From an uncultured Bacilli bacterium (lineage in GTDB: Bacteria > Bacillota_I > Bacilli_A > RF39 > UBA660), in contig CASPWD010000002.1 of assembly GCA_949425635.1 (NCBI GenBank), positions 1-64,000 on the forward strand: a stretch of DNA of 64,000 bases, given 5' to 3'. Each line of letters begins with the position of its first letter. The first letter of the stretch is position 1. The translations under genes and the position numbers were made by a program. Below the pieces are notes generated by a model. That model was not told the DNA's origin. It did not search any database and saw only the letters and a program-made list of their open reading frames with translations. Positions 1 to 64,000 of this stretch are shown one piece after another.

Positions 1-236
1 GCGAGATAGTTGTAAATACAAAGTTAATTGAAGAATACGATGTTACAGAGAATGAAGAGTATTCTTATGTAGATTGGGAATTTGTTGCAGAATATAACGA
101 CCTAGTTATACCAATAAATCCTGATACAGGAGATAGTCAAAGTGAGTACATCAAAATACTTCTAATAAGTTTAACTATTGTATTTGTACTGATACTATTT
201 TATCTATCTGTTAATAAAAAAAGAAAAGTTATTTAA
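1..236 (+). CDS. C-terminal end of a surface protein with a sortase-like anchor (5' partial)
   Basis: The reading frame is open from base 3 and ends at a TAA at 234-236, so the start lies before the window. About 49 polar residues are followed by an N-P-D-T-G-D motif, a linker, a hydrophobic stretch of about 18 residues and a basic tail (NKKRKVI). This is the layout of a Gram-positive sorting signal: pentapeptide, membrane span, positive tail. NPxTG instead of LPxTG would suit a non-class-A sortase, which is inference. No sortase gene is in the window. The rest of the protein cannot be judged. Confidence 0.7.
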   Translation, partial: EIVVNTKLIEEYDVTENEEYSYVDWEFVAEYNDLVIPINPDTGDSQSEYIKILLISLTIVFVLILFYLSVNKKRKVI

Positions 237-251
237 TCAATTTAAGTAAAC

Positions 252-324
252 GTGGAATATATAAACATGAAATAAAACTATCAAACTACAAATACTTTAC
301 TACTAAATTCGTTATATATTCCAC
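252..324. repeat. Inverted repeat, 13-bp perfect arms
   Basis: The arm 252-264 (GTGGAATATATAA) is the exact reverse complement of 312-324, with 47 nt between. Pairing can extend outward through AAGTAA/TTACTT with one offset base. It lies after the stop of the surface-protein gene and is not followed by a T run, so it is not a plain terminator. It could be a 3' RNA-stabilising stem or the remains of a small element. Confidence 0.6.
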
Positions 325-366
325 ATTACTTATTTAAGAAAATAGAAATAATTTACGTTAAAAAAG

Positions 367-402
367 AAAGATTGTTTTCAAGTTAACAGCAATCTTTTTT
401 TT
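367..402 (+). terminator. Rho-independent terminator
   Basis: Stem AAAGATTG (367-374) with CAATCTTT (390-397), followed by a run of T. It separates the surface-protein gene from the phasin-like/UbiB operon. Confidence 0.75.
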
Positions 403-444
403 AATTGGTTAATATGATATAATTCTTATGATAGGAGAGATAGA

Positions 445-786
445 ATGAAAGAAGATTTAAAAACAATATTTTATATGGGGTTAGGAGCAATTTCTGAAAC
501 GAACGAAAAGATGAAAGAAGTAAAAGATGAACTGTATAGTAAAGGCAAAGAACTTTACGAAAAAGGAATAATCGCTAATGAAGAACTACATCGTAACATT
601 ACTGAATCAATAAAAGAAAATGTAACAATTGTAAACGTCAACACAGAAAAAACAAGTAAGGAAGATATACTAGATTCAATATCTAAATTATCAGAAAGTG
701 ATCGCAAAGAATTAATGGCATCATTAAATAAAAAAGGATGGGCTGATGTGAATAATGAAGAAAGAAAAGGTAAGAAACAATCTTAG
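445..786 (+). CDS. Phasin-like small helical protein
   Basis: A 113-aa, highly charged and probably all-helical protein. The N-terminus (MKEDLKTIFYMGLGAISETNE) and the coiled-coil-like EKMKEVKDELYSKGKELYEKG stretch resemble the phasin/PhaR-like small proteins often found beside AarF/UbiB kinases in Firmicutes. An AGGAGAG ribosome site (433-439) and a TATAAT -10 (418-423) precede it. Its end overlaps the next gene by 32 bases, so the two are probably translationally coupled. A role beside the UbiB kinase is inferred from position only. No PHA synthase is seen, so a true granule phasin is doubtful. Confidence 0.7.
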   Translation: MKEDLKTIFYMGLGAISETNEKMKEVKDELYSKGKELYEKGIIANEELHRNITESIKENVTIVNVNTEKTSKEDILDSISKLSESDRKELMASLNKKGWADVNNEERKGKKQS

Positions 787-2356
787 TGGCAAAGAACGTT
801 TATTTGAAATTCTAAATGTTTTAAAGAATCATGACGTAATAAGTGGTATAGACCCAAAAAAACTAAGAGCAATACTAGAAGATTTAGGACCTACTTACAT
901 AAAAGTTGGCCAAATATTGTCAAATCGTCCTGACATGCTTCCATCTGAATATATTGAAGAATTGAGTAAATTAAGAAGTAATGTCAATCCAATGTCTTAT
1001 CAAGAAATATTAGATATCTTAAAAGAAGAATATGACCAAAAATTATTTACTATCTTTTTATCCATTGACCGTACTCCGCTAGGAAGCGCCTCAATTGCTC
1101 AAGTTCATAAAGCTATTCTTAAAGATGGTAGTGAAGTTGTAATAAAAGTTCAAAGACAAAATATTAAAGAAACCATGATAGCTGATATTAAAGTCTTAAA
1201 AAAGGCCATTGGAATTCTCCATGTTCAAAAACTATTTAAAAACATTATTTCTTTTGATGAAGTATTAGATGAGTTGTTAAGTACAACATTAGAAGAAATG
1301 AATTTTTTAACAGAAGCTTCTCATATCGAGGAATTCACAACAATCAATAAGGAATTAAAGTACATTAAAGTTCCAAAAGTTTATAAAAATCTAACAACTG
1401 AAAAAGTTCTAGTTATGGAATATATTGACGGCTCAAATATAAGTGAAATTGATTCTTTAGAAAGTCTTGGCTATGACCTAGATGAAATAGGTATTAAATT
1501 AGCTGAAAATTATATTTATCAAGCAATTGATGTCGGATACTTTCATGCTGATCCTCATCCAAATAATATAATAATTACAGATGGTAAAATTGGTTACATT
1601 GATTTTGGAATGATGGGACGTCTTAATCATCGAAACAAAGAAATCTTAAAAAGATGTATTATCGCTATATTTAATAACGATATCAAAGAAGTCGAAAGAA
1701 ATCTTCTTATTTTAGGTGAAACAAAAGGCGATATCAATCACAATCGTTTATGCCGTGACCTTGAATTAATTCTCGATAAAAACAAAACAATGGGGATTAA
1801 AGATATTAACATAACTAAATTTGCTAATGAATTAATGAATTTATTATCTTCAAATGGGATTACTTTACCTAAAGACATAACAATGCTAGTAAGAGGAATT
1901 GTTGTCTTAGAAGGAACTTTAGAAGTAGTAAGCCCTAATATAAGTCTTCTTCAAGTGTTTGAAAATCGTGTCAAAAATATAAGTTTAAAAACAATTCTTA
2001 ATAAAGAAAATTTAACAAAAGAATTTGGTCATTCTATAAGTGCCTTAGGAAGTTTAAATCGTTTACCACAAGACCTACATGCTTTCTTTAAAAGTACTAC
2101 TCGTGGTGAAACAAAATTTAATATCGAAGTAACAGATTCGTATAAATTTTTAGATCGTTTTGAAAAGATGATTCACAGAATTGTCGTTTGTATTTTAGAT
2201 GTAGCCTTCATTATTGGTGCTGCTCTAATGGTCTCAAATGGCCTTACTACATCAGATCAAAGGTTCTTATTTTATTTATATGTTGCTGTAGGTTTCATTT
2301 TTACGGTATGGCTATTTATAAAAATGTATTTTGATAAATTAAATCGAAAAAAATAG
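755..2356 (+). CDS. AarF/UbiB (ABC1) family atypical protein kinase-like protein
   Basis: A 533-aa member of the ABC1/ADCK/UbiB family, which is linked to isoprenoid-lipid and quinone metabolism. The family's KxGQ motif is at residues 50-53 (KVGQ), the Ala/Gly-rich loop GSASIAQ at 110-116, the catalytic Lys near 131, the catalytic loop HADPHPNN at 264-271 and the metal-binding DFG at 283-285. Two C-terminal hydrophobic helices (about 475-525) fit a membrane anchor. The start lies inside the upstream phasin-like gene. The domain is complete; the substrate in this organism is unknown. Confidence 0.92.
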   Translation: MKKEKVRNNLSGKERLFEILNVLKNHDVISGIDPKKLRAILEDLGPTYIKVGQILSNRPDMLPSEYIEELSKLRSNVNPMSYQEILDILKEEYDQKLFTIFLSIDRTPLGSASIAQVHKAILKDGSEVVIKVQRQNIKETMIADIKVLKKAIGILHVQKLFKNIISFDEVLDELLSTTLEEMNFLTEASHIEEFTTINKELKYIKVPKVYKNLTTEKVLVMEYIDGSNISEIDSLESLGYDLDEIGIKLAENYIYQAIDVGYFHADPHPNNIIITDGKIGYIDFGMMGRLNHRNKEILKRCIIAIFNNDIKEVERNLLILGETKGDINHNRLCRDLELILDKNKTMGIKDINITKFANELMNLLSSNGITLPKDITMLVRGIVVLEGTLEVVSPNISLLQVFENRVKNISLKTILNKENLTKEFGHSISALGSLNRLPQDLHAFFKSTTRGETKFNIEVTDSYKFLDRFEKMIHRIVVCILDVAFIIGAALMVSNGLTTSDQRFLFYLYVAVGFIFTVWLFIKMYFDKLNRKK

Positions 2357-2372
2357 AAAGGAGTACAATGAT

Positions 2373-3446
2373 ATGGAAAGTAATAGAAGCTTATATCTTA
2401 CTATAGGTATCACTGTTTTCCTTTTTACATTTGTCGTATTTTTAATTTATTTAGTATACTGTTATGCCTACTATGATAAGAATGAAGAAAAAATATATAC
2501 AAGTATTTATAATACTCATGATTTTAACTATATATATGATAACCTATCTGATACAGGTGACTTAGACAAAGATGATTTTAATATACCAATAGATTTAATG
2601 TATAACAAAAACAATTTAAAAAACATTTATTATTCATATTATAAAGAAAGCTCTTTATTTGAGAATCTTGAAGATTTTATAAATACATATTATTATGGTG
2701 AAATTATTGTTAATAATGATGATATTGACTTTGAAAGCTATAATAAAACAACTTTAATTTCTAGAAGAGACATCAAGTACAAAAGTATTAACTTAACTAA
2801 TAGAAACAATTATGTAACCAGTATTGGTTTAAAAAAGAATGTTACTTTAAAATTAGAAAAAAATGCTGAGTTAGTTTTAGATAATAAAGAACTTTCATGT
2901 GAAGAAGATTTATGTAAAATAGATAATATATTTGGTGGTCTACATACAATTCAATATAGTTCAAACAATCACAACTATTATAGTATTATCTCTATCAAAG
3001 AAGATAATGAAATAATTGATATAAGTACTGAAGATAAGCTTGTTACTATAAAAAATACGAATTATGTACCTGATACTTCAAATAAAGAAGACAAAGTACA
3101 AAATGCAGATCTTAATATAGGGACATATAAAATAAATAAATGCTATATTGATGGCAGTTGTGCTTCTAAGAAAAAAAGCTATTTAACATTATCAGAAGAT
3201 GGCACAGCAAAGTATTATACTTATGTATCTTTCGAAGCTGCAGGTGATAGTTATTTAGGAACATATAAAATAGAAGGTAATTTCTTAATTTTATCTTTTG
3301 ATAGTCATATTTATAGTGTCTATGATTACGATACAGGTCAAACTACAGATATAGATGCTAAAGTTAATACAGAAATACGTTATAGAATAGACAATCCAAC
3401 AACATTAACTAATGATTCATATCAACTAAAATATAGTGCAGAGTAA
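2373..3446 (+). CDS. Membrane-anchored extracellular protein of unknown function
   Basis: 357 aa with one N-terminal membrane span (about residues 8-30) and no lipobox, followed by a long Asn/Asp/Tyr-rich outer region. It has two close Cys pairs (SCEEDLC and KCYIDGSC) that could form disulfides. The C-terminal third has short beta-strand-like segments. An AAAGGAG site lies 17 bases after the UbiB stop, so it is probably the third gene of that operon. No family recognised. It is similar in build to the membrane protein at 17524. Confidence 0.8.
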   Translation: MESNRSLYLTIGITVFLFTFVVFLIYLVYCYAYYDKNEEKIYTSIYNTHDFNYIYDNLSDTGDLDKDDFNIPIDLMYNKNNLKNIYYSYYKESSLFENLEDFINTYYYGEIIVNNDDIDFESYNKTTLISRRDIKYKSINLTNRNNYVTSIGLKKNVTLKLEKNAELVLDNKELSCEEDLCKIDNIFGGLHTIQYSSNNHNYYSIISIKEDNEIIDISTEDKLVTIKNTNYVPDTSNKEDKVQNADLNIGTYKINKCYIDGSCASKKKSYLTLSEDGTAKYYTYVSFEAAGDSYLGTYKIEGNFLILSFDSHIYSVYDYDTGQTTDIDAKVNTEIRYRIDNPTTLTNDSYQLKYSAE

Positions 3447-3459
3447 TTTGCACTTTTTC
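3435..3459 (+). terminator. Weak terminator hairpin over the stop codon
   Basis: AGTGCA (3435-3440) pairs with TGCACT (3449-3454), followed by TTTT. The stem is only 6 bp. Confidence 0.45.
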
Positions 3460-3509
3460 TTTTAACAAATACAATTGTATGCTATACTATTTTACAGGGA
3501 GTGATAAAA

Positions 3510-4064
3510 GTGTTTAACTATTTAAAAGGGAAAATAGATTCATATGGTCCTAATTATATATGTTTAGATAATAATGGTATTGGCTTTTTAATTTATGTTG
3601 CCAACCCATATGTATATAAAGAAGATCAAGAATATAAAGTATATATTTATAATCATATAAGGGAAGAAGAATTTACTTTATATGGTTTTAGAACAACAGA
3701 AGAAAGAGATTTGTTTTTAAGACTGATTAATGTTAAAGGAGTAGGTCCAAAGCTTGCTTTACCAATTATAGCTAGTCCAGTTGATGCAATTTATGATGCT
3801 ATTGAAAGAGAAAATATTCTTTATTTAACGAAGTTCCCAAAAGTTGGAGATAAAGTAGCACGTCAAATTATTCTTGACTTAAAAGGAAAATTAGTTCGTA
3901 ATGATGATTTATTTACAAATGATGGATTAGATGAATTAATGGCTGTTCTAGAAAGTTTAGGTTATAAAAAAGGCGATATTAAGAAAGTTTTACCAAACGT
4001 TGATGCCGGAAATCCTATTGAGCAGCAAATTAAAGATGCTTTAAAATTATTAATGAGTAGATAA
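3510..4064 (+). CDS. ruvA: Holliday junction branch migration protein RuvA
   Basis: 184 aa; RuvA tetramers bind four-way junctions and load the RuvB motor. The N-terminal OB fold begins VFNYLKGKIDS, two helix-hairpin-helix segments follow (LINVKGVGPKLA and FPKVGDKVARQI), and a C-terminal domain III binds RuvB. The GTG at 3510 is chosen because AGGGAG (3496-3501) sits 8 bases upstream and the family starts with this FxYLKG pattern; an in-frame GTG at 3501 overlaps the ribosome site. A TATACT -10 lies at 3483-3488. It is followed by a nucleotidase gene and ruvB. Confidence 0.95.
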   Translation: MFNYLKGKIDSYGPNYICLDNNGIGFLIYVANPYVYKEDQEYKVYIYNHIREEEFTLYGFRTTEERDLFLRLINVKGVGPKLALPIIASPVDAIYDAIERENILYLTKFPKVGDKVARQIILDLKGKLVRNDDLFTNDGLDELMAVLESLGYKKGDIKKVLPNVDAGNPIEQQIKDALKLLMSR

Positions 4065-4084
4065 TAACAAGTGAGGGTGATTCT

Positions 4085-4669
4085 ATGAGAATAGGAATTG
4101 ATATAGATGATACAATTTCTAATACTAATGATAAGTTAGTAGAAGAAGCTGTTAAATATGATAAGCAATATGTTAAAGGCCGTGGTTTTAAAAATAAAGA
4201 CGCTTATTCTTTTATGGAAATGTTCTATTGGACAGTTATTGATGTTGACAGTTTTTATAAAATAGCTCATAAAGGTAATTTTTATTCAACAGTTGAACCT
4301 ATTCCAAACGCTGCTGAATGTATTACAAAGTTATATGAACAAGGCGACGAGATAATTTTTATTACTAAAAGGAAGAACACTATAAAAAATCGTCATATAA
4401 CTAAGAAATGGCTAAAGAAATATGGCTTTAAATATCATAAATTAATCCTTGGTGGAGATAAAAAGGGGCAAATTTGTGAAGACAACGACATCGATATCTT
4501 TGTCGATAATGATAAGTATAATATAATTGATGCGGAAGAAAGTAATGTTAAATGCATTTTAAGAGGAACAAAGTATAATAAAAAGGAAAAAAGTTTCACT
4601 CGTATTGAAGATTGGCCAGATATTTATAATTATATAGAAGAGGTGAGAAACAGTGGCAAGAATAGTTGA
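4085..4669 (+). CDS. NT5C-like 5'-nucleotidase, HAD superfamily
   Basis: 194 aa. The N-terminus has the HAD motif I DIDDT (about residues 5-9, nucleophile and acid Asp), and a C-terminal DNDKYN segment fits motif III/IV. The whole resembles the NT5C/YqfW type of 5'(3')-deoxyribonucleotidase. These enzymes dephosphorylate nucleoside monophosphates in the cytoplasm. It sits between ruvA and ruvB and overlaps ruvB by 17 bases, so it is co-transcribed with them. A nucleotide-clearing role beside repair genes is inference. Confidence 0.8.
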
Positions 4670-5663
4670 TGGTTCTAAAAAAGACGACCTAGATTTCGAA
4701 GGCTCTATTAGACCAGCCTCATTGGATGAATATATAGGTCAAACAGATATTAAGGAAAACCTAGAAGTATTCATAAAAGCATGTAAAATGCGTGATGAAG
4801 TTTTGGACCATGTTTTATTATATGGACCTCCAGGTTTAGGTAAAACAACTCTTGCTCACATCATTGCTCACGAAATGGGAACGAATATTAAAACTGCATC
4901 AGGTCCCTCTATTGAAAAAAGTGGCGACCTAGCAGCAATTCTTTCTCAGTTAGAACCAGGAGATGTATTATTTATTGATGAGATTCATCGTATTCCAAGA
5001 TACATCGAAGAAATTTTATATCCAGCCATGGAGGACTTTGTATTAGACATTGTTATTTCTAATGGCGATGGTTCTTCAAGAAATTTACGTATAGATTTAC
5101 CACCATTTACTTTAGTAGGAGCAACTACTAGAGCTGGAGATATTTCAGCTCCATTACGTGACCGCTTTGGTATTACATCAAAACTAAGTTACTATACAGA
5201 AGAAGAACTATATCAAATAATCAAACGTACTAGTAAAGTTCTAAATATGCCAATTAATGAGAATGCTGCTTTAGAGCTAGCTCGTCGAAGTCGTAAAACT
5301 CCACGTATTGCCAATCGCTTATTCAAACGTGTTCGTGACTTTGCTTTAGTTTTTGAATCAAGCGAAATAGATGAAGATATAACAAAAACATCACTAAGAA
5401 GATTAAAAGTTGATGAAGATGGTCTAGATCAAATTGATATTCAATATCTAGATGCATTAATTACGAAATTTAATGGTGGCCCAGTAGGAGCTCAAACTGT
5501 TGCAACTTCAATTGGTGAAGAAGTAACAACGATTGAAGATGTTGTTGAACCTTATTTATTACAAGAAGGATTCGTTAAACGTACTCCACGTGGTCGTGTA
5601 GCAACCGAGAAGGCATACAATCATTTAAATATTGAATATGACCCAAACAGTTCTAATAAATAG
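4653..5663 (+). CDS. ruvB: Holliday junction branch migration helicase RuvB
   Basis: 336 aa, the full family length. The AAA+ motor shows Walker [10 protein letters not shown] (about residues 60-68), Walker B DEIH, the sensor/presensor stretch [10 protein letters not shown], an arginine-rich sensor 2 region ([12 protein letters not shown]), and a C-terminal winged helix ending [15 protein letters not shown]. The start is the GTG at 4653 behind AGAAGAGGTGAG. RuvB hexamers drive branch migration on RuvA-bound junctions. ruvC is not seen here. Confidence 0.97.
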
Positions 5664-5674
5664 AGCTGTTTTTT
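5646..5674 (+). terminator. Terminator of the ruvA-ruvB operon
   Basis: A 10-bp stem with one G-T pair (5646-5655 with 5661-5670), 5-nt loop, then a T run. It overlaps the ruvB stop codon. Confidence 0.85.
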
Positions 5675-5707
5675 AAAATAATATTATCAGTTCATATAAA
5701 TTTATTC

Positions 5708-5736
5708 TTGACTAAAAAATAATAAAAAATTATTAT
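5708..5736 (+). promoter_or_regulatory. Sigma-A-type promoter
   Basis: TTGACT (5708-5713), 17-bp spacer, TATTAT (5731-5736), 25 bp ahead of the next start codon. Confidence 0.8.
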
Positions 5737-5761
5737 AGTACATACAAAGAGGAGAATACTT

Positions 5762-6565
5762 ATGAAATTTATCATTACAAGAATTGACTATAATAGCGTA
5801 AAAGCTGAAGTGGAAGGATACTATCCATTAAAAGGAACCTATGAACGATTTTTTGATGAGCTTAATGGCTACATAAAGAATCCAGGATATGTAAATAGTT
5901 TAGAATATAAAGATCATACAATTTGTATAGAAAAATATGATCAAACATATGGTTATTTATTTACTGATAGTTATGTTTTGGATGGTCTTTTAGAAAGCGA
6001 CGCTCGCTTCATGGAATATTTAAATAAATTACTAGCAGAATACGAAAGTAAAAAAGACAATCTTAGACTAGCTATTGAAGAAAAGATAGAAAATAGAAAT
6101 TTTAACATGGAAGCATCTAAAGAAGCAACTCAAATATATAAAGCATATTGTGAAACTGGTGAGTTACGACCTATATCATCAGAAAAGTTAGTAAGAAGAG
6201 TAATAGAATTATTTTCGGCTAACGCATATCATATCTACACGAATATTTCTACAACTATGGAAGGGGATATTATCTTAAAACCACAAGTTTCTTTTAATAC
6301 TCCTAAGTTAAAAAAACTAAAAATAGCTACTGGAGTGAGTGGAGTAGCTACTGCAGCATTAACGATAGCAACTTTAATATTTCCAAATCCAATAACTGCG
6401 TTTTCAGGTCTAGCTACAGGTATTGGATGCTATTGTACAAATGAAAGAAAAAAAGAATCAAATAATGAAATGGCAAGAAAAACTTTAACTGAGTTAGCAG
6501 AAACATATAAAAAACTATATCCAGAAGTAGAACCAGAAGAAGGACCTAAATTAATAAAACAATAA
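5762..6565 (+). CDS. Protein of unknown function with a C-terminal hydrophobic segment
   Basis: 267 aa, monocistronic: its own promoter lies upstream and a strong terminator downstream. The first 170 residues are soluble, charged and mostly helical. Residues about 190-225 are small and hydrophobic (ATGVSGVATAALTIATLIF, then AFSGLATGIG) and may form a membrane hairpin or a glycine-rich buried helix pair. The C-terminal tail is again charged. The ribosome site AGAGGAG is at 5748-5754. No family recognised. Confidence 0.8.
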   Translation: MKFIITRIDYNSVKAEVEGYYPLKGTYERFFDELNGYIKNPGYVNSLEYKDHTICIEKYDQTYGYLFTDSYVLDGLLESDARFMEYLNKLLAEYESKKDNLRLAIEEKIENRNFNMEASKEATQIYKAYCETGELRPISSEKLVRRVIELFSANAYHIYTNISTTMEGDIILKPQVSFNTPKLKKLKIATGVSGVATAALTIATLIFPNPITAFSGLATGIGCYCTNERKKESNNEMARKTLTELAETYKKLYPEVEPEEGPKLIKQ

Positions 6566-6598
6566 TGACTATTCTACAAAATTAAACTTACTAAAAAT

Positions 6599-6629
6599 AA
6601 AGAATCAAGAAAAGTGACTTGATTCTTTT
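6599..6629 (+). terminator. Rho-independent terminator
   Basis: Perfect 11-bp stem AAAGAATCAAG (6599-6609) with CTTGATTCTTT (6618-6628), 8-nt loop, then T. Confidence 0.85.
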
Positions 6630-6684
6630 CTATTGCTATAAGTTGTCTTTTTTTGATAATATAAAAGTAAAAGTGAGTGAGATT

Positions 6685-7736
6685 ATGATAACTAAATTAA
6701 AAAGAATATTTTGCTTTATACTAGACCTAATAATTCCCTATATTATATATATATGTTTTTTTTAGAATTTGTGATGCTTCTCTTTTTTGAAAATAATAAT
6801 CTTCTAAAAAAAATAGGTTTAATAGCAATACTTATATATCCTATTATATTTTTTGTTTACCAAGTGTTCAAAAGTGACTTTATAAAGGGACAATCTATTC
6901 CCCAGAAAATGTTCAGACTGAAGTTTAATACTAAATCAAAATGGCAATTACGTATTAAAAATATTATTGACTCATTTACTTTCCCAATATCCTTTATAAC
7001 TATCCTGTTCTTTAATAAAAGTATTAGTGAACGAATTATGAAAATAGATTGCGTTGATATAGATAATAGGAAGGAAAAAGATAGTTATTACATCTTTGAA
7101 AAATTTTTGATTTACTTTTATTGCATCTGTTTTGTTCTTTTTTTATTCATCTTTAGTAGTAGAATAACAATGAATAAAGAAAAAATAACTGATGTTCTAA
7201 ATAACTCAAAAATAATCACTGAAAAAATTGGTAGTGTAGAAAAAATATCATATAGAGACTTAAAACCATTCGGTAATCAAACAGGTAAAGGGGAAATTAT
7301 TTTTAAATTAAAAGCTACCAATGAAAATGGGGAAAAGTTTATTGTAGATATTTATTATAATAGTGAAATAAATTGGTATTCAAAGTTTATAATCGAAAAT
7401 AAAGAATATGTAGCTGAACCTGAACATTTTGATTTAAATGAAACATTAAATAAATATCAAGAAATATATAATAACTTTCAAGAAAAATATAAAGATGAGT
7501 TTCAAGCAACCGAAATTAGTGGTAGAGAAGATGTAATAGAAAAAGCCGACAAATTATGGGAAAGTTTTTTTACAGAGGAACCACTTGCTGGGTTAAAGTA
7601 TAAAGTTTACTACGATAAAAATAATGATTGTTATATGGTATATGCTTACCCAGCAGATTATAATACCGTTGGTGGAGGAAGAAGATTACTTATAAAAGCA
7701 GATGGCGAAGTTATAGCAATTTGGGGTGAAAAATAA
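6685..7736 (+). CDS. RDD-family membrane protein, interrupted by a -1 frameshift in a T8 run
   Basis: The ATG at 6685 starts a frame (MITKLKRIFCFILDLIIPYI) with the family's Arg and Asp in the first helix, but it meets TAG right after eight T at 6756-6763. The frame that continues from there (ending 7736) supplies the rest of an RDD domain, including KGQSIPQKMFRLKF, further membrane spans to about residue 165, and a soluble C-terminal part of about 190 residues. One extra T, a -1 ribosomal slip or polymerase slippage on T8 would join them. Without it, translation would need TTG 6711 or ATG 6753, neither with a good ribosome site. Real disruption or sequencing error are both possible. Confidence 0.65.
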
Positions 7737-7761
7737 AAATCAGGATTTACTCCTGATTTTT
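7735..7761. terminator. Bidirectional terminator between convergent genes
   Basis: Perfect stem AAAAATCAGGA (7735-7745) with its complement at 7751-7761 and a 5-nt loop. A runs on one side and T runs on the other serve both the RDD gene and the convergent LysR gene. Confidence 0.85.
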
Positions 7762-8652
7762 TACGTCTTTCATTATCATCTCAGTCAATCTATTTGCTCC
7801 AAAACTATGATAAGAATCTTTTAATGTAATTAAAGAAAAAGGAATACTAGGTAATTCAGGTTCAGTTTTTACTACAAAGAATTCCTCTTCTTTTAAATCT
7901 CTCATTGCAAACTCTTTAGTAACTAAACCAACACCTAATCCAATTCTGACAAAGTCTTCAAGCAAATTTGCACTAGCAATTTCTAATTTAGAGGTTAATT
8001 TAATATCATATTGTTTACAAAATTCTCCAATTACTTTACGAGTAGTAGAAGGAGTCTTTGGAAGTAACAAAGGGTAGTTTTCCAAATCTTGTAAAGGAAT
8101 CGTGTTTCCCTTTAATTCTGTAAAGTGTTCACTAGACGAAATAAAGCATTGATGTAGCATTCCTACTTGTTGTATTTCTAAGTCATCATCTTCAATATCG
8201 GTTTCTTTAGCAATTAAAATATCAATTGTTCCATCTTTTAACATATTACGCATAACCTTACTAGGATCTGTAAAAATTTGAATAGTTATATTTGGATAAA
8301 GTTTATGAAATTCTTCTAAGTATTTAAGCAAAAAGATTCGACATAAAGTAGTACTGATTCCAATTCTAACAATCCCAGTTTCTAATTTTTTTAAGTTAGA
8401 AAATTGTAATTCAGCAGCTTCAAAACAATGCATTCCTTGCTTTATATGATTATATATTTCTTTACCATTGTCTGTTAAAATAACCCCGCGTTTTGTTCTA
8501 ATAAAGAGTTCTCCACCTAGTTGATTCTCCAATGTTTTTATCTGTTTAGTAACAGCTGGCTGACTTATCATAAGTCTTTGACTGGCTTTTGTAATATTTC
8601 CAACTGTTGCTACTTCATAAAAAATTCGATACAATTCAAAATTAATATTCAT
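7747..8652 (-). CDS. LysR-family transcriptional regulator
   Basis: 301 aa, normal length for the family. The N-terminal winged helix-turn-helix covers about residues 1-60 (FYEVATVGNITKASQRL, then SQPAVTKQIKTLE), followed by an effector-binding domain of periplasmic-protein fold (about 90-295). It is transcribed away from the PHP gene across a 102-bp shared promoter region, the usual position for a LysR protein that controls itself and its neighbour. An AGGAGG site precedes the ATG. The co-inducer is unknown. Confidence 0.92.
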   Translation of the reverse strand: MNINFELYRIFYEVATVGNITKASQRLMISQPAVTKQIKTLENQLGGELFIRTKRGVILTDNGKEIYNHIKQGMHCFEAAELQFSNLKKLETGIVRIGISTTLCRIFLLKYLEEFHKLYPNITIQIFTDPSKVMRNMLKDGTIDILIAKETDIEDDDLEIQQVGMLHQCFISSSEHFTELKGNTIPLQDLENYPLLLPKTPSTTRKVIGEFCKQYDIKLTSKLEIASANLLEDFVRIGLGVGLVTKEFAMRDLKEEEFFVVKTEPELPSIPFSLITLKDSYHSFGANRLTEMIMKDVKNQE

Positions 8653-8754
8653 ATATCATAACCTCCTGTTATCATAACTATGTCAAATAAGTATTTTTAT
8701 TATAATGAAAAAAGTTCTATAATTCAATATATAAAAGAAGAGGAGTAGAAGTTT
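8653..8754. promoter_or_regulatory. Divergent promoter region with a weak dyad
   Basis: TATAAT boxes at 8701-8706 and 8718-8723 face the PHP gene. Around 8670-8692 an imperfect dyad (ATAACT...AAGTAT) with T-N11-A spacing could be the LysR site. The dyad is weak and the assignment tentative. Confidence 0.35.
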
Positions 8755-9630
8755 ATGAAAAATAGTAGAGTAGATTTGCATATGCATAGCACATATTCAG
8801 ATGGTTCAAAGAGCCCAAAAGAATTAATAGATTTAGCATCGTCTAAAGGAATAAGTATGATGGCTTTAACTGATCATGATGAAATAGCTGGTTCTAAAGA
8901 ACTTATGAAATATACAGATTCAGGGATATATTTATATAGCGGAGTAGAACTTACTGCCCAAGTACAAAAAGGACGTATGCATATATTAGGTTATAATATA
9001 GATTTAGAAAATGAAAAACTAAACAATCGTATTAAACAACTAAAGAGCGATGCCATTTATAACATAATGTTATATGTCGAAGTATTAAAACATGACTTTG
9101 GAATTAAGTTACCAGAAGAGGAACTTTTAAGTATTATAAATAAAGAAGGGAATGTTGGTCGTCCTCAAATTGCAGCATTATTAATAAAACACGGATATTG
9201 TACTGAAGTAGAAGAAGCTTTTCAAAAATATCTTATAGCTGCTTATGAAAAAGTTCGTAAACTAAAACGCGGTTTAAGCAAAGAAGAATGTGTCGATTTA
9301 ATTCTTAGTGCCGATGGAATTGTTTCACTTGCTCATCCTAGTTCATTAAAGCTAACAGATCAAGAATTAGATTCAGAAATAGCCTATCTTAAATCACTTG
9401 GTATGCAATCAATTGAAGTAATACATATTAATAATAGTGAAAATCAAAGAGCTTACTACTTAGAACTAGCCAAAAAATATAATCTTTTAATATCTGGTGG
9501 TACTGATTATCATGGCCCTGAAGTAAAACCAGATGTTGAAATAGGTACAGGTCGTAATGGAAACGTTGACATCAAAGAAAACACTTTGAGTCTTACAAAA
9601 AATATTAAAAGTAGATACATGAGAAGATAA
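8755..9630 (+). CDS. PHP-domain metal-dependent phosphoesterase
   Basis: 291 aa. The PHP metal-binding signatures are present: DLHMHSTYSDG at the start, ALTDHDE near residue 40, SLAHPS near 195, and GGTDYHG near 245. This matches the YciV/RNase AM-like or 3',5'-nucleotide phosphatase group of PHP proteins, which act on phosphate ester bonds in the cytoplasm using three metals. Polymerase- or histidinol-specific parts are absent. It is expressed from its own promoter opposite the LysR gene. The exact substrate cannot be told. Confidence 0.88.
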   Translation: MKNSRVDLHMHSTYSDGSKSPKELIDLASSKGISMMALTDHDEIAGSKELMKYTDSGIYLYSGVELTAQVQKGRMHILGYNIDLENEKLNNRIKQLKSDAIYNIMLYVEVLKHDFGIKLPEEELLSIINKEGNVGRPQIAALLIKHGYCTEVEEAFQKYLIAAYEKVRKLKRGLSKEECVDLILSADGIVSLAHPSSLKLTDQELDSEIAYLKSLGMQSIEVIHINNSENQRAYYLELAKKYNLLISGGTDYHGPEVKPDVEIGTGRNGNVDIKENTLSLTKNIKSRYMRR

Positions 9631-9646
9631 ACTTTTATCTTCTTTT
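9622..9646 (+). terminator. Rho-independent terminator
   Basis: Perfect 9-bp stem AGAAGATAA (9622-9630) with TTATCTTCT (9635-9643), 4-nt loop, then T. It overlaps the stop codon. Confidence 0.75.
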
Positions 9647-9872
9647 ATTTTGCAAAAAAGCTTCTAAATAAAAAAAGTATTATAAAAAAGAAGGAAATCG
9701 AATATCAATAGATAATAATTATAAGTAGAGGATACATTTTTTTCCTCTCAAAAAAGTAGGCGAATAATGAGCACGTAATTTAAATGCAACTAAAATTAAG
9801 AACAGGGGGATTATTATAAAAACAATCAATAAAAACACAAAAAATATTAACCAAGAATTTTATAAAGGAAGA

Positions 9873-10799
9873 GTGGATCGTGTCTTTAAATCAACATTAG
9901 GCAAAGAGGAAAACCAAGAATTATTAGAGTGGTTTTTAACGTTAACTTTAAAACGAGAAATGAAGATTATAAAATATTTACGAAACGAATTGCCAATAAA
10001 TACAATTCGTGAAAAGACAAGAGTTGTTGACCTTTTGGTAGAAGTAGGAAAAAACGAATTATTACACATCGAATTAAATAATAATATGTCAGGAGAATAT
10101 GGTAAAACAGTTCAAAAAAGAAATTTTATGTATGCAACTAATGATTATAGTCACATCCTAGAAAGAGGAGATGACTATAGTATGAGTTGTGATATGTTAT
10201 CAATTGATTTGTCCTATGGATTGGGATTAAGTAAGCAACTTTATGAGTATTATTATGTAGAAAATGCTAAGGGTGATAAATATGTAGAAGACTTTGTCAT
10301 CTTAGTTGTGAATATGGACATGGCAGATTGGCTATGGTATAATGGGACCATAGAAGAACAAGGTGAAATAAAACATTTAAGAATGTTAAATGCAGCCAAG
10401 AAAGAGTTAATTAGTATGTCTAAGGGGGATATAATGATGTCAAAATTAGCTGATGAAATCATAACATTAAATGAAAATACTCAATTCAGAAGATTTATGA
10501 GCGCAGAGAAAGAAGCCAAGATGTGGGAAAATACTGAAAGAAGCTTAGCGAGAAAAGCTGGATTAGCAGAAGGAAGAGAAGAAGGATTAAAAAAAGGCTT
10601 AAAAAAAGGTATAAAAGAAGGAATAAAAGAAGGTATAAAAGAAGGCATAAAGGAAGGAAAAAACCTAGAAAGACTAAATATCATTGAAACAATGACCAAA
10701 AATGGCATAAGTATTGAAGAGATTAGTAAAATGATCAATATATCTGTTATTGATATAGAAGATTTGCTAAATAAAAATACTATTGAGAATAAAGACTAA
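9873..10799 (+). CDS. PD-(D/E)XK nuclease family protein (Rpn/transposase-like)
   Basis: 308 aa from GTG 9873, behind AAAGGA. The core VVDLLVEVGKNELLHIELNNN carries Asp53 and the E-x-N variant of the E-x-K/Q motif (Glu67) of the PDDEXK_2 group, called recombination-promoting nuclease or nuclease-family transposase. The C-terminus has tandem 4-residue units (KKGL, KEGI and the like, about 232-254), typical of this family. The reading frame stays open upstream and looks coding back to about 9816, where a GGGGGA site is followed by ATT ATA instead of ATG; the gene may have lost or moved its start. These genes often occur in many copies and act as lone elements. Confidence 0.8.
   Translation: MDRVFKSTLGKEENQELLEWFLTLTLKREMKIIKYLRNELPINTIREKTRVVDLLVEVGKNELLHIELNNNMSGEYGKTVQKRNFMYATNDYSHILERGDDYSMSCDMLSIDLSYGLGLSKQLYEYYYVENAKGDKYVEDFVILVVNMDMADWLWYNGTIEEQGEIKHLRMLNAAKKELISMSKGDIMMSKLADEIITLNENTQFRRFMSAEKEAKMWENTERSLARKAGLAEGREEGLKKGLKKGIKEGIKEGIKEGIKEGKNLERLNIIETMTKNGISIEEISKMINISVIDIEDLLNKNTIENKD
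10586..10660 (+). repeat. Short in-gene tandem repeat (12-nt units)
   Basis: Near-identical 12-nt units of the type GGAATAAAAGAA encode the Gly-Ile-Lys-Glu repeats of the nuclease-family protein. Unit number could vary by slippage. Confidence 0.7.
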
Positions 10800-10806
10800 G
10801 TAACAT

Positions 10807-10837
10807 AAAAGAACTTATGGAAAATAAGCTCTTTTTT
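10807..10837 (+). terminator. Rho-independent terminator
   Basis: AAAAGAACTTAT (10807-10818) pairs with ATAAGCTCTTTT (10824-10835) with one mismatch, then T. Confidence 0.75.
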
Positions 10838-10871
10838 TCTTACGTTAAATAACCAACAATACTATAAAGTA

Positions 10872-10900
10872 TTCACAAATACCACAAAAAATGTTAAAAT
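10872..10900 (+). promoter_or_regulatory. Promoter of the ireB-greA operon
   Basis: TTCACA (10872-10877), 17-bp spacer, TAAAAT (10895-10900). Confidence 0.6.
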
Positions 10901-10927
10901 TAGAATGAGCTTAAGAAGGTGTATTAT

Positions 10928-11176
10928 ATGGAAAGTAAGACAAGTTTATTTGATGTAAGCTTAGTTAAAAGAAAACTTATATCTTCCACATTAAAAGAAG
11001 TATATAGTAGTTTAAAAGAGCGTGGATACAATCCAATAAATCAAATAGTAGGTTATCTAATAAGTGGTGATCCAGGATATATTTCTAGTTACCAAAATGC
11101 TCGTGAAAAAATTCTTGATTTTGATCGTGCAGAAGTCACAGCTGTAATTTTAGAGGAGTATCTAAATATAAAATGA
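10928..11176 (+). CDS. ireB: IreB family regulatory phosphoprotein
   Basis: 82 aa. The family core is clear: VYSSLKERGYNPINQIVGYLISGDPGYI, then the conserved NAR motif. In Enterococcus faecalis IreB is a substrate of the IreK Ser/Thr kinase and affects cephalosporin resistance. ATG 10928 is chosen over the in-frame GTG at 10919, which lies in the AAGAAGGTG ribosome site. It overlaps ruvX by four bases (ATGA). It heads the same gene order as B. subtilis yrzL-yrrK-yrzB-yrrL-yrrM-yrrN-yrrO. Confidence 0.93.
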   Translation: MESKTSLFDVSLVKRKLISSTLKEVYSSLKERGYNPINQIVGYLISGDPGYISSYQNAREKILDFDRAEVTAVILEEYLNIK

Positions 11177-11595
11177 GATGTTTAGGATTAGACTTAGGAA
11201 CGAGAACTTTAGGGTTAGCTATGTCTGATAAAACAAATATGATTGCATCGCCATACAAAGTTTTACATTGGGACGGAGAAAATTATGATTTGTTATTCGA
11301 AGACTTAGACAACATTATTAAAGATAACCAAATTACTGACTTAGCTTTAGGATTACCTAAAAACATGAATAATACCCTTGGATTTGCTGCTGAAAGAAGT
11401 TTGAAATTTAAAGAAGCATTAGAAAGTCGTTATAACTTAGAAGTAAAACTAATCGATGAACGATTATCTACCGTTGAAGCCACAAACTACTTACTTGAAG
11501 CAGATATGAGCAGAAAGAAAAGAAAGAAAGTTATAGATGGAGTAGCAGCAAGTATAATACTTGATACTTATCTAAAAATGAGAGGAAATAATTAA
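11173..11595 (+). CDS. ruvX: Pre-16S rRNA processing nuclease / Holliday junction resolvase-like RuvX
   Basis: 140 aa, normal for the YqgF family. RNase H fold: LGLDLGTRTLGLAMSD at the start (catalytic Asp), a central LALGLPKNMN, and VKLIDERLSTVEA with the second acidic residue; a C-terminal Asp lies in KKVIDGVAA. YqgF matures the 16S rRNA 5' end in E. coli. Second gene of the operon, start overlapping the ireB stop. Confidence 0.95.
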   Translation: MRCLGLDLGTRTLGLAMSDKTNMIASPYKVLHWDGENYDLLFEDLDNIIKDNQITDLALGLPKNMNNTLGFAAERSLKFKEALESRYNLEVKLIDERLSTVEATNYLLEADMSRKKRKKVIDGVAASIILDTYLKMRGNN

Positions 11596-11596
11596 T

Positions 11597-11890
11597 ATGA
11601 ACGAAGAAAAAAAAGGTGTTTTTACTATTGTAAACGATAGAGGAGAAGAAATAGAATGCGAAATTTTATTTACATTTGATTCTGATGAAACGAAAAAAAG
11701 TTATATCGTATATACAGACAATACAGTAGATGAGACTGGCAGTACTAAAGTATATGCTTCAGTTTATGATCCAACAGGACAAACATCAGCTCTAATGCCA
11801 ATTGAGTCTGAAAAAGAATGGCTAGTTATCGAAAATATTTTATCATCAGTACAACAAAAAATCGATGAAGCAGAAAGTGCAGCTGCATAA
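11597..11890 (+). CDS. yrzB: DUF1292 family protein YrzB
   Basis: 97 aa, acidic. Opens with a DUF1292 beta-strand pattern (FTIVNDRGEEIECEILFTF, then KSYIVYTDN) and includes SVYDPTG. It sits between ruvX and mltG exactly as in B. subtilis, with a 1-base gap to ruvX. The family has no settled function. Confidence 0.88.
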   Translation: MNEEKKGVFTIVNDRGEEIECEILFTFDSDETKKSYIVYTDNTVDETGSTKVYASVYDPTGQTSALMPIESEKEWLVIENILSSVQQKIDEAESAAA

Positions 11891-11892
11891 TT

Positions 11893-12978
11893 TTGAAAAA
11901 GAAGATTTTAATAGTATTCGCTGTTCTTATATTTATTTTAGTAGTTAGTTGTGCAGGTATTATTATATTTTATAATACTTCATTAAAAGCTCCAACTACT
12001 GCTAAAGAAGAAGCTGGCGAAGTAGTAACAATTATAGTGAATCAAGGAGAAACTTCTAAACATGTCATTGATACTCTATATAATAGTGGACTTATTCGCA
12101 ATAAATATGTTGGTTATGCATACCTTAAATTAAACAATGATTTTATTTTACAAGCTGGTGTCTACGACATCGAAAAAGGCTTAGATTTACCAGAAATTTT
12201 AGAATACATTGGCAATGGTAAAGTCGTTGATAATAGTATCTCTGTGACATTTATCGAAGGCCGACGTCTTACATCATATGTTAAAACAATAAGTGAAAAT
12301 TTTAACGTTTCAGAAGACGACGTAATGGCAAAATTGAACGATAAAGAGTATTTAAAGACATTAACAGAAAAGTATTGGTTCTTGACTGATGAGATACTTA
12401 ATGATAAATTATATTATGCACTTGAGGGATATCTATATCCAAATACATATCGATTTAACAAAGACGCAAGCATTGAAGATGTTATAGAAAAGTTATTAGA
12501 TGCAACAGGTACTATTCTAACAAATTACAAAACACAAATCGAATCAAGTGAATACACAGTTCATGAAATACTAACAATGGCTAGTATTGTTGAACTAGAA
12601 GGCGCAGGTAGCGATGATCGCCAAGGAGTTTCAGGAGTTTTCTACAATCGTTTAAATAATGGTTGGAGCCTTGGAAGTGATGTAACAACTTACTATGGTG
12701 CTCGTGTTAATATGAGTGATCGTGATCTTTATCAAAAAGAAATTGATGAAGTAAATGATTATAATACACGTCCCGCTGCAATGGCTGGTAAATTACCAAT
12801 TGGTCCAATATGTAGCCCAGGTAGTGATTCCATAGAAGCTACACTAAATCCAAAACATCATGATTATTTCTATTTTGTAGCCGATAAAAACAAAGTTACC
12901 TATTTTAGTAAAACATATGAAGAACATAACAATACAATCAATAAATTAAAAAGTGAGGGACTTTGGTTTACTTATTAA
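11893..12978 (+). CDS. mltG: Endolytic murein transglycosylase MltG
   Basis: 361 aa with one N-terminal membrane span (about 5-27), a LysM-like segment (about 45-105) and the YceG catalytic domain. The catalytic Glu is in MASIVELEG (Glu234), and the conserved SDVTTYYG, YNTRPAAMAGKLPIGPICSPG and FYFVADKNKVTYFSKTYEEH stretches follow. MltG cleaves nascent glycan strands outside the membrane to set their length. The start is TTG 11893, two bases after the yrzB stop with no clear ribosome site, so coupling is likely. It shows that this organism builds peptidoglycan. Confidence 0.95.
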   Translation: MKKKILIVFAVLIFILVVSCAGIIIFYNTSLKAPTTAKEEAGEVVTIIVNQGETSKHVIDTLYNSGLIRNKYVGYAYLKLNNDFILQAGVYDIEKGLDLPEILEYIGNGKVVDNSISVTFIEGRRLTSYVKTISENFNVSEDDVMAKLNDKEYLKTLTEKYWFLTDEILNDKLYYALEGYLYPNTYRFNKDASIEDVIEKLLDATGTILTNYKTQIESSEYTVHEILTMASIVELEGAGSDDRQGVSGVFYNRLNNGWSLGSDVTTYYGARVNMSDRDLYQKEIDEVNDYNTRPAAMAGKLPIGPICSPGSDSIEATLNPKHHDYFYFVADKNKVTYFSKTYEEHNNTINKLKSEGLWFTY

Positions 12979-12987
12979 GGTGGTATT

Positions 12988-13581
12988 ATGAAAGAAAAAA
13001 TATTAGAGATGGAGCAATATGCTAAAGATCATAATGTTCCTATAATAGAAAAAGATTCTATTGCCTTCATCATGAAGTTTATAAAAGCTAACGAAATTAA
13101 AGATATCCTAGAACTAGGGAGTGCAATAGGATATTCTGCAATTCTTATGGCTTCAGTTAAAGATGACATTAAACTTACTACAATTGAACGTGATGAAGCA
13201 AGATATATGGAATGTTTAAAGAATGTAAAAAAATGTGGTATGGAAAATAAAATAAATGTAGTATGTCAAGATGCTCTAGAAGTAAATCTATCTGGAGTAG
13301 CTTATGATTTGATTTTTATTGATGCAGCAAAAGGTCAATACACTAAATTTTTTGAAAAATACAAATATTTCTTAAAACCTGGTGGAGTTATCATAACAGA
13401 CAACTTAAAGTTCCATGGTCATGTTGGTAACAGAAACAATATAGCTAGTAGAAATCTAAAACAATTAGTAGGTAAAATTGAGAACTATATCGACTTTTTA
13501 AAAAATAATGACGAATTTGAAACTAAATTTTATGATGTTGGGGACGGCTTATCTGTAAGCATAAGAAAAAATGATGTCTAA
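12988..13581 (+). CDS. trmR: tRNA 5-hydroxyuridine methyltransferase TrmR (YrrM-like O-methyltransferase)
   Basis: 197 aa. Class I SAM-dependent O-methyltransferase: motif I ILELGSAIGYSAILMA, acidic motif TTIERDEAR, motif IV DLIFIDAAKGQY, then GGVIITDNLKFHG. In B. subtilis the gene at this place (yrrM/trmR) methylates 5-hydroxyuridine at tRNA position 34 to 5-methoxyuridine. The two following U32-family genes supply the hydroxylation, which supports the assignment. AAGGTGG precedes the ATG; overlaps the next gene by 11 bases. Confidence 0.9.
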   Translation: MKEKILEMEQYAKDHNVPIIEKDSIAFIMKFIKANEIKDILELGSAIGYSAILMASVKDDIKLTTIERDEARYMECLKNVKKCGMENKINVVCQDALEVNLSGVAYDLIFIDAAKGQYTKFFEKYKYFLKPGGVIITDNLKFHGHVGNRNNIASRNLKQLVGKIENYIDFLKNNDEFETKFYDVGDGLSVSIRKNDV

Positions 13582-14404
13582 AATATTAATATATGTAGAT
13601 GATTTAAAGCATTTAGATGATTATAGAAAAGTAGGAATCTCTGCTTTTCTTTTTGCACTTAAAGGCTTTAGTGTAGGATATCGTGATTATGATATCGAAG
13701 AAATAAAAAATATTAAAGTTTCAAATAAATATATATTGTTAAACAGAGTTTTAGATTGTAAAGATGTCGATAAATTAAAAGAAATCCTAAAAAAAGTAGT
13801 TGATACTTGTGATATTCAAGGGCTAGTTTTCGAAGACTTAGCCCTATGTAATTTAGTTAAAGATTTAAACCTACCAATAGAAACTATCCTGTTCCAAAAC
13901 CATTTTGCCTCTAACGTTCATTCAGTTAACTTCTGGCTTGATAGAGTAGATAGTGTAATGTTAAATAACGAAATAACATCTTCTGAAATTAGCTATATTT
14001 TAGAAAATGCTAAAGGGAAAGTCTGTGCTCACTTATACGGATACAATCAAGTAATGTATAGTAGAAGACTCCTTCTAACTAACTGGAGTGAAGAGTTTAA
14101 TATTCCTCCAAAGAGCACTAACATTTTAGAAGATAAAGCTACACATGTAAAGTTTAGAGCAATGGAAAACGAGCATGGAACTATTATGTACTCAGATAAG
14201 ATATACAATGGTCAAGAGTTACTTTCTTTACCAAATCAGGATAAAATAAAATATTACTATGTGAATCCAACGATGATAGATCATAGTCAAGTAATGAACT
14301 TCATTACATCCTTAGAAAATAAAGGTATAGATGTTTCAAGTAACGAAGACGATGGGTTCTTAAACAAGGAAACAATCTATAAATTGAAAGAGAGGAACAA
14401 ATAA
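13571..14404 (+). CDS. Divergent U32-family protein, YrrN/TrhP1-like
   Basis: 277 aa at the yrrN position. Sequence likeness to U32 proteins is weak but visible: a TIM-barrel-like alternation in the first 170 residues, then EHGTIMYSDKIYNG near residue 205, which fits the EDEHGTHI motif of YrrN proteins. It lacks the four-Cys iron-sulfur cluster of TrhP2. Together with the next gene it probably takes part in prephenate-dependent tRNA uridine hydroxylation. Shorter than B. subtilis YrrN. It ends in TAATG shared with the next start. Confidence 0.7.
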   Translation: MMSKILIYVDDLKHLDDYRKVGISAFLFALKGFSVGYRDYDIEEIKNIKVSNKYILLNRVLDCKDVDKLKEILKKVVDTCDIQGLVFEDLALCNLVKDLNLPIETILFQNHFASNVHSVNFWLDRVDSVMLNNEITSSEISYILENAKGKVCAHLYGYNQVMYSRRLLLTNWSEEFNIPPKSTNILEDKATHVKFRAMENEHGTIMYSDKIYNGQELLSLPNQDKIKYYYVNPTMIDHSQVMNFITSLENKGIDVSSNEDDGFLNKETIYKLKERNK

Positions 14405-15606
14405 TGAACCATTTAGAATTACTTGCTCCTTCTGGAGATTTAGAAAGATTAAAAATTGCTTGTCTTTATGGTGCAGATGCTATCTATATAGGCGGGCAAG
14501 ACTATAGTCTTAGAGCGAATGCCTTAAATTTTAGCTTAGATGATATAGCTCAAGCTGTTAAATTTGCACATAATTTAAATAAAAAAGTATATGTTACAGT
14601 AAATATCGTCTTCCATGACAAAGACTTAAAAGGAATAGAAGAGTATCTACGTCACTTAGATGAAGTAGGAGTAGATGCCATCATTGTTTCTGATGTTGTC
14701 GTTATGGAATTATGGAAAAAGCTTAATTTAAAACTAGAATTACATGTTAGCACACAAGCATCCAGCTTAAATTACGAAACAGTTAAATTCTATCAAAACC
14801 TTGGAGCAACTAGGGTAGTTTTAGCCCGTGAAGCTTCAAAAGAGGATATTAAACGTATCAAAGAAGAAACAGGTATTGAAATAGAATGTTTCGTTCATGG
14901 TGCAATGTGTACAAGTATTAGTGGACGTTGTGTTTTATCTAACTATGCTACAAATCGTGATAGCAATCGTGGTGGTTGTGCTCAAGTATGTCGTTTCATT
15001 TTCGATGCTGATAATACAGATCAAATATTTAGTATGACTCCAAAAGATTTGAATATGGTAGCGAATATAGAAGAAATGATTCATGTTGGTGTAAATTCCT
15101 TTAAAGTAGAAGGAAGAATGCGTAGCGTTTACTACATTGCAACAGTTATATACGTATATCGTCATTTGATTGATAAAGTAGTGAATAATACTTTAGATGA
15201 TGCATATACTAAGTATAGCTTAAGTATACTAAATAGATGTGCAAACCGTGATTCAACAGATCAATTCTTTAACGGATTACCAGGAAAAGACGAACAATAC
15301 TTTCTTGGGCGTGATGAAATTAGCAACAAAGACTTCTTGGGAATTGTTAAATCATATGATGAAGAAAGTGGTATGGTAACTCTTGAACAACGTAACTATT
15401 TTAAACCAGGGGACGTTGTTGAATTTTTTGGACCAAATAAGGAGCCAATAACATTTACTATTCCAGACGAATTATATGATAAAGATGATAAACGAATTGA
15501 GGTTGCAAATCATCCACAAATGATAGTTAAGTTTAAAACAAATTTCATGCTTGACGAATTTGATATGATGCGAATTAAAGTGTTTGACATTTCACAATTT
15601 TTATAG
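14404..15606 (+). CDS. trhP2: tRNA hydroxylation protein TrhP2 (peptidase U32 family, YrrO-like)
   Basis: 400 aa. Classic U32 start ELLAPSGDLERLKIACLYGADAIYIGG, the barrel segment LELHVSTQAS, and the iron-sulfur cysteine set in CFVHGAMCTSISGRCVLSNY and GGCAQVCR; the C-terminal part has a small beta domain (GDVVEFFGPN). Despite its name, the family acts in tRNA wobble-uridine hydroxylation (ho5U34) from prephenate. Partner of TrmR and YrrN in the same operon. In B. subtilis udk follows; here greA follows directly. Confidence 0.9.
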   Translation: MNHLELLAPSGDLERLKIACLYGADAIYIGGQDYSLRANALNFSLDDIAQAVKFAHNLNKKVYVTVNIVFHDKDLKGIEEYLRHLDEVGVDAIIVSDVVVMELWKKLNLKLELHVSTQASSLNYETVKFYQNLGATRVVLAREASKEDIKRIKEETGIEIECFVHGAMCTSISGRCVLSNYATNRDSNRGGCAQVCRFIFDADNTDQIFSMTPKDLNMVANIEEMIHVGVNSFKVEGRMRSVYYIATVIYVYRHLIDKVVNNTLDDAYTKYSLSILNRCANRDSTDQFFNGLPGKDEQYFLGRDEISNKDFLGIVKSYDEESGMVTLEQRNYFKPGDVVEFFGPNKEPITFTIPDELYDKDDKRIEVANHPQMIVKFKTNFMLDEFDMMRIKVFDISQFL

Positions 15607-15645
15607 TATTCTTATGAAGATGTTTTTTTAAAGGAGATGCTTGTA

Positions 15646-16116
15646 ATGGCAAATAAAGAAGAAATTCTATTAACTGCAAAAGGTTATGCAGAATTAGAAG
15701 AAGAACTAAATGATTTAAGAGTAAATAAGAGGGCTGAAAATGTTCTAGCAATTAAAGAAGCAAGAAGTCATGGCGATTTATCTGAAAACTCAGAATATGA
15801 TGCTGCTCGTGATGAACAAGCAAAAATCGAAGCTAGAATTCAAGAACTTGAATATAAATTAGAACACGCAACAATTATTGATACTAAAGATAAAACAAGT
15901 GTTAATGTTGGTTGTGATGTTACTATCGAATATGTTGGCGATGACGAAACGGATACATATAGTATAGTTGGTTCACTAGAAGCCGATCCATTCGAAAATA
16001 AAATTAGTAATGAGTCACCAATCGGACGTGCATTAATGGGTGCAAAAGTTGGTGAAATTATTAGTGTTGAAGGTCCAAACGGATCATACCAAGTTAAAGT
16101 ACTTGAGATAGCTTAA
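15646..16116 (+). CDS. greA: Transcription elongation factor GreA
   Basis: 156 aa. N-terminal antiparallel coiled coil with the acidic tip (SHGDLSENSEYDAARDEQ), then the FKBP-like C-terminal domain (SPIGRALMGAKVGE). GreA binds the RNA polymerase secondary channel and stimulates cleavage of backtracked RNA. ATG 15646 is used because AAAGGAG lies 8-9 bases upstream; the in-frame ATG at 15637 sits against that site. Last gene of the ireB operon. Confidence 0.96.
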   Translation: MANKEEILLTAKGYAELEEELNDLRVNKRAENVLAIKEARSHGDLSENSEYDAARDEQAKIEARIQELEYKLEHATIIDTKDKTSVNVGCDVTIEYVGDDETDTYSIVGSLEADPFENKISNESPIGRALMGAKVGEIISVEGPNGSYQVKVLEIA

Positions 16117-16130
16117 TTGCTATCTTTTTT
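16106..16130 (+). terminator. Terminator of the ireB-greA operon
   Basis: AGATAGC (16106-16112), 6-nt loop, GCTATCT (16119-16125), then T. Confidence 0.85.
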
Positions 16131-16132
16131 GG

Positions 16133-16161
16133 TTGTTTTTTTACAACTTGTAAGGTATAAT
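16133..16161 (+). promoter_or_regulatory. Promoter of tig
   Basis: TTGTTT (16133-16138), 17-bp spacer, TATAAT (16156-16161), starting right after the greA terminator. Confidence 0.7.
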
Positions 16162-16186
16162 ATTGAAAGTTAAAGGAGATGTGTTT

Positions 16187-17440
16187 ATGAAAAACGTACA
16201 CAAAATAGAAATAGAAGTAAAAGGTAGTGACTGGGAATCTATTCTAGACGCTGCATTTACAAAGAAAAATAAAGATTTACAAGTAGAAGGTTTTAGAAAA
16301 GGTAAATGTCCTAAAAACGTATACATGCAAAAATTTGGTATCGAATCACTTTATATGGACGCAATTGATGAAGCAGTAGAAAAAGCTTATGCAGAAGCTA
16401 TTAAAGATAATGATTTAGTACCAGTTTGTCAACCAGACATGGACGTTAAAGAAATAGACAAAGACCATGTTAAATTTGAATTTACTATAATTACAAAACC
16501 AGAAGTTAAACTAGGTGAGTACAAAAATCTAGGAGTTAAAAAAGACAAAGTTAAAGTAACGAATGATGAAATTGAATCAGAAGTAGCTAAATTATGTTCA
16601 AGATTTGCTGAAATAGTTGTTAAAGAAGACGGCGAAGTAGAAGAAGGAAATACAGCAGTTATCGATTTCGAAGGTTATGTTGATGGAGAAAAATTAGATG
16701 GTGGAACTGGAGCTAATTACCCATTAGAAATTGGTTCACATACATTCATTCCTGGCTTTGAAGAAGGTGTAGTTGGAATGAAAGTTGGCGAAACGAAAGA
16801 ATTAAACTTAAAATTCCCAGAAAACTATACTCCAGAACTAGCTAATAAAGATGTTAAATTTGATGTTACAGTTAGAGAAATTAAAGAAAGAGTTCTTCCA
16901 GAATTAAACGAAGATTTCTATGCTGATTTAGGATACGAAGATATCAAAACAGAAGAAGAATTAAAAGCAGAAGTTAAAAAAGCGATTGAAGCAAGAAAAG
17001 AAGAAGAAGCAAAAAATAAATATTTAGATGACGTTCTAGAAGCAGCTTCAAAAAATTTAGAAGTTGAAATTAATCCAGAAATCATTGATGATGAAGTTCA
17101 TAGAATGATTAATCAATTTGGAGAACAATTAAAAATGCAAGGAATCTCATTAGAACAATATTTCCAATTTACAGGAAGTTCTCATGAAGACATGCATAAA
17201 CAAATGGAACCTGAAGCTGAAAAAAGAGTAAAATATCGTTACCTAATTGAAGAAGTTGCTCAAGCTGAAAAAATTGAAGTAACTGACGAAGAAGCTGAAA
17301 AAGAAGCAGAGACTATGGCAGCTAACTATGGTATCGAAAAAGAAGAATTCCTAACACACTTTGGTGGATTAGAAGTTGTTAAATACGATGTAAGAATGCG
17401 TAGAGCTCTTGAAGTTCTTGGCGGAGAAGAAGTTAAGTAA
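16187..17440 (+). CDS. tig: Trigger factor (ribosome-associated chaperone)
   Basis: 417 aa, slightly short for the family. The ribosome-binding signature GFRKGKCPKNVYMQKFG is near residue 38, the FKBP-type prolyl isomerase domain at about 155-235 (IDFEGYVDGEKLDGG, then FIPGFEEGVVGMKVGE), and helical chaperone arms follow. It holds nascent chains at the exit tunnel. ATG 16187 follows AAAGGAG by 8 bases; an in-frame start at 16163 lies inside the promoter. In Bacillus tig lies just before clpX and lon; here one unknown gene lies between tig and lon and clpX is absent. Confidence 0.96.
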   Translation: MKNVHKIEIEVKGSDWESILDAAFTKKNKDLQVEGFRKGKCPKNVYMQKFGIESLYMDAIDEAVEKAYAEAIKDNDLVPVCQPDMDVKEIDKDHVKFEFTIITKPEVKLGEYKNLGVKKDKVKVTNDEIESEVAKLCSRFAEIVVKEDGEVEEGNTAVIDFEGYVDGEKLDGGTGANYPLEIGSHTFIPGFEEGVVGMKVGETKELNLKFPENYTPELANKDVKFDVTVREIKERVLPELNEDFYADLGYEDIKTEEELKAEVKKAIEARKEEEAKNKYLDDVLEAASKNLEVEINPEIIDDEVHRMINQFGEQLKMQGISLEQYFQFTGSSHEDMHKQMEPEAEKRVKYRYLIEEVAQAEKIEVTDEEAEKEAETMAANYGIEKEEFLTHFGGLEVVKYDVRMRRALEVLGGEEVK

Positions 17441-17464
17441 TTGGTTTATCCAATTACTTTTTTT
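17435..17464 (+). terminator. Terminator of tig
   Basis: Perfect 10-bp stem AAGTAATTGG (17435-17444) with CCAATTACTT (17450-17459), then T. It overlaps the stop. Confidence 0.88.
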
Positions 17465-17467
17465 CAT

Positions 17468-17505
17468 GTTTAATATAATTTATGATATAATAAATTATAT
17501 TAAAC
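17468..17505. promoter_or_regulatory. 38-nt perfect palindrome over a -10 box
   Basis: 16-bp arms (17468-17483 and 17490-17505) around GATATA. A TATAAT box (17486-17491) lies at the centre, so a dimeric regulator bound here would cover the promoter of the next gene. It may equally act as an RNA hairpin in the leader. Confidence 0.6.
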
Positions 17506-17523
17506 AATATAAGGTGATTTTAT

Positions 17524-18651
17524 ATGGCAAGAAAAAAAGAAGATAAAAAAAACATTTCAGAAACGGAAGAAATTACTAAGTTAGAAGAACAAAAAATAGA
17601 AAAAGAAGAGGAATTAACTGTAAAAGAAATAACTGATATTCAAAACGAAATTAATAAAGAACTTTTAAAAGTAAAGAAAACCAAAGAAAAGAAAAAATCT
17701 CAAAATGCTACATACTTATTCTTTACATTTTTTGTTAAAAGATTAAGAGAAGACAAATTATATTTATTTTCATTTTTAGTAACGATTGCCTTCTTCTCTA
17801 TATTCTCTTTTAAAAAACTTCAAGAAACAGAAGGATATTATGATCGTAAACAAGAAAATAAATTAACAGAAAATAACACAACACCAACCGTTAATACTCC
17901 AACTGAAAATAAAAAAAATGAAACAACTATTACTGACGAATTAGACATCAGTGATTATATTGGCATCTACAGCCGTGAAATAGTTTTAACATCACCTGTG
18001 GTTCTAAATAACACTTGTACTATAACTGATTATAAAATTATTTACCAAATAAAGAAAGACAAAACCATGACTAAATATCTAATGAATGATTGTTTAGGCA
18101 CTATAAAAATGTGGAGCGATTCTTTAAAATATGTTTCAAGTAGTGGAGCTAGATACATTAGTGCTAATAATGTGAACTTCTTGTTTTCAACAACCAATAT
18201 GAAAGAAGTAGACGGAGAAACATACAAAATAGATGAAGAAATTAGCACAATTAGAGAAAACAGAAAACAAAAAGATATCGAAAATTATTTTTATGACAAC
18301 AATATAATTTTAATGAGTAAAGATGACTTAGTTTTACTAAAAGGTTCAAACATTAGCTACCAATTATCAGAAAAATATAAAATTAATAAAGTTATTGACC
18401 AAATAGTATATAAATCTTCAGCAAAAAACCAATTTAATTTCATAATCTTCAGTGATAGTGAAAATAAAACTTGCTATAGTGAAGAAGAGATCAACAAAGA
18501 AGGCTTTGAAGACACAGAAAATTATAAAATTTACACCATTAAATATGATGCAGAATCAGGAACATTTGCACCTGAAAAAGAGATTATCAGTCGAAACAAG
18601 AGTGCTAGCTGTACAAATTATGAAGAAGATTTAGAGGAACTAAAAAATTAA
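17524..18651 (+). CDS. Membrane-anchored protein of unknown function with Lys/Glu-rich cytoplasmic head
   Basis: 375 aa. Residues 1-62 are almost entirely charged (Lys/Glu, probably coiled coil) and cytoplasmic, one membrane span follows (about 79-96), then a Thr/Asn/Pro-rich linker (about 115-135) and an outer domain of about 235 residues with several Cys (NNTCTIT, MNDCLG, NKTCYS, SASCTN). Similar in build to the protein at 2373. AAGGTG lies before the ATG. Monocistronic between terminators and controlled from the palindrome. No family recognised. Confidence 0.8.
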   Translation: MARKKEDKKNISETEEITKLEEQKIEKEEELTVKEITDIQNEINKELLKVKKTKEKKKSQNATYLFFTFFVKRLREDKLYLFSFLVTIAFFSIFSFKKLQETEGYYDRKQENKLTENNTTPTVNTPTENKKNETTITDELDISDYIGIYSREIVLTSPVVLNNTCTITDYKIIYQIKKDKTMTKYLMNDCLGTIKMWSDSLKYVSSSGARYISANNVNFLFSTTNMKEVDGETYKIDEEISTIRENRKQKDIENYFYDNNIILMSKDDLVLLKGSNISYQLSEKYKINKVIDQIVYKSSAKNQFNFIIFSDSENKTCYSEEEINKEGFEDTENYKIYTIKYDAESGTFAPEKEIISRNKSASCTNYEEDLEELKN

Positions 18652-18720
18652 AAAAGGCAAGAAATAACCAATAAATGGCATTTATAAAAGCCATAAAATC
18701 TCTTTATAAAGACTAAAATT

Positions 18721-18751
18721 GAATGAAAAAAAGATTTTCATTCTTTTTTTT
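18721..18751 (+). terminator. Rho-independent terminator
   Basis: GAATGAAAA (18721-18729) pairs with TTTTCATTC (18735-18743), then eight T. Confidence 0.85.
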
Positions 18752-18770
18752 ACGTAAAAACGTAAAAAAA
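18745..18770. repeat. Inverted repeat with ACGT ends just before the lon promoter
   Basis: Arms T7-ACGT (18745-18755) and ACGT-A7 (18760-18770) around AAAA. It shares its T run with the terminator before it and lies right before the -35 box of lon. It could be a regulator site; no CtsR or CIRCE box is seen. Confidence 0.45.
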
Positions 18771-18772
18771 GA

Positions 18773-18800
18773 TAGACAAAAAAAACTTACGATTATATAA
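18773..18800 (+). promoter_or_regulatory. Promoter of lon
   Basis: TAGACA (18773-18778), 16-bp spacer, TATAAT (18795-18800). Confidence 0.6.
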
Positions 18801-18834
18801 TAGTCATTAATGTGAAATCTTGAGGAGGCGAGAC

Positions 18835-21153
18835 ATGAAAAATAACTTACCAGTAATGCTTCTTAAAAGGATTGTCCTTTTACCTTTTCAAGATGTTCGT
18901 CTTGATTTAAACAATGATATAAGTAGTAAAGTAATCAACCTTGCAATGTCTAAACACAATAGTGAAATTTTAATCGTTTGCCCAGTTGATTTATACGAAG
19001 AATCTCCCGATATTTCGGACTTGCCGTCAGTTGGAGTGGTAGGAAAAATCAAAAGTAAAATGGAACTACCAAATGGCAATTTGCGTATCGTTGTAAGTGG
19101 TTACAAAAGAGTAAAAATAGTTGAGTATGTTAATGAAATATCAGATGGGGATATCTTAAAAGCTCATACTATGGAAATTGACTTACCAGCCTTTGATGAA
19201 GTCGAAGAAACCACGCTAAGAAGGAAACTTTTAGAGCAACTAAATAGTTATATTGAATGTTCTTCTCTAATAAGTAATAGTATCCTATCTAGTATTAAAG
19301 ATATAAATGATATTAATAAGATAACAGACATCATAGTTTCATTCATGCCATTCAAAATAGAAAAAAAATTATTATACATGCAAGAAATAAATCCATTACA
19401 TCGTGCCAACGCTTTAGTTTATGACATGTCGATGGAACTTCAAGTAGCCCAATTAGATTCAAAATTAGATGATGCTCTAAGAGAAGACTTCGAAAGAAAT
19501 CAAAAAGAAATTGTTCTTAGAGAAAAAATAGAAGAGATAAGAAAAGAATTAGGTGAAACGAATCTAAAAGATGAACTTATCAGTGATTATATAGAAAAAA
19601 TAAATGATTTAAAATGTGATGGTCGTTTAAAAAATAAATTAGTCAATGAAGTAAAAAAACTAGACTATACTAACGAGGCAAGTCCAGAAGTAAGTACAAT
19701 TAGAAATTACTTAGACTTAGTTCTAGATTTACCATTTGGTATAAAAAGTACGGATGAGACTGACTTAGACAAAATTAAAGATAACTTAGATGATACTCAC
19801 TTTGGTCTAGATAAAGTAAAAGATCGTATAATTGAATATATCGCTGTGAAAACTAGAAATAAAAACCTACGTAGTCCTATAATCTGTTTAGTTGGTCCTC
19901 CTGGAGTAGGAAAAACAACTTTAGCTATGGGCATTGCCAATAGTTTAAATAAAGAATTCTATAAAATAAGTGTTGGTGGCTTAAACGATTCAGCCGAACT
20001 AAATGGTCATATTAGAACTTATATTGGTTCAGGACCAGGTAAAATAATTCAAGCTTTAAAAAAATGCGGTACAAGTAATCCTTTAATCCTAATTGACGAA
20101 ATAGATAAAATGGTTAAAGATTACAAAGGAGACCCAGCTTCAGTATTGTTAGACATTCTTGATCCAGAACAAAATAGTCGTTTTATAGACAATTATGTTG
20201 AAGAGCCATTCGACTTATCGGAAGTAATGTTTATTTTAACAGCTAACTATGAAGAAGATATTCCAGAAGCTTTATATGATAGATTAGAAGTGATTGAGCT
20301 TTCAAGCTATACAGAATTTGAAAAACTAGACATTGCTAAAGATTATCTGATTCCTAATATATATAAAGAACATCTAGTTTGTAGTAAAGAAATAAAATTT
20401 ACTAACGATATAATAATGGAAATCATCAATCGCTATACGAAAGAAGCTGGTGTACGTGACCTTCAAAGAAACCTAAGTACAGTTGTTAGAAAAATTGTTA
20501 CTAAATCAGTTAGAGAAGCCAATAGTCCTATAAAAGTTACAGTCAAAAAATCAGATCTTCCAAAATATTTAGGACCATACAAATACGATATTACAAATCA
20601 AGCAATAACAAATCATGTTGGTTTAGTAAACGCTCTAGCTTATACACCAATGGGTGGAGCAGTCTTACCTGTTGAAGTAACAATGTACGATGGCAAAGGA
20701 GACTTTAAAGTAACTGGACTTATTGGTCAAACAATGGATGAATCAGTTAGTGTTGCTCTAAGTTACATTAAAGCTAACAAAGATGTTTTCAAAATAAATG
20801 ATGAATATTTTCAAACGAAGGATATCCATATTCACTTCCTAGAAGGTGCTGTCAAAAAAGATGGACCATCTGCAGGTGTCACAATCGCTACAGCCTTATT
20901 AAGTTTATTCTTAAATAAAGAAGTACCAGCTGATGTTGCTATGACTGGAGAAATTTCCCTAAAAGGCGATATTTTAAAAGTAGGTGGCATCAAAGAAAAA
21001 ATCATTGGAGCTTATAACGATGGTGCTAAAAAAGTGTTCATTCCGTTTACTAATTCCTGTGATTTAGATGAAATACCTGACATTGTTCAAGAAAAAATAA
21101 ACATTGTATTAGTTAAAAATTATAAAGAGATATTTTCTGCACTTTTTAAGTAA
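18835..21153 (+). CDS. lon: ATP-dependent protease Lon
   Basis: 772 aa. N-terminal LAN domain (substrate binding), AAA+ module with Walker A GPPGVGKT (354-361) and Walker B LILIDEID, and a C-terminal Ser-Lys protease with Ser679 in KDGPSAGVT and Lys722 in GGIKEKIIGA, the same spacing as the E. coli catalytic pair. It degrades misfolded and regulatory proteins. ATG 18835 follows GAGGAGGCG. Followed by SpoVID-like and YsxE-like genes, as in Bacillus but without engB and the hem genes. Confidence 0.97.
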   Translation: MKNNLPVMLLKRIVLLPFQDVRLDLNNDISSKVINLAMSKHNSEILIVCPVDLYEESPDISDLPSVGVVGKIKSKMELPNGNLRIVVSGYKRVKIVEYVNEISDGDILKAHTMEIDLPAFDEVEETTLRRKLLEQLNSYIECSSLISNSILSSIKDINDINKITDIIVSFMPFKIEKKLLYMQEINPLHRANALVYDMSMELQVAQLDSKLDDALREDFERNQKEIVLREKIEEIRKELGETNLKDELISDYIEKINDLKCDGRLKNKLVNEVKKLDYTNEASPEVSTIRNYLDLVLDLPFGIKSTDETDLDKIKDNLDDTHFGLDKVKDRIIEYIAVKTRNKNLRSPIICLVGPPGVGKTTLAMGIANSLNKEFYKISVGGLNDSAELNGHIRTYIGSGPGKIIQALKKCGTSNPLILIDEIDKMVKDYKGDPASVLLDILDPEQNSRFIDNYVEEPFDLSEVMFILTANYEEDIPEALYDRLEVIELSSYTEFEKLDIAKDYLIPNIYKEHLVCSKEIKFTNDIIMEIINRYTKEAGVRDLQRNLSTVVRKIVTKSVREANSPIKVTVKKSDLPKYLGPYKYDITNQAITNHVGLVNALAYTPMGGAVLPVEVTMYDGKGDFKVTGLIGQTMDESVSVALSYIKANKDVFKINDEYFQTKDIHIHFLEGAVKKDGPSAGVTIATALLSLFLNKEVPADVAMTGEISLKGDILKVGGIKEKIIGAYNDGAKKVFIPFTNSCDLDEIPDIVQEKINIVLVKNYKEIFSALFK

Positions 21154-21170
21154 TGAAAAATCTCTTTTTT
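21124..21170 (+). terminator. Weak terminator-like hairpin after lon
   Basis: AAAGAGAT (21124-21131) with ATCTCTTT (21160-21167) and a 28-nt loop containing the stop codon, then T. Partial read-through into the coat genes is possible. Confidence 0.5.
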
Positions 21171-21195
21171 CATATCTTTAAATAGGAGGATTATT

Positions 21196-22233
21196 ATGAA
21201 ACAAGTTATACCTTTTAGTAAAGATATTGTCTTTAAAACAAATATTGCTAGTATTACTAGTATTTCTTTAGAACACGAAGAAAAAATAAGTGATGGTGAA
21301 ATTTCTGGAGACTTCATCGTTTTTGGTGATTATAAAATTCATAACGATACAACTGAACGTGAACTATTTAGATTTAAACTGCCATTTACAACTTTAATTC
21401 CTGATAATGTTATTCCAAGCACAATTTCTATTGATGTAGAAAACTTTACTTATGAAATCATAGAAGAGGATGTTTTAAAAGTAAATATTAACTTTAGTAT
21501 TGAAGGAGACGAAGAAGATTTAGAAAAAAGAATGGAAGAAGATTTAAAAGATGCGGAAGAACAAGAAAAAATCGAGAACCAAAACGAAAATGAATTTACG
21601 AACGAATTAAACTTTTTCTTAGATGATAAAATCATCAGCAACATAGCGAATATGGAAGAACTAAGAGAAAAAAGTAACGACCAAATGTTAAAAGAATTTA
21701 AAAACGAGGAATCAGAAGAACCAGTATCTAAGGAAGAGCAACCAACAGAAAATTCAAGTATAAATCATGATATAGAAGAATTGCTTTCCCCCTCAGTACA
21801 CTCTCTAACAGAAAGGAATACCACTGAAGTAAAAAGATATATTGAAAAAAGCGAAGAAAATAAAGAAGATAGGTCTTACATGGAAGAACCAGTTGCGAAT
21901 AAAGAAGAGACCAAATTAGAAGAAACGATTATCACAAATAATCTTGACCAAACAAAAACACCAGCCATCGAAGCCTCAAGGATAGAAAAAGAAGGCACTA
22001 GTACAAGCGAAAGAGAAACAAAAGATAGCGAGGAACAAAAAAATATGATAAACGAACAAACAATGAGTAGTGAATATGTTACATACCACATTCATATTGT
22101 AAAAATAGAAGAAACTCTTGATACAATAATCAAAAACTACAATAGTAATTTAGATATTCTAGGACTCTATAACGATGTAAGCAATATCAAAGTTGGCGAT
22201 AAACTAATCATTCCCCAATACTTAGATGAATAG
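21196..22233 (+). CDS. SpoVID-like spore coat morphogenetic protein with C-terminal LysM
   Basis: 345 aa. The first 110 residues are beta-rich (FKTNIASITSISLEHEEKI, ISGDFIVFGDYK) and match the SpoVID N-terminal domain pattern; a very acidic low-complexity middle (about 115-285) follows; the last 50 residues form a LysM (TYHIHIVKIEETLDTIIKN, then IKVGDKLIIPQ). SpoVID guides coat encasement in Bacillus. Position after lon and before a YsxE-like gene supports the call. Starts behind AGGAGG; overlaps the next gene by 8 bases. The domain match is by eye. Confidence 0.75.
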   Translation: MKQVIPFSKDIVFKTNIASITSISLEHEEKISDGEISGDFIVFGDYKIHNDTTERELFRFKLPFTTLIPDNVIPSTISIDVENFTYEIIEEDVLKVNINFSIEGDEEDLEKRMEEDLKDAEEQEKIENQNENEFTNELNFFLDDKIISNIANMEELREKSNDQMLKEFKNEESEEPVSKEEQPTENSSINHDIEELLSPSVHSLTERNTTEVKRYIEKSEENKEDRSYMEEPVANKEETKLEETIITNNLDQTKTPAIEASRIEKEGTSTSERETKDSEEQKNMINEQTMSSEYVTYHIHIVKIEETLDTIIKNYNSNLDILGLYNDVSNIKVGDKLIIPQYLDE

Positions 22234-23101
22234 AAGTCTAGAAGTATTCAACAAGATTTATAAACCTTATAAAATAACCCGTAAAAATAGTGTTTACATT
22301 CTAAATACAATGGAAGGCGATTACGCTGTTAAATTGAATCCTAAAATAGATTATAAAAAATTATACAATTATCTTCACAGCCGTAATTTTAACTACTTAC
22401 CAGAAATGTCTAAAGATAGTCGTGATGATATGGTTGTCTTAGAATACCAAGAAGATTTAAGTATCGACAATAATCAAAAAGCCCTAGATCTCATTAATTT
22501 AGTGGCTTTATTGCATACTAAAACAAGCTATTTTAAAGATGTTCCATTAGATACTTACAAAGGTATCTACGACAACATCAATAATAACTTAATATATGTT
22601 GAAAATCTCTATAACAATATGTTTGAATCATTCCTAAAAGAAGAATATTTAAGACCAAGCCACTACTTATTTCTTCGAAATTATTCTCTTATTTATAACG
22701 CTACGAAATATTCTAAAACTAAATTAGACGACTGGTTTGAAGAATTAAAAGATAAAACTAAACAAAGAGTAGTTCTAGTTCATAACAATCTAAAACTAGA
22801 TCATCTAATAAAAAATAAAGAAGAATATTTAATAAGTTGGGATTCTTATACCTTTGACACTCCAGTTCTAGACCTCTACAACTTATATAAAAATGAATGG
22901 AGAGAAGTAGAATTTACTAGCATATTCGCCGCTTATAACAGTAGTTTCTCCCTTTTAAATGAAGAAAAAAAATTATTAGATATCTTAATAAGTATTCCCT
23001 TCGAAGTAAAACTAGATAACAATGAATACCAAAACTGCCGTAATATTAGAAGTCTAATAGATTATTTAAGTAAATCTTCCAAGATAGTAATCGAAACCTA
23101 A
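22226..23101 (+). CDS. ysxE: YsxE/CotS-like spore coat kinase-fold protein
   Basis: 291 aa with the layout of the CotS/YsxE/YutH group, which has an aminoglycoside-phosphotransferase fold. An N-terminal kinase lobe (ITRKNSVYILNTMEGDYAVKL) and a catalytic-loop-like VLVHNNLKLDHLI, then LISWDSYTFDTPVLDLYNLY, are visible. The usual HGD/HGN is HNN here, so the catalytic Asp may be absent. In B. subtilis ysxE directly follows spoVID. Starts within the SpoVID-like gene, so the two are coupled. Confidence 0.78.
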   Translation: MNRSLEVFNKIYKPYKITRKNSVYILNTMEGDYAVKLNPKIDYKKLYNYLHSRNFNYLPEMSKDSRDDMVVLEYQEDLSIDNNQKALDLINLVALLHTKTSYFKDVPLDTYKGIYDNINNNLIYVENLYNNMFESFLKEEYLRPSHYLFLRNYSLIYNATKYSKTKLDDWFEELKDKTKQRVVLVHNNLKLDHLIKNKEEYLISWDSYTFDTPVLDLYNLYKNEWREVEFTSIFAAYNSSFSLLNEEKKLLDILISIPFEVKLDNNEYQNCRNIRSLIDYLSKSSKIVIET

Positions 23102-23277
23102 AAAGGCCAAAGTAGTCGAAATAATAAAAAGAATAATAAAAAGCATTCAACTAATAATACAATAATATTAAATCGTAATGGTAATATCAAAGTAATTAGT
23201 ATTTGATAAAAAATTAAAATACTTAAACAGAATATCAAAAGAATTGTAAAAAAAGGATTTTTGTTATTACAGCGCAT
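23098..23277 (-). CDS. Possible small membrane protein
   Basis: 59 aa on the - strand from ATG 23277, with AGGGTGAG four bases upstream and a stop that overlaps the ysxE stop by four bases. Two hydrophobic spans (FFTILLIFCLSILIFYQILI and IIVLLVECFLLFFLLFRLLW). AT-rich DNA makes hydrophobic chance frames common, and I see no clear promoter, so this is tentative. Confidence 0.35.
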   Translation of the reverse strand: MRCNNKNPFFTILLIFCLSILIFYQILITLILPLRFNIIVLLVECFLLFFLLFRLLWPF

Positions 23278-23305
23278 CAAACTCACCCTAATATAAAATA
23301 TGTCT

Positions 23306-23332
23306 AAGAAACAAGTTTTGTTTCTTTTTTTT
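23306..23332 (+). terminator. Terminator of the lon-ysxE region
   Basis: AAGAAACAA (23306-23314), 3-nt loop, TTGTTTCTT (23318-23326), then T. Confidence 0.8.
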
Positions 23333-23450
23333 CTATATATTTATACGATTCGGTTCAATATGAATGTATGACTTTTCTAACACGAATATAAATAATAGAC
23401 TGTGTTATTTAATGTAAAACTACTAAAAAAGTTAGATAGTAAATAAAAAA

Positions 23451-23610
23451 ACAGCAAGGACCTAGAACTCAACTTTCGAATTGTCGAAGGCTTAGCAAGC
23501 AATGCTGCTGATACAAGTAATAAAACAAGTAGAAGTGAAAGATAGGTTTAAAAATCTAGGAATTCTCTCTTAGCTGCAAACGGTTAGATTTCTAACTACT
23601 TTTCTAATAC
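23451..23610 (+). ncRNA. Candidate structured RNA or decayed gene before vanR
   Basis: The gap 23333-23691 holds a block with clearly more G+C than its surroundings. Several stems can be drawn: CAGCA (23452-23456) with TGCTG (23503-23507), CTTTCGA (23473-23479) with TCGAAGG (23484-23490), and GTTAG/CTAAC around 23583-23596. One + frame is open for about 30 codons (including ELNFRIVEGLASNAADTSNK), so a gene remnant is the alternative. The strand is a guess. The rest of the gap is AT-rich and shows nothing. Confidence 0.3.
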
Positions 23611-23691
23611 ACTTTGTAGACACCAATTCTTTTATTTTTCTTTCCATAATTTTTCTAAAGTGCTATGATAAGTTGGAAAGGGCGGATAAAT

Positions 23692-24381
23692 ATGAATATT
23701 CTAGTTGTGGATGATGAAACTGCTATCGCCGATTTAATTAGCATCTATTTAAAAAACGAAAACTACAACGTCTACAAATATTATTCTAGCCAAGAAGTAT
23801 TAAAAGATTTAGAGAATCTAAAAATAGATTTAGCTATTCTAGATGTCATGATGCCTGATTTAGATGGCTTCTCTCTATGTAATAAAATTCGTGCCAAATA
23901 CAACTTTCCAATCATTTTCGTCACAGCAAAAGTAGAGGATATCGACAAAATAACAGGCCTAACAATTGGCGCCGACGATTATATAACAAAACCATTTCAA
24001 CCATTAGAATTAGTTGCTCGTGTAAAAGCTCAATTACGACGCTACACTGTCTTTAATTCAAGCAGCGAAGCAAGAGAAAACCTAATCGATTTTCGTAACA
24101 TTTCAATCAATAAGGATACCCACGAATTTTATTTTAACGAAGAAAAACTAGAACTAACCCCAATTGAATTTAAAATTGTTTGGTTGCTTTGTGAAAACCG
24201 TGGGACTGTTGTAAAAACCGAAGACCTATTCCAAAATGTTTGGGGGAAAAAATACTTCGAGAGCGATAACAACACCATAATGGTACACATTCGTCATCTT
24301 CGCGAAAAGATGAAAGATACATCCAAAAATCCAAAATACATCAAAACAATATGGGGAGTGGGGTATAAAATTGAAAAATAA
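23692..24381 (+). CDS. vanR: VanR-type response regulator
   Basis: 229 aa. Receiver domain with acidic pair DD (7-8), phospho-acceptor Asp51 in LAILDVMMPD, conserved Lys in ITKPFQPLELVAR; OmpR-type winged helix in the C-terminal half (ELTPIEFKIVWLL, then TIMVHIRHLREKM, WGVGYKIE). ATG 23692 follows AAAGGGCGG; an in-frame ATG at 23665 lies in the TATGAT -10 box. It starts a seven-gene glycopeptide-resistance cluster and overlaps vanS by 11 bases. It probably activates vanW-vanT through repeats before vanW. Confidence 0.9.
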   Translation: MNILVVDDETAIADLISIYLKNENYNVYKYYSSQEVLKDLENLKIDLAILDVMMPDLDGFSLCNKIRAKYNFPIIFVTAKVEDIDKITGLTIGADDYITKPFQPLELVARVKAQLRRYTVFNSSSEARENLIDFRNISINKDTHEFYFNEEKLELTPIEFKIVWLLCENRGTVVKTEDLFQNVWGKKYFESDNNTIMVHIRHLREKMKDTSKNPKYIKTIWGVGYKIEK

Positions 24382-25477
24382 TTTACAAACTAAAACTTTT
24401 CTTTTAACTATATTTAAAATCTTTATCTGGTCAGTTCTTCTTCCTGCAACAACCATTTTCTGCGTCGAAATTATCAATCTTCTAGACTTTAATTGGCTAT
24501 ATCACATATCACCCAATGTATATTATTTCTTTAACAACCTATATAGATTTTTAACATCTAGTATTCTAATGTTTTTACTAATTGTAATCTGGGTCTTCGG
24601 TGTTTGTATGATTTTATATGGCACAATCAAAAAACTTTTTTCTTACATCAACGCTCTTAGTGAAGCTGCCGATAAACTATTTGATAAAGAAAGCGAGTTC
24701 ATTGCACTCCCTCAAGAGTTAGAAGAAGTCCAAGAAAAAATCAATCACTTAAAAAGAGAATCAGAAAAAAATGAACGTCGTGCTATTTTAAATGAACAAC
24801 GAAAAAATGATTTAGTCGTTTACTTAGCCCACGATTTAAAAACACCTCTAACTTCTATGATTGGCTATTTATCTCTTCTGGATGAAATAAAAGATATGCC
24901 TCCTGAATCAAGAGAAAAATATATAAGCATTGCTCTAGAAAAATCATATAAATTAGAAGATCTAATTAATGAATTATTCGATATAACTCGTTTCAATTCA
25001 GAAAAAATAATTCTAGAACGCGAAGATGTAAATCTAAACATGATGTTAGAACAAATAATGGATGATTTCTACCCGGTCTTAAAAGAGAATGACAAAGAAA
25101 TCAAACTTACAAGTAAATCTAAAATTCTCTTAGATGCGGATCCCGATAAATTAGCCCGTGTTTTCAATAACTTAATCAAAAATGCCATCTACTATAGTAC
25201 AGACAAATTAATAACAATAAATGTCACAAAAACAGAAAAAAGTGTTAAAATTATAGTAAGCAACAAAGGTCGTAAGATTCCGCAAGAAAAATTAAATCGC
25301 ATCTTTGAAAAATTCTATCGTGCTGATGCTTCAAGACACCAAGCATCTGGTGGAACAGGCTTGGGCCTTGCAATTGCTAAAGAAATAGTCGAATTACATG
25401 ATGGTACGATAACTGCAACGAGTGATGAATTGCACACAAAATTTACTGTCTTATTGCCCATCAAGAAAATTAAGTAA
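24371..25477 (+). CDS. vanS: VanS-type sensor histidine kinase
   Basis: 368 aa. Two membrane spans (about 10-37 and 62-86) enclose a short outer loop, a HAMP-like linker follows, then HisKA with phospho-acceptor His154 in YLAHDLKTPLTSMIGYLSLL and an ATPase domain with N box (NNLIKNAIYYS), F box (IFEKFYRAD) and G2 box (GGTGLGLAIAKE). The start is TTG 24371 behind GGGGAGTGGGG, inside vanR. The small sensor region suits VanS kinases that sense glycopeptide or wall damage. Confidence 0.9.
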   Translation: MKNNLQTKTFLLTIFKIFIWSVLLPATTIFCVEIINLLDFNWLYHISPNVYYFFNNLYRFLTSSILMFLLIVIWVFGVCMILYGTIKKLFSYINALSEAADKLFDKESEFIALPQELEEVQEKINHLKRESEKNERRAILNEQRKNDLVVYLAHDLKTPLTSMIGYLSLLDEIKDMPPESREKYISIALEKSYKLEDLINELFDITRFNSEKIILEREDVNLNMMLEQIMDDFYPVLKENDKEIKLTSKSKILLDADPDKLARVFNNLIKNAIYYSTDKLITINVTKTEKSVKIIVSNKGRKIPQEKLNRIFEKFYRADASRHQASGGTGLGLAIAKEIVELHDGTITATSDELHTKFTVLLPIKKIK

Positions 25478-25503
25478 ATCTTAAGATTTTTGTAAGATTA
25501 AAT
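25471..25503 (+). promoter_or_regulatory. Three VanR-like direct repeats
   Basis: Three 11-bp units each begin TAAG: TAAGTAAATCT (25471), TAAGATTTTTG (25482) and TAAGATTAAAT (25493). Regular 11-bp spacing is typical of OmpR/PhoB-family sites. They begin inside the vanS stop region and lie just before a promoter with a -10 TACAAT (25529-25534) but no recognisable -35, as expected for an activator-dependent promoter. Confidence 0.6.
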
Positions 25504-25505
25504 TA

Positions 25506-25568
25506 AAAAACAGTCGTAAAAAAGTTGCTACAATCTATTTGTATAACTTGAAGACTGTTTTTCTTTTT
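25506..25568 (+). terminator. Attenuator- or terminator-like hairpin between vanS and vanW
   Basis: Outer stem AAAAACAGTC (25506-25515) with GACTGTTTTT (25553-25562), followed by TCTTTTT. An inner stem TACAA/TTGTA (25529-25543) is possible. It could end vanRS transcripts, leaving vanW-vanT to the activated promoter inside it. Confidence 0.6.
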
Positions 25569-25599
25569 GGAAAAAAGTCACAAATTGAAAGGAAAAAAT

Positions 25600-26427
25600 A
25601 TGAAAAGAAAAAGATTAACTGAATTAATGCCTTTCCTAATACCTATACGTTCTTGGCAAAAAAACTTTTTTTACCAAATAAAAATGCGTTTAGATAAAGC
25701 AACTTATTCAACCAAAGTAGGAGAGCTTTTACCTTTTGTTGTTGCTTCCTCCAGTACCTGTATGATTAACCAAAACAGTGGGCAAGACATAATTTACCAA
25801 GAAAACAAAGTGAATAATCTAAAACTTATAAGTAAAACAATGAATCGTCTTTTAATTAAACCAGGGGAAACTTTTTCTTTCTGTTACTTAGCAGAAAACG
25901 CTCATAAATACGGGAAGTACAAAGACGGTCTAGTTCTTGTAAATGGCGCAATTGTTCCACGTAAAGGAGGCGGCATTTGCCACATTAGTAATCTCTTATA
26001 TTACTTATTCTTACTAACTCCCTTAACCATTGTAGAAAGGCATGGACATGATATTAAGTCCTTCCCAGATCCTGATCCCAATGAACCGATTGGCATTGAT
26101 GCCACAATCAACAGCGGTTGGCTTGATTTAAAAATTCGAAACGACACTAAGGAAACTTATCAAATCTTTATTGATTTTGATGAAACACACATGATAGGCA
26201 AAATTCTTTCGAATAAAGAAACCAACACATCCGCCAGCATCAAAAATGGTCAGGTGAAATATTGCAAGAAAAACAACAAAATATACGAAATAGCCGAAGT
26301 AATAAAAGTATTAAAAGATAAAAAAACAAACGAAATAATAAGTGAAACAAAGCTTTACGACGAAAAAATTGAAATCGCTTATACTTTACCAAAAAACATC
26401 ATAATAATTGAGGAGAAAGAAATATGA
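25600..26427 (+). CDS. vanW: VanW family protein
   Basis: 275 aa. The VanW-family core is plain: KPGETFSFCYLAENAHKYGKYK, the Gly-rich VPRKGGGICHISNLLYYLF, and VERHGHDIKSFPDPDPNEP. VanW accompanies vanB and vanG operons; its biochemical job is not known. ATG 25600 follows AAAGGA; an in-frame TTG at 25567 has no site. It overlaps vanG by four bases (ATGA). First gene behind the VanR-like repeats. Confidence 0.9.
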   Translation: MKRKRLTELMPFLIPIRSWQKNFFYQIKMRLDKATYSTKVGELLPFVVASSSTCMINQNSGQDIIYQENKVNNLKLISKTMNRLLIKPGETFSFCYLAENAHKYGKYKDGLVLVNGAIVPRKGGGICHISNLLYYLFLLTPLTIVERHGHDIKSFPDPDPNEPIGIDATINSGWLDLKIRNDTKETYQIFIDFDETHMIGKILSNKETNTSASIKNGQVKYCKKNNKIYEIAEVIKVLKDKKTNEIISETKLYDEKIEIAYTLPKNIIIIEEKEI

Positions 26428-27467
26428 AAAAAAGAAATGTAGCTATAATTTTTGGAGGATGCTCCAGCGAATACAGTGTCTCGCTAATGTCTGCTACCTC
26501 TGTGATTGAAAATATCAAAAAAGAGAAGTATAACGTAATCTTAGTTGGTATTACTAAAGAAGGAAATTTCAAATTGTATAAGGGTCCAATAGAAAATATT
26601 CCTAACGATACATGGAATCAATCTCAGTATACCGAAAAAGTAACCATATCATGTAATCGAGAAGATCATGGTTTAATTAAACTAGCTTCTCATGAAAAAG
26701 TCCACCTAGACATAGTCTTCCCCGTTCTTCATGGTCGCAACGGGGAAGATGGTCGTTTGCAAGGTCTTCTTGAACTAGCAAACATTCCGTATGTTGGATG
26801 CGAATCCTTATCATCGGCTCTTTGTATGGATAAATATAAAGCCCATGAACTAGTAAGAAATACCAACATTAAAGTTCCTGAATCTTTTATATTTACTCAT
26901 CAAGATTCTTTTGAAAAAATCAAAGAAAAAGTTCAAAATCTTAACTATCCCATCTTTGTAAAACCACTAACATCTGGTTCCTCTTACGGAATAACAAAAG
27001 TAGAAGAAGAAGTCCAGTTACAAGAAGCTGTCACATACGCTTATGAGTTTGATAGTACTATTATTATTGAAGAAGGAATCGATGGCTTCGAAGTTGGCTG
27101 TGCCATTTTAGGTAACGAAAATCCAATAATTGGAGAAGTAGATGAAATAGAACTCCAAGAAGGTTTCTTTGACTTTCAAGAAAAGTACAACTTAATTACA
27201 AGTAAAATCATTCTTCCAGCTCGCATACCTTTAAAAGAGCGTACAAGAATAAAAGAAACAGCTCTAAAAATTTATAAAACTTTAGGCTGCCAAGGTTTCG
27301 CTAGAGTCGATATGTTCTACACCAAAGATGCACAAATAATTTTTAACGAGGTCAATACCATTCCTGGGTTTACATCTCATAGTCGTTATCCAAGTATGCT
27401 AAAAGAAATAGGGTATACCTTCTCTGATATTATCGATAAACTAATTGAATTGGGGCAATCTAGATGA
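26424..27467 (+). CDS. vanG: D-alanine--D-serine ligase, VanG type
   Basis: 347 aa, ATP-grasp. N-terminal GGCSSEYSVS, ATP site (FVKPLTSGSSYGITKV), omega loop FFDFQEKYNLITSKIILPARI (Glu253-Lys254-Tyr255) and metal-binding FNEVNTIPGFTSHSRYP. The EKY-type omega loop with SKI-PARI agrees with the VanC/E/G D-Ala-D-Ser ligases rather than the VanA/B D-Ala-D-Lac type, and the neighbouring vanXY and serine racemase genes agree. The product replaces terminal D-Ala with D-Ser in wall precursors and weakens vancomycin binding. Specificity is inferred. Confidence 0.92.
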   Translation: MKKRNVAIIFGGCSSEYSVSLMSATSVIENIKKEKYNVILVGITKEGNFKLYKGPIENIPNDTWNQSQYTEKVTISCNREDHGLIKLASHEKVHLDIVFPVLHGRNGEDGRLQGLLELANIPYVGCESLSSALCMDKYKAHELVRNTNIKVPESFIFTHQDSFEKIKEKVQNLNYPIFVKPLTSGSSYGITKVEEEVQLQEAVTYAYEFDSTIIIEEGIDGFEVGCAILGNENPIIGEVDEIELQEGFFDFQEKYNLITSKIILPARIPLKERTRIKETALKIYKTLGCQGFARVDMFYTKDAQIIFNEVNTIPGFTSHSRYPSMLKEIGYTFSDIIDKLIELGQSR

Positions 27468-28195
27468 AAAGAATAACTTTAACAGAAAAAGACATGTACA
27501 AAGGAAATCTAATTCTTGTTAACCAATATCACTTAATACATGACCAAGAAATTCAAAATACCTTAGAACCCTTTAATCCTACATTCTCTAATATTCTTTT
27601 CAATAAAAGTGCGAATCGTTTTTTACAATTCATTTTAACTGAGATTTCTGCTCAAGACAAGATTGTTCCTGTAAGTGGCTATCGCAGTTTAGAGGAGCAA
27701 GAAGAGATTTTTAATACCTCATTACAAAACGATGGCTACGAATTTACCTCAAAGTATGTAGCGTTGCCTAATGCCAGCGAACACCAAACAGGTCTGGCTA
27801 TCGACTTAGGCCTAAACTTGCCAGAAATAGATTTTATTAGACCATCTTTTCCTCGTCAAGGTATCTGCAATCAATTCCGTCATATTGCTATAAAAAATGG
27901 TTTCATTGAAAGATACAAAAAAGACAAAGAAGCTATAACTAACATCAGTGCAGAAGAATGGCACTTTAGGTATGTTGGCCACCCTCATGCCAAGATTATG
28001 TCTTTAAAAAATTTCTGCTTAGAAGAATACATTGCATATCTAAAAAATTTTAAAGACACTCCTTTAAAATATGATAGATACGAAATTACTTATCTACCTT
28101 ATCAAGGCCAAGATCGAATACTAGAGGTAGATACTTTTATAGAAATATCTGGTAACAACATAGATGGATTTATCATAACAAGGACTTCTAAATGA
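27464..28195 (+). CDS. vanXY: D,D-peptidase / D,D-carboxypeptidase VanXY
   Basis: 243 aa, close to VanXY-G length. M15 zinc peptidase: SGYRSLEEQ near 71-79, the zinc motif SEHQTGLAID (105-114, His107 and Asp114), and EEWH (164-167) with the catalytic Glu and third zinc His. No signal peptide, so it is cytoplasmic, as in VanC/E/G systems. It removes D-Ala-D-Ala dipeptide and terminal D-Ala, so that only D-Ser-ended precursors remain. It overlaps both neighbours by four bases. Confidence 0.9.
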   Translation: MKRITLTEKDMYKGNLILVNQYHLIHDQEIQNTLEPFNPTFSNILFNKSANRFLQFILTEISAQDKIVPVSGYRSLEEQEEIFNTSLQNDGYEFTSKYVALPNASEHQTGLAIDLGLNLPEIDFIRPSFPRQGICNQFRHIAIKNGFIERYKKDKEAITNISAEEWHFRYVGHPHAKIMSLKNFCLEEYIAYLKNFKDTPLKYDRYEITYLPYQGQDRILEVDTFIEISGNNIDGFIITRTSK

Positions 28196-29187
28196 AAAAG
28201 TCCATCAATTTAGATCAAATACGTTTAATAGCTTCTTTTGCTATAGTAGCCATTCATGTATATCCGTTCGCATCTATAAATGAAACTTTAGATTTCACCC
28301 TAACCAGAATTCTTTTTCGTCTTGCACTTCCTATATTTTTAATGATTACTGGTTATTACTTAATACCATCTTGTATAACAGATAAAACAAAACTAAAGAA
28401 TTACACAAAAAAAATAATAAAGATATACCTAATAGCTATGATTATCTTCCTGCCTATAAACATCTACAGCAAAACTTTTTCTAATGTCTCCTTTTTAAAT
28501 AAAATAAAAGCCATCTTTCTAACGGGAACCATGTACCATTTATGGTATTTTCCAGCTCTTATCCTAGGTATTTGGATTACTTATTATCTAATTAAGTATA
28601 TAAAACATCCTAAATACGCTGTACTTATCTTATATACAATCGGTTTACTAGGAGACTCTTACTATGGCTTTATATCTAACATAAGTATTTTTAATCAATT
28701 ATATTTATGGATCTTTCAAATTTTTGATTACACAAGAAATGGCCTATTTTATGTTCCTATATTCCTTTACATAGGATATAGTATAAAAAAACAAAAACCA
28801 AAAAAACATAAACTAACTGTCTACTTCGCTATTTTTTTTATACTTCTTCTTTTAATTGAAGGTATAATATTATATGGTCTTAATATTCAAAGACATTCTA
28901 GTATGTATATTTTCTTAATACCTAGTGCTTACTATTTATTTGAATTAATACAGTCTTACCAAATCACTCAAAATAAGCAAATTAGAACTATGGGTACTTT
29001 AATATACATCTTACATCCTTTATTTATTATTTTTATTAATAAAATAACCAAAATAATAAATATAGATATTATCAAGCATTCGAGTATACAATACATCTTA
29101 GTACTTATAACAACAACATTTTTTTCATATATCATTTTAAAAATAAAGGAGCTTTATAATCATGCAAGAAAAGAAAAAAATAAATAA
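28192..29187 (+). CDS. vanT: VanT membrane domain (acyltransferase-3-like), separate gene
   Basis: 331 aa with about ten membrane spans. The N-terminus (SINLDQIRLIASFAIVAIHVYP) carries the conserved His of acyltransferase-3 proteins. In VanT-G and VanT-C this domain is fused ahead of the serine racemase and may help D-serine supply. Here it is its own gene, ending 26 bases inside the racemase gene in another frame. Split VanTm/VanTr genes are known from the VanL cluster. Starts by ATGA overlap with vanXY. Confidence 0.85.
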   Translation: MKKSINLDQIRLIASFAIVAIHVYPFASINETLDFTLTRILFRLALPIFLMITGYYLIPSCITDKTKLKNYTKKIIKIYLIAMIIFLPINIYSKTFSNVSFLNKIKAIFLTGTMYHLWYFPALILGIWITYYLIKYIKHPKYAVLILYTIGLLGDSYYGFISNISIFNQLYLWIFQIFDYTRNGLFYVPIFLYIGYSIKKQKPKKHKLTVYFAIFFILLLLIEGIILYGLNIQRHSSMYIFLIPSAYYLFELIQSYQITQNKQIRTMGTLIYILHPLFIIFINKITKIINIDIIKHSSIQYILVLITTTFFSYIILKIKELYNHARKEKNK

Positions 29188-30325
29188 GGAGTCATCCTCT
29201 ATTTTAACAAGTCGTGCTTGGATAGAAGTGAATCTAGCTAATTTAGAGCACAATGTAAATGAAATAAAAAAAGTAATTAACCCAGAAACGAAAATAATGG
29301 CTATTGTTAAAGCCAACGCTTATGGATGTGGCCTAGTCACTATAGCTAAAAAACTAAATGAAATAGGCGTAACTGATTTAGCCGTAGCATCTTTAGAAGA
29401 AGGGATTACCTTAAGACAAAATGGTATTCAAAGTAATATCTTAATATTAGGGTACACAGATATCAATAATATAAACTTAGTAGAAGAATATAATCTTATT
29501 CAAACTTTAGTGGATATCGAGTATGTTGAAAAAATTTCTAAGATATCTTCAATTAATAAGTTGAAAGCTTATATTAAAATTAATACAGGTATGAATAGAA
29601 TAGGTATAAAATCGGATGACATAGAATTTATCAAATCAATTTATGATATAAAAAATATGAAAGTCGAAGGCTTATTTACTCATTTCTGTGTAGCAGATAG
29701 TCTCAAAAAGGAAGACATCGCTTTTAGTGAATATCAAATAAACGAATTTAATAAAGTAGTAAATGCTTTACGTGAAGCTAATATTAATTTTGGTAAGATT
29801 CATATGCAAAATAGTTATGGTATCTTAAATTACAATTATCTTAATTGTGATTATGTAAGACCTGGGATTATAATGTATGGTGCATTAGTAGAAAAAGATA
29901 ATTATCCAAAAGTAAATCTAAATTTAAAACCAGTTTTGTCTTTAAAAGCTAGAGTAGGTAGTGTTAAAACAATAAATAAAGAAGAATCAGTAAGTTATGG
30001 ACGTACTTTCATAGCTGACAAACCTACTAAAATAGCTACACTATGTATTGGCTATGGTGACGGCTATCCAAGATCCATTTCCAATTCGGGAGCTCATGTT
30101 CTAATTAATGGTCATCTTGCGCCTATTGTTGGTCGTATTTGCATGGATCAATTAATGATTGATGTAACAGATATTCCTGATGTGAAACAAGGTGATATTG
30201 CAACCCTTATCGGTAATCAAGAAGAAATAAGTATTGAACAAGTATCTTTATACGCCAACACGATTACTAATGATTTACTATGTCGCCTAGGTCAAAGACT
30301 TGACTATATCTATATTGATGAATGA
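29162..30325 (+). CDS. vanT: VanT racemase domain (serine/alanine racemase), separate gene
   Basis: 387 aa. Alanine-racemase fold: PLP Lys50 in MAIVKANAYGCG, catalytic Tyr279 in VSYGRTF, then CIGYGDGYPR and VGRICMDQLMIDVTD. It should turn L-Ser into D-Ser for the VanG ligase, and might also racemise Ala. Start ATG 29162 has AAGGAG ten bases upstream, within the membrane-domain gene. The first 18 residues are a polar tail, not a membrane span. Last gene of the cluster. Confidence 0.88.
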   Translation: MQEKKKINKESSSILTSRAWIEVNLANLEHNVNEIKKVINPETKIMAIVKANAYGCGLVTIAKKLNEIGVTDLAVASLEEGITLRQNGIQSNILILGYTDINNINLVEEYNLIQTLVDIEYVEKISKISSINKLKAYIKINTGMNRIGIKSDDIEFIKSIYDIKNMKVEGLFTHFCVADSLKKEDIAFSEYQINEFNKVVNALREANINFGKIHMQNSYGILNYNYLNCDYVRPGIIMYGALVEKDNYPKVNLNLKPVLSLKARVGSVKTINKEESVSYGRTFIADKPTKIATLCIGYGDGYPRSISNSGAHVLINGHLAPIVGRICMDQLMIDVTDIPDVKQGDIATLIGNQEEISIEQVSLYANTITNDLLCRLGQRLDYIYIDE

Positions 30326-30388
30326 AATAATATTTTACGATATAAAAAAGAATATAAAAAATAAATAATTTATGTTATAATCAATTTG

Positions 30389-30473
30389 AGGAATAAATCA
30401 TAAAAAAATGATACATTGATTGAAGACAATGATTCCTTTTGTCGCTGAATAGCTAGCTATTCAGAGTTTTTAT
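30389..30473 (+). ncRNA. Small RNA with three-way junction and terminator (putative antitoxin RNA, locus A)
   Basis: An extended -10 (TGtTATAAT, box at 30376-30381) predicts a start near 30388. The RNA can fold with a closing stem AGGAAT (389-394)/ATTCCT (432-437), P1 ATCAT/ATGAT (397-401/408-412), P2 CATTG/CAATG (414-418/427-431), then a terminator stem CTGAATAG... (30445-30464) and five T (last three digits of 30xxx used). It runs toward the small peptide gene on the - strand, and the T run ends at that gene's stop. The same topology recurs at 56.1 kb with other sequences in the stems. Confidence 0.65.
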
Positions 30474-30628
30474 TAACTAAGTAATAAAAATATGATAATG
30501 CCAAGTTGAATAAATATTATCGTAAAATAACATTTTTCTCTCTTTGTCATAATATCAACCCCTTCTCCAAAACCCCCCTGAAGAATTTTGAAGATGAACA
30601 AGGAATGCAATGTACTAATCAATGTATC
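30410..30628. repeat. Inverted repeat enclosing the peptide gene (locus A)
   Basis: GATACATTGATT (30410-30421, inside P2 of the small RNA) and its exact complement (30617-30628). The second copy is the predicted first bases of the peptide mRNA. A read-through mRNA could close end to end. Weaker likeness extends through ATTCCTT in both arms. Confidence 0.65.
30473..30550 (-). CDS. Tiny hydrophobic peptide, type I toxin-like (locus A)
   Basis: 25 aa: basic head MTKREK, then about 18 hydrophobic residues (FTIIFIQLGIIIFLLLS). A strong ribosome site (GGAGAAGGGG, 30559-30568) lies 8 bases before the ATG and can pair with UUCUUC upstream (30580-30585). Promoter on the - strand: TTTACA (30659-30664), 17 bp, TATATT (30636-30641). 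It faces the small RNA at 30389-30473. Size, charge and layout match type I toxins; the sequence is not one I recognise. Confidence 0.6.
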   Translation of the reverse strand: MTKREKCYFTIIFIQLGIIIFLLLS

Positions 30629-30808
30629 AAGTCGTAATATACCAGTAAATTATTCCCCTGTAAATACTAAAATACAAGAAATTTAAACGAATTTCATTTT
30701 GGCTTTTATATTAGTTATAAAAGCTTTTTTTCTGCCTAAAATTCAAGGCAAAATCACAATTTGTTATTTTTAAAAATCATTCCAGCAAAGTAAAAATAAA
30801 TTATTATA

Positions 30809-30847
30809 TTGACAAATGTTATATAGTGTTATATATTATGTATAACA
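30809..30847 (+). promoter_or_regulatory. Promoter and operator of the first GntR-ABC operon
   Basis: Consensus TTGACA (30809-30814), 17 bp, TATATT (30832-30837). A perfect dyad TGTTATA-N7-TATAACA (30827-30847) covers the -10, and TGTTATATA also occurs once more 10 bp upstream. The GntR protein encoded next probably represses itself here. The gap 30660-30800 otherwise shows nothing. Confidence 0.7.
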
Positions 30848-30864
30848 GTTGAAGGAGGAACTCT

Positions 30865-31245
30865 ATGAAATTGATAATAAGTAACAGTAGCCCAGTTCCT
30901 ATATACGAACAAATAAAGAATGCCATAATATCTAACATTATGAATGGTGATCTAGTAGAGGGGGAAGCCCTTCCTTCTATTCGTAATTTAGCAGCTGACA
31001 TTAAGATAAGTATTATGACTATCAAAAAAGCATATGACGAACTAGAAACAGATGGTTACATATCGATTAGACAAGGAAAAGGAGCTTTCGTTGCCCCTAA
31101 AAATATGGAGCTAGCTAAAGAACAAGCTAGAAAAGATATTGAGAATCATCTAAACAAAATTATTGAGATAGCAAACAATTTTAATATTGATTCAAAAGAT
31201 ATCTTAGATTTATATGAATACTTAAGTGGGAGTGAAGAAGAATGA
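30865..31245 (+). CDS. GntR-family regulator, YtrA subfamily
   Basis: 126 aa. Winged helix-turn-helix (PIYEQIKNAIISNIMNGDLVEGEALPSIRNLA, about 11-45, then IMTIKKAYDELETDGYI) and a short helical C-terminus instead of an effector domain, as in YtrA. Such proteins usually repress the ABC transporter encoded beside them. A dyad sits over its promoter. It overlaps the ATPase gene by four bases. Confidence 0.9.
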   Translation: MKLIISNSSPVPIYEQIKNAIISNIMNGDLVEGEALPSIRNLAADIKISIMTIKKAYDELETDGYISIRQGKGAFVAPKNMELAKEQARKDIENHLNKIIEIANNFNIDSKDILDLYEYLSGSEEE

Positions 31246-32105
31246 AAAATGCTATAGAAATAAAAGATTTAACTAAGAAATATGATAATAAATTTGAATT
31301 AGGACCAATTAATTTAAACATACCATCAGGATTTATTATTGGTCTAATTGGTGAAAATGGAGCAGGTAAGACAACTTTAATAAAGTCCTTACTTAGCATC
31401 ATCAAACCTAATAGTGGAACTATAAATATTTGGGGGAAAGACATAAATAAATATGAATCAACTATTAAAGAAGATATCGGAGTAGTTCTAGATGGAATGT
31501 TCTTTCCAGAACTTCTAAATGCCAAAGATTTAAATCTTATAATGAAAGACATTTATAAAAATTGGGATTCAGAACTATATCTAAATTATTTAAGTGAATT
31601 TAAATTATCAAGTGATAAAAAGATAAAAGAACTTTCAAAAGGAATGCGTAAAAAACTAGAAATCGCCGTTGCTTTATCCCATAAACCAAAACTTCTTATT
31701 CTAGATGAACCAACTAGCGGTTTGGATCCTGTAGTTAGAAGTGAAGTTTTAGACATATTCTTAAAATTTATCGAAGATGAAGAACATACTATTCTTTTAT
31801 CGACTCATATTACAAGTGATTTAGAACATATCGCTGATGAAATAATATTTATTGATAAAGGATCTGTCTTACTACAAGAAACTCGTGATAATATTTTAGA
31901 CAATTATGGTATTTTAAAATGTGATATAGAGGACTTCGATAAAATATCTAAAGAAGACATTATCAGGTACAAAAAGCAAAAATACAATTATGAAATTCTT
32001 ACTTATAATAGAGATAAATTATCTAAAAAATATAAAGACTTCGTAATTGATAAAATCACACTTGAAGAACTAATGGTTTTAATGATTAAAGGGAGTGTTA
32101 AATAA
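31242..32105 (+). CDS. ABC transporter ATP-binding protein
   Basis: 287 aa. Walker A GENGAGKTT (about 39-47), signature LSKGMRKKLEIA, Walker B LLILDEPTSGLDP, and the H loop LLSTHIT. The C-terminal 75 residues are an accessory domain common in ABC-2 type exporters. Works with the next gene's permease; resembles the PmtA/YtrB type. Substrate unknown; peptide or antibiotic export is inference. Confidence 0.92.
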   Translation: MKNAIEIKDLTKKYDNKFELGPINLNIPSGFIIGLIGENGAGKTTLIKSLLSIIKPNSGTINIWGKDINKYESTIKEDIGVVLDGMFFPELLNAKDLNLIMKDIYKNWDSELYLNYLSEFKLSSDKKIKELSKGMRKKLEIAVALSHKPKLLILDEPTSGLDPVVRSEVLDIFLKFIEDEEHTILLSTHITSDLEHIADEIIFIDKGSVLLQETRDNILDNYGILKCDIEDFDKISKEDIIRYKKQKYNYEILTYNRDKLSKKYKDFVIDKITLEELMVLMIKGSVK

Positions 32106-32734
32106 TGTTAGGATTAATAAAAAAAGACCTTCTTATGGTCAGAAGTAACTTAAAAATAATCGTTTTAGTTTTACTTGTCTTTGCTTTGATGAGTATGAAC
32201 GGTGAAGGGGACTTATCTTTTGTTGCAGCTTTAATGAGTGTAATGATTTTCATATCAACATTTAGTTACGACGAATACAATAAATTTGATGCCTTTTCTC
32301 TTACTTTTCCAAATGGTCGAAAAAATCTTGTAAAAGCCAAATATCTAGCTAGTTTAATGTTGATACTATTATCAGTTCTATTGACTGTCTTATCCAATTT
32401 AGCAATTGGTTATTTCAAGAACTCTTTAGACCTAGAATACATTTTGGGGACAACAATAGGATGTATATTTGCTTGCATCTTAGTTCAGTCGCTAATATTT
32501 CCATTAATATTTAAATTTGGTATCGAAAAAGGTCGTATAGGTTTATTTGTTTTATCTATTGCTTTCTCCTGTATTATAACGATAATTGCTAAAACAAAAC
32601 CATTTACATTACCAGTAGCAGTTTTAAGCTTTCTTGAAGAAAATTTACTAGTAATTCTTATCATTTCTTCTATAGTTTTACTAATAGTATCTTATCTAAT
32701 TTCAAATAGAGTCTATAAAAATAAAGAGTTTTAA
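32105..32734 (+). CDS. ABC-2 type permease
   Basis: 209 aa, about six membrane spans. Begins MLGLIKKDLLMVRSN and has FSYDEYNKFDAFSLTFPNGRK after the second span, a hallmark of the ABC2_membrane_5 (PmtB-like) permeases. The start shares one base with the stop of the ATPase gene. Last gene of the operon; terminator follows. Confidence 0.88.
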   Translation: MLGLIKKDLLMVRSNLKIIVLVLLVFALMSMNGEGDLSFVAALMSVMIFISTFSYDEYNKFDAFSLTFPNGRKNLVKAKYLASLMLILLSVLLTVLSNLAIGYFKNSLDLEYILGTTIGCIFACILVQSLIFPLIFKFGIEKGRIGLFVLSIAFSCIITIIAKTKPFTLPVAVLSFLEENLLVILIISSIVLLIVSYLISNRVYKNKEF

Positions 32735-32744
32735 TTATTTTTAG

Positions 32745-32772
32745 GAATAACTTAATAATGGTTATTCTTTTT
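32745..32772 (+). terminator. Rho-independent terminator
   Basis: GAATAAC (32745-32751) pairs with GTTATTC (32761-32767), then T. Confidence 0.75.
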
Positions 32773-32812
32773 GTTTCTTATGATATACTACTTATAGAAA
32801 AGAAGGGCTCTT

Positions 32813-33301
32813 ATGATTGAATCCAATAAATTTAAAGAAATATATGACTTACTAAAAAAACTTAAATGTAAATATGAAACTCATTACCAAGGGGAAGACG
32901 GAGAATACGACTATCTAAAGGAAAATGACTTATGTATTACAGTAAAAAATCCTTATAGTAGTAATCCTCTATATATTGACTATGTAGATGAAGAAATAAC
33001 CTTATCTTTTTACAAATGGCATGCTCATTACTTTGACGATTCTATTCCTGATTATGTCTTACCTGACATCGAAGCTATATTAACAAATAAAAAATGTGTA
33101 ATAATTGTAAGTAGTACCAAACGTTGGCTATCTAGCAACATTTCTGATGAACCTCTTAACAAAAATTATGATTATCAGATAAATATAAAAAGTCTTCCCA
33201 AAGAATTTATTACAGAAATGGCGAGTTTTGGTGGCAATGTTGAATTATTTTATTGGAATCCAATACATAATATAAAATTCGAAATAGAAAAAAGTAAATA
33301 G
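32813..33301 (+). CDS. Protein of unknown function
   Basis: 162 aa, soluble, rich in aromatic and acidic residues, probably alpha/beta (LCITVKNPYSSNPLYIDYVDEEITLSFYKWHAHYF). No signal peptide or membrane span. GAAGGG lies before the ATG. It sits 17 bases before ogt and is probably co-transcribed with it. I do not recognise the family, though single-domain proteins of this sort recur in gut Firmicutes. Confidence 0.75.
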   Translation: MIESNKFKEIYDLLKKLKCKYETHYQGEDGEYDYLKENDLCITVKNPYSSNPLYIDYVDEEITLSFYKWHAHYFDDSIPDYVLPDIEAILTNKKCVIIVSSTKRWLSSNISDEPLNKNYDYQINIKSLPKEFITEMASFGGNVELFYWNPIHNIKFEIEKSK

Positions 33302-33318
33302 TAAAGGGATGACATAAA

Positions 33319-33861
33319 ATGATAAACACATCAATCTATAAATCACCATTAGGTAGTATTTTACTAGCTTCAAAAGATAACAAATTAATCGGTTTATGGT
33401 TTGAAAATCAAAAATATTATGCTTACTCCTTAAAAAGTAAAAATCTGAAAGAGGAAGAAGATGAAGTCCTAATCAAAACAAAATCTTGGCTAGACCATTA
33501 TTTTAACGGAGAACAACCAGATATGAACGAACTAGACTTAAAACTAGAAGGTACAGAATTTCAAATATTAGTTTGGAACATTTTAAAAGAAATTCCATAT
33601 GGCAAAGTAATTACTTATAAAGATATCGCCGATAAAATAGCAGAGTTAAAGAATTTAAAAAGTATGTCATCTCAAGCGGTTGGTACAGCCGTTGGTCATA
33701 ATCCAATTTCAATTATAATTCCCTGTCATAGAGTGGTAGGTACATCTGGTAACTTAACTGGCTACGCTGGTGGAATAGATAAAAAGATAAAACTACTAAA
33801 ACACGAGCAAGCTAATCTAACAGAACTTTACATAGAGCATAGAGGTGATTTAAATGTTTAA
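33319..33861 (+). CDS. ogt: Methylated-DNA--protein-cysteine S-methyltransferase
   Basis: 180 aa. Catalytic motif IPCHRVVG with the acceptor Cys136, preceded by the helix-turn-helix (VITYKDIADKIAE...SSQAVGTAVGHNPI) and followed by LTGYAGGIDKKIKLLKHE. It takes the methyl group from O6-methylguanine in a suicide reaction. AAAGGGATG precedes the ATG. The next gene encodes a second, shorter protein of the same domain. Confidence 0.93.
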   Translation: MINTSIYKSPLGSILLASKDNKLIGLWFENQKYYAYSLKSKNLKEEEDEVLIKTKSWLDHYFNGEQPDMNELDLKLEGTEFQILVWNILKEIPYGKVITYKDIADKIAELKNLKSMSSQAVGTAVGHNPISIIIPCHRVVGTSGNLTGYAGGIDKKIKLLKHEQANLTELYIEHRGDLNV

Positions 33862-34165
33862 AGTTCTAGACGAAAATCTAATATACCAAGTTCTATCAGT
33901 CGTAGATGAAGTGCCAATTGGTAAAGTTTCCACTTATGGTGCGATTGCCTATCTTATAGGTCGACCTAAAAATGCCCGTCTTGTTGGTAAAATTTTAAGT
34001 ATGTCAGAATATTTTGGAAATTATCCTTGCCACAGAGTAGTAGCATCTAACGGTCGTCTGGCTCCTAATTTTCCTTCTCAAAAAGAATTACTAGAACAAG
34101 AAGGAATAACTTTTAAAGATGACAATCACGTGAATATAAGAAAACATCTATGGCAAATAAAATAA
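33854..34165 (+). CDS. Short MGMT-domain protein (alkyltransferase or ATL-like)
   Basis: 103 aa containing only the DNA-binding MGMT domain: GKVSTYGAIAYLIGRPKNARLVGKIL and YPCHRVVASNG. It keeps Cys59 in PCHR, unlike ATL proteins with Trp there, so it may still transfer alkyl groups. It lacks the usual N-terminal domain and overlaps ogt by 8 bases. It may extend the damage range by flagging lesions; that is inference. Confidence 0.88.
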   Translation: MFKVLDENLIYQVLSVVDEVPIGKVSTYGAIAYLIGRPKNARLVGKILSMSEYFGNYPCHRVVASNGRLAPNFPSQKELLEQEGITFKDDNHVNIRKHLWQIK

Positions 34166-34202
34166 ATGATATAATAAAAGAAACTTATAAAGAGGTGATA
34201 AT

Positions 34203-34727
34203 ATGCTACAACTAAAAAACTTTAATCGTGAAAACTATAAAGACTATCAAGATTTATATAACGAATTCATATTATTTAATAGTGACTTAATTCCTGATGT
34301 TTTAGAACTTTCTTGTGAATCCATAGAAGATTATGAAAATATTTTAAGTGAGCTTAATCACAGATTAAATGGGAATCATGAAGATTCTGACTGGTATAAA
34401 GATGGCCATTATTATTTAGTGTATGATAACAATAAATTAATTGGTCTTGGCTGCATTAGAAATAATCTTACTCAAAAAGGCTTTGATATTTGGGGCAACA
34501 TTGCTTATGGTGTAAGACCAAGCGAAAGAAAAAAAGGTTATGCCACAGAAATCCTAAAAGAATTAATTAAAATATCCAAAGAACTAGGTATAGAATGCAT
34601 TATTGTCTGCCATTATGAAGAAAATGAAATAACACCAAAGATTTTAAAAAAAGTTAAAGCAAAATACTTAAACGAAATAGTTTCACCATATTCAAATAAA
34701 TTAGTTAAAAGATATCAAGTAATGTAA
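34203..34727 (+). CDS. GNAT family N-acetyltransferase
   Basis: 174 aa. Acetyl-CoA-binding motif A is IAYGVRPSERKKGYATEILKELIKIS (about 102-127), preceded by the strand HYYLVYDNNKLIGLGCIRNN. The C-terminal motif B is KYLNEIVSPYSNKLVKRY. Substrate unknown. AGAGGTG precedes the ATG; a TATAAT lies about 30 bases upstream of the start. Confidence 0.88.
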   Translation: MLQLKNFNRENYKDYQDLYNEFILFNSDLIPDVLELSCESIEDYENILSELNHRLNGNHEDSDWYKDGHYYLVYDNNKLIGLGCIRNNLTQKGFDIWGNIAYGVRPSERKKGYATEILKELIKISKELGIECIIVCHYEENEITPKILKKVKAKYLNEIVSPYSNKLVKRYQVM

Positions 34728-34743
34728 TAAAAGGTCTACTCTT

Positions 34744-34995
34744 ATGAATGAAGAATCTATTATAAAAGCACATCAATTATGTCGTCATAATAAATTAGTT
34801 TTAGAAGAATCTAGGATTTGTGGTTGTTTTTTCTGCTTGAAAGTATTTGATCCTCAAGAAATAAAAGATTGGTGCGATAATGGAAAGACTGCAATTTGTC
34901 CAAACTGTGGTATTGACTCTATAATTCCAAGAACTAATCAATATCCCATAAATAAAGAATTCTTAACTTCCATGAAAAAATACTGGTTTTTTTAA
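34744..34995 (+). CDS. Small zinc-ribbon cytoplasmic protein
   Basis: 83 aa. Four metal-type cysteines in two pairs (CGCFFC near 26-31 and CPNCG near 58-62) suggest a bound zinc. The pattern KLVLEESRICGCFFCLKVFDP...AICPNCGIDSIIP is shared by small 'cytoplasmic protein' entries in many bacteria; no function known. Follows the GNAT gene closely. Confidence 0.8.
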   Translation: MNEESIIKAHQLCRHNKLVLEESRICGCFFCLKVFDPQEIKDWCDNGKTAICPNCGIDSIIPRTNQYPINKEFLTSMKKYWFF

Positions 34996-35078
34996 ATTAA
35001 ATAATTTTTAATAAAGACTATCTTTCTATGTTATAATTTAAACAAAGAAAATTATAATTAATAGAGGAGTATTTATAT

Positions 35079-35444
35079 ATGGGTTTAATTGGAAATATTT
35101 TATGGTTTATCTTTGGTGGATTTGTAAGCGGCCTTGGATGGCTCTTTTCTGGACTTCTTTGGTGCATCACGATTATTGGAATACCTTATGGACGTCAATG
35201 TTTTAAGTTTGCTAGTATGGCTTTTGCACCATTCGGTAAAAATATCGAATATGGTGGTGGAGCTCCATCATTTATTGCTAATGTTATTTGGATTATTTTC
35301 TTTGGTATACCAATGTTTTTACACAATTTATTATTCGGTTGTTTATGGTGTGTAACAATAGTTGGAATTCCTTTTGGATTGCAATTCTTTAAACTAGCCA
35401 AGTTATCCTTAGCTCCATTTGGTAGCAAAATAGTAAGACAGTAG
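35079..35444 (+). CDS. YccF domain membrane protein
   Basis: 121 aa with two internally repeated halves: GLGWLFSGLLWCITIIGIPYGRQCFKFA and FLHNLLFGCLWCVTIVGIPFGLQFFKLA, both ending in APFG. This matches the two YccF domains of the inner-membrane YccF family. Function unknown. Own promoter (TATAAT at 35032-35037) and AGAGGAG site. Confidence 0.9.
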   Translation: MGLIGNILWFIFGGFVSGLGWLFSGLLWCITIIGIPYGRQCFKFASMAFAPFGKNIEYGGGAPSFIANVIWIIFFGIPMFLHNLLFGCLWCVTIVGIPFGLQFFKLAKLSLAPFGSKIVRQ

Positions 35445-35471
35445 AGTAGATTAATTTCTACTTTATTTTTT
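35445..35471 (+). terminator. Short terminator hairpin
   Basis: AGTAGA (35445-35450) with TCTACT (35457-35462), then a T-rich run broken by one A. Confidence 0.55.
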
Positions 35472-35483
35472 ATATTTTTTGGC

Positions 35484-35495
35484 AAACAATTGTTT
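35484..35495. promoter_or_regulatory. Possible LexA (SOS) box
   Basis: A 12-nt perfect palindrome AAAC-AATT-GTTT, which fits the AAC-N4-GTT core of the Gram-positive LexA/DinR site, 49 bp before the Y-family polymerase start. The outer bases differ from the Bacillus consensus. Confidence 0.5.
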
Positions 35496-35543
35496 ATAAT
35501 CAGTTAAAAATATGTTATAGTATTATAGAAAGTTGGTGGTTAA

Positions 35544-37046
35544 ATGAGTAAAATTTATGCTTCCATTGATTTGAAATCTTTTTATGCATCAGTCGAATGC
35601 CAAGAAAGAGGACTAAACCCTTTAACAACCAATTTAGTAGTCGCTGATATCACCAGAACTGAAAAGACCATATGTCTTGCGGTATCCCCATCTTTAAAAC
35701 AATATGGCATTCCAGGTCGTGCTCGTCTTTTTGAGGTAATATCTAAAGTAAGAGAAGTAAATAAAACTCGTTTATCTAAAAACAAATATCATGGTTTCCT
35801 AGGAAAATCTTATGACGATAATGAATTAAAAAAAGACTTAAATCTAGAATTAGATTACATCATAGCGCCACCTCGTATGGCTTATTATATGAAATACAGT
35901 ATGGACATCTATAATGTTTATTTAAAATATATTGCTCCAGAGGATATCTATGCTTATTCAATTGACGAGGTATTTTGTGATTTAACAAACTATATTAAAC
36001 TTTATAAAATGACCCCAGAAGAATTAGTAACCAAAATGATTGTTGATGTCTATGAAACTACTGGTATTACAGCCACTGCTGGTATCGGAAGTAATATGTA
36101 TTTATGTAAAGTAGCAATGGATATAATGGCTAAACATGCCAAGCCAAATAATCATGGTGTGCGTATTGCTTCACTCGATGAAATGTCATATCGTCGTCTT
36201 TTATGGTCACACCATCCATTAACAGACTTCTGGCGTGTAGGTCGTGGTTATGCTAGCAAGTTAGAAGAACATAATATCTTTACAATGGGAGATATTGCCA
36301 GATGTTCATTGTATAACGAAGAACTTCTTTATAAATTATTTGGTGTAAATGCTGAATTACTAATCGACCATAGTTGGGGGTGGGAACCAACAGAAATAAA
36401 TGATATAAAATCTTATAAACCTGAATCAAAAAGTCTTTGTTCTGGCCAAGTCCTTTTATGTGCTTATGAGTACGAAAAGACTAAAATAGTAATAAAAGAA
36501 ATGGCTGAATCAATCAGCTTAGATCTTGTTGAAAAGAAATATCTGACTGACCAATTAGTTCTACATATCGATTATGATATTGAAAGTTTAAGCGAACCCG
36601 AATACAGAAAATATGTAATTGAAGAAATAGTTACTGACCGATATGGCAGGAGTGTGCCAAAACCAGCTCATGGAACAATTCGTTTAAAGAAAAAAACATC
36701 TTCAACTAAACTAATCGTTGAAGGCTTCTTAAAATTATATGACACGATAATAAATCGTCATTTGCTCATCAAAAAAATTAATCTTTATGTTGCTAATCTA
36801 TCTCAAAAAGATGAAATGTCACCACAAGTCCAAGTTGAACAAATTAATTTATTTACTGACTATAGTGCTATTGAAGAGTCTAGAAAAAAAGAAGAAAAAA
36901 TGCTTGCTGAAGAAAAACGTGTTCAAAAAACTCTTTTAGAATTACGAAATAAATTTGGAAAGAATGCCATTTTAAAAGGGACAAGTATTGAAAGTGGTTC
37001 TACTGCAATAGAAAGAAATGGCCAAATAGGTGGGCACAAAGCTTAG
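35544..37046 (+). CDS. Y-family DNA polymerase, UvrX/YqjW type
   Basis: 500 aa, longer than plain DinB. Catalytic aspartates are in ASIDLKSFYASVEC and YSIDEVFCDL, with the fingers/palm ATAGIGSNMYLCKVAMDIMAK and the finger-domain patch AVSPSLKQYGIPGRARLFE; the C-terminal part (after about 330) carries the little finger and an acidic, helical tail. UvrX-type polymerases bypass DNA damage and are usually SOS-induced on plasmids, prophages or chromosomes. A YolD-like gene follows, as yqjX follows yqjW in Bacillus. Confidence 0.92.
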   Translation: MSKIYASIDLKSFYASVECQERGLNPLTTNLVVADITRTEKTICLAVSPSLKQYGIPGRARLFEVISKVREVNKTRLSKNKYHGFLGKSYDDNELKKDLNLELDYIIAPPRMAYYMKYSMDIYNVYLKYIAPEDIYAYSIDEVFCDLTNYIKLYKMTPEELVTKMIVDVYETTGITATAGIGSNMYLCKVAMDIMAKHAKPNNHGVRIASLDEMSYRRLLWSHHPLTDFWRVGRGYASKLEEHNIFTMGDIARCSLYNEELLYKLFGVNAELLIDHSWGWEPTEINDIKSYKPESKSLCSGQVLLCAYEYEKTKIVIKEMAESISLDLVEKKYLTDQLVLHIDYDIESLSEPEYRKYVIEEIVTDRYGRSVPKPAHGTIRLKKKTSSTKLIVEGFLKLYDTIINRHLLIKKINLYVANLSQKDEMSPQVQVEQINLFTDYSAIEESRKKEEKMLAEEKRVQKTLLELRNKFGKNAILKGTSIESGSTAIERNGQIGGHKA

Positions 37047-37089
37047 TATAAAAAAGAACACCAACACCAACTTACAAGGAGGAAAATGA

Positions 37090-37509
37090 ATGAAAGAAAC
37101 ACACGAATATGATGATATAATAGATTTAGAACATCATGTGTCTACAACCCATAAACAAATGAGTAGAGAATCTCGTGCTGCCCAATTCGCTCCATTCGCG
37201 GCTTTAACAGGACACGATGCTGCTATTAAAGAAACATCAAGACTAACAGATGATAAAATTATTATGGATGAAAATTATAAAAGCTTATTAGATACAAAAT
37301 TAATGGATATTGCAAATAATATACAAAAAAATCCTGAAATTACCATTAATTACTTTGTTCCAGATTCCAAAAAAACAGGTGGAAGCTATAAAACTAAAAC
37401 AGGCAAACTAAAAAAAATAGATACATATGAAAATGTAATTGTCTTTACTGACAAAACAAAAATAAACTTTCAAGATATAATAGATATCTTTGAAACAGAT
37501 GAGGTGTAA
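37090..37509 (+). CDS. YolD-like family protein
   Basis: 139 aa. The conserved YolD-like core SRAAQFAPFAALTGHDAAIKETSRLTDDKI lies at about 32-60, with a beta-rich second half (ITINYFVPDSKKTGGSYKTK). YolD-like proteins accompany Y-family polymerases and have been proposed to act as UmuD-like partners. AGGAGG precedes the ATG, 43 bases after the polymerase gene. Confidence 0.9.
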   Translation: MKETHEYDDIIDLEHHVSTTHKQMSRESRAAQFAPFAALTGHDAAIKETSRLTDDKIIMDENYKSLLDTKLMDIANNIQKNPEITINYFVPDSKKTGGSYKTKTGKLKKIDTYENVIVFTDKTKINFQDIIDIFETDEV

Positions 37510-37514
37510 CACTT

Positions 37515-38411
37515 ATGAAAAAAGAATTCTTAAAAGCAAACGACAACTATGAATTAGAACTACATATCTTTGAGGTCAAAAATCCTAAAGCTATAATTCA
37601 GCTCATTCATGGGATGGAAGAACATCAAAGCCGCTATGAACCATTTATAAAATTTTTAAACGAAAATAAATATACTGTAGTAAGTTCTAACTTAAGAGGT
37701 CATGGTCCTAACGCTCCATATCTCGGCCATTTTAAAGACAAGAAAGGGTATATAGAACTTATCAATGATCAAAAGATAATTACGAACTATATCGAAGAAA
37801 ATTACAAAGATAAAAAAATATACATCTTTGCTCATTCAATGGGAACCATAATAACTCGTGTTCTACTAGAAGATTATTCTTGTCACTATAGCAAGGTAGT
37901 CCTATCTGGATATCCTAATTATCAAAATGGTGCCTATGCTGGCATTCTAGTTTCTAATATTATAAAGTTATTTAAAGGTCCTAAATACAAATCAAGCTTT
38001 CTAAGTAATCTTAGTATAGGTCAATTTAATAAAGCGATTACGAATCCTAAAACAGATGTAGATTGGGTGTGCAAGAATGAAGAAGTTGTTAAAAATTATA
38101 TCGATGATCCTTATTGTGGCATAGGATTTACTTGTGCTGCTTTTAAAGATTTATATAAACTAGTAATTTCAATGCATAAACCACAAAACTATCATAATGT
38201 AAACGATAAATTAGAAATATTAATGCTTCGCGGAATAGAAGATCCTTGCACAGGTGGCTCTATTGGTGCCGAAGACTCTCGTAAAATATTAACAAAAGCT
38301 GGATTAAAAAATATTAAGCACATTGACTATCCAAAAATGCGTCATGAAATCCTTAATGAAGATAACAAAAATCAAGTTTATAATGATACATTAGAATTCT
38401 TTCAAAGGTAA
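37515..38411 (+). CDS. Alpha/beta hydrolase, monoacylglycerol-lipase-like
   Basis: 298 aa. Oxyanion HG at 32-33 (IHGMEEHQSRYEPF), RGHG at 61-64, nucleophile Ser108 in FAHSMGT, Asp near 253 (GIEDPCTGG) and a late His in KMRHEILNE. No signal peptide. It follows the YolD-like gene by 5 bases behind GAGGTG and may be co-transcribed, but its link to repair is unclear. Substrate unknown. Confidence 0.88.
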   Translation: MKKEFLKANDNYELELHIFEVKNPKAIIQLIHGMEEHQSRYEPFIKFLNENKYTVVSSNLRGHGPNAPYLGHFKDKKGYIELINDQKIITNYIEENYKDKKIYIFAHSMGTIITRVLLEDYSCHYSKVVLSGYPNYQNGAYAGILVSNIIKLFKGPKYKSSFLSNLSIGQFNKAITNPKTDVDWVCKNEEVVKNYIDDPYCGIGFTCAAFKDLYKLVISMHKPQNYHNVNDKLEILMLRGIEDPCTGGSIGAEDSRKILTKAGLKNIKHIDYPKMRHEILNEDNKNQVYNDTLEFFQR

Positions 38412-38511
38412 AATAGTTATATAAAAATAAGCACAAAAAAATAAACTAATTCTTGAAAATATTATTCTTAAGTGATAACCTATAATTGCAAAAAAGAGAG
38501 GGATGAAAATA

Positions 38512-39174
38512 ATGAGAAGAATTCATATTTTAAGATTTGACATTTGGCTATGCTTACTATTTAGCGTCCTACTTGGTGCTGGAGCAGGTAAAATAGCGAA
38601 TAACATACTAGAGAAAAAATATGAAACTTATACTGAAGAGCATAAAGTTGATGCTAATGAAATAGGTGGAAAAGCGACTGAAGATATCTTTAGGGCTCAA
38701 AGCGTTGAAGACTTATTATCACATGATACATTTACGATTGTATCTCCTGGTATTGAATATCGAAACAAAGGAGCAGGATATTATAAAGGAATGTATCTAT
38801 ATGCTGTAACATTACCATCTGGTGAAAAAGTTGCTGCACGTGTTAATAGTGATAGCGTCGTATCAACTAGTGATTCAATATATTCTGGTGATTCTATCTT
38901 ACCAGTTGGACGAATCATTAAAGCGGATTTAAGTAGTGAAGAAACTTTTTTAAGTCAAATAGAATATAAAGAAGAACTAAGTCGTAAGGATTTCTATATT
39001 GACATGGTAGGTGAAGCAGAAGTAATATCTGATGAATATTATGTTGATGGAGTAGCTATGTTAATAGAACTACTAATAGTAGTAATAACATTCCCAATAT
39101 TCCATACAATAGGTTCAAGAATGGGTATCTTTCCATATATCTTTCCGCCTAAGAAAAAAGAAGAAACGAAATAA
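38512..39174 (+). CDS. Membrane protein of unknown function with an outer domain
   Basis: 220 aa. One membrane span at each end (about 10-28 and 185-203) frames an outer domain that begins with a helical stretch and then turns beta-rich (FTIVSPGIEYRNKGAGYYKGMYLYAVTLPSGEKVAARVN). Lys/Glu-rich C-terminal tail inside. ATG 38512 is preferred since GAGAGGG lies 9 bases upstream; ATG 38503 abuts that site. No family recognised. Confidence 0.75.
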   Translation: MRRIHILRFDIWLCLLFSVLLGAGAGKIANNILEKKYETYTEEHKVDANEIGGKATEDIFRAQSVEDLLSHDTFTIVSPGIEYRNKGAGYYKGMYLYAVTLPSGEKVAARVNSDSVVSTSDSIYSGDSILPVGRIIKADLSSEETFLSQIEYKEELSRKDFYIDMVGEAEVISDEYYVDGVAMLIELLIVVITFPIFHTIGSRMGIFPYIFPPKKKEETK

Positions 39175-39181
39175 TAAGTAT

Positions 39182-39209
39182 AAAGTAGATCATTAGGATT
39201 TACTTTTTT
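39182..39209 (+). terminator. Rho-independent terminator
   Basis: AAAGTAGATC (39182-39191) with GATTTACTTT (39197-39206), one G-T pair, then T. Confidence 0.75.
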
Positions 39210-39231
39210 CTTACTTATAAGGAGAATTTTT

Positions 39232-40119
39232 ATGGAATTCATAAATACAAAAACAATCTTAACTAAAGTAAAAAATGGTGCTGAATGGTATGGTGTTGAC
39301 TTCAACATGAATCTATATCGCGGTTGCTCTCATGGATGCATCTATTGTGATAGTCGAAGCAATTGCTATCATATCGATAATTTTGACGAGGTAAGAGGAA
39401 AAAAGAATGCTCTTTATATTTTAGAAAAAGAATTATCAAAACAAAGAAATAGAGGAGTAGTAGGAATTGGCGCTATGTCAGATACCTATAATCCACAAGA
39501 AATAAAGTATGAACAAACTAGAGGAGCCCTAAAGTTACTTTCAAAATACAATTTCGGTGTTTCAATTGACACAAAAAGTGATCTTATTTTAAGAGATATA
39601 GATATACTTAGAGAAATAAGTGCCAAAAATCCTTGTATAATCAAATTTACTATAACAACACCAAACGATAATATATCTAAAATTATAGAACCTCATGTTT
39701 GTGTAACAAGTCGCCGGCTAAAAGCTATACAGACTCTAAATGAAAATGGTATATATGCTGGTATAATGTTAAATCCAATCCTTCCATTTATCACAGATAA
39801 AGAAAATGATATAAAAGAATTAGTAAGACTCGCCCATAAAGCCAAAGCCAAATTTATTCATACATATATGAGTGTGACTTTAAGAGAGAACCAACGTGAT
39901 TACTATTATCAAAAACTAGACGAATATTTTCCTGGTTTAAAGGAAAAATACATCAGTACATATAGCGAAAAGTATATATGTAATCCATTAGAATATAAAA
40001 GATTATATCAAGTATTCATCGAAGAATGCCAAAAATATGGAATTCTTTATAAAATGGAAGACATTATCCAAGATTACAAAAGTAATTTCAAAAACGAAGA
40101 ACAAATCTCACTTTTTTAA
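39232..40119 (+). CDS. Radical SAM protein, SplB/Rv2578c-like
   Basis: 295 aa. Radical SAM cysteines C32-x3-C36-x2-C39 in YRGCSHGCIYCDSRS bind the iron-sulfur cluster. The family's GAMSDTYNPQE and SIDTKSDLILRDID stretches follow; the sequence resembles the spore-photoproduct-lyase-related Rv2578c group. True SPL needs a further Cys near the C-terminus, which I cannot place confidently. Reaction unknown. Start behind AAGGAG. Confidence 0.88.
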   Translation: MEFINTKTILTKVKNGAEWYGVDFNMNLYRGCSHGCIYCDSRSNCYHIDNFDEVRGKKNALYILEKELSKQRNRGVVGIGAMSDTYNPQEIKYEQTRGALKLLSKYNFGVSIDTKSDLILRDIDILREISAKNPCIIKFTITTPNDNISKIIEPHVCVTSRRLKAIQTLNENGIYAGIMLNPILPFITDKENDIKELVRLAHKAKAKFIHTYMSVTLRENQRDYYYQKLDEYFPGLKEKYISTYSEKYICNPLEYKRLYQVFIEECQKYGILYKMEDIIQDYKSNFKNEEQISLF

Positions 40120-40148
40120 GAAAATCAAATAAAAAGACCAACAAATTA

Positions 40149-40177
40149 TTGAAATTAACCTTCTAATATAATATGAT
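40149..40177 (+). promoter_or_regulatory. Promoter of the ClpX-like gene
   Basis: TTGAAA (40149-40154), 17-bp spacer, TATGAT (40172-40177). Confidence 0.55.
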
Positions 40178-40204
40178 AAATAACAAACGTTAGGAGTGTT
40201 TAAC

Positions 40205-41605
40205 ATGATAGAAGATTTTCAAACAGTAGCTATAATATATAAAAAAGTAAAAGTAAAACAAGATAATTATGTCTTGATACCAACAGAAGTATCTCGTGGA
40301 TACATTGATAGCAATGATTTATTCATTACAGAAAACAAAGAGCATTGTTTATCACCAGTAACAAGTGTTGATATTTTAAGAGATGAGTCAAACGAACTAG
40401 TATATGCATATCCTATTTTGATTGATGAACTAGAGGAAATTCACGAAGAAAAAGATGATACAAAATTAATGTTTAACTATTTTATGACTTTATCAAAAAA
40501 TCTTGTTCTTGCTCGTGTTCAAAATGGGGAAGTAACTTTAAATGTAGAGGCTTTAAAAGATGTTGGTCAAATTAAATCACCATCTGCCAAAGAAGCACCA
40601 AGTGTTATAACAAAGAAAAATGAGCTTAGTCGCTTAACACACATTGATAACTTTGCTTTAGAACAATATGTTAAAGAAAGAGTATTTGATGCCGATGATA
40701 TTATCGAAGATATTTGTACAACGATTGCAATGAACTATAGTGCAACCAATGCTAAAGAGATGAAAACAATGCTTTCAATCGGTCCAACAGGATCAGGAAA
40801 AACAATGACGTATCAAGTCATCGCCGAATACTTAGGAGTGCCTTTAACAATCTATGATTGCAACTCCCTAACATCAGCTGGTTATGTTGGTAAAGATATC
40901 GAAGACGCCCTAAGAGAAGTATATTTAAACTCTGAAAGAAAAATTGATATTGCTCAAAAATCTATTTTAGTCTTTGATGAAGTAGATAAATTAGCAGAAC
41001 GTGGAAGTGATGTTAAAGATGTCACTGTTCAACAAGCTATGTTAAAATTACTAGAAGGTTTTAAATATCGTTTTCCAATTGTTAAAAACGGTCCTGAAAT
41101 AGCTTTTGATACATCTTTTATGACAGTTGCATGTCTTGGTGCTTTTTCATCTATTTTTGAACAAAAAAGACATACTTTAGGTTTTAATGCCCAATCAGTT
41201 GAAGAAGTGAAATACAATGTAACAGATGAAGACTTAATTAGTTATGGTATGATAAGAGAACTAGTAGGTCGTTGGAAACACTTATTTGTCTATAAAGCTC
41301 AAACTCCTGAATCACTAAGAAGAATCTTGCTTGAATCAAAATGGAGCCCATTATTAATGCAACAAGAACGTTACTTAAGACAATTTAATACTGAACTTAT
41401 TTGGGATGATTCATTTATTGATGCCTATATCGAAGAAGCAACAAAGAGTAAAGCAGGTGGACGAAGCCTTTCTAAAATAAGTGCTAATACTTTTATTAAA
41501 ATAGATCGTGAAGTACTAAGAGCTCATAATGCAAATCCTAATGTTAAAAAGAAAATCTTAGTTAACCATGAAACAATCTACGATAACAGAAAATTCCAAG
41601 TATAA
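40205..41605 (+). CDS. ClpX-like AAA+ ATPase without the zinc-binding domain
   Basis: 466 aa. The AAA+ module shows Walker A SIGPTGSGKTMTYQ, Walker B LVFDEVDKLAERG, and ClpX-like LTSAGYVGKDIED and SVEEVKYNVTDEDLISYGMIRELVGRW. The first 150 residues replace the ClpX zinc-finger domain with an unrelated beta-rich region. The IGF loop that docks ClpP is not evident, so it may remodel proteins without ClpP. ATG 40205 follows TAGGAG by 8 bases; GTG 40196 lies in that site. A true clpX is not in the window. Confidence 0.85.
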   Translation: MIEDFQTVAIIYKKVKVKQDNYVLIPTEVSRGYIDSNDLFITENKEHCLSPVTSVDILRDESNELVYAYPILIDELEEIHEEKDDTKLMFNYFMTLSKNLVLARVQNGEVTLNVEALKDVGQIKSPSAKEAPSVITKKNELSRLTHIDNFALEQYVKERVFDADDIIEDICTTIAMNYSATNAKEMKTMLSIGPTGSGKTMTYQVIAEYLGVPLTIYDCNSLTSAGYVGKDIEDALREVYLNSERKIDIAQKSILVFDEVDKLAERGSDVKDVTVQQAMLKLLEGFKYRFPIVKNGPEIAFDTSFMTVACLGAFSSIFEQKRHTLGFNAQSVEEVKYNVTDEDLISYGMIRELVGRWKHLFVYKAQTPESLRRILLESKWSPLLMQQERYLRQFNTELIWDDSFIDAYIEEATKSKAGGRSLSKISANTFIKIDREVLRAHNANPNVKKKILVNHETIYDNRKFQV

Positions 41606-41641
41606 TAAAAATAACATTTTAAAATAATCTACAGAAATTAT

Positions 41642-41669
41642 AGCAGTCCTATATAAAGGATTGCTTTTT
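41642..41669 (+). terminator. Rho-independent terminator
   Basis: AGCAGTCCT (41642-41650) with AGGATTGCT (41657-41665), one G-T pair, then T. Confidence 0.8.
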
Positions 41670-41727
41670 ATATCAAAAAAACATATTCAAAGTAGAGAAA
41701 AAAATGTATAATAGAATTGGTGATAAT

Positions 41728-42639
41728 ATGAAAAATAAAATAGTTTTAATCGGATGCGGAAATGTTGGCATGAGCTATGCTTATGCTTTACTAAACCAAC
41801 ATACTTATGTTGATGAACTAATTCTAATCGATATGAATAAAGATAAAATCGAAGGAGAAGCTATGGACTTAAACCATTGTTTAGCTTACAGTCCTTCTCG
41901 TGTTCTAGTTAGAGTAGGAGACTATTCTGATTGTAAAGATGCTCGTATTGTTGTTATTGCCGCAGGAGCAGCTCAAGAAGTCGGTGAAACTAGAATGGAC
42001 TTAATCCATAAAAATAGCAAGATATTTAAAAGTATAGTTTCACAAGTAATGGAATCGGGTTTTGATGGTATCTTCTTAGTTGCAACAAACCCACTAGATG
42101 TAATGACTTATCTTACTCTAAAATATTCAGGCCTTCCATCAAACAAAGTAATTGGTTCAGGAACAACTCTAGATACAGCAAGACTTCGATATCTTATAAG
42201 TAATAAAGTAAATGTTTGCCCTAAAGACATTCAAGCTTATGTTATAGGTGAACATGGTGATTCTGAATTCGTCGCATGGAGTAATGCTAATATTGCTCTA
42301 ACAGGAATGGATTTCTTCCTAACTAAAGAAGAACAAAGTTCCATAGAAGAAGAGGTCAGAAACTCTGCCTATGAAATAATCAAAAGAAAAGGTTCTACAT
42401 ACTATGGTATTGGGATGTGCTTAGTTCGTATAACTTGTGCTATCTTAGAAGATAAAAAACTTATCCTACCAGTATCAAGTTATGATTCTAAAAACGAGGT
42501 TTGCATTTCAACACCAGCCATCGTTGACCAAGAGGGAGTATGCGAAAAAATATACATTCCACTATCAAAAGACGAAACAGAAAAACTAAAAAAATCAATT
42601 AATGTAATAAAAGAAGCTATTAATTCAATCAAAGACTAA
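41728..42639 (+). CDS. ldh: L-lactate dehydrogenase
   Basis: 303 aa. NAD-binding VLIGCGNVGMSYAYAL, the substrate-loop pattern AAGAAQEVGETRMDL with Gln where malate dehydrogenases have Arg, VATNPLDVMTYL, GSGTTLDTARLR, and the catalytic IGEHGDSEF. It reduces pyruvate to lactate and regenerates NAD in fermentation. ATG 41728 is used; ATG 41704 lies in front of and overlaps the TATAAT -10 box (41707-41712). Monocistronic. Confidence 0.9.
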   Translation: MKNKIVLIGCGNVGMSYAYALLNQHTYVDELILIDMNKDKIEGEAMDLNHCLAYSPSRVLVRVGDYSDCKDARIVVIAAGAAQEVGETRMDLIHKNSKIFKSIVSQVMESGFDGIFLVATNPLDVMTYLTLKYSGLPSNKVIGSGTTLDTARLRYLISNKVNVCPKDIQAYVIGEHGDSEFVAWSNANIALTGMDFFLTKEEQSSIEEEVRNSAYEIIKRKGSTYYGIGMCLVRITCAILEDKKLILPVSSYDSKNEVCISTPAIVDQEGVCEKIYIPLSKDETEKLKKSINVIKEAINSIKD

Positions 42640-42645
42640 TTAAAT

Positions 42646-42692
42646 AGAAAAATATTTTATTATAAATTATATTAAAGTATTTTTCTTTTTTT
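42646..42692 (+). terminator. Terminator of ldh
   Basis: AGAAAAATA (42646-42654) with TATTTTTCT (42678-42686) and a 23-nt loop, then T. Confidence 0.6.
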
Positions 42693-42720
42693 ATTATTTT
42701 AAAAAGAATCGAGGTTCACT

Positions 42721-43644
42721 ATGAATTACTTTTTAACATTTCTCTTAATATCAGTCATAATTATTTTTATCATATCATTCTTTATATATCATAGATCAAC
42801 AATGGCAACTATTTCTGAATTCATTATAAAATTAGTTTATAAAATACTAGATATTGATAAAAAAATAACAAGCCAAGAAAATCATCTTCCTAAATATAAA
42901 TTTAAATCAAAAGTTATTACTAATACTTATAACGGTTATAAAGTAGATACTATATACCAGAATGAAAATATTGATTCAATAACAATTTATCTTCATGGTG
43001 GAGCATATATAAATGAAGCTTCTTATTTTCATTATCGTTTTGTTGACAACATAGTCGAAAAATTAAATACCAAAATAATATTTGTTCATTATCCGTTAGC
43101 TCCAGAACATACTTGTGAAGAAGCTATAAATCTTTTAGATGACCTATATAGAAACATAAAAGAACACACAAAAAAGAAAATAATTATAATGGGTGATTCG
43201 GCTGGTGGCGGATTAGCATTAGCTTTCACTGAATACTTAAATAATCATAAAATAAATCAACCGGATAAAATAATTCTTATATCTCCTTGGGTAGACTTAA
43301 CTATGTCTAATAAAGAAATACGTAACTACGAGCCAATTGATCCAATGTTAGACATAGATGAATTAAAAGAAGCATCTCAGAAATGGAAGGGGAATTTAGA
43401 TATAAAAGATTATCGAGTAAGCCCTTTATATGGAAAACTAAAAAATTTAAATGATATTTTATTGTTTGTTGGTGATAGAGAAATACTTTACCCAGATATT
43501 ATTTTATTAGACAATAAATTAAAAAAATCGAAAGTTAATGTTAAGTTAATATTAGGAAAAAGTATGAATCATATATATCCTTTATATCCCATAAAGGAAG
43601 CCAAAGAAGCAATCAAAGAAATAATCAAATTCGTAAACTTTTAA
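42721..43644 (+). CDS. Membrane-anchored alpha/beta hydrolase (hormone-sensitive-lipase-like esterase)
   Basis: 307 aa. One N-terminal membrane span (about 3-23). HSL-family oxyanion motif HGGA at 92-95, nucleophile Ser160 in MGDSAGGGLALAF, then ISPWVDLTMS, Asp near 257 in VGDREILYPD, and His in MNHIYPLYP. Esterases of this build next to an acyltransferase and a DUF6320 protein recur in Clostridia-type genomes, so it may belong with the next two genes. Substrate unknown. Confidence 0.87.
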   Translation: MNYFLTFLLISVIIIFIISFFIYHRSTMATISEFIIKLVYKILDIDKKITSQENHLPKYKFKSKVITNTYNGYKVDTIYQNENIDSITIYLHGGAYINEASYFHYRFVDNIVEKLNTKIIFVHYPLAPEHTCEEAINLLDDLYRNIKEHTKKKIIIMGDSAGGGLALAFTEYLNNHKINQPDKIILISPWVDLTMSNKEIRNYEPIDPMLDIDELKEASQKWKGNLDIKDYRVSPLYGKLKNLNDILLFVGDREILYPDIILLDNKLKKSKVNVKLILGKSMNHIYPLYPIKEAKEAIKEIIKFVNF

Positions 43645-43917
43645 ACTACAAATTAAAGTTTCTACCTATACAATCAGTATAGAAAAAAGCCCAATTTATC
43701 AGTAATATTCGTTGGTAGAATAAGTATTACAATATAAATATCTTTATTAAAAACATTTAATAGTAAACTTCACATAATGAGTTATATAAAATTTGTGCAT
43801 ATAATATAAAAATATAGATATAGAAAAAGAGTCATAATCCATAAAAAAAGCAAAGACTTCATACTATATATGATATAATTGATTAAATTCTTAAAACCTA
43901 TCACAAGGAGGACGCCT
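43645..43917. other. Intergenic stretch with only a promoter recognised
   Basis: 273 nt, AT-rich. An extended -10 TGaTATAAT (box 43874-43879) and AAGGAGG (43906-43912) serve the next gene. A CTATAC/GTATAG stem near 43667-43683 has no T run. I see nothing else. Confidence 0.5.
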
Positions 43918-45150
43918 ATGTTAAATAAAAAATGGTATAAATTAGATAACGTCGGTAAATTTTATTCTTCAATAGCAGACAAAGAATATCAACAAGTTTT
44001 TAGATATTCAATATCTCTTAAAGATAAAATTGAAAAAGACATTTTACAACAAGCTTTAGACAATACAATTGAAGTGTTCGAAACATTCAATGTTAACTTA
44101 AAAAAAGGCCTATTCTGGTACTATCTAGAAGAGACCAATAAGAAATACAAAGTAACGGAAGAAAATTTACCAATTTGTTTTAAAATTTATAACTCAAGTA
44201 ACGACTTTTTATATCGTGTTTCATTCTATAATAAAAGAATAAACTTTGAAATATCTCATATTTTATCCGATGGAAGAGGTAGCATTGAATTCTTTAAAAC
44301 GTTAGTAAATAATTATTTGAAATTAAAATATAAGATAAAACTTGATTCGAATACAAATTCTTCATACATTGAAAAAGCGGAAGATAGCTTTGCAAAATAT
44401 TATAAAAAGACAAAAGTAACAAGCAAAAATGTTTCAAATGTTTATTTATACAAAGGAAAAAAATCACTTAATAAGACTAGATTCTTAGAAGCCCATTTAC
44501 CAGTAAAAGACGTCATCGACTTAGCTCACAAACAAAATGCTACTTTAACATCTTTATTAGTTTCCGTTTTAATCTACTCTATAAAAGATGTTATGAATGA
44601 AAATGAGTTAAAAAAGAATATTAAAATAGATATCCCTGTTGATTTAAGGCAATACTTTAAATCATATTCTTCTAAAAATTATTTCGGTTTAGCATCTGTA
44701 ACTTATAAATTCCAAAGTAGAGAAGAAAAACTAGAAGACATAATAAAGTGTGTTAATACCCAATTCAAAGAAATTTTAACTCCAGAAAAATTAATGGAAC
44801 GAGTAAATCAGATGGTTGCATTCGAAAGAAACTTTTTATGCCGAATAACTCCTATATTTATGAAAAATATAGCTTTAAAAATAATCAATTATTTCTCTAA
44901 TCGTATGAGTACATCGTGTGTATCCAATATTGGTAAAATAGAATTCCCAAGTTCTGCAAGTCCTTATATTGAAAATGTGAATATTTTAACATCAACTCCA
45001 GGATTCCAATTTACAATTTGTTCATTTAATAATGACTTATCAATTGGAATTTCTTCAAAATATAAATACAATGAAATAATAAAGAATTTTTGTAATTATT
45101 TTAGCGAACAAGGAATGGATTTGACTATAAACGTAAGTGAGGTAGATTAA
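43918..45150 (+). CDS. Condensation-domain-like (alcohol/peptide) acyltransferase
   Basis: 410 aa. The chloramphenicol-acetyltransferase/condensation superfamily motif HxxxDG is H114-ILSD-G119 in FEISHILSDGRGS, and DFLYRVSFYN precedes it. The later IDIPVDLRQYF and NYFGLASVTY match the alcohol acetyltransferase group. It probably moves an acyl group from CoA to an unknown acceptor. ATG 43918 follows AAGGAGG; the frame before it lacks a site. Its stop overlaps the zinc-ribbon gene by one base. Confidence 0.8.
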   Translation: MLNKKWYKLDNVGKFYSSIADKEYQQVFRYSISLKDKIEKDILQQALDNTIEVFETFNVNLKKGLFWYYLEETNKKYKVTEENLPICFKIYNSSNDFLYRVSFYNKRINFEISHILSDGRGSIEFFKTLVNNYLKLKYKIKLDSNTNSSYIEKAEDSFAKYYKKTKVTSKNVSNVYLYKGKKSLNKTRFLEAHLPVKDVIDLAHKQNATLTSLLVSVLIYSIKDVMNENELKKNIKIDIPVDLRQYFKSYSSKNYFGLASVTYKFQSREEKLEDIIKCVNTQFKEILTPEKLMERVNQMVAFERNFLCRITPIFMKNIALKIINYFSNRMSTSCVSNIGKIEFPSSASPYIENVNILTSTPGFQFTICSFNNDLSIGISSKYKYNEIIKNFCNYFSEQGMDLTINVSEVD

Positions 45151-45803
45151 TGAAAAAATGTACAAGCTGTAAAATAAACTATAATACAAACGAAGACTTT
45201 TGTCCTTTATGTCAAAATAAATTAATCGGCAAAAATAGTGAAGAAGTATTTCCAACCAAGATAAGATTAAAAGCTCATTTACTTTTTAAAATTTTACTCT
45301 TTATAACTTTAACTCTTTCCATAATTAGTGCCTTTATCGAACTATGTATTAGTAGTCATCTTAAATATTCTATATTTGTCATAGGCGGGCTTTTTACAAA
45401 CCTCGTTGTCATTTATCATATCATTAAAAATCATCACAACGTATTAAAGTTCATCGGTAAAACAGGTATATTTTCCATAATAGTTGCTCTAATTTGGTAC
45501 TTTGTAACCAAAAGTATGATTATAACTAACTTTATCATCCCCTCAATATGTATCTGTGAACTTTTATTTAACTTAATAACTTTTATTGTCTTAAGAAACA
45601 ACTACATTATAAACTATCTTAGTTTAATTCTCTTAAATCTTTTTGTATTAATTATTCCAATTCTTTTAATTATATTAAAATGTACATCGTTTAATCTTAT
45701 CTCTTATATAAGTTTCACCTTCGCTCTTATCTTATTTATTGGTTTAATCATCTTTTACTTTAATGAGATAATCGAAGAACTAAAAAAGATATTTAATTTG
45801 TAA
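45150..45803 (+). CDS. Zinc-ribbon membrane protein, DUF6320-like
   Basis: 217 aa. N-terminal zinc ribbon with two Cys pairs (CTSCKINY and CPLCQNK), then six hydrophobic spans (about 46-205) and a short acidic tail. The combination matches DUF6320 proteins, which are often found next to alcohol acetyltransferase-like genes and esterases, as here. Function unknown. Translationally coupled to the gene before it. Confidence 0.78.
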   Translation: MKKCTSCKINYNTNEDFCPLCQNKLIGKNSEEVFPTKIRLKAHLLFKILLFITLTLSIISAFIELCISSHLKYSIFVIGGLFTNLVVIYHIIKNHHNVLKFIGKTGIFSIIVALIWYFVTKSMIITNFIIPSICICELLFNLITFIVLRNNYIINYLSLILLNLFVLIIPILLIILKCTSFNLISYISFTFALILFIGLIIFYFNEIIEELKKIFNL

Positions 45804-45810
45804 AATTTAA

Positions 45811-46026
45811 AATGCAACTAAAAATTGGTTGATAGCAACTATTTTATTACCAAATGTTTGTGGTGTTCTTACAGAAATAGTCATAAAAGAAGAGCTAAAT
45901 ATTAGCTTTGAACTCTTTGATGTAATCTATATTTTATTCTTATTTAGTATGGCTTATATCTTTGAATATGGTTATGAATTATAATTAGACTCTAAAGGTA
46001 AAATGTATGGCGAAGAAAATGAATAG
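45811..46026 (+). pseudogene. Remnant of a DUF2975-type membrane protein gene
   Basis: A + frame from 45811 to a TAG at 46024 reads as the C-terminal half of a DUF2975 membrane protein (IATILLPNVCGVLTEIVIK, ILFLFSMAYIFEYGYEL) but is cut by an internal TAA after YEL, probably from a CAA codon. No start codon and no ribosome site remain. An HTH partner gene, usual for this family, is missing. The family match is by eye. Confidence 0.6.
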
Positions 46027-46059
46027 AGTATTAAGATTAATTTCTTAGTATTCTTTTTT
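46027..46059 (+). terminator. Terminator after the remnant
   Basis: AGTATTAAGA (46027-46036) with TCTTAGTATT (46043-46052), two G-T pairs, then a T run. A relic of the lost gene's transcript. Confidence 0.65.
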
Positions 46060-46083
46060 GGTTAGTAGAAATTAGAATAGGTC

Positions 46084-46111
46084 TTGCTTTTTATATTTAA
46101 AATGATAAAAT
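46084..46111 (+). promoter_or_regulatory. Promoter of the DUF4358-MBOAT-DHHW operon
   Basis: TTGCTT (46084-46089), 16-bp spacer, TAAAAT (46106-46111). Confidence 0.5.
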
Positions 46112-46135
46112 GATATTAAGAAAGGTAATGATAAA

Positions 46136-46606
46136 ATGAAAAAAATAGTAATGATTTTTTGTGCTATCGCAATTTGTTTAACAATAGCTGGCTGTGGCAA
46201 CGAATCTAAAACTGAACATAAAAATATTGAAGGAACTCTTCCAGAGATAATGGAAAAATTATATGAAGGAATTTCTGAAGATGAACTTCCAATGATGGTA
46301 GAAAATACAGAACTAACAAGTGAAAACTTTGAGTATTATGCTTTTGCTGATGTGAAATACAAAGAAGCTATCGCTAGTGAGTCTATGACTGGATCTATCG
46401 CTCACTCTGTAGTACTTATTCGTCTAGAAGATGAAAGTGATGCAGAAAATGCTGTTCAAGCTATCAAAGAAAATGCTGATCCTCGTAAGTGGATTTGTGT
46501 AGAAGCAGAAAACGTTTATGTTTTATCAAAAGGAGACTTAGTTGTTCTAATAATGTCAAATGAACTAGCTCCTAAGATAAAAGAAAACTTTGAAAATTTA
46601 AAATAA
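46136..46606 (+). CDS. DUF4358 lipoprotein
   Basis: 156 aa. Lipoprotein signal peptide with lipobox IAGC (Cys20). The mature part, with LPEIMEKLYEGISEDELPMMVE and a C-terminal beta-alpha-beta (SVVLIRLEDESDAENAVQAIKE), matches DUF4358 proteins. These recur beside MBOAT and DHHW genes, as here, suggesting a part in cell-surface O-acylation; the function is unknown. AAAGG precedes the ATG. Confidence 0.85.
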   Translation: MKKIVMIFCAIAICLTIAGCGNESKTEHKNIEGTLPEIMEKLYEGISEDELPMMVENTELTSENFEYYAFADVKYKEAIASESMTGSIAHSVVLIRLEDESDAENAVQAIKENADPRKWICVEAENVYVLSKGDLVVLIMSNELAPKIKENFENLK

Positions 46607-46622
46607 GAAAAGGGGAGTAAGC

Positions 46623-47999
46623 ATGGTATTTTCAAGTATTAGCTTTCTCTTCTTTTTTTTGCCACTATTATTCATCTGTTATTTTTTAGCTCCAAAGAAA
46701 TTTAAAAACACAATTCTTTTAATATTCAGTTTAATATTTTACTTCTTTGGTGAAAAATGGTATGTCTTATTATTACTATTATCTTGTTTAATAAATTATA
46801 TATGTGGCTTACTTATAGAGAAGGGAAACAAAAAAATAGTTCTTATAATAGGTTTAATTTTAAATATTGGATTATTAATCTATTTTAAATATACAAACTT
46901 CTTTCTAACAACATTCACAAATCTTTTTCATCTAAATAATATAACATTAAATATCATTCTTCCTTTAGGAATAAGTTTCTTTACTTTCCAAAACATCAGT
47001 TATTTAATTGATGTCTATCGTTCTGATGTAAAAGCACAAAAAAACTTCCTAACTTATTGTACGTATATAACTTTGTTCCCGCAATTAGTAGCTGGTCCAA
47101 TTGTTAGATACAAAGACGTATGTGAAGAATTAGAAAATAGAAAAGAAAGCTTCGAGTTATTTAGTGAAGGTGTGAAAAGATTTATACTTGGCTTAGGTAA
47201 AAAGGTTCTAATCGCTGATACTTTATATCACACCTATACAAGTATTTTAGGAAGTGAGATGTCTGTATTATCTTATTGGTTAGTTGCTTTATGCTTCACT
47301 TTCCAAATATATTATGATTTCTCAGGATATTCAGATATGGCGATTGGTTTAGGTAAAATGTTTGGATTTAACTTCAAAGAAAACTTTAACTATCCACTAA
47401 TATCTTCCTCAATCACTGAATTCTGGCGTCGTTGGCATATGTCTTTATCAAGTTTCTTTAAAGATTATGTCTACATTCCTTTAGGAGGCAATCGAGGTTC
47501 AATTATAAAACATATCAGAAATATCTTCGTTGTTTGGTTACTAACAGGCTTCTGGCATGGTGCTGACTGGAACTTCATTATTTGGGGACTTTATTTCTTT
47601 ATTTTCTTAATTCTCGAAAAATTCCTTCTAAAGAAATACTTAAAAGGTGGAGTCTTCTCACATTTATATACTTTTATCATAGTTCTAATCAGCTTTGTTA
47701 TATTTAGTATCTCCGACTTACAAAGTCTCTTAACATTCTTAAAAGGTTTAACAGGTATAGGAGCAAAACCAATTAACTTCGAATCCATCTATTATTTAAA
47801 AAACAATATAGTAGTTATCCTAATCGCTCTAGTAGGTATGGGACCATTACTAAAAAACTGTATAAATAAACTAAAGAAAGGAAAACTAAATAATCTGCTT
47901 GTTTGGACGAATCTTATCTACATCTTTATAATATTCTTCTTATCAATAGCTAGAATAATCTCAAGTTCATTCAATCCCTTTATTTATTTTAGGTTTTAA
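46623..47999 (+). CDS. MBOAT family membrane O-acyltransferase (AlgI/DltB-like)
   Basis: 458 aa with about eleven spans. MBOAT signatures: LPLGISFFTFQNISYLIDVYR, LFPQLVAGPIVRY, DFSGYSDMAIGLGKMFGF, EFWRRWHMSLSSFFKDYVYIPLGG, and the catalytic His in GFWHGADWNFIIWGLY. It moves acyl groups across the membrane to an outer polysaccharide or wall polymer. With the DHHW protein it forms an acyl-transfer pair like AlgI-AlgJ/X or PatA-type systems. Confidence 0.93.
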   Translation: MVFSSISFLFFFLPLLFICYFLAPKKFKNTILLIFSLIFYFFGEKWYVLLLLLSCLINYICGLLIEKGNKKIVLIIGLILNIGLLIYFKYTNFFLTTFTNLFHLNNITLNIILPLGISFFTFQNISYLIDVYRSDVKAQKNFLTYCTYITLFPQLVAGPIVRYKDVCEELENRKESFELFSEGVKRFILGLGKKVLIADTLYHTYTSILGSEMSVLSYWLVALCFTFQIYYDFSGYSDMAIGLGKMFGFNFKENFNYPLISSSITEFWRRWHMSLSSFFKDYVYIPLGGNRGSIIKHIRNIFVVWLLTGFWHGADWNFIIWGLYFFIFLILEKFLLKKYLKGGVFSHLYTFIIVLISFVIFSISDLQSLLTFLKGLTGIGAKPINFESIYYLKNNIVVILIALVGMGPLLKNCINKLKKGKLNNLLVWTNLIYIFIIFFLSIARIISSSFNPFIYFRF

Positions 48000-48001
48000 A
48001 T

Positions 48002-49069
48002 ATGAAAGAAAAAATAACTTCAATTTTATTTATTATTATTTTATTTAGCTTTTCTGCTTCTTTTCTTATTATAAAAGACAAGGCTATATCATCGTACGAA
48101 AGAAGAAAGTTAGCTAGTACTTCCAGTTTAAAAGAAGATTTTGTAACAAACTTAGATACATATCTAACAGATCAATTTCCACTAAGAGACCAATTTATTA
48201 GTCTAAACTCAACATTTGATAGATACGTTTTAAAAAACAGCGATAGCAACGATGTCTATATAAAAGATGGATACGTAATAGATAAGAATTATCCTCTAGA
48301 TGAGAAGAATGTAAATGGCTTTATAAAAAAAATAAATTACATTAAGAATACTTACTTAACAAACAATCAAGTTTATTATTCTATAATCCCAGATAAAGCT
48401 TACTTCTTAGATGATGCCAATTCTCTAAAAATAGATTACAACAATTTATTAAAAAATCTAAAAGAAGAAGTGGAAATACCATACATCGACATTACAAACT
48501 TACTAACTTTAGAAGATTACTACAAAACAGACATTCATATCAAACAAGACTCATATTTTAAAATAATCAAAGAGTTATCTCCATATTTAGATTTCGAATA
48601 TCAAGACTTAAATTATGAAGAAAGCATCTACAACAAATTTTATGGGGCATCAAGTTCCAAAGTACCAGCATTTACAAAGTCAGATGACTTAAAATATCTA
48701 ACTAATGATTTTATTAATAACGCAGAAGTAAATCATTTAGAGTATGGCAAAAAAGATGTTTACGACAAAGAAATGATAAATAGTGTAGATTCATATAATG
48801 TATTCTTAAGTGGACCAAGTTCTATCATTGAAATCGAAAACACTACCACAGATAACAATAAAGAATTAGTAATATTTAGAGACTCCTTTGCAAGCAGTAT
48901 GACTCCTTTATTAATTCCATATTATAAAAAAATAACTTTAATAGATTTACGTTATATAAGCATGAACTATGTAACAAATTATGTTGATTTTAATAACAAA
49001 GATATTTTATTTCTTTATAGTACATTAATTTTAAATGGTAGCAATCTTTTAAAAGTAAATCCTAAATAA
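48002..49069 (+). CDS. DHHW-family extracytoplasmic protein (O-acetylation partner)
   Basis: 355 aa. N-terminal membrane anchor (about 6-24), then an SGNH-like AlgJ/DHHW fold: SYERRKLAS, FPLRDQFISLNS, and the late FRDSFASSMTPLLIPYYKKITLIDLRY. The motif that names the family (DxHW, TDHHWT) reads TDIHIK here; the second His of the pair and the Trp are changed while Asp and one His remain. It follows the MBOAT gene by 2 bases and should act with it outside the membrane. Confidence 0.83.
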   Translation: MKEKITSILFIIILFSFSASFLIIKDKAISSYERRKLASTSSLKEDFVTNLDTYLTDQFPLRDQFISLNSTFDRYVLKNSDSNDVYIKDGYVIDKNYPLDEKNVNGFIKKINYIKNTYLTNNQVYYSIIPDKAYFLDDANSLKIDYNNLLKNLKEEVEIPYIDITNLLTLEDYYKTDIHIKQDSYFKIIKELSPYLDFEYQDLNYEESIYNKFYGASSSKVPAFTKSDDLKYLTNDFINNAEVNHLEYGKKDVYDKEMINSVDSYNVFLSGPSSIIEIENTTTDNNKELVIFRDSFASSMTPLLIPYYKKITLIDLRYISMNYVTNYVDFNNKDILFLYSTLILNGSNLLKVNPK

Positions 49070-49122
49070 AAAAATACTCGTAAAATCAGTTATCAAAAGT
49101 ACTCTAAAATAGAATAAAAATT

Positions 49123-49149
49123 AAGGAATCAGTAAAATGATTTCTTTTT
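49123..49149 (+). terminator. Short terminator
   Basis: AAGGAATCA (49123-49131) with TGATTTCTT (49138-49146), one G-T pair, then T. Confidence 0.65.
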
Positions 49150-49189
49150 CTATGATATACTAGTAAATATAGAAAGGAGAACAACTTTA

Positions 49190-49414
49190 ATGAAAAAATT
49201 TAAATTACATACATTGTTTTATATAATAAGTGCTGTTCTTATTATAGCTTTCCTTACTTATACAACAATAAATTACCTAAATTATGATGAATCTTATTCA
49301 ACACCATTTTATGTCTACATAATGATGAATTTTCTGGTATTTGTAATTCCCAGCATTATTTCCTTTATCGTAGGCAAAATTCTAAATAAGAAAACACAAA
49401 AAGAAAGCAAGTGA
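49190..49414 (+). CDS. Small membrane protein with two spans
   Basis: 74 aa; spans at about 7-27 and 42-62 with a Lys-rich tail (GKILNKKTQKESK). Behind AAAGGAG, and a TATACT -10 lies at 49156-49161. It ends five bases before the MutS-like gene, so the two are one transcript and may act together at the membrane. No family recognised. Confidence 0.75.
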   Translation: MKKFKLHTLFYIISAVLIIAFLTYTTINYLNYDESYSTPFYVYIMMNFLVFVIPSIISFIVGKILNKKTQKESK

Positions 49415-49418
49415 GACC

Positions 49419-51170
49419 ATGGACAAACAATTAAAATTTGCTAAAAAAGAATACGAAGATTTAAAAAGTAAAGAAGAGAGTACAAGTAATACTTTATCCC
49501 ATATTCGTCTTATAATATTCTTTGCATTTATAATCCTTTCACTAATTAATTTCAAAACAAAACTAACTAGTATAAATATCATATTATGTTTAATAGGTAT
49601 TGGCTTTATCATTGTTGTCATCTATCATAGTAAAGTAGAAAATAAAATAAAAAAGTATAACAGCTATCTAAATATTATAAAAAAATACGAAGATAGAGCA
49701 GACGGTAAATGGGTTTTGAATGCAAGTGACCAAGAAGAAGCACAATATCAGTTTATGACAGACTTAGATGTCATAGGAAAAAATTCCTTATTTCAATTTA
49801 TAAACTTTACTAGTTCAAGAGGTGGAAAAAATAAACTAATAGATAAACTATCGTTAAAAGATGTAACTAAAAAATCTATTGAAGAGAATCAAAATGCCAT
49901 CTCTGAATTAAAAGATAACTTTAAATTTTCTTTAAATTTTCAAGAAAAATTATCTAAAATAGAGAAGATAAACACGACCGATTACAAGGAGTATCTATAC
50001 TTCTTCGATAAAAAAACTAAAAGCAATTTCCCTGAATTAGTTATCTCACTTATTTTATCTTTTATATCAATTATTGTATTAATATTAACAGCTCTAGGTA
50101 TTATAAAATCATACTACTTAGTTGGCTTAATCTTCTTACAACTCCTAGCATCTTATGTCTATATATTTTTATATAATGAAGAGTTTGATACAATCTCTAA
50201 ATGTACAAGAATATTTAGCAATCTAAAAGAAATCTATTCATTTGTGGAAAGAGAAGAATTTGAGAGTATAAAAAATAAGAAATTACAAAGTGATATAAAA
50301 AAAGGGCATACTATTTTAAATAAACTAAGCAAAATAGCTGATTTAGATTCTTATCGTAACAACTTTATAACATACTTGCTATTCAATATCTTTGCTTCCC
50401 TAAATTTCGTTATTCTATATAAATACATCTCTCTTTTAAATAATAAAAGTAACGATTTTAAAAATAGCATTCAAGCATTAGAAGAATTTGAAACCTTAAT
50501 AAGCTTAACAACAATTGGTTATGTAAAAGAGAGCATTTGTCGTCCAACTATAACAAAAGAGCTATTACTAAACATAAATAGCATAAAGCATCCTTTATTA
50601 ACAGAAGAAGAGTGTATCTCAAACGACTTCAAATGTGACCACGATATTAATGTTATAACTGGTTCTAATATGAGTGGTAAGACATCATTTATGAGAACAA
50701 TTGGTATCAATTTAATTCTTGCTTATTGTGGATCGTTCGTAACAGCAGAACATTTTTCTTGTCCAATAATGACAATATTTACTTCTATAAATGTAAAAGA
50801 CGATATAAGTAATGGTATATCAACATTCTATGGTGAACTAAAAAGAATAAAATCAGCTTTAGACTATAGTAAGAAAAGTAAGGAACCATTCATAATTTTT
50901 ATTGATGAAATATTTAAAGGAACCAATTACAACGATCGTATTCTAGGAGCAAAAGAAACACTAAGAAAATTAGCAAATCTAAATTGTATTGTCTTCCTAA
51001 CAACTCACGATTTTGAATTATGTGAAGTAAATAACAAAAAGATTCATAACTATCATTTTAAAGAAACATATAAGGAAGACAAAATCTCATTTGATTACAA
51101 AATAAAAGAAGGCGAGTGTAGTACAACAAACGCTAAATACTTAATGAAACAAATGGGTATTATCGATTAA
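49419..51170 (+). CDS. Membrane-associated MutS-family ATPase
   Basis: 583 aa. Two membrane hairpins (about 27-69 and 205-250) are followed by a helical lever region and the MutS ATPase domain: Walker A VITGSNMSGKTSFMRTIG, N-2-type loop VKDDISNGISTFYGELKRIK, Walker B PFIIFIDEIFKGTNYNDR and FLTTHDFELCE. It lacks the mismatch-binding and connector domains of MutS, like other MutS-related membrane ATPases. Function not known; it is not a repair MutS. Confidence 0.87.
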   Translation: MDKQLKFAKKEYEDLKSKEESTSNTLSHIRLIIFFAFIILSLINFKTKLTSINIILCLIGIGFIIVVIYHSKVENKIKKYNSYLNIIKKYEDRADGKWVLNASDQEEAQYQFMTDLDVIGKNSLFQFINFTSSRGGKNKLIDKLSLKDVTKKSIEENQNAISELKDNFKFSLNFQEKLSKIEKINTTDYKEYLYFFDKKTKSNFPELVISLILSFISIIVLILTALGIIKSYYLVGLIFLQLLASYVYIFLYNEEFDTISKCTRIFSNLKEIYSFVEREEFESIKNKKLQSDIKKGHTILNKLSKIADLDSYRNNFITYLLFNIFASLNFVILYKYISLLNNKSNDFKNSIQALEEFETLISLTTIGYVKESICRPTITKELLLNINSIKHPLLTEEECISNDFKCDHDINVITGSNMSGKTSFMRTIGINLILAYCGSFVTAEHFSCPIMTIFTSINVKDDISNGISTFYGELKRIKSALDYSKKSKEPFIIFIDEIFKGTNYNDRILGAKETLRKLANLNCIVFLTTHDFELCEVNNKKIHNYHFKETYKEDKISFDYKIKEGECSTTNAKYLMKQMGIID

Positions 51171-51193
51171 GATTCTCTAAAAAATCTATGTAT

Positions 51194-51221
51194 AAAAGTT
51201 CAACTAAGTTGGACTTTTTTT
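51194..51221 (+). terminator. Rho-independent terminator
   Basis: AAAAGTTCAAC (51194-51204), 3-nt loop, GTTGGACTTTT (51208-51218), then T; one G-T pair. Confidence 0.8.
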
Positions 51222-51287
51222 AAATTCTACGAATATTTTCTTGCCATAGCATAGATTATCTTCTAAAATAGAAGAAGGAGGACACCT

Positions 51288-52592
51288 ATGAAAAAAGAAA
51301 ATATCCAAAACTTAATATCAACAATAATGTACATACTAAGTATAATAGTAATAATTATTTTTATAATATTCTTTCAATCAAGCTTCTTCATAAATCATAG
51401 AGGAGAATACAAACCATTAAATATAATGCTTTTTGCTCTTCTTTTCTGCATAACCATATACCTCGGAAGTTTATTTAAATCTTTAAAAGAAAAAGACAAT
51501 AGTACCTTAAAAAAGAACTTTATTTTTTATTTAATTACTTATCTATTTATGTTTTACTTTTTTACGAACATTGACCGTGGAGTAAATATTGGACCCGTAG
51601 GTAGACCATCTATTAACTTAATTCCTTTTAAAGAAATAATAGATATTATAGTAAACAGAGCGATTCACAATGGTGAGTTAAATGGTCTAGTCTTAATAAT
51701 TGGAAACTTCTTTGTTTTAGTTCCATTAGCATACCTTTATCCACGCATAAATCAAAAACTAAAAAAATTTACTTATTTTATTATCTCCATAATAATGACC
51801 ACATTACTTATCGAAACCTCTCAACTTTTATTTGGTGGTGGCGCCTTTGATATTGACGATATTATTTTAAATGCTCTAGGACCAATCTGCTTTTATCCTT
51901 TATTAAATAATAGTTTTTTGTCTAGATTCCTAGATAAAGTTTTATTACTTGAAACCGATTCCTTAACAAAAAAAGACAGCATAAAGTCATCTATTTTAAT
52001 TGGTGCAATGACACTAATCTTCTCTAGTTGTATTTATTTTTATTGGTATCATGATTTTGCAATTAGCTATCAAATAACCAACAAATCAGGAATTTGTGAA
52101 GCAGAAAAAATTCTAATTTACGAAGATGATTATTATAAATATTATGGTTGTAAGAATATCGACGATATCCTATTAATAGTAAATGAAACCCATAAGTATC
52201 CTATAAAAGATATCTTAGATGGCAAAGTTAAGTCTAGATATGTGAAATATTTTGCATCGAATCCAAAGTCTTACTTGAATCACGAAGAATACTTTGAGTT
52301 ATCTCCTAAATACCCCGTTATTGAAATCACATATCCAAGCGATAGTGTATCAATCGGTCCACAATCTGGAATAGGCACTATAGTTTATTGGGGGGATTCT
52401 TCATTTGGCAGAGAAGGTACAGAATCAATTTATAAAATAATGTTAGTTCCAAAAGAACCAGGACAAGTTAACTTAGTATTTGGAGTATATACATCGCCAG
52501 AACATGAACCTTTAGATACAATCACTTACGAAGTAACGGTTGACGACTCCATGAATCTTACATATAAGTTAGTAGAAACAGAAAATGAATAG
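51288..52592 (+). CDS. VanZ family membrane protein with an extra C-terminal outer domain
   Basis: 434 aa. The first 230 residues hold about six spans and the VanZ signature (NLIPFKEIIDIIV, GNFFVLVPLAYLYP, LLIETSQLLFGGGAFDIDDIILNALG). A further span (about 235-255) leads to an outer domain of about 180 residues that is beta-rich (VIEITYPSDSVSIGPQSG, VNLVFGVYTSPEHEP), which plain VanZ lacks. VanZ gives low-level teicoplanin resistance in VanA strains by an unknown route. It lies 21 kb from the van cluster in its own unit. Confidence 0.87.
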   Translation: MKKENIQNLISTIMYILSIIVIIIFIIFFQSSFFINHRGEYKPLNIMLFALLFCITIYLGSLFKSLKEKDNSTLKKNFIFYLITYLFMFYFFTNIDRGVNIGPVGRPSINLIPFKEIIDIIVNRAIHNGELNGLVLIIGNFFVLVPLAYLYPRINQKLKKFTYFIISIIMTTLLIETSQLLFGGGAFDIDDIILNALGPICFYPLLNNSFLSRFLDKVLLLETDSLTKKDSIKSSILIGAMTLIFSSCIYFYWYHDFAISYQITNKSGICEAEKILIYEDDYYKYYGCKNIDDILLIVNETHKYPIKDILDGKVKSRYVKYFASNPKSYLNHEEYFELSPKYPVIEITYPSDSVSIGPQSGIGTIVYWGDSSFGREGTESIYKIMLVPKEPGQVNLVFGVYTSPEHEPLDTITYEVTVDDSMNLTYKLVETENE

Positions 52593-52612
52593 GGGAAAAC
52601 TCCTATTTTTTT
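52588..52612 (+). terminator. Terminator of the VanZ-family gene
   Basis: AATAGGGG (52588-52595), AAAA loop, CTCCTATT (52600-52607), then T. Confidence 0.8.
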
Positions 52613-52613
52613 C

Positions 52614-52646
52614 TTGACAAAGAAAAACTACAATAGTATTATTGTA
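52614..52646 (+). promoter_or_regulatory. Promoter and operator of the second GntR-ABC operon
   Basis: TTGACA (52614-52619), 17 bp, TATTAT (52637-52642). A perfect dyad TACAATA-GTAT-TATTGTA (52629-52646) covers the -10 box, as at the first GntR operon but with a different sequence. Confidence 0.7.
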
Positions 52647-52679
52647 TTATGCAAGTGATACAACAAAGTTGGTGAAAGA

Positions 52680-53045
52680 ATGGAATATTTTTTTGATAAC
52701 GAAAGACCAATCTATATTCAATTGGTTGAACAATTAAAACTATTTATAATAGCAGGGAATCTAAAGAAGGGAGAAAGACTTCCTTCTGTAAGAGAACTAG
52801 CATCTATTGCTAAAGTAAATCCAAATACAGTTCAAAAAGCCTTGGCGGAACTAGAACGAGATGGCCTTATTTACACCGAGAGAACAAACGGTAAATACGT
52901 AACAACCGACGAAAAAATAATCAAAAAATTCAAAAAAATGATCATTGATGAAAAACTTGCAAACTTCATAAACGATATGGAAAAAATAGGAATTACTTCC
53001 CAAGAAATAATTGAATACTTGCGTGTCTATAAAGGAGCCAAATAA
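52680..53045 (+). CDS. GntR-family regulator, YtrA subfamily
   Basis: 121 aa. Winged helix-turn-helix (PIYIQLVEQLKLFIIAGNLKKGERLPSVRELA, then NPNTVQKALAELERDGLIY) and a short helical C-terminus. It is a paralogue in type of the regulator at 30865. Probably represses its own operon through the dyad over the promoter. Two bases before the ATPase gene. Confidence 0.9.
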   Translation: MEYFFDNERPIYIQLVEQLKLFIIAGNLKKGERLPSVRELASIAKVNPNTVQKALAELERDGLIYTERTNGKYVTTDEKIIKKFKKMIIDEKLANFINDMEKIGITSQEIIEYLRVYKGAK

Positions 53046-53047
53046 AA

Positions 53048-53743
53048 ATGAAACTATTAGAATGTAAAAATGTATCAAAAACATTCGACAACAAGGAAAT
53101 ATTACATAACATAAATTTAAACATCGAACCAGGTAAAATAATCGGATTACTTGGCAAAAATGGGCAAGGAAAAACAACCCTTATAAAATTAATAAACGAT
53201 CTTTTAACCCCAACGAGTGGAGAAATCTTCGTTAAAGGAAAGAAAGTAGGGGTAGAAAGTAAAAAAATAATCTCTTACTTACCAGAAAGAACATATTTAG
53301 ATAAGTCTATGACAGTAGAAGAGATAATTACATATTTTAAAGACTTTTATGATAATTTTGATGATGAAAAAGCACATAAATTATTGAAGGATTTAAATCT
53401 TGATACAAAAGAAAAACTAAACAAAATGAGTAAAGGTATGCAAGAAAAAGTCCAACTTGTTCTAGTTATGTCAAGAGAAGCTGACCTTTATATATTAGAT
53501 GAACCCCTAGGTGGAGTAGACCCAGCTACTAGAGATTATATCTTAGAAACAATTCTCTCTAACTTTAAAGAAGGTTCAAGTGTCATAATATCAACGCACT
53601 TAATATCGGATATCGAAAAAATACTTGATGAAGTAATATTCATTGATAAAGGACAAATCATATTAACTTCTGATGCTGACACTCTAAGAACAAAAGAAAA
53701 AAATTCAATTGATGAAGTATTTAGGAGGATGTTCAAATGTTAA
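53048..53743 (+). CDS. ABC transporter ATP-binding protein
   Basis: 231 aa. Walker A GKNGQGKTT, signature MSKGMQEKVQLV, Walker B LYILDEPLGGVDP, H loop IISTHLIS. It lacks the C-terminal extension of the homologue at 31242. Pairs with the permease encoded next (7-base overlap). Substrate unknown. Confidence 0.92.
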   Translation: MKLLECKNVSKTFDNKEILHNINLNIEPGKIIGLLGKNGQGKTTLIKLINDLLTPTSGEIFVKGKKVGVESKKIISYLPERTYLDKSMTVEEIITYFKDFYDNFDDEKAHKLLKDLNLDTKEKLNKMSKGMQEKVQLVLVMSREADLYILDEPLGGVDPATRDYILETILSNFKEGSSVIISTHLISDIEKILDEVIFIDKGQIILTSDADTLRTKEKNSIDEVFRRMFKC

Positions 53744-54528
53744 CAAAATTATTAAAATATGATTTCAAAAAAATATATAAATTTTTAATCATCTTCTATT
53801 TACTAGCAATCTTTTTTGCAATCCTAACTAGAGTATTCTTCTGTATTGATAATTCATTTGTTATGAGTATTGTTGCCAAAATATGTAGTGGAGCAACAAT
53901 TGCAATGATTGTAAGTATTATCATAAACAATATAATGCGTCTTTGGGTAAAATTTAAAAATACACTATATGACGATGAATCGTATCTAACCCACACATTA
54001 CCAGTTACAAAAAAAGAACTATATCTATCTAAAATACTAGTTACAATGGCAACTTTATTTACAAGCATTTTAGTTATAACCTTAACTTTATTTATTGCTT
54101 ACTATTCAAAAGAAAACCTAGAAAATCTAAAAAACATCTTACTACCATTAGCTGACCTTTTAAATAGTTCAATAATTGGAATTATCATTCTATTCTTAGT
54201 TGTTTTATTTATTGAAACTTTAAATATTATTGAAGTAGGATACACAGGAATAATTTTAGGACATAGAATAAACAATAACAAAGTAGCTTTATCGGTTATC
54301 TTTGGTTTTATTGTTTACCTAGTAACACAAATAATAACTTTACTAAGTGCTTTCTTAATAAGTTTATTCAACCAAGACTTAATGAATCTATTTATAACGA
54401 ATGAAGTAGCAAATGTTGAGATGATAAAAACTTTAGGATTTATATGTATTGGAGTCTATACCATAGAATTTATAATAATTTATCTTATAAATACAAAAAT
54501 GTTCAATAAAGGCGTGAATGTTGATTAA
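53737..54528 (+). CDS. ABC transporter permease
   Basis: 263 aa, six spans, with a charged loop DDESYLTHTLPVTKKELYLSKIL after the second, a pattern shared by many ABC-2-like permeases that work with YtrA-linked ATPases. The sequence differs from the smaller permease at 32105, so the two operons are not recent copies. Last gene of the operon. Confidence 0.85.
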   Translation: MLTKLLKYDFKKIYKFLIIFYLLAIFFAILTRVFFCIDNSFVMSIVAKICSGATIAMIVSIIINNIMRLWVKFKNTLYDDESYLTHTLPVTKKELYLSKILVTMATLFTSILVITLTLFIAYYSKENLENLKNILLPLADLLNSSIIGIIILFLVVLFIETLNIIEVGYTGIILGHRINNNKVALSVIFGFIVYLVTQIITLLSAFLISLFNQDLMNLFITNEVANVEMIKTLGFICIGVYTIEFIIIYLINTKMFNKGVNVD

Positions 54529-54557
54529 AAACACAAAAAGTAAGAAAAACAAAAAAC

Positions 54558-54581
54558 AGGAATCTTCGGATTTCTTTTTTT
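54558..54581 (+). terminator. Terminator with a TTCG tetraloop
   Basis: AGGAATC (54558-54564), TTCG, GATTTCT (54569-54575), then T. Confidence 0.82.
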
Positions 54582-54650
54582 AATAATTAAAAAAGAAACA
54601 ATTCATCGGGTATATGTTATAATGAATTCATAAATGTAGTGAGGTAAAAT

Positions 54651-55517
54651 ATGAAAAAAATATGTTATTGCAATCATTGTGGTACTAAAAATTCCATAAA
54701 TGATTTACATTGTAAAAAATGTGAAAAAGAAATGAAAGACAAAAGCATTCTTTTAGTTGATTATATCTTAAAACGCGGTAAAGAAGAGGTAAAAGGAGAA
54801 CTAGAAGGAAACTTTCTTGATGTGATTAAGAGTTTCATAAAAAATCATTTGTATGGTGTAATCTTTAGCGTTACAGTCATAACTGCGGTTGCTGCCAATG
54901 TTATCGTTCGTCTGCCTGATCAAGAGCATTTAGTAAAAGAGCCAACAGCTATAGTAACCACTAGTTTTAATTCACCAGAAAAACTTTTAAACGCTTTAGA
55001 AAGAAATCTAAAAGAAGGCAACGTGAATGAAATTTATTCAATGCTATATCAATACAACTATAAAGATGAAGCAAAAAAACTAAAAATAGATGCATTAACA
55101 AGTGAACTTTTTAATCACGTAAAAGGTCATGCTCTAAAAGAAGCAGAAATCGATACATATATGTATGATAACTGGGAACCAATTTCTTCGTTTTGTAAAG
55201 AAAGAGAAGGCTTAGACTGCGTAAATAGAATTGACGTTTCAAATTCGAACCATAAATTTTATGAGACAAATATCTTAGCAACTTTTTATAGTACAGACAT
55301 AGAAAACGAGTACATATCTAAGGGCGAGAAAACTTTTGTAGGAAAAGATGACTTTGATATTCTGTTAGTCGAAGTTGACGGAAACTATTATATAGCGGAT
55401 CTTTTTGATAATCATTTTGATCCAAATATAATAAGTGTAGGTGGAGATATCTCTAAATTAGACTATGAAACACAAATGGAAATATATGTTGGAAAACCTA
55501 GCGAGGAGGGAAACTAA
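54651..55517 (+). CDS. Zinc-ribbon membrane protein with outer domain
   Basis: 288 aa. N-terminal zinc ribbon (CYCNHCG and CKKCEKE), a helical linker, one membrane span (about 72-90), then an outer domain of about 190 residues with two Cys (FCKEREGLDCVN). An extended -10 TGtTATAAT (box 54618-54623) is inside a 7-bp inverted repeat AATTCAT/ATGAATT. The domain order resembles zinc-ribbon/TcaA-like envelope proteins, some of which affect glycopeptide tolerance; I cannot confirm that here. Stop and next start overlap (TAATG). Confidence 0.75.
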   Translation: MKKICYCNHCGTKNSINDLHCKKCEKEMKDKSILLVDYILKRGKEEVKGELEGNFLDVIKSFIKNHLYGVIFSVTVITAVAANVIVRLPDQEHLVKEPTAIVTTSFNSPEKLLNALERNLKEGNVNEIYSMLYQYNYKDEAKKLKIDALTSELFNHVKGHALKEAEIDTYMYDNWEPISSFCKEREGLDCVNRIDVSNSNHKFYETNILATFYSTDIENEYISKGEKTFVGKDDFDILLVEVDGNYYIADLFDNHFDPNIISVGGDISKLDYETQMEIYVGKPSEEGN

Positions 55518-56065
55518 TGAAATGTACAAAATGTCAAACTAAGAATTCATATAAGTCAAACTATTGCTATAAATGTGGTAAAGAATTTACAAAAGAAGAA
55601 CAAGAAGCGGCTAGTAATAGTGGCTTAACAGGTATCTTAAAATCTCTAAAAAAAGTAAAAGATATTCTAACTTCTGATGGATTAAAAGGAAGCAAGCTTT
55701 ATAAAATAGGCAGTATCGTTATTATTTTCCTTATTGGCCTTACAGGTATCATTGAAAACGGTACACATCTAAAAATAGAAGAAAGCCAAGCATATACTTA
55801 TAAATATAACAAGGACCCTAATGAATACTATCTTTTCACAGACGAATATGAAACAAAACTAAATTTATATGCACTTAATGTTGATGAAATAACCATTCGT
55901 TACTATATTGGAAATATATTGATCGAAGAAAGTATAGTAGAAGACTTAAATGACATAAAGCTTTTATCTTCCTTAGAAAATTCATATTATACGCTAAGTT
56001 CAAAAAAGGATACAATCAAATTACATATATACAATAACAAAACAATCACTTTTAAAAACATATAA
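55517..56065 (+). CDS. Zinc-ribbon protein with one membrane span
   Basis: 182 aa. Zinc ribbon at the start (CTKCQTKN and CYKCGKEF), a helical region, one span (about 70-85), then about 95 outer residues rich in Tyr, Asn and Glu. Same plan as the gene before it, with which it is coupled. No family recognised. Confidence 0.75.
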   Translation: MKCTKCQTKNSYKSNYCYKCGKEFTKEEQEAASNSGLTGILKSLKKVKDILTSDGLKGSKLYKIGSIVIIFLIGLTGIIENGTHLKIEESQAYTYKYNKDPNEYYLFTDEYETKLNLYALNVDEITIRYYIGNILIEESIVEDLNDIKLLSSLENSYYTLSSKKDTIKLHIYNNKTITFKNI

Positions 56066-56073
56066 TACTGATA

Positions 56074-56102
56074 TTGCAAAATAAATAAAATTAATTTATA
56101 AT
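56074..56102 (+). promoter_or_regulatory. Promoter of the locus B small RNA
   Basis: TTGCAA (56074-56079), 17-bp spacer, TATAAT (56097-56102). Confidence 0.7.
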
Positions 56103-56108
56103 AAAAAA

Positions 56109-56226
56109 GAAGGATAGTTATTTATAAAAAAATAACACATTTGATTGGTTTCAAATGCCTTTACAGAGATGGGCACCCGTTTACCTTAACAGCTATTGCC
56201 TTAGCTATTAAATAGGTGCCTTTTTT
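56109..56226 (+). ncRNA. Small RNA with three-way junction and terminator (putative antitoxin RNA, locus B)
   Basis: Fold predicted by eye: closing stem GAAGG (56109-56113) with CCTTT (56158-56162), P1 GTTATT/AATAAC (56117-56122/56131-56136), P2 CATTTGA/TCAAATG (56138-56144/56151-56157), then a long terminator GGCACC...GGTGCC (56172-56220) with an inner AGCTA/TAGCT stem and six T. The order, one-base P1-P2 joint and zero-base P2-closing joint match locus A while stem sequences differ. Confidence 0.65.
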
Positions 56227-56389
56227 AGTGCTTAATGACTAAAATCAATATTACTATTATAAGTAATGTTATGATTATAAAGAAAAACTTTTCCTTTTTT
56301 GTGATACTTATCCATTCTTATTGTAAATTAACATTGCCTCCCCAAGAGGTTAATCTTTATCACGTAAGGGCACCTAAAATCAAATGTGT
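56135..56389. repeat. Inverted repeat enclosing the peptide gene (locus B)
   Basis: ACACATTTGATT (56135-56146, inside the small RNA) and its exact complement at 56378-56389, which is the predicted 5' end of the - strand mRNA. Same placing as in locus A. Confidence 0.65.
56225..56315 (-). pseudogene. Damaged copy of the tiny hydrophobic peptide gene (locus B)
   Basis: A - strand frame reads TKKEK then about 20 hydrophobic residues (FFFIIITLLIIVILILVIKH), alignable with the locus A peptide. It has no ATG in frame: the matching codon is ATC (56303-56305). An ATG at 56313-56315 would join it if the A6 run were one A shorter. Promoter TTTACA (56419-56424), 17 bp, TATAAT (56396-56401). A GGGGAGG site lies too far upstream (56337-56343). 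Probably inactive, unless the run is misread or slips. Confidence 0.5.
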
Positions 56390-56424
56390 ACAGAAATTAT
56401 AATAGGTAAAAAATCATTTGTAAA

Positions 56425-56693
56425 CCCTGAAAAACAAGGCTTTTTTTGATAATTTTTTTTACGAAAATTTTAATGAGCAAAATAATAATTTGTCACTAAT
56501 TTAAACTTCAAATTTGTATTTTAAAAGATTTTTCTCTGCCAATTAACTACAGGTTATATAGGTATAATTTTATTGCATATCAACAATTTGCTCTTAATTT
56601 CTTGATAATTCTAAAATAGAATCAAGTGAACCAATAGTATGTTTAAAATCTGGAACAATTATAATATGATTAACCTATGAAAAGAGGAATATT
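56425..56693. other. Intergenic stretch without recognised genes
   Basis: 269 nt, very AT-rich. An interrupted inverted repeat (CTTGA...TTCTA with TAGAA-TCAAG, 56601-56626) lies before the next gene, and TATAAT-like boxes occur near 56660. I see nothing else. Confidence 0.5.
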
Positions 56694-57200
56694 ATGAATC
56701 AAGAGAAAATTGGTAAGTTCATTGCCGAACAAAGAAAACTTAATAATTTAACCCAAGAAGAATTAGCAGAAAAACTAGGTATCACAAAAAATGCAGTATC
56801 AAAATGGGAGCGAGGATTAGGACTCATGGATATGTCTTTACTTAAACCATTGAGTGAAATTCTCCAAGTTAGTATTAACGAAATTCTAGCAGGTGAAAAA
56901 ATAAAAAGTAATGAAATAGAAAAGAAAAGTGAAGAAAACATAATTAACTTAACAGAACTAATCGAATTACGTACTATGAAATATGGTGTAATTGGCATGG
57001 CTCTATTTTTTATGGTATTGGTTATTATTTCAGCTATAAAAGATATTTCTTCATCTAGCTTAGTAAGCTTAATATGTGCCTACAACACCATAACCTTTCT
57101 AAGTAGATATAAATTTAATAAAGAAAGAGCAGACCTAACGGCAGGGATTTTATTCTTTCTAGCTACAATCCTAAACACAATAACTTTTATTATAATTTAG
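56694..57200 (+). CDS. XRE-family regulator with membrane tail
   Basis: 168 aa. N-terminal helix-turn-helix of the Cro/CI type (about 5-60: LTQEELAEKLGITKNAVSKWERG), a linker, then three hydrophobic segments (about 98-168). Membrane-tethered XRE proteins of this size often regulate a nearby membrane gene. Target unknown. AAGAGG precedes the ATG; terminator follows. Confidence 0.87.
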   Translation: MNQEKIGKFIAEQRKLNNLTQEELAEKLGITKNAVSKWERGLGLMDMSLLKPLSEILQVSINEILAGEKIKSNEIEKKSEENIINLTELIELRTMKYGVIGMALFFMVLVIISAIKDISSSSLVSLICAYNTITFLSRYKFNKERADLTAGILFFLATILNTITFIII

Positions 57201-57207
57201 CCAAAAC

Positions 57208-57239
57208 AAAGTAGATTAAATTTAATATCTACTTTTTTA
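57208..57239 (+). terminator. Rho-independent terminator
   Basis: AAAGTAGAT (57208-57216) with ATCTACTTT (57227-57235), then T. Confidence 0.8.
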
Positions 57240-57277
57240 GTGATATAATATTTTTATAAATTTAGAGGTGAATAAAT

Positions 57278-57457
57278 ATGAACATTGATATCACAAAATT
57301 ACAACAAGACTTAATTGATTACTTCACCACTGCCATAAATCCTTTTGATGTAGATTTAAAAGGAATAGAGGAAATATACAATTTATCAGAAGATAAATTA
57401 ATAAGTCTAGCCACATCTAATGGCTTTAATATCGAATTATATAAAATAGAGGAGTGA
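57278..57457 (+). CDS. Small acidic protein of unknown function
   Basis: 59 aa, too short for many gene finders. ATG 57278 follows AGAGGTG by 7 bases, and the stop overlaps the ribosome site of the next gene. It has an alternating helical pattern (ITKLQQDLIDYFTTAI, DLKGIEEIYNLSEDKLISLA) and no Cys or membrane span. It is the first gene of a three-gene operon with the DUF4026 and DUF6054 genes and may work with them; no family recognised. Confidence 0.7.
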   Translation: MNIDITKLQQDLIDYFTTAINPFDVDLKGIEEIYNLSEDKLISLATSNGFNIELYKIEE

Positions 57458-57462
57458 AAAAT

Positions 57463-58731
57463 ATGTTTTTTAAGAAAAAACAATCTAAATTAACAGAAGC
57501 CCCATTATATTATTGGGAAGAAAAATCATATATGTTAGCAATTCCTAAAAATGAAGATGAGGATATCTTAAGAGATAGCTTAGATAGAATATCAGCTATT
57601 GAAGGAGTAGAAGTAAAAGATAATTATTACAATGTTGAAGAAAATGTTTTCTATGTAAAATTAACTTACGAGAAGGAAGAATACGAAATAGGATACTATC
57701 ATGGCGGAGTTTCTATTCCAGAATATTATTTAAATAAGAACTTCCTTTTTAAAGAAGAGGAAAAAGAAGCTTTATTAAGTGCAAAGAAATCTATTACAAT
57801 CTTTATGGCTTTCAATAAAAATCCCAAAAAATCATATCACTTGCAATTAAAATTAGCTTGCGCTATAGTACCAGATCTTATTGGTGTTATGGATGAAAGT
57901 GCAGAGAAAATGTTGCCAGCCAAATGGGTTAAACTAACTGCTGACTCTCATGTCTTACCAAATCCAGAAAGTTTATTTACTGTTCAAGCAGTTACTGGAG
58001 AAGATAAAGTTTGGCTACATACTCATGGATTAAATCGTTGTGGTATTACAGAACTAGAAATTCTTGAATCAGATGTTCAAAACTATCGTAATCATTACAA
58101 TTTAATATCAACATATGCCAAGTACTTAATAGATAAAGAAGATTTTAATCCTCGTGAAAATAGTGCTTACATTGGGTGTCTTATTGACTACACTCCAGTT
58201 GTTGTTACTTGTAAGTCTTGGACTGAAGGAATCCTAGAATACAAAAAATTAGATTTAGGTGGCATTAAAGATCGTGAAGAAGGCCATAACAGCAACACGA
58301 GTATTATTTTCCTTTATCAAAGTGAAGAAGACGAAAACAATAATGTCTTAAGCAAAGTGTCTGTATACGACAAATTGTGGGGTGAAAATCCAATCTTCTT
58401 TATGAGTAATGAAGAGACGGCTCGTATGAAAGAATTGGCAATGGAAAGATTCGATTATGCTAAAAAAGCCTTCGAAAATAAAGAGAATACTATTTTAATT
58501 AAAATTGGCCTTCCTCTAGAAGAAGAGGGAAAATTCGAACATATCTGGTTTGAACTGCTTGAAATAAAAGGAAAGAAGTTTAAGGCTAAATTAACACAAG
58601 AACCATATAATGTAGAAGATATCCACGAAGGCTATGAAGCTTGGTATACAATTGAAAATGTAACAGATTGGATAATATATACAAAAGAATTCGCTGTTAA
58701 CCCAGATAACATCTATCTACTAGAAAAATAA
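57463..58731 (+). CDS. DUF4026/DUF2314 domain protein
   Basis: 422 aa. The bulk matches DUF4026 proteins (YMLAIPKNEDEDILRDSLDRI, YYHGGVSIPEYYLNKNF, KLACAIVPDLIGVMDES, VWLHTHGLNRCGITELEIL). The last 85 residues look like DUF2314/YegJ (HIWFELLEIKGKKFKAKL, then WYTIENVTDWIIY). Cytoplasmic; function unknown. ATG 57463 is chosen because AGAGGAG is 8-9 bases upstream; GTG 57454 overlaps that site. Confidence 0.85.
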   Translation: MFFKKKQSKLTEAPLYYWEEKSYMLAIPKNEDEDILRDSLDRISAIEGVEVKDNYYNVEENVFYVKLTYEKEEYEIGYYHGGVSIPEYYLNKNFLFKEEEKEALLSAKKSITIFMAFNKNPKKSYHLQLKLACAIVPDLIGVMDESAEKMLPAKWVKLTADSHVLPNPESLFTVQAVTGEDKVWLHTHGLNRCGITELEILESDVQNYRNHYNLISTYAKYLIDKEDFNPRENSAYIGCLIDYTPVVVTCKSWTEGILEYKKLDLGGIKDREEGHNSNTSIIFLYQSEEDENNNVLSKVSVYDKLWGENPIFFMSNEETARMKELAMERFDYAKKAFENKENTILIKIGLPLEEEGKFEHIWFELLEIKGKKFKAKLTQEPYNVEDIHEGYEAWYTIENVTDWIIYTKEFAVNPDNIYLLEK

Positions 58732-58745
58732 AAAGGAGAATCAAT

Positions 58746-59090
58746 ATGGCTAAGTTTGAAGTAAGAATAAAAGGAGACTTTGATAGTGTCCTAACTACAA
58801 TAGAAAAAGGTATTTTATCAGGTAGCGTCTCAGCAACCTTAGAAGATAAAAGTGACTTTCAAGATGAAAACATTCGTTGTAGTGTAAGAGTATTTGAACG
58901 TTTTAGTTACTGGGGAAGTAATAGAGTAAGTTTAAATGTAACATTATTTCAAAGTTCTAAAGATTATCTTGAATTATCGGCGATAACCTCAGGTGGAAGC
59001 CAAGCGATATTTTGGAAAATAAACACAATCGGTGAAGAAAACTTTTTAAATAAACTTAAAGAAGTTTTATATGAAAATCAAAAGAAATAG
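58746..59090 (+). CDS. DUF6054 family protein
   Basis: 114 aa. FEVRIKGDFDSVLTTIEKGILSGSVSATLED and SAITSGGSQAIFWKINTIGEENFL match DUF6054, a small alpha-beta protein family of unknown function common in gut Firmicutes. It follows the DUF4026 gene by 14 bases behind AAAGGAG. Confidence 0.8.
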   Translation: MAKFEVRIKGDFDSVLTTIEKGILSGSVSATLEDKSDFQDENIRCSVRVFERFSYWGSNRVSLNVTLFQSSKDYLELSAITSGGSQAIFWKINTIGEENFLNKLKEVLYENQKK

Positions 59091-59193
59091 TAATTAAATA
59101 TTATGACTTTTTATGACTTTTAAAAAATCAAAAAATATCAATTTTTTAAAATTTTTGCTTACATAAAAAAATAAAATTTGTTATAATCAATAA

Positions 59194-59250
59194 GTCAGCC
59201 ACAGCTTTAAAGCGTATAAGAGCTTATAACTCTTATGCGCTTATTTTTTT
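59194..59250 (+). ncRNA. Short leader RNA or attenuator before the MATE-fusion gene
   Basis: Promoter TTACAT (59159-59164), 17 bp, TATAAT (59182-59187). About 16 bases into the RNA, AAGCGTATAAGAG (59210-59222) pairs with CTCTTATGCGCTT (59230-59242) over 13 bp, then T7. An overlapping palindrome GCTTTAAAGC (59204-59213) could compete with the first arm. Either a tiny RNA or a transcription attenuator; the next start is 52 bases on. Confidence 0.6.
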
Positions 59251-59302
59251 GCAACAAAAATAAAAAGCTAGTGGGATTTTACCAAAAGGAGGAGGAATAA
59301 AA

Positions 59303-61279
59303 ATGGAAAATCAAAATGACAATAAATATTTAGGAGAAGGCAAAATTTCTAAATTACTTTTAAAATTCTCTATTCCATGTATATTGTCTCTACTTATTAG
59401 TTCCCTATACAATATAGTAGACCAGATATTCATTGGAAATAGTAGTATTGGTTATTTAGGAAATGCTGCCACAGGAATAGTATTCCCAATAACAATCATC
59501 TCTGTTGCATTTGCATGGTGCTTCGGTGATGGTTCTGCGGCTTATCTTTCACTATGTCAAGGTAGGGGAGATACCAAAAGCGCTCATAAAGCCATAGGAA
59601 ATAGTTTAGTTGTTACATTCATAATAAGCATTATCTTCGTAATATTAGGTTTTATTTTTATGGATAACTTGCTATACCTATTTGGTGCAAGCGAAGCTAG
59701 TATTGGACTTGCTCGTGCTTATTTCACAATCATTCTAACATTTATCCCTGTATATATGTTGGCAAATGCAATGAACGCTGTAATAAGAGCAGATGGTTCA
59801 CCTGCTTTCTCAATGGCATCTACATTAGTTGGAGCAATCATCAATATCATCTTAGACCCAATCTTCATCTTTGTATGTAAATGGGGAATCGAAGGAGCAG
59901 CATGGGCAACAATCATTGGACAATGTGCTTCATTAATCCTATCAATCATTTACTACACTAGAACAAAAACATTCAAATTAAGTTTAGAAAGTTTCAAAAT
60001 GGACTTTGGTGTATTTAGTAACGTTATCAAACTAGGTGTTTCAACATTTATAACTCAAATGTCAATTGTTATCATCTCATTAGTATGTAACATTATGTTA
60101 GCTAAATATGGTGCAGAATCAGTTTATGGAGCAGATATTCCAATCGCTGTTATTGGTATCGCTATGAAAGTATTTACAATAGTAATTAATATCGTTGTAG
60201 GTATCATTCTAGGTGCGCAACCAATCTTAGGTTACAACTATGGAGCTAAGAAATTAGATAGGGTTAAAGAAACATTCAAGATAGTTTTAATTTCTACAAT
60301 CATCGTTGGTTTAATCTCAACAGTAGTATTCGAATTGTTCCCAAGTTTTGTAATCGGCTTATTCGGAGCACAAGATGAACTTTATATGGAGTTTGCAGTT
60401 CTTACATTTAGAATATTTTTAATGTTTGTTACATTAACTTGTACAATCAAAATGTGTTCTATTTTCTTCCAAGCAGTTGGAAAACCAATTAACGCAGCAA
60501 TCGTTTCATTAGCAAGAGATATTATTTTCTTTGTTCCTTTAGTTATTATTTTACCTAACTTTATGGGAGTAAAAGGAGCCTTATGGGCTGCTCCAATAGC
60601 AGACGTAATTGGTATTATTGTAACTATAATCTTACTAGTAGTATTCTTTAAGAGTCTTAATAAAGAAGCTCTACCAGTTAAATCTGAAAAAACTTCTATC
60701 CAAAAATCTCATGCAGGAGTTATCATTACAATTGCAAGAGAACATGGTTCTCAAGGTAAGGAAATTGGTAAACTAGTAGCAGAAACTTTAAACATTCCAT
60801 ATTACTACAAAGAATTAACTGCAATAGCAGCAGAAGAAAGCGGACTTGATAAAGAATTCGTTTCTAAATTAAATGATAACAAAAATAAAGCACATGATTT
60901 ATATTTAACTACATCACCAGTAAGTTTTGCTATCGAAGCACAAGCAAAAGTACTAAAGAAAATCGCTAAAGAAGGCTCTTGCGTAATAGTAGGACGTGCA
61001 GCAGATTATGTACTAAGAGATAACAAAAATATAGTAAGAATATTTATCTATGCAAACGAAGATTATCGTGCTAAAAATGTTATAAAAATGTATGGTGACA
61101 CAGAAGAACAAGCTTATAAAAATATAGCTAAATCAGATAAGAATAGAGCAGGTTACTATAAGATGGTTTCTGGTCAAAAATGGGGTGAAGTTAAAAACTA
61201 CGATTTATGTATTGACTCATCTATTGGCAAAGAAGAAACTGCAGAGGTCATCGTAGATTACATGAATAAACTCAAATAA
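59303..61279 (+). CDS. MATE efflux transporter fused to a cytidylate-kinase-like domain
   Basis: 658 aa. Residues 1-450 are a twelve-span MATE transporter (LLISSLYNIVDQIFIGN, AVIRADGSPAFSMAS, GAQPILGYNYGA, IFFQAVGKPINAA). After a short linker, residues about 470-658 form a cytidylate-kinase-like domain (ITIAREHGSQGKEIGKLVAE, CVIVGRAADYVL, NRAGYYKMVSG), with the family's Gly-rich GSxGxEIG in place of a classic Walker A. The frame is open throughout with one start and AGGAGGAGG site, so the fusion looks real. A short attenuator-like leader precedes it. Cargo and the kinase part's role unknown. Confidence 0.9.
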   Translation: MENQNDNKYLGEGKISKLLLKFSIPCILSLLISSLYNIVDQIFIGNSSIGYLGNAATGIVFPITIISVAFAWCFGDGSAAYLSLCQGRGDTKSAHKAIGNSLVVTFIISIIFVILGFIFMDNLLYLFGASEASIGLARAYFTIILTFIPVYMLANAMNAVIRADGSPAFSMASTLVGAIINIILDPIFIFVCKWGIEGAAWATIIGQCASLILSIIYYTRTKTFKLSLESFKMDFGVFSNVIKLGVSTFITQMSIVIISLVCNIMLAKYGAESVYGADIPIAVIGIAMKVFTIVINIVVGIILGAQPILGYNYGAKKLDRVKETFKIVLISTIIVGLISTVVFELFPSFVIGLFGAQDELYMEFAVLTFRIFLMFVTLTCTIKMCSIFFQAVGKPINAAIVSLARDIIFFVPLVIILPNFMGVKGALWAAPIADVIGIIVTIILLVVFFKSLNKEALPVKSEKTSIQKSHAGVIITIAREHGSQGKEIGKLVAETLNIPYYYKELTAIAAEESGLDKEFVSKLNDNKNKAHDLYLTTSPVSFAIEAQAKVLKKIAKEGSCVIVGRAADYVLRDNKNIVRIFIYANEDYRAKNVIKMYGDTEEQAYKNIAKSDKNRAGYYKMVSGQKWGEVKNYDLCIDSSIGKEETAEVIVDYMNKLK

Positions 61280-61294
61280 TAAAGGAGATTGAAT

Positions 61295-61564
61295 ATGAAT
61301 GAAGAGAAATGTCCATGTTGTCATAACCACTGCAATGTAAATAACTTAAGTTGTGGAAGAGGGATTGAACATTTTTATAAATCTAAAGAAATAAGTGAAC
61401 CTAAAACATTAAATGAACAAATCATAACGGATTTAAGAAAATGTGGTCATCTATTACATCATAATAAAGACTTAAATATGAATGAATTACTATCTAATTT
61501 TTCTTTAGAAGAATTAAATGACCTTCATGAATTATTATCTAAATTTTATAGTAATATAAACTAA
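61295..61564 (+). CDS. Small Cys/His-rich N-terminal, helical protein
   Basis: 89 aa. The head has a CPCCHNHCNVNNLSCGRG motif with five Cys and a His that could bind metal, then a helical body (LNEQIITDLRKCGHLLHH, ELLSNFSLEELNDLHELL). The motif recurs in small proteins beside transporters and MarR-type regulators in gut Firmicutes. ATG 61295 follows AAAGGAG by 7 bases. Co-transcribed with the MATE-fusion gene. Confidence 0.75.
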   Translation: MNEEKCPCCHNHCNVNNLSCGRGIEHFYKSKEISEPKTLNEQIITDLRKCGHLLHHNKDLNMNELLSNFSLEELNDLHELLSKFYSNIN

Positions 61565-61570
61565 AAAAAT

Positions 61571-61609
61571 AAAGCAAATCATCTATCATATAAAGAAGAT
61601 TTGCTTTTT
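61571..61609 (+). terminator. Rho-independent terminator
   Basis: AAAGCAAATC (61571-61580) with GATTTGCTTT (61598-61607), then T. The stem also suits the convergent merR transcript. Confidence 0.75.
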
Positions 61610-61673
61610 GTTTTGATTAGATGAATACAAGTTTTTTTAAATTTAATAAAATTCAAAATAAAAGAAGGAAATC

Positions 61674-62090
61674 TCATCCTTCTTCATCAACCTTAACTAG
61701 ATTACTATAGTATTTCTTTTTTCCACTTAAGAAATCATCATACAAGTTTTGTTTCCAATGAATATAATCGATGCTTTCTTGAATCTCATGTATTTTATGT
61801 TCAAGTTCTTTTAATTTCCCATCTAATACAATTTTTCTTTCAGGGATTGTTTTTTCTCCAGCTAAACACAATTCCATATATTCTTTCATTTCTACAATAC
61901 TCATTCCACAATTTTTTAAGCATTGTAGACTGCCAATCCAAGCAATATCGTTATCATCAAATATTCGATAATTGTTTTTATCTCTTTTAACATTAGGTAC
62001 TAATCCTTCATTGCAATAAAATTTTAATGTGTCATAGGAAAGTCCAGTCTTCTCACAAGCTTGTTTCATAGAATAAAGTTCTTTTTGCAT
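61674..62090 (-). CDS. MerR-family regulator
   Basis: 138 aa. N-terminal winged helix (YSMKQACEKTGLSYDTLKFYCNEGLVPNVKRDKNNYRIF), then the family's CGMSIVEMKEYMELC and a long dimer coiled coil (about 75-120). Few Cys, so more like aldehyde- or stress-sensing MerR proteins (AdhR type) than metal sensors; that is inference. Divergent from the aldo-keto reductase, whose promoter has the 19-bp spacer that MerR proteins act on. Confidence 0.9.
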   Translation of the reverse strand: MQKELYSMKQACEKTGLSYDTLKFYCNEGLVPNVKRDKNNYRIFDDNDIAWIGSLQCLKNCGMSIVEMKEYMELCLAGEKTIPERKIVLDGKLKELEHKIHEIQESIDYIHWKQNLYDDFLSGKKKYYSNLVKVDEEG

Positions 62091-62131
62091 AATTTTACAT
62101 CTCCCAAATAATTTTATATTTTTTTAAAAAA

Positions 62132-62175
62132 ACCATTGACCGTGTGTTACTCACGACATTTACAATGGTATTGTA
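62132..62175 (+). promoter_or_regulatory. MerR-type promoter with 19-bp spacer and nested dyads
   Basis: TTGACC (62136-62141), 19-bp spacer, TACAAT (62161-62166). In the spacer lies the dyad CGTGnGTnACnCACG (62141-62155); flanking it ACCATTG/CAATGGT (62132-62138/62163-62169), and TACAAT-GGT-ATTGTA (62161-62175). The long spacer is the hallmark of MerR-activated promoters. Confidence 0.8.
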
Positions 62176-62213
62176 CAAAAGAAAAAATATATTGTCAAGA
62201 AAGGAAAATTATT

Positions 62214-63104
62214 ATGGAATATGTAAAACTAAATAATGGCGTAGAAATGCCAATACTAGGATTTGGAGTTTATCAAATCCCTAAAGAAGAAACAAAAAGA
62301 TGTGTCCTCGATGCTATTAAAGTAGGATATCGTTCTATCGATACCGCTCAAAGCTATTTTAATGAAGCAGAAGTAGGGGAAGCAATAGCAGAATGTGGAA
62401 TTCCACGTGAACAATTATTCATTACCACTAAAGTATGGATTGATAACTATGGTTATGAAAAGTGTAAAAATTCTGTTATGGAATCTTTAAGAAAACTAAA
62501 AACAGATTATATTGATCTTGTTTTATTACATCAACCATTTAGTGATTACTACGGAGCTTATAAAGCTTTAGAAAATCTTTATAAAGAAGGGAAAATTAGA
62601 GCAATTGGTGTATCAAACTTCTATCCAGATAGACTAAGTGATATTTGTTTATTTGAAAGAAATGTCATACCAGCAGTAAATCAAGTAGAAACAAATCCAA
62701 TTAATGCACAGGTTTTAGCGCAAGAAAATATGGAGCGTTATGGTGTACATATTGAAGCTTGGGCCCCATTTGGAGAAGGAAGAAATGGTTTATTCGAAAA
62801 TGAAATTTTAGTTAATATTGGTAAAAAATACAATAAATCATCTGCTCAAGTAATTCTAAGATGGTTAATACAAAGAGGTGTAATTGCCGTATGCAAATCA
62901 ACACATGTTGAAAGAATGGAACAAAATTTCAATGTCTTTGATTTTGAACTAACAGAAGATGACATGAGTGAAATTAAAAAGTTAGATACAACAGATAGTT
63001 TATTTTTCAATCATCAAGATCCAAAAATGGTCGAATGGTTCGATAACATCGTTAAAGAAAGAAGAAGTAATGAAGATTGTCGTAAAGACAAAAAAAATTG
63101 GTAA
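62214..63104 (+). CDS. Aldo/keto reductase
   Basis: 296 aa. Catalytic tetrad regions: SIDTAQSYFNE (Asp, Tyr), FITTKVW (Lys) and VLLHQPF (His); NADPH site VCKSTHVERMEQNFNVF. It reduces aldehydes or ketones. ATG 62214 is chosen behind AAGGAAAATT; the longer frame would begin in the -35 box. Divergent MerR regulator probably induces it in response to a carbonyl stress. Confidence 0.93.
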   Translation: MEYVKLNNGVEMPILGFGVYQIPKEETKRCVLDAIKVGYRSIDTAQSYFNEAEVGEAIAECGIPREQLFITTKVWIDNYGYEKCKNSVMESLRKLKTDYIDLVLLHQPFSDYYGAYKALENLYKEGKIRAIGVSNFYPDRLSDICLFERNVIPAVNQVETNPINAQVLAQENMERYGVHIEAWAPFGEGRNGLFENEILVNIGKKYNKSSAQVILRWLIQRGVIAVCKSTHVERMEQNFNVFDFELTEDDMSEIKKLDTTDSLFFNHQDPKMVEWFDNIVKERRSNEDCRKDKKNW

Positions 63105-63121
63105 TAGGAAAGTGAGAATTT

Positions 63122-63832
63122 ATGAATAAGAAAGTTATAGGAATAATTATTTGTTTATTAGTAATATGTGCTATAGGAGTTGTAGTATTCTTTATTCTTA
63201 ATAATAAAAGCTTAAGTGAAGAGAATAATAAACAAAACAACAATACAAATGAAATAATTGAAAACAATAAAGAAAATGAAGAAAAGGAAAATAAAGAGAC
63301 TGAAGAAAATAACAAAGCAGAAGAATCTGAAGAAGAAAGTACTACTTCAAACGGAAAAACTCTAGTTGTATATTATTCAGCAACAAACAATACAAAAAGC
63401 GCAGCAGAAAGCATTGCTAAAAACTTAAATGCTGATATTTTTGAAATAGTACCAGCAGAAGTTTATACCGATGAAGATTTAAATTATGGGAATCCTAATT
63501 CTAGAGTATCGAAAGAACATGATGATGAATCTTTAAGAAATGTTAAATTAAAAACTACAAAAGTAGAGAATTGGGATAAATACGATACAATTCTAATTGG
63601 TTATCCAATTTGGTGGGGAATAGCAGCTTGGCCAGTAGACACATTTGTTACAGCTAATGATTTCACTGGAAAAACAGTAATTCCATTCTGTACATCAGTT
63701 TCATCTGGACTTGGAGAAAGTGGCAAATTACTAGCTGCAGAAGCAAAAGGTGGGAATTGGTTAGAAGGACATCGCTTTGGCTCTCATCCATCATCAGCTG
63801 ACATCAAATCATTTACAGATAGTATAAAATAG
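63122..63832 (+). CDS. Membrane-anchored flavodoxin
   Basis: 236 aa. One N-terminal span (about 5-27), a linker almost wholly of Glu, Asn and Lys (about 30-72), then a flavodoxin domain: FMN phosphate loop VVYYSATNNTKSAAESIA, LIGYPIWWGIAAWPV and FCTSVSSGLGES, as in Flavodoxin_4 proteins. Its domain should lie outside the membrane if the span is a plain signal anchor. Follows the reductase by 17 bases, so probably under the same MerR control. Confidence 0.9.
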   Translation: MNKKVIGIIICLLVICAIGVVVFFILNNKSLSEENNKQNNNTNEIIENNKENEEKENKETEENNKAEESEEESTTSNGKTLVVYYSATNNTKSAAESIAKNLNADIFEIVPAEVYTDEDLNYGNPNSRVSKEHDDESLRNVKLKTTKVENWDKYDTILIGYPIWWGIAAWPVDTFVTANDFTGKTVIPFCTSVSSGLGESGKLLAAEAKGGNWLEGHRFGSHPSSADIKSFTDSIK

Positions 63833-63903
63833 GAGTGATAATAAGGAGTAGTAACACCTACATCTGATGGTGAAGAAATTATGGAAAAATAGAACATAAA
63901 CAG

Positions 63904-63930
63904 GAAAAATAATTTATTTTTTCTTTTTTG
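63904..63930 (+). terminator. Possible terminator
   Basis: GAAAAATAA (63904-63912) with TTATTTTTTC, one bulged T, then CTTTTTT. Confidence 0.5.
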
Positions 63931-63964
63931 GAAAAATTATCTAAACAAATTTAACAAACTTTAT

Positions 63965-64000
63965 GTTACAATAGATTTTAAATGATTAAAAAGTAAGGAG
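63965..64000 (+). promoter_or_regulatory. Extended -10 promoter and ribosome site of a gene beyond the window
   Basis: TGtTACAAT (-10 box 63967-63972) and AAGGAG at 63995-64000, so a start codon should follow just after the window ends. Confidence 0.6.

What the first reader, a model, noticed from the sequence alone, without database searches (positions are those of the whole stretch)
30389..30664. Compact antisense-RNA / tiny hydrophobic peptide locus (type I toxin-antitoxin-like) right behind the van operon
Seen: a 25-codon - strand gene with a basic head and hydrophobic tail, strong ribosome site and TTTACA-N17-TATATT promoter; a convergent + strand small RNA with its own extended -10 and a T-run terminator ending at the peptide's stop codon. 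Known: type I toxins are tiny hydrophobic peptides silenced by antisense RNA. Inference: this is such a pair, of a peptide family I do not recognise, and it may stabilise the region that carries vancomycin resistance.
Basis: partly seen in the sequence, partly recalled or inferred. Interest (0 to 1): 0.82.

Follow-up and report, generated by a model that had tools for sequence, protein, structure and literature searches.

The report
Widespread self-locking toxin-antitoxin RNA pair
This tiny locus is one of about sixteen related copies in its genome of a previously unnamed family in uncultured gut Bacilli, which looks like a poison-peptide gene whose messenger RNA folds its two ends together and which is silenced by a small opposing RNA; toxicity itself has not been tested.

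Summary
In detail: at 30389-30664 there is a 25-codon minus-strand hydrophobic peptide gene and a convergent plus-strand small RNA whose terminator ends at the peptide's stop codon. It is one copy of a large family, not a one-off. A covariance model finds about 16 credible copies in the same genome, including a second, apparently decayed one in this window (56112-56311). DNA patterns find the family in 69 of 386 genomes of its taxonomic family (46 of 150 genera), with no hits for the reversed control. The peptide is under purifying selection (pN/pS 0.29) and matches no Pfam, NCBIfam, PHROG or PADLOC family. All 83 testable intact toxin genes have the antitoxin; about 27 of 131 antitoxins have lost or broken the toxin (Fisher p about 7e-7), as expected if the peptide is poisonous without the RNA. 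New point: the toxin mRNA's 5' end repeats the antitoxin sequence and is complementary to the mRNA's own 3' end, so the mRNA should close on itself (hok/aapA-like), while the antitoxin covers the 3' arm (txpA/RatA-like). The suggested link to vancomycin resistance is not supported. Toxicity and transcripts are untested.

The parts
30473..30550 (-). toxin-like peptide gene, 25 codons + TAA: MTKREKCYFTIIFIQLGIIIFLLLS
   Evidence: relatives start MTKRE/MSKRE; own-genome copies on C4 and C7 share the F/YIQLGxII core
30559..30564 (-). ribosome binding site AAGGGG, 8 nt before the ATG
   Evidence: sequence
30636..30664 (-). toxin promoter TTTACA-N17-TATATT; predicted start at about 30628-30630, i.e. 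at the GATACA repeat
   Evidence: the same spacing of -10 box to (G)GATACA in relatives
30602..30628 (-). 5' arm of toxin mRNA, GATACATTGATTAGTACATTGCATTCC, near-repeat of the antitoxin and complementary to the mRNA's own 3' arm
30563..30594 (-). leader hairpin CTTCAAAATTCTTC/GGGGTTTTGGAG just upstream of and overlapping the ribosome site (approximate ends)
   Evidence: folds
30410..30436 (-). 3' arm of toxin mRNA, GGAATCATTGTCTTCAATCAATGTATC; pairs with the 5' arm (-25.6 kcal/mol)
30403..30409 (-). T-run after the 3' arm, probable 3' end of the toxin mRNA
   Evidence: sequence; TGTATC(A/C)TTTTTT recurs in relatives
30373..30381 (+). antitoxin promoter, extended -10 TGTTATAAT
   Evidence: sequence
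30389..30474 (+). antitoxin RNA, about 85 nt; aligns over its whole length with the family (invariant AAAnA..GATACATT core)
   Evidence: alignment; covariance-model hit E=0.0011, 40.8 bits (the window sequence was in the model)
30445..30474 (+). antitoxin terminator: CTGAATAGCTAGCTATTCAG + T-run, ending at the toxin stop codon
56112..56225 (+). second antitoxin copy in the window
   Evidence: covariance-model hit E=0.0115, read
56225..56311 (-). toxin frame of the second copy, (ATA)SITKKEKFFFIIITLLIIVILILVIKH: no ATG, probably decayed; its 5' and 3' arms still pair (-28.6)

Best explanation
A type I-like toxin-antitoxin pair. The minus-strand mRNA encodes a 25-residue membrane peptide (basic head, hydrophobic body; in most relatives a final K or R) that is probably toxic to its own cell. 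The mRNA begins at GATACA and ends just past its reverse complement TGTATC plus a U-run, so it should close into a panhandle, with the ribosome site held in leader and coding-region hairpins. [quoted passage not shown] The convergent ~85-nt RNA is a perfect complement of the mRNA's 3' end and also a near-copy of its 5' arm; it should displace the 5' arm from the 3' arm and form a long duplex, most likely destroyed by RNase III. Shown here: sequence anatomy, conservation, purifying selection, cognate complementarity, toxin-loss asymmetry. Inferred: transcripts, toxicity, membrane target, translational silence, RNase III decay.
For: Multi-copy conservation in 46 of 150 genera, reversed control 0. 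52 distinct peptides among 72 distinct 25-codon genes, pN/pS 0.29 (K3-R4-E5 partly fixed by the filter). Toxin side: 81 of 83 testable places have the antitoxin core by score and the other 2 a diverged one by eye. Antitoxin side: 28 of 131 lack an intact toxin by deletion, frameshift, stop or lost start; without L148, which has a GTG start, 27 vs 0, p=7e-7. Panhandle: cognate arms -31 vs -8.7 (sd 2.7) for shuffled arms; predicted closed, mean probability 0.98, in 100 mRNAs; among 17 own-genome copies cognate -27.9 vs non-cognate -20.4, 0 of 50000 permutations as good. 98 of 101 have the local 5' hairpin. Window mRNA+antitoxin duplex -164 vs -62 and -17 alone.
Against: No transcript or toxicity data. 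Simple folding does not show the ribosome site opening when the 3' arm is removed (unpaired 0.19 full, 0.16 truncated), so a hok/aapA-style activation step is not demonstrated. True two-sided base changes in the panhandle stems are few in the MTKRE clade; the strong evidence is the cognate test among diverged copies, and gene conversion between inverted arms could also keep them matched. Both censuses used exact-match patterns, and the loci are related to each other.
Confidence: 0.84

Rival explanations
1. A harmless small membrane peptide (for example a regulator of a membrane complex) whose expression is tuned by an antisense RNA; not a toxin.
For: Hydrophobic 25-residue single-helix peptides also act as regulatory small proteins (own knowledge); purifying selection fits any function.
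Against: Frequent loss of the peptide with retention of the antisense RNA, and none of the reverse in 83; many diverged peptides on one RNA scaffold; 7-17 copies in some genomes.
Confidence: 0.1
2. The repeats are a short dispersed element spreading in these genomes; peptide and RNA are by-products.
For: Many scattered copies, tandem arrays (11 adjacent pairs under 700 bp in 127 loci; triple array in L105).
Against: pN/pS 0.29, conserved promoters, ribosome sites and terminators, and cognate complementarity point to function; no hit in the plasmid and phage collections, and the viral-contig hits that were read were chance.
Confidence: 0.05
3. One reading: an addiction module that stabilises the van region.
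For: It sits directly behind a vanG-type operon whose racemase has no close match in 14 other genomes of the genus (best 38%), so the operon was probably acquired.
Against: About 15 other credible copies elsewhere in the genome; the pair is found across the family's genera.
Confidence: 0.06

Closest known systems
aapA/IsoA (Helicobacter pylori; PMC6733600)
   Same: Multi-copy chromosomal family, about 30-residue peptide, about 80-nt antisense RNA, toxin mRNA closed by a 5'-3' long-distance interaction, transient 5' hairpins
   Different: There the antisense RNA is encoded opposite the small ORF and does not bind the closed full-length mRNA; here it lies wholly beyond the stop codon, opposite the 3' end, and contains a copy of the mRNA's 5' arm. 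Peptides unrelated by sequence as far as tested.
txpA/RatA, bsrG/SR4, bsrE/SR5, yonT/SR6 (Bacillus subtilis; PMC5848175)
   Same: [quoted passage not shown] decay by RNase III there
   Different: The inverted repeat of the antitoxin in the toxin leader is not described for these as far as I know; peptides there are 38-58 residues (BsrG, YonT) and no family model matched here.
hok/Sok
   Same: 5'-3' closed toxin mRNA and a 5' metastable hairpin
   Different: Sok is complementary to the 5' leader (own knowledge); here the antitoxin is complementary to the 3' end. Hok is about 50 residues.
fst/RNAII (par)
   Same: Convergent RNAs, repeats shared between toxin leader and antitoxin gene
   Different: In par the shared repeats are direct, so the two RNAs pair through them (own knowledge); here they are inverted, so both RNAs carry the same sequence and the pairing partner is the mRNA's own 3' arm.
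zor/orz (Escherichia coli; PMC11264685)
   Same: Antitoxin-only loci are common (over 30% of genomes)
   Different: Trans-encoded divergent arrangement, unrelated peptide.

Membership tests
type I toxin-antitoxin system | small hydrophobic toxin under 60 residues with a membrane segment and charged ends | tested here: met
   24-30 residue peptides, hydrophobic core, basic head; C-terminal K/R in 70 of 72 of the MTKRE clade, but the window copy ends in S
type I toxin-antitoxin system | antisense RNA with its own promoter and terminator, complementary to the toxin mRNA | tested here: met
   by sequence only; complementarity. Transcription not shown
type I toxin-antitoxin system | peptide toxic when expressed without the RNA | not testable with these tools
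   indirect: 0 of 83 toxins without antitoxin vs about 27 of 131 antitoxins without toxin
type I toxin-antitoxin system | RNA antitoxin blocks translation or triggers decay | not testable with these tools
   duplex energy only
Fst / par | direct repeats shared by the two RNAs | tested here: not met
   shared repeats are inverted
Fst / par | Fst family peptide | tested here: not met
   no NCBIfam or Pfam match
txpA/RatA type | antisense RNA overlaps the 3' end of a convergent toxin mRNA | tested here: met
   relatives
txpA/RatA type | TxpA/BsrG-family peptide | tested here: inconclusive
   no Pfam or NCBIfam match, but very short proteins are hard for such models
hok/Sok | 5'-3' closed toxin mRNA | tested here: met
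   prediction only
hok/Sok | antisense RNA complementary to the 5' leader | tested here: not met
   antitoxin lies opposite the 3' end
aapA/IsoA | antisense RNA opposite the ORF | tested here: not met
   antitoxin ends at the stop codon
any Rfam family | match to a curated RNA model | tested here: not met

The most novel reading that the evidence does not exclude
A self-locking toxin mRNA whose antitoxin is a duplicate of the mRNA's own 5' arm: the RNA acts by strand displacement on the 3' arm, and this one RNA scaffold has been reused in a group of uncultured gut Bacilli to control at least five diverged sets of membrane peptides, with antitoxin-only remnants perhaps guarding against sibling toxins.
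Probability: 0.45. Interest if true: 0.68.

Novelty: new variant of a known kind. Interest (0 to 1): 0.58.

Why it matters
Type I systems are found mostly by homology to a few model families and are poorly known outside them (PMC12390103). This gives an unnamed, multi-copy family in uncultured small-genome gut Bacilli, with dozens of natural toxin-loss events that act as a genetic test, and a simple repeat architecture that makes the 5'-3' lock of toxin mRNAs and its competition with the antitoxin directly testable.

Tried and rejected
Rfam at gathering and permissive thresholds: nothing credible. Pfam, NCBIfam, PHROGs, PADLOC, PDB: no family. Hits of the antitoxin pattern that I read outside these Bacilli (Flavobacterium, Pseudobutyrivibrio, Parabacteroides, Peptostreptococcus, Vallitalea and others) and in viral contigs (L192-L195, L197) are chance matches without a toxin or terminator, mostly inside coding sequence. 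Many weak nucleotide hits in the genus search are AT-rich noise. RNAalifold on the full mRNA alignment found only the end stem because diverged copies misalign; I counted a hand-written structure and used the cognate-arm permutation instead. The idea that the toxin ribosome site opens on 3' trimming was tested by folding and not supported. A van-specific role was considered and rejected. The first permutation run had one duplicated and one mis-picked arm; one search is the corrected one.

Full report
OBSERVATION. The minus-strand gene 30550-30473 encodes MTKREKCYFTIIFIQLGIIIFLLLS. Its promoter TTTACA-N17-TATATT lies at 30664-30636 and the antitoxin terminator stem at 30445-30464. Promoter-like matches in this AT-rich stretch are as common in shuffles, so the promoter alone proves nothing; the terminator is above chance (1 vs 0.1). 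The plus-strand RNA starts about 30389 after TGTTATAAT (by eye) and ends at the toxin stop codon. The upstream genes are a vanG-type operon: VanR, VanS, VanW, VanG, VanXY, VanT in two parts.

A FAMILY, NOT A SINGLETON. Searching the same genome with 371 bases found paralogous pieces, each again a convergent small RNA and tiny hydrophobic peptide. A search seeded with one paralogue found more in this genome and others in different genera of the same taxonomic family. The antitoxin core pattern occurs in 69 of 386 genomes and 46 of 150 genera, with zero hits for the reversed control; the toxin start pattern in 50 genomes and 35 genera, control zero. A covariance model gives 20 matches at E up to 1 in this genome; two are chance by inspection and 16 or more of the others could be read as a pair or an antitoxin remnant. 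In 296 genomes of the class, 20 of 21 with a match at E<=0.001 are in the same family and one in another family, whose candidate peptide resembles subfamily members elsewhere. Named records of true members are uncultured Bacilli, Tenericutes or Erysipelotrichaceae MAGs, many from animal guts by their sample names; equating them with GTDB order RF39 is my own inference.

THE PEPTIDE. 72 distinct 25-codon genes give 52 peptides, pN/pS 0.29. The common form is MTKRE[FLI]S[QL]FIIILLLF[FL][VI]VI[TI]LL[FL][KR]. In the window's own genome the peptides fall into diverged groups, e.g. MRKREIIDKIIIFALLSVIFILLLTR, MSSLESFFKNIIILILLGVIILLILGF, and the window's group with MERVINRLFIVVFIQLGLIITLIVAILLK and MNKIERKLFTIVYIQLGIIIALIIEILLK; others elsewhere include MKLKTFILKVLRLVAIILFLLIIMIVVIKK and MTKKDFLIFSLIILVFLLVLLLFIVLI. 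No profile library knows them.

NATURAL LOSS TEST. From the toxin side, 83 places had enough downstream DNA: 81 carry the antitoxin core above any shuffled control and the remaining two (L201, L231) carry a diverged one by eye. From the antitoxin side, 28 of 131 lack an intact toxin: whole replacement up to the terminator, loss of promoter and start, frameshift, premature stop, lost ATG. One (L148) has a GTG start and may be intact. 27/131 vs 0/83 gives p=7e-7, and 20/131 would still give 4e-5. Antitoxin-only type I loci are known from orz in E. coli (PMC11264685). The loci are not independent and patterns were exact, so the p-value is a guide.

THE RNA ARCHITECTURE. The toxin mRNA starts at (G)GATACA in clade after clade, 7-9 nt after its -10 box, and its 3' end, opposite the antitoxin, is TGTATC followed by a T-run. 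The 5' arm is a near-repeat of the antitoxin, hence complementary to the mRNA's own 3' arm. Cognate arms pair at -31.2 kcal/mol on average against -8.7 for shuffled arms; the end stem is a standard pair in 99.8% of cells and almost all variation keeps pairing. In 17 diverged copies of one genome cognate pairs are far better than swapped ones (-27.9 vs -20.4, 0 of 50000 permutations), with largely rewritten but complementary arms in copies C7 and window 56112. The full-length fold closes in nearly all of 100 mRNAs. The 5' arm can also form a local hairpin in 98 of 101, like the transient hairpins of hok and aapA mRNAs (PMC6733600). In the window the antitoxin-mRNA duplex is worth -164 kcal/mol, and the ribosome site stays paired in leader and coding hairpins. 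3' overlap with RNase III decay is the established mode in B. subtilis (PMC5848175), so I take decay as the main action and the panhandle as a second lock; trimming the 3' arm did not open the ribosome site in silico, so the activation step is open.

VAN LINK. The VanT catalytic subunit has no close relative in 14 other genomes of the genus (best 38%), so the operon was probably acquired, but the toxin-antitoxin family is present independently and in many copies. Nothing ties this copy to van maintenance.

LITERATURE. Searches for type I systems in RF39-like bacteria or with this repeat architecture found nothing in the open library; subscription papers and preprints were not searched.

Noticed in passing
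window 56112-56311: Second copy of the same system in the window, antitoxin on +, peptide frame on - with ATA in place of ATG; arms still complementary.
   Followed up: partly
G000:C9:11680-11773 (L329): Antitoxin-like RNA without a toxin gene in the window's own genome.
   Followed up: partly
L105 4835-5819; L278; L266: Tandem arrays of two or three complete or partial copies, 350-475 bp apart.
   Followed up: partly
window 23665-30325: vanG-type operon with VanT split into membrane (28192-29187) and catalytic (29162-30325) genes in an uncultured gut Bacilli genome; catalytic subunit without close match in the genus.
   Followed up: partly
window 30865-32734: GntR-type regulator and ABC transporter resembling the PmtR/PmtA modulin-export genes (below curated cut-offs) beside the toxin promoter.
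   Followed up: no
window 59303-61279: One gene fuses a MatE transporter to a cytidylate-kinase-like domain.
   Followed up: no
L315, L317, L318: Peptides like MKLKTFILKVLRLVAIILFLLIIMIVVIKK on the same antitoxin scaffold, one candidate in a different taxonomic family.
   Followed up: partly
coding regions of the MTKRE-clade toxin genes: A small hairpin AGAGAnnnnTCTCT at codons 4-8 recurs in many copies, possibly part of translation control.
   Followed up: no
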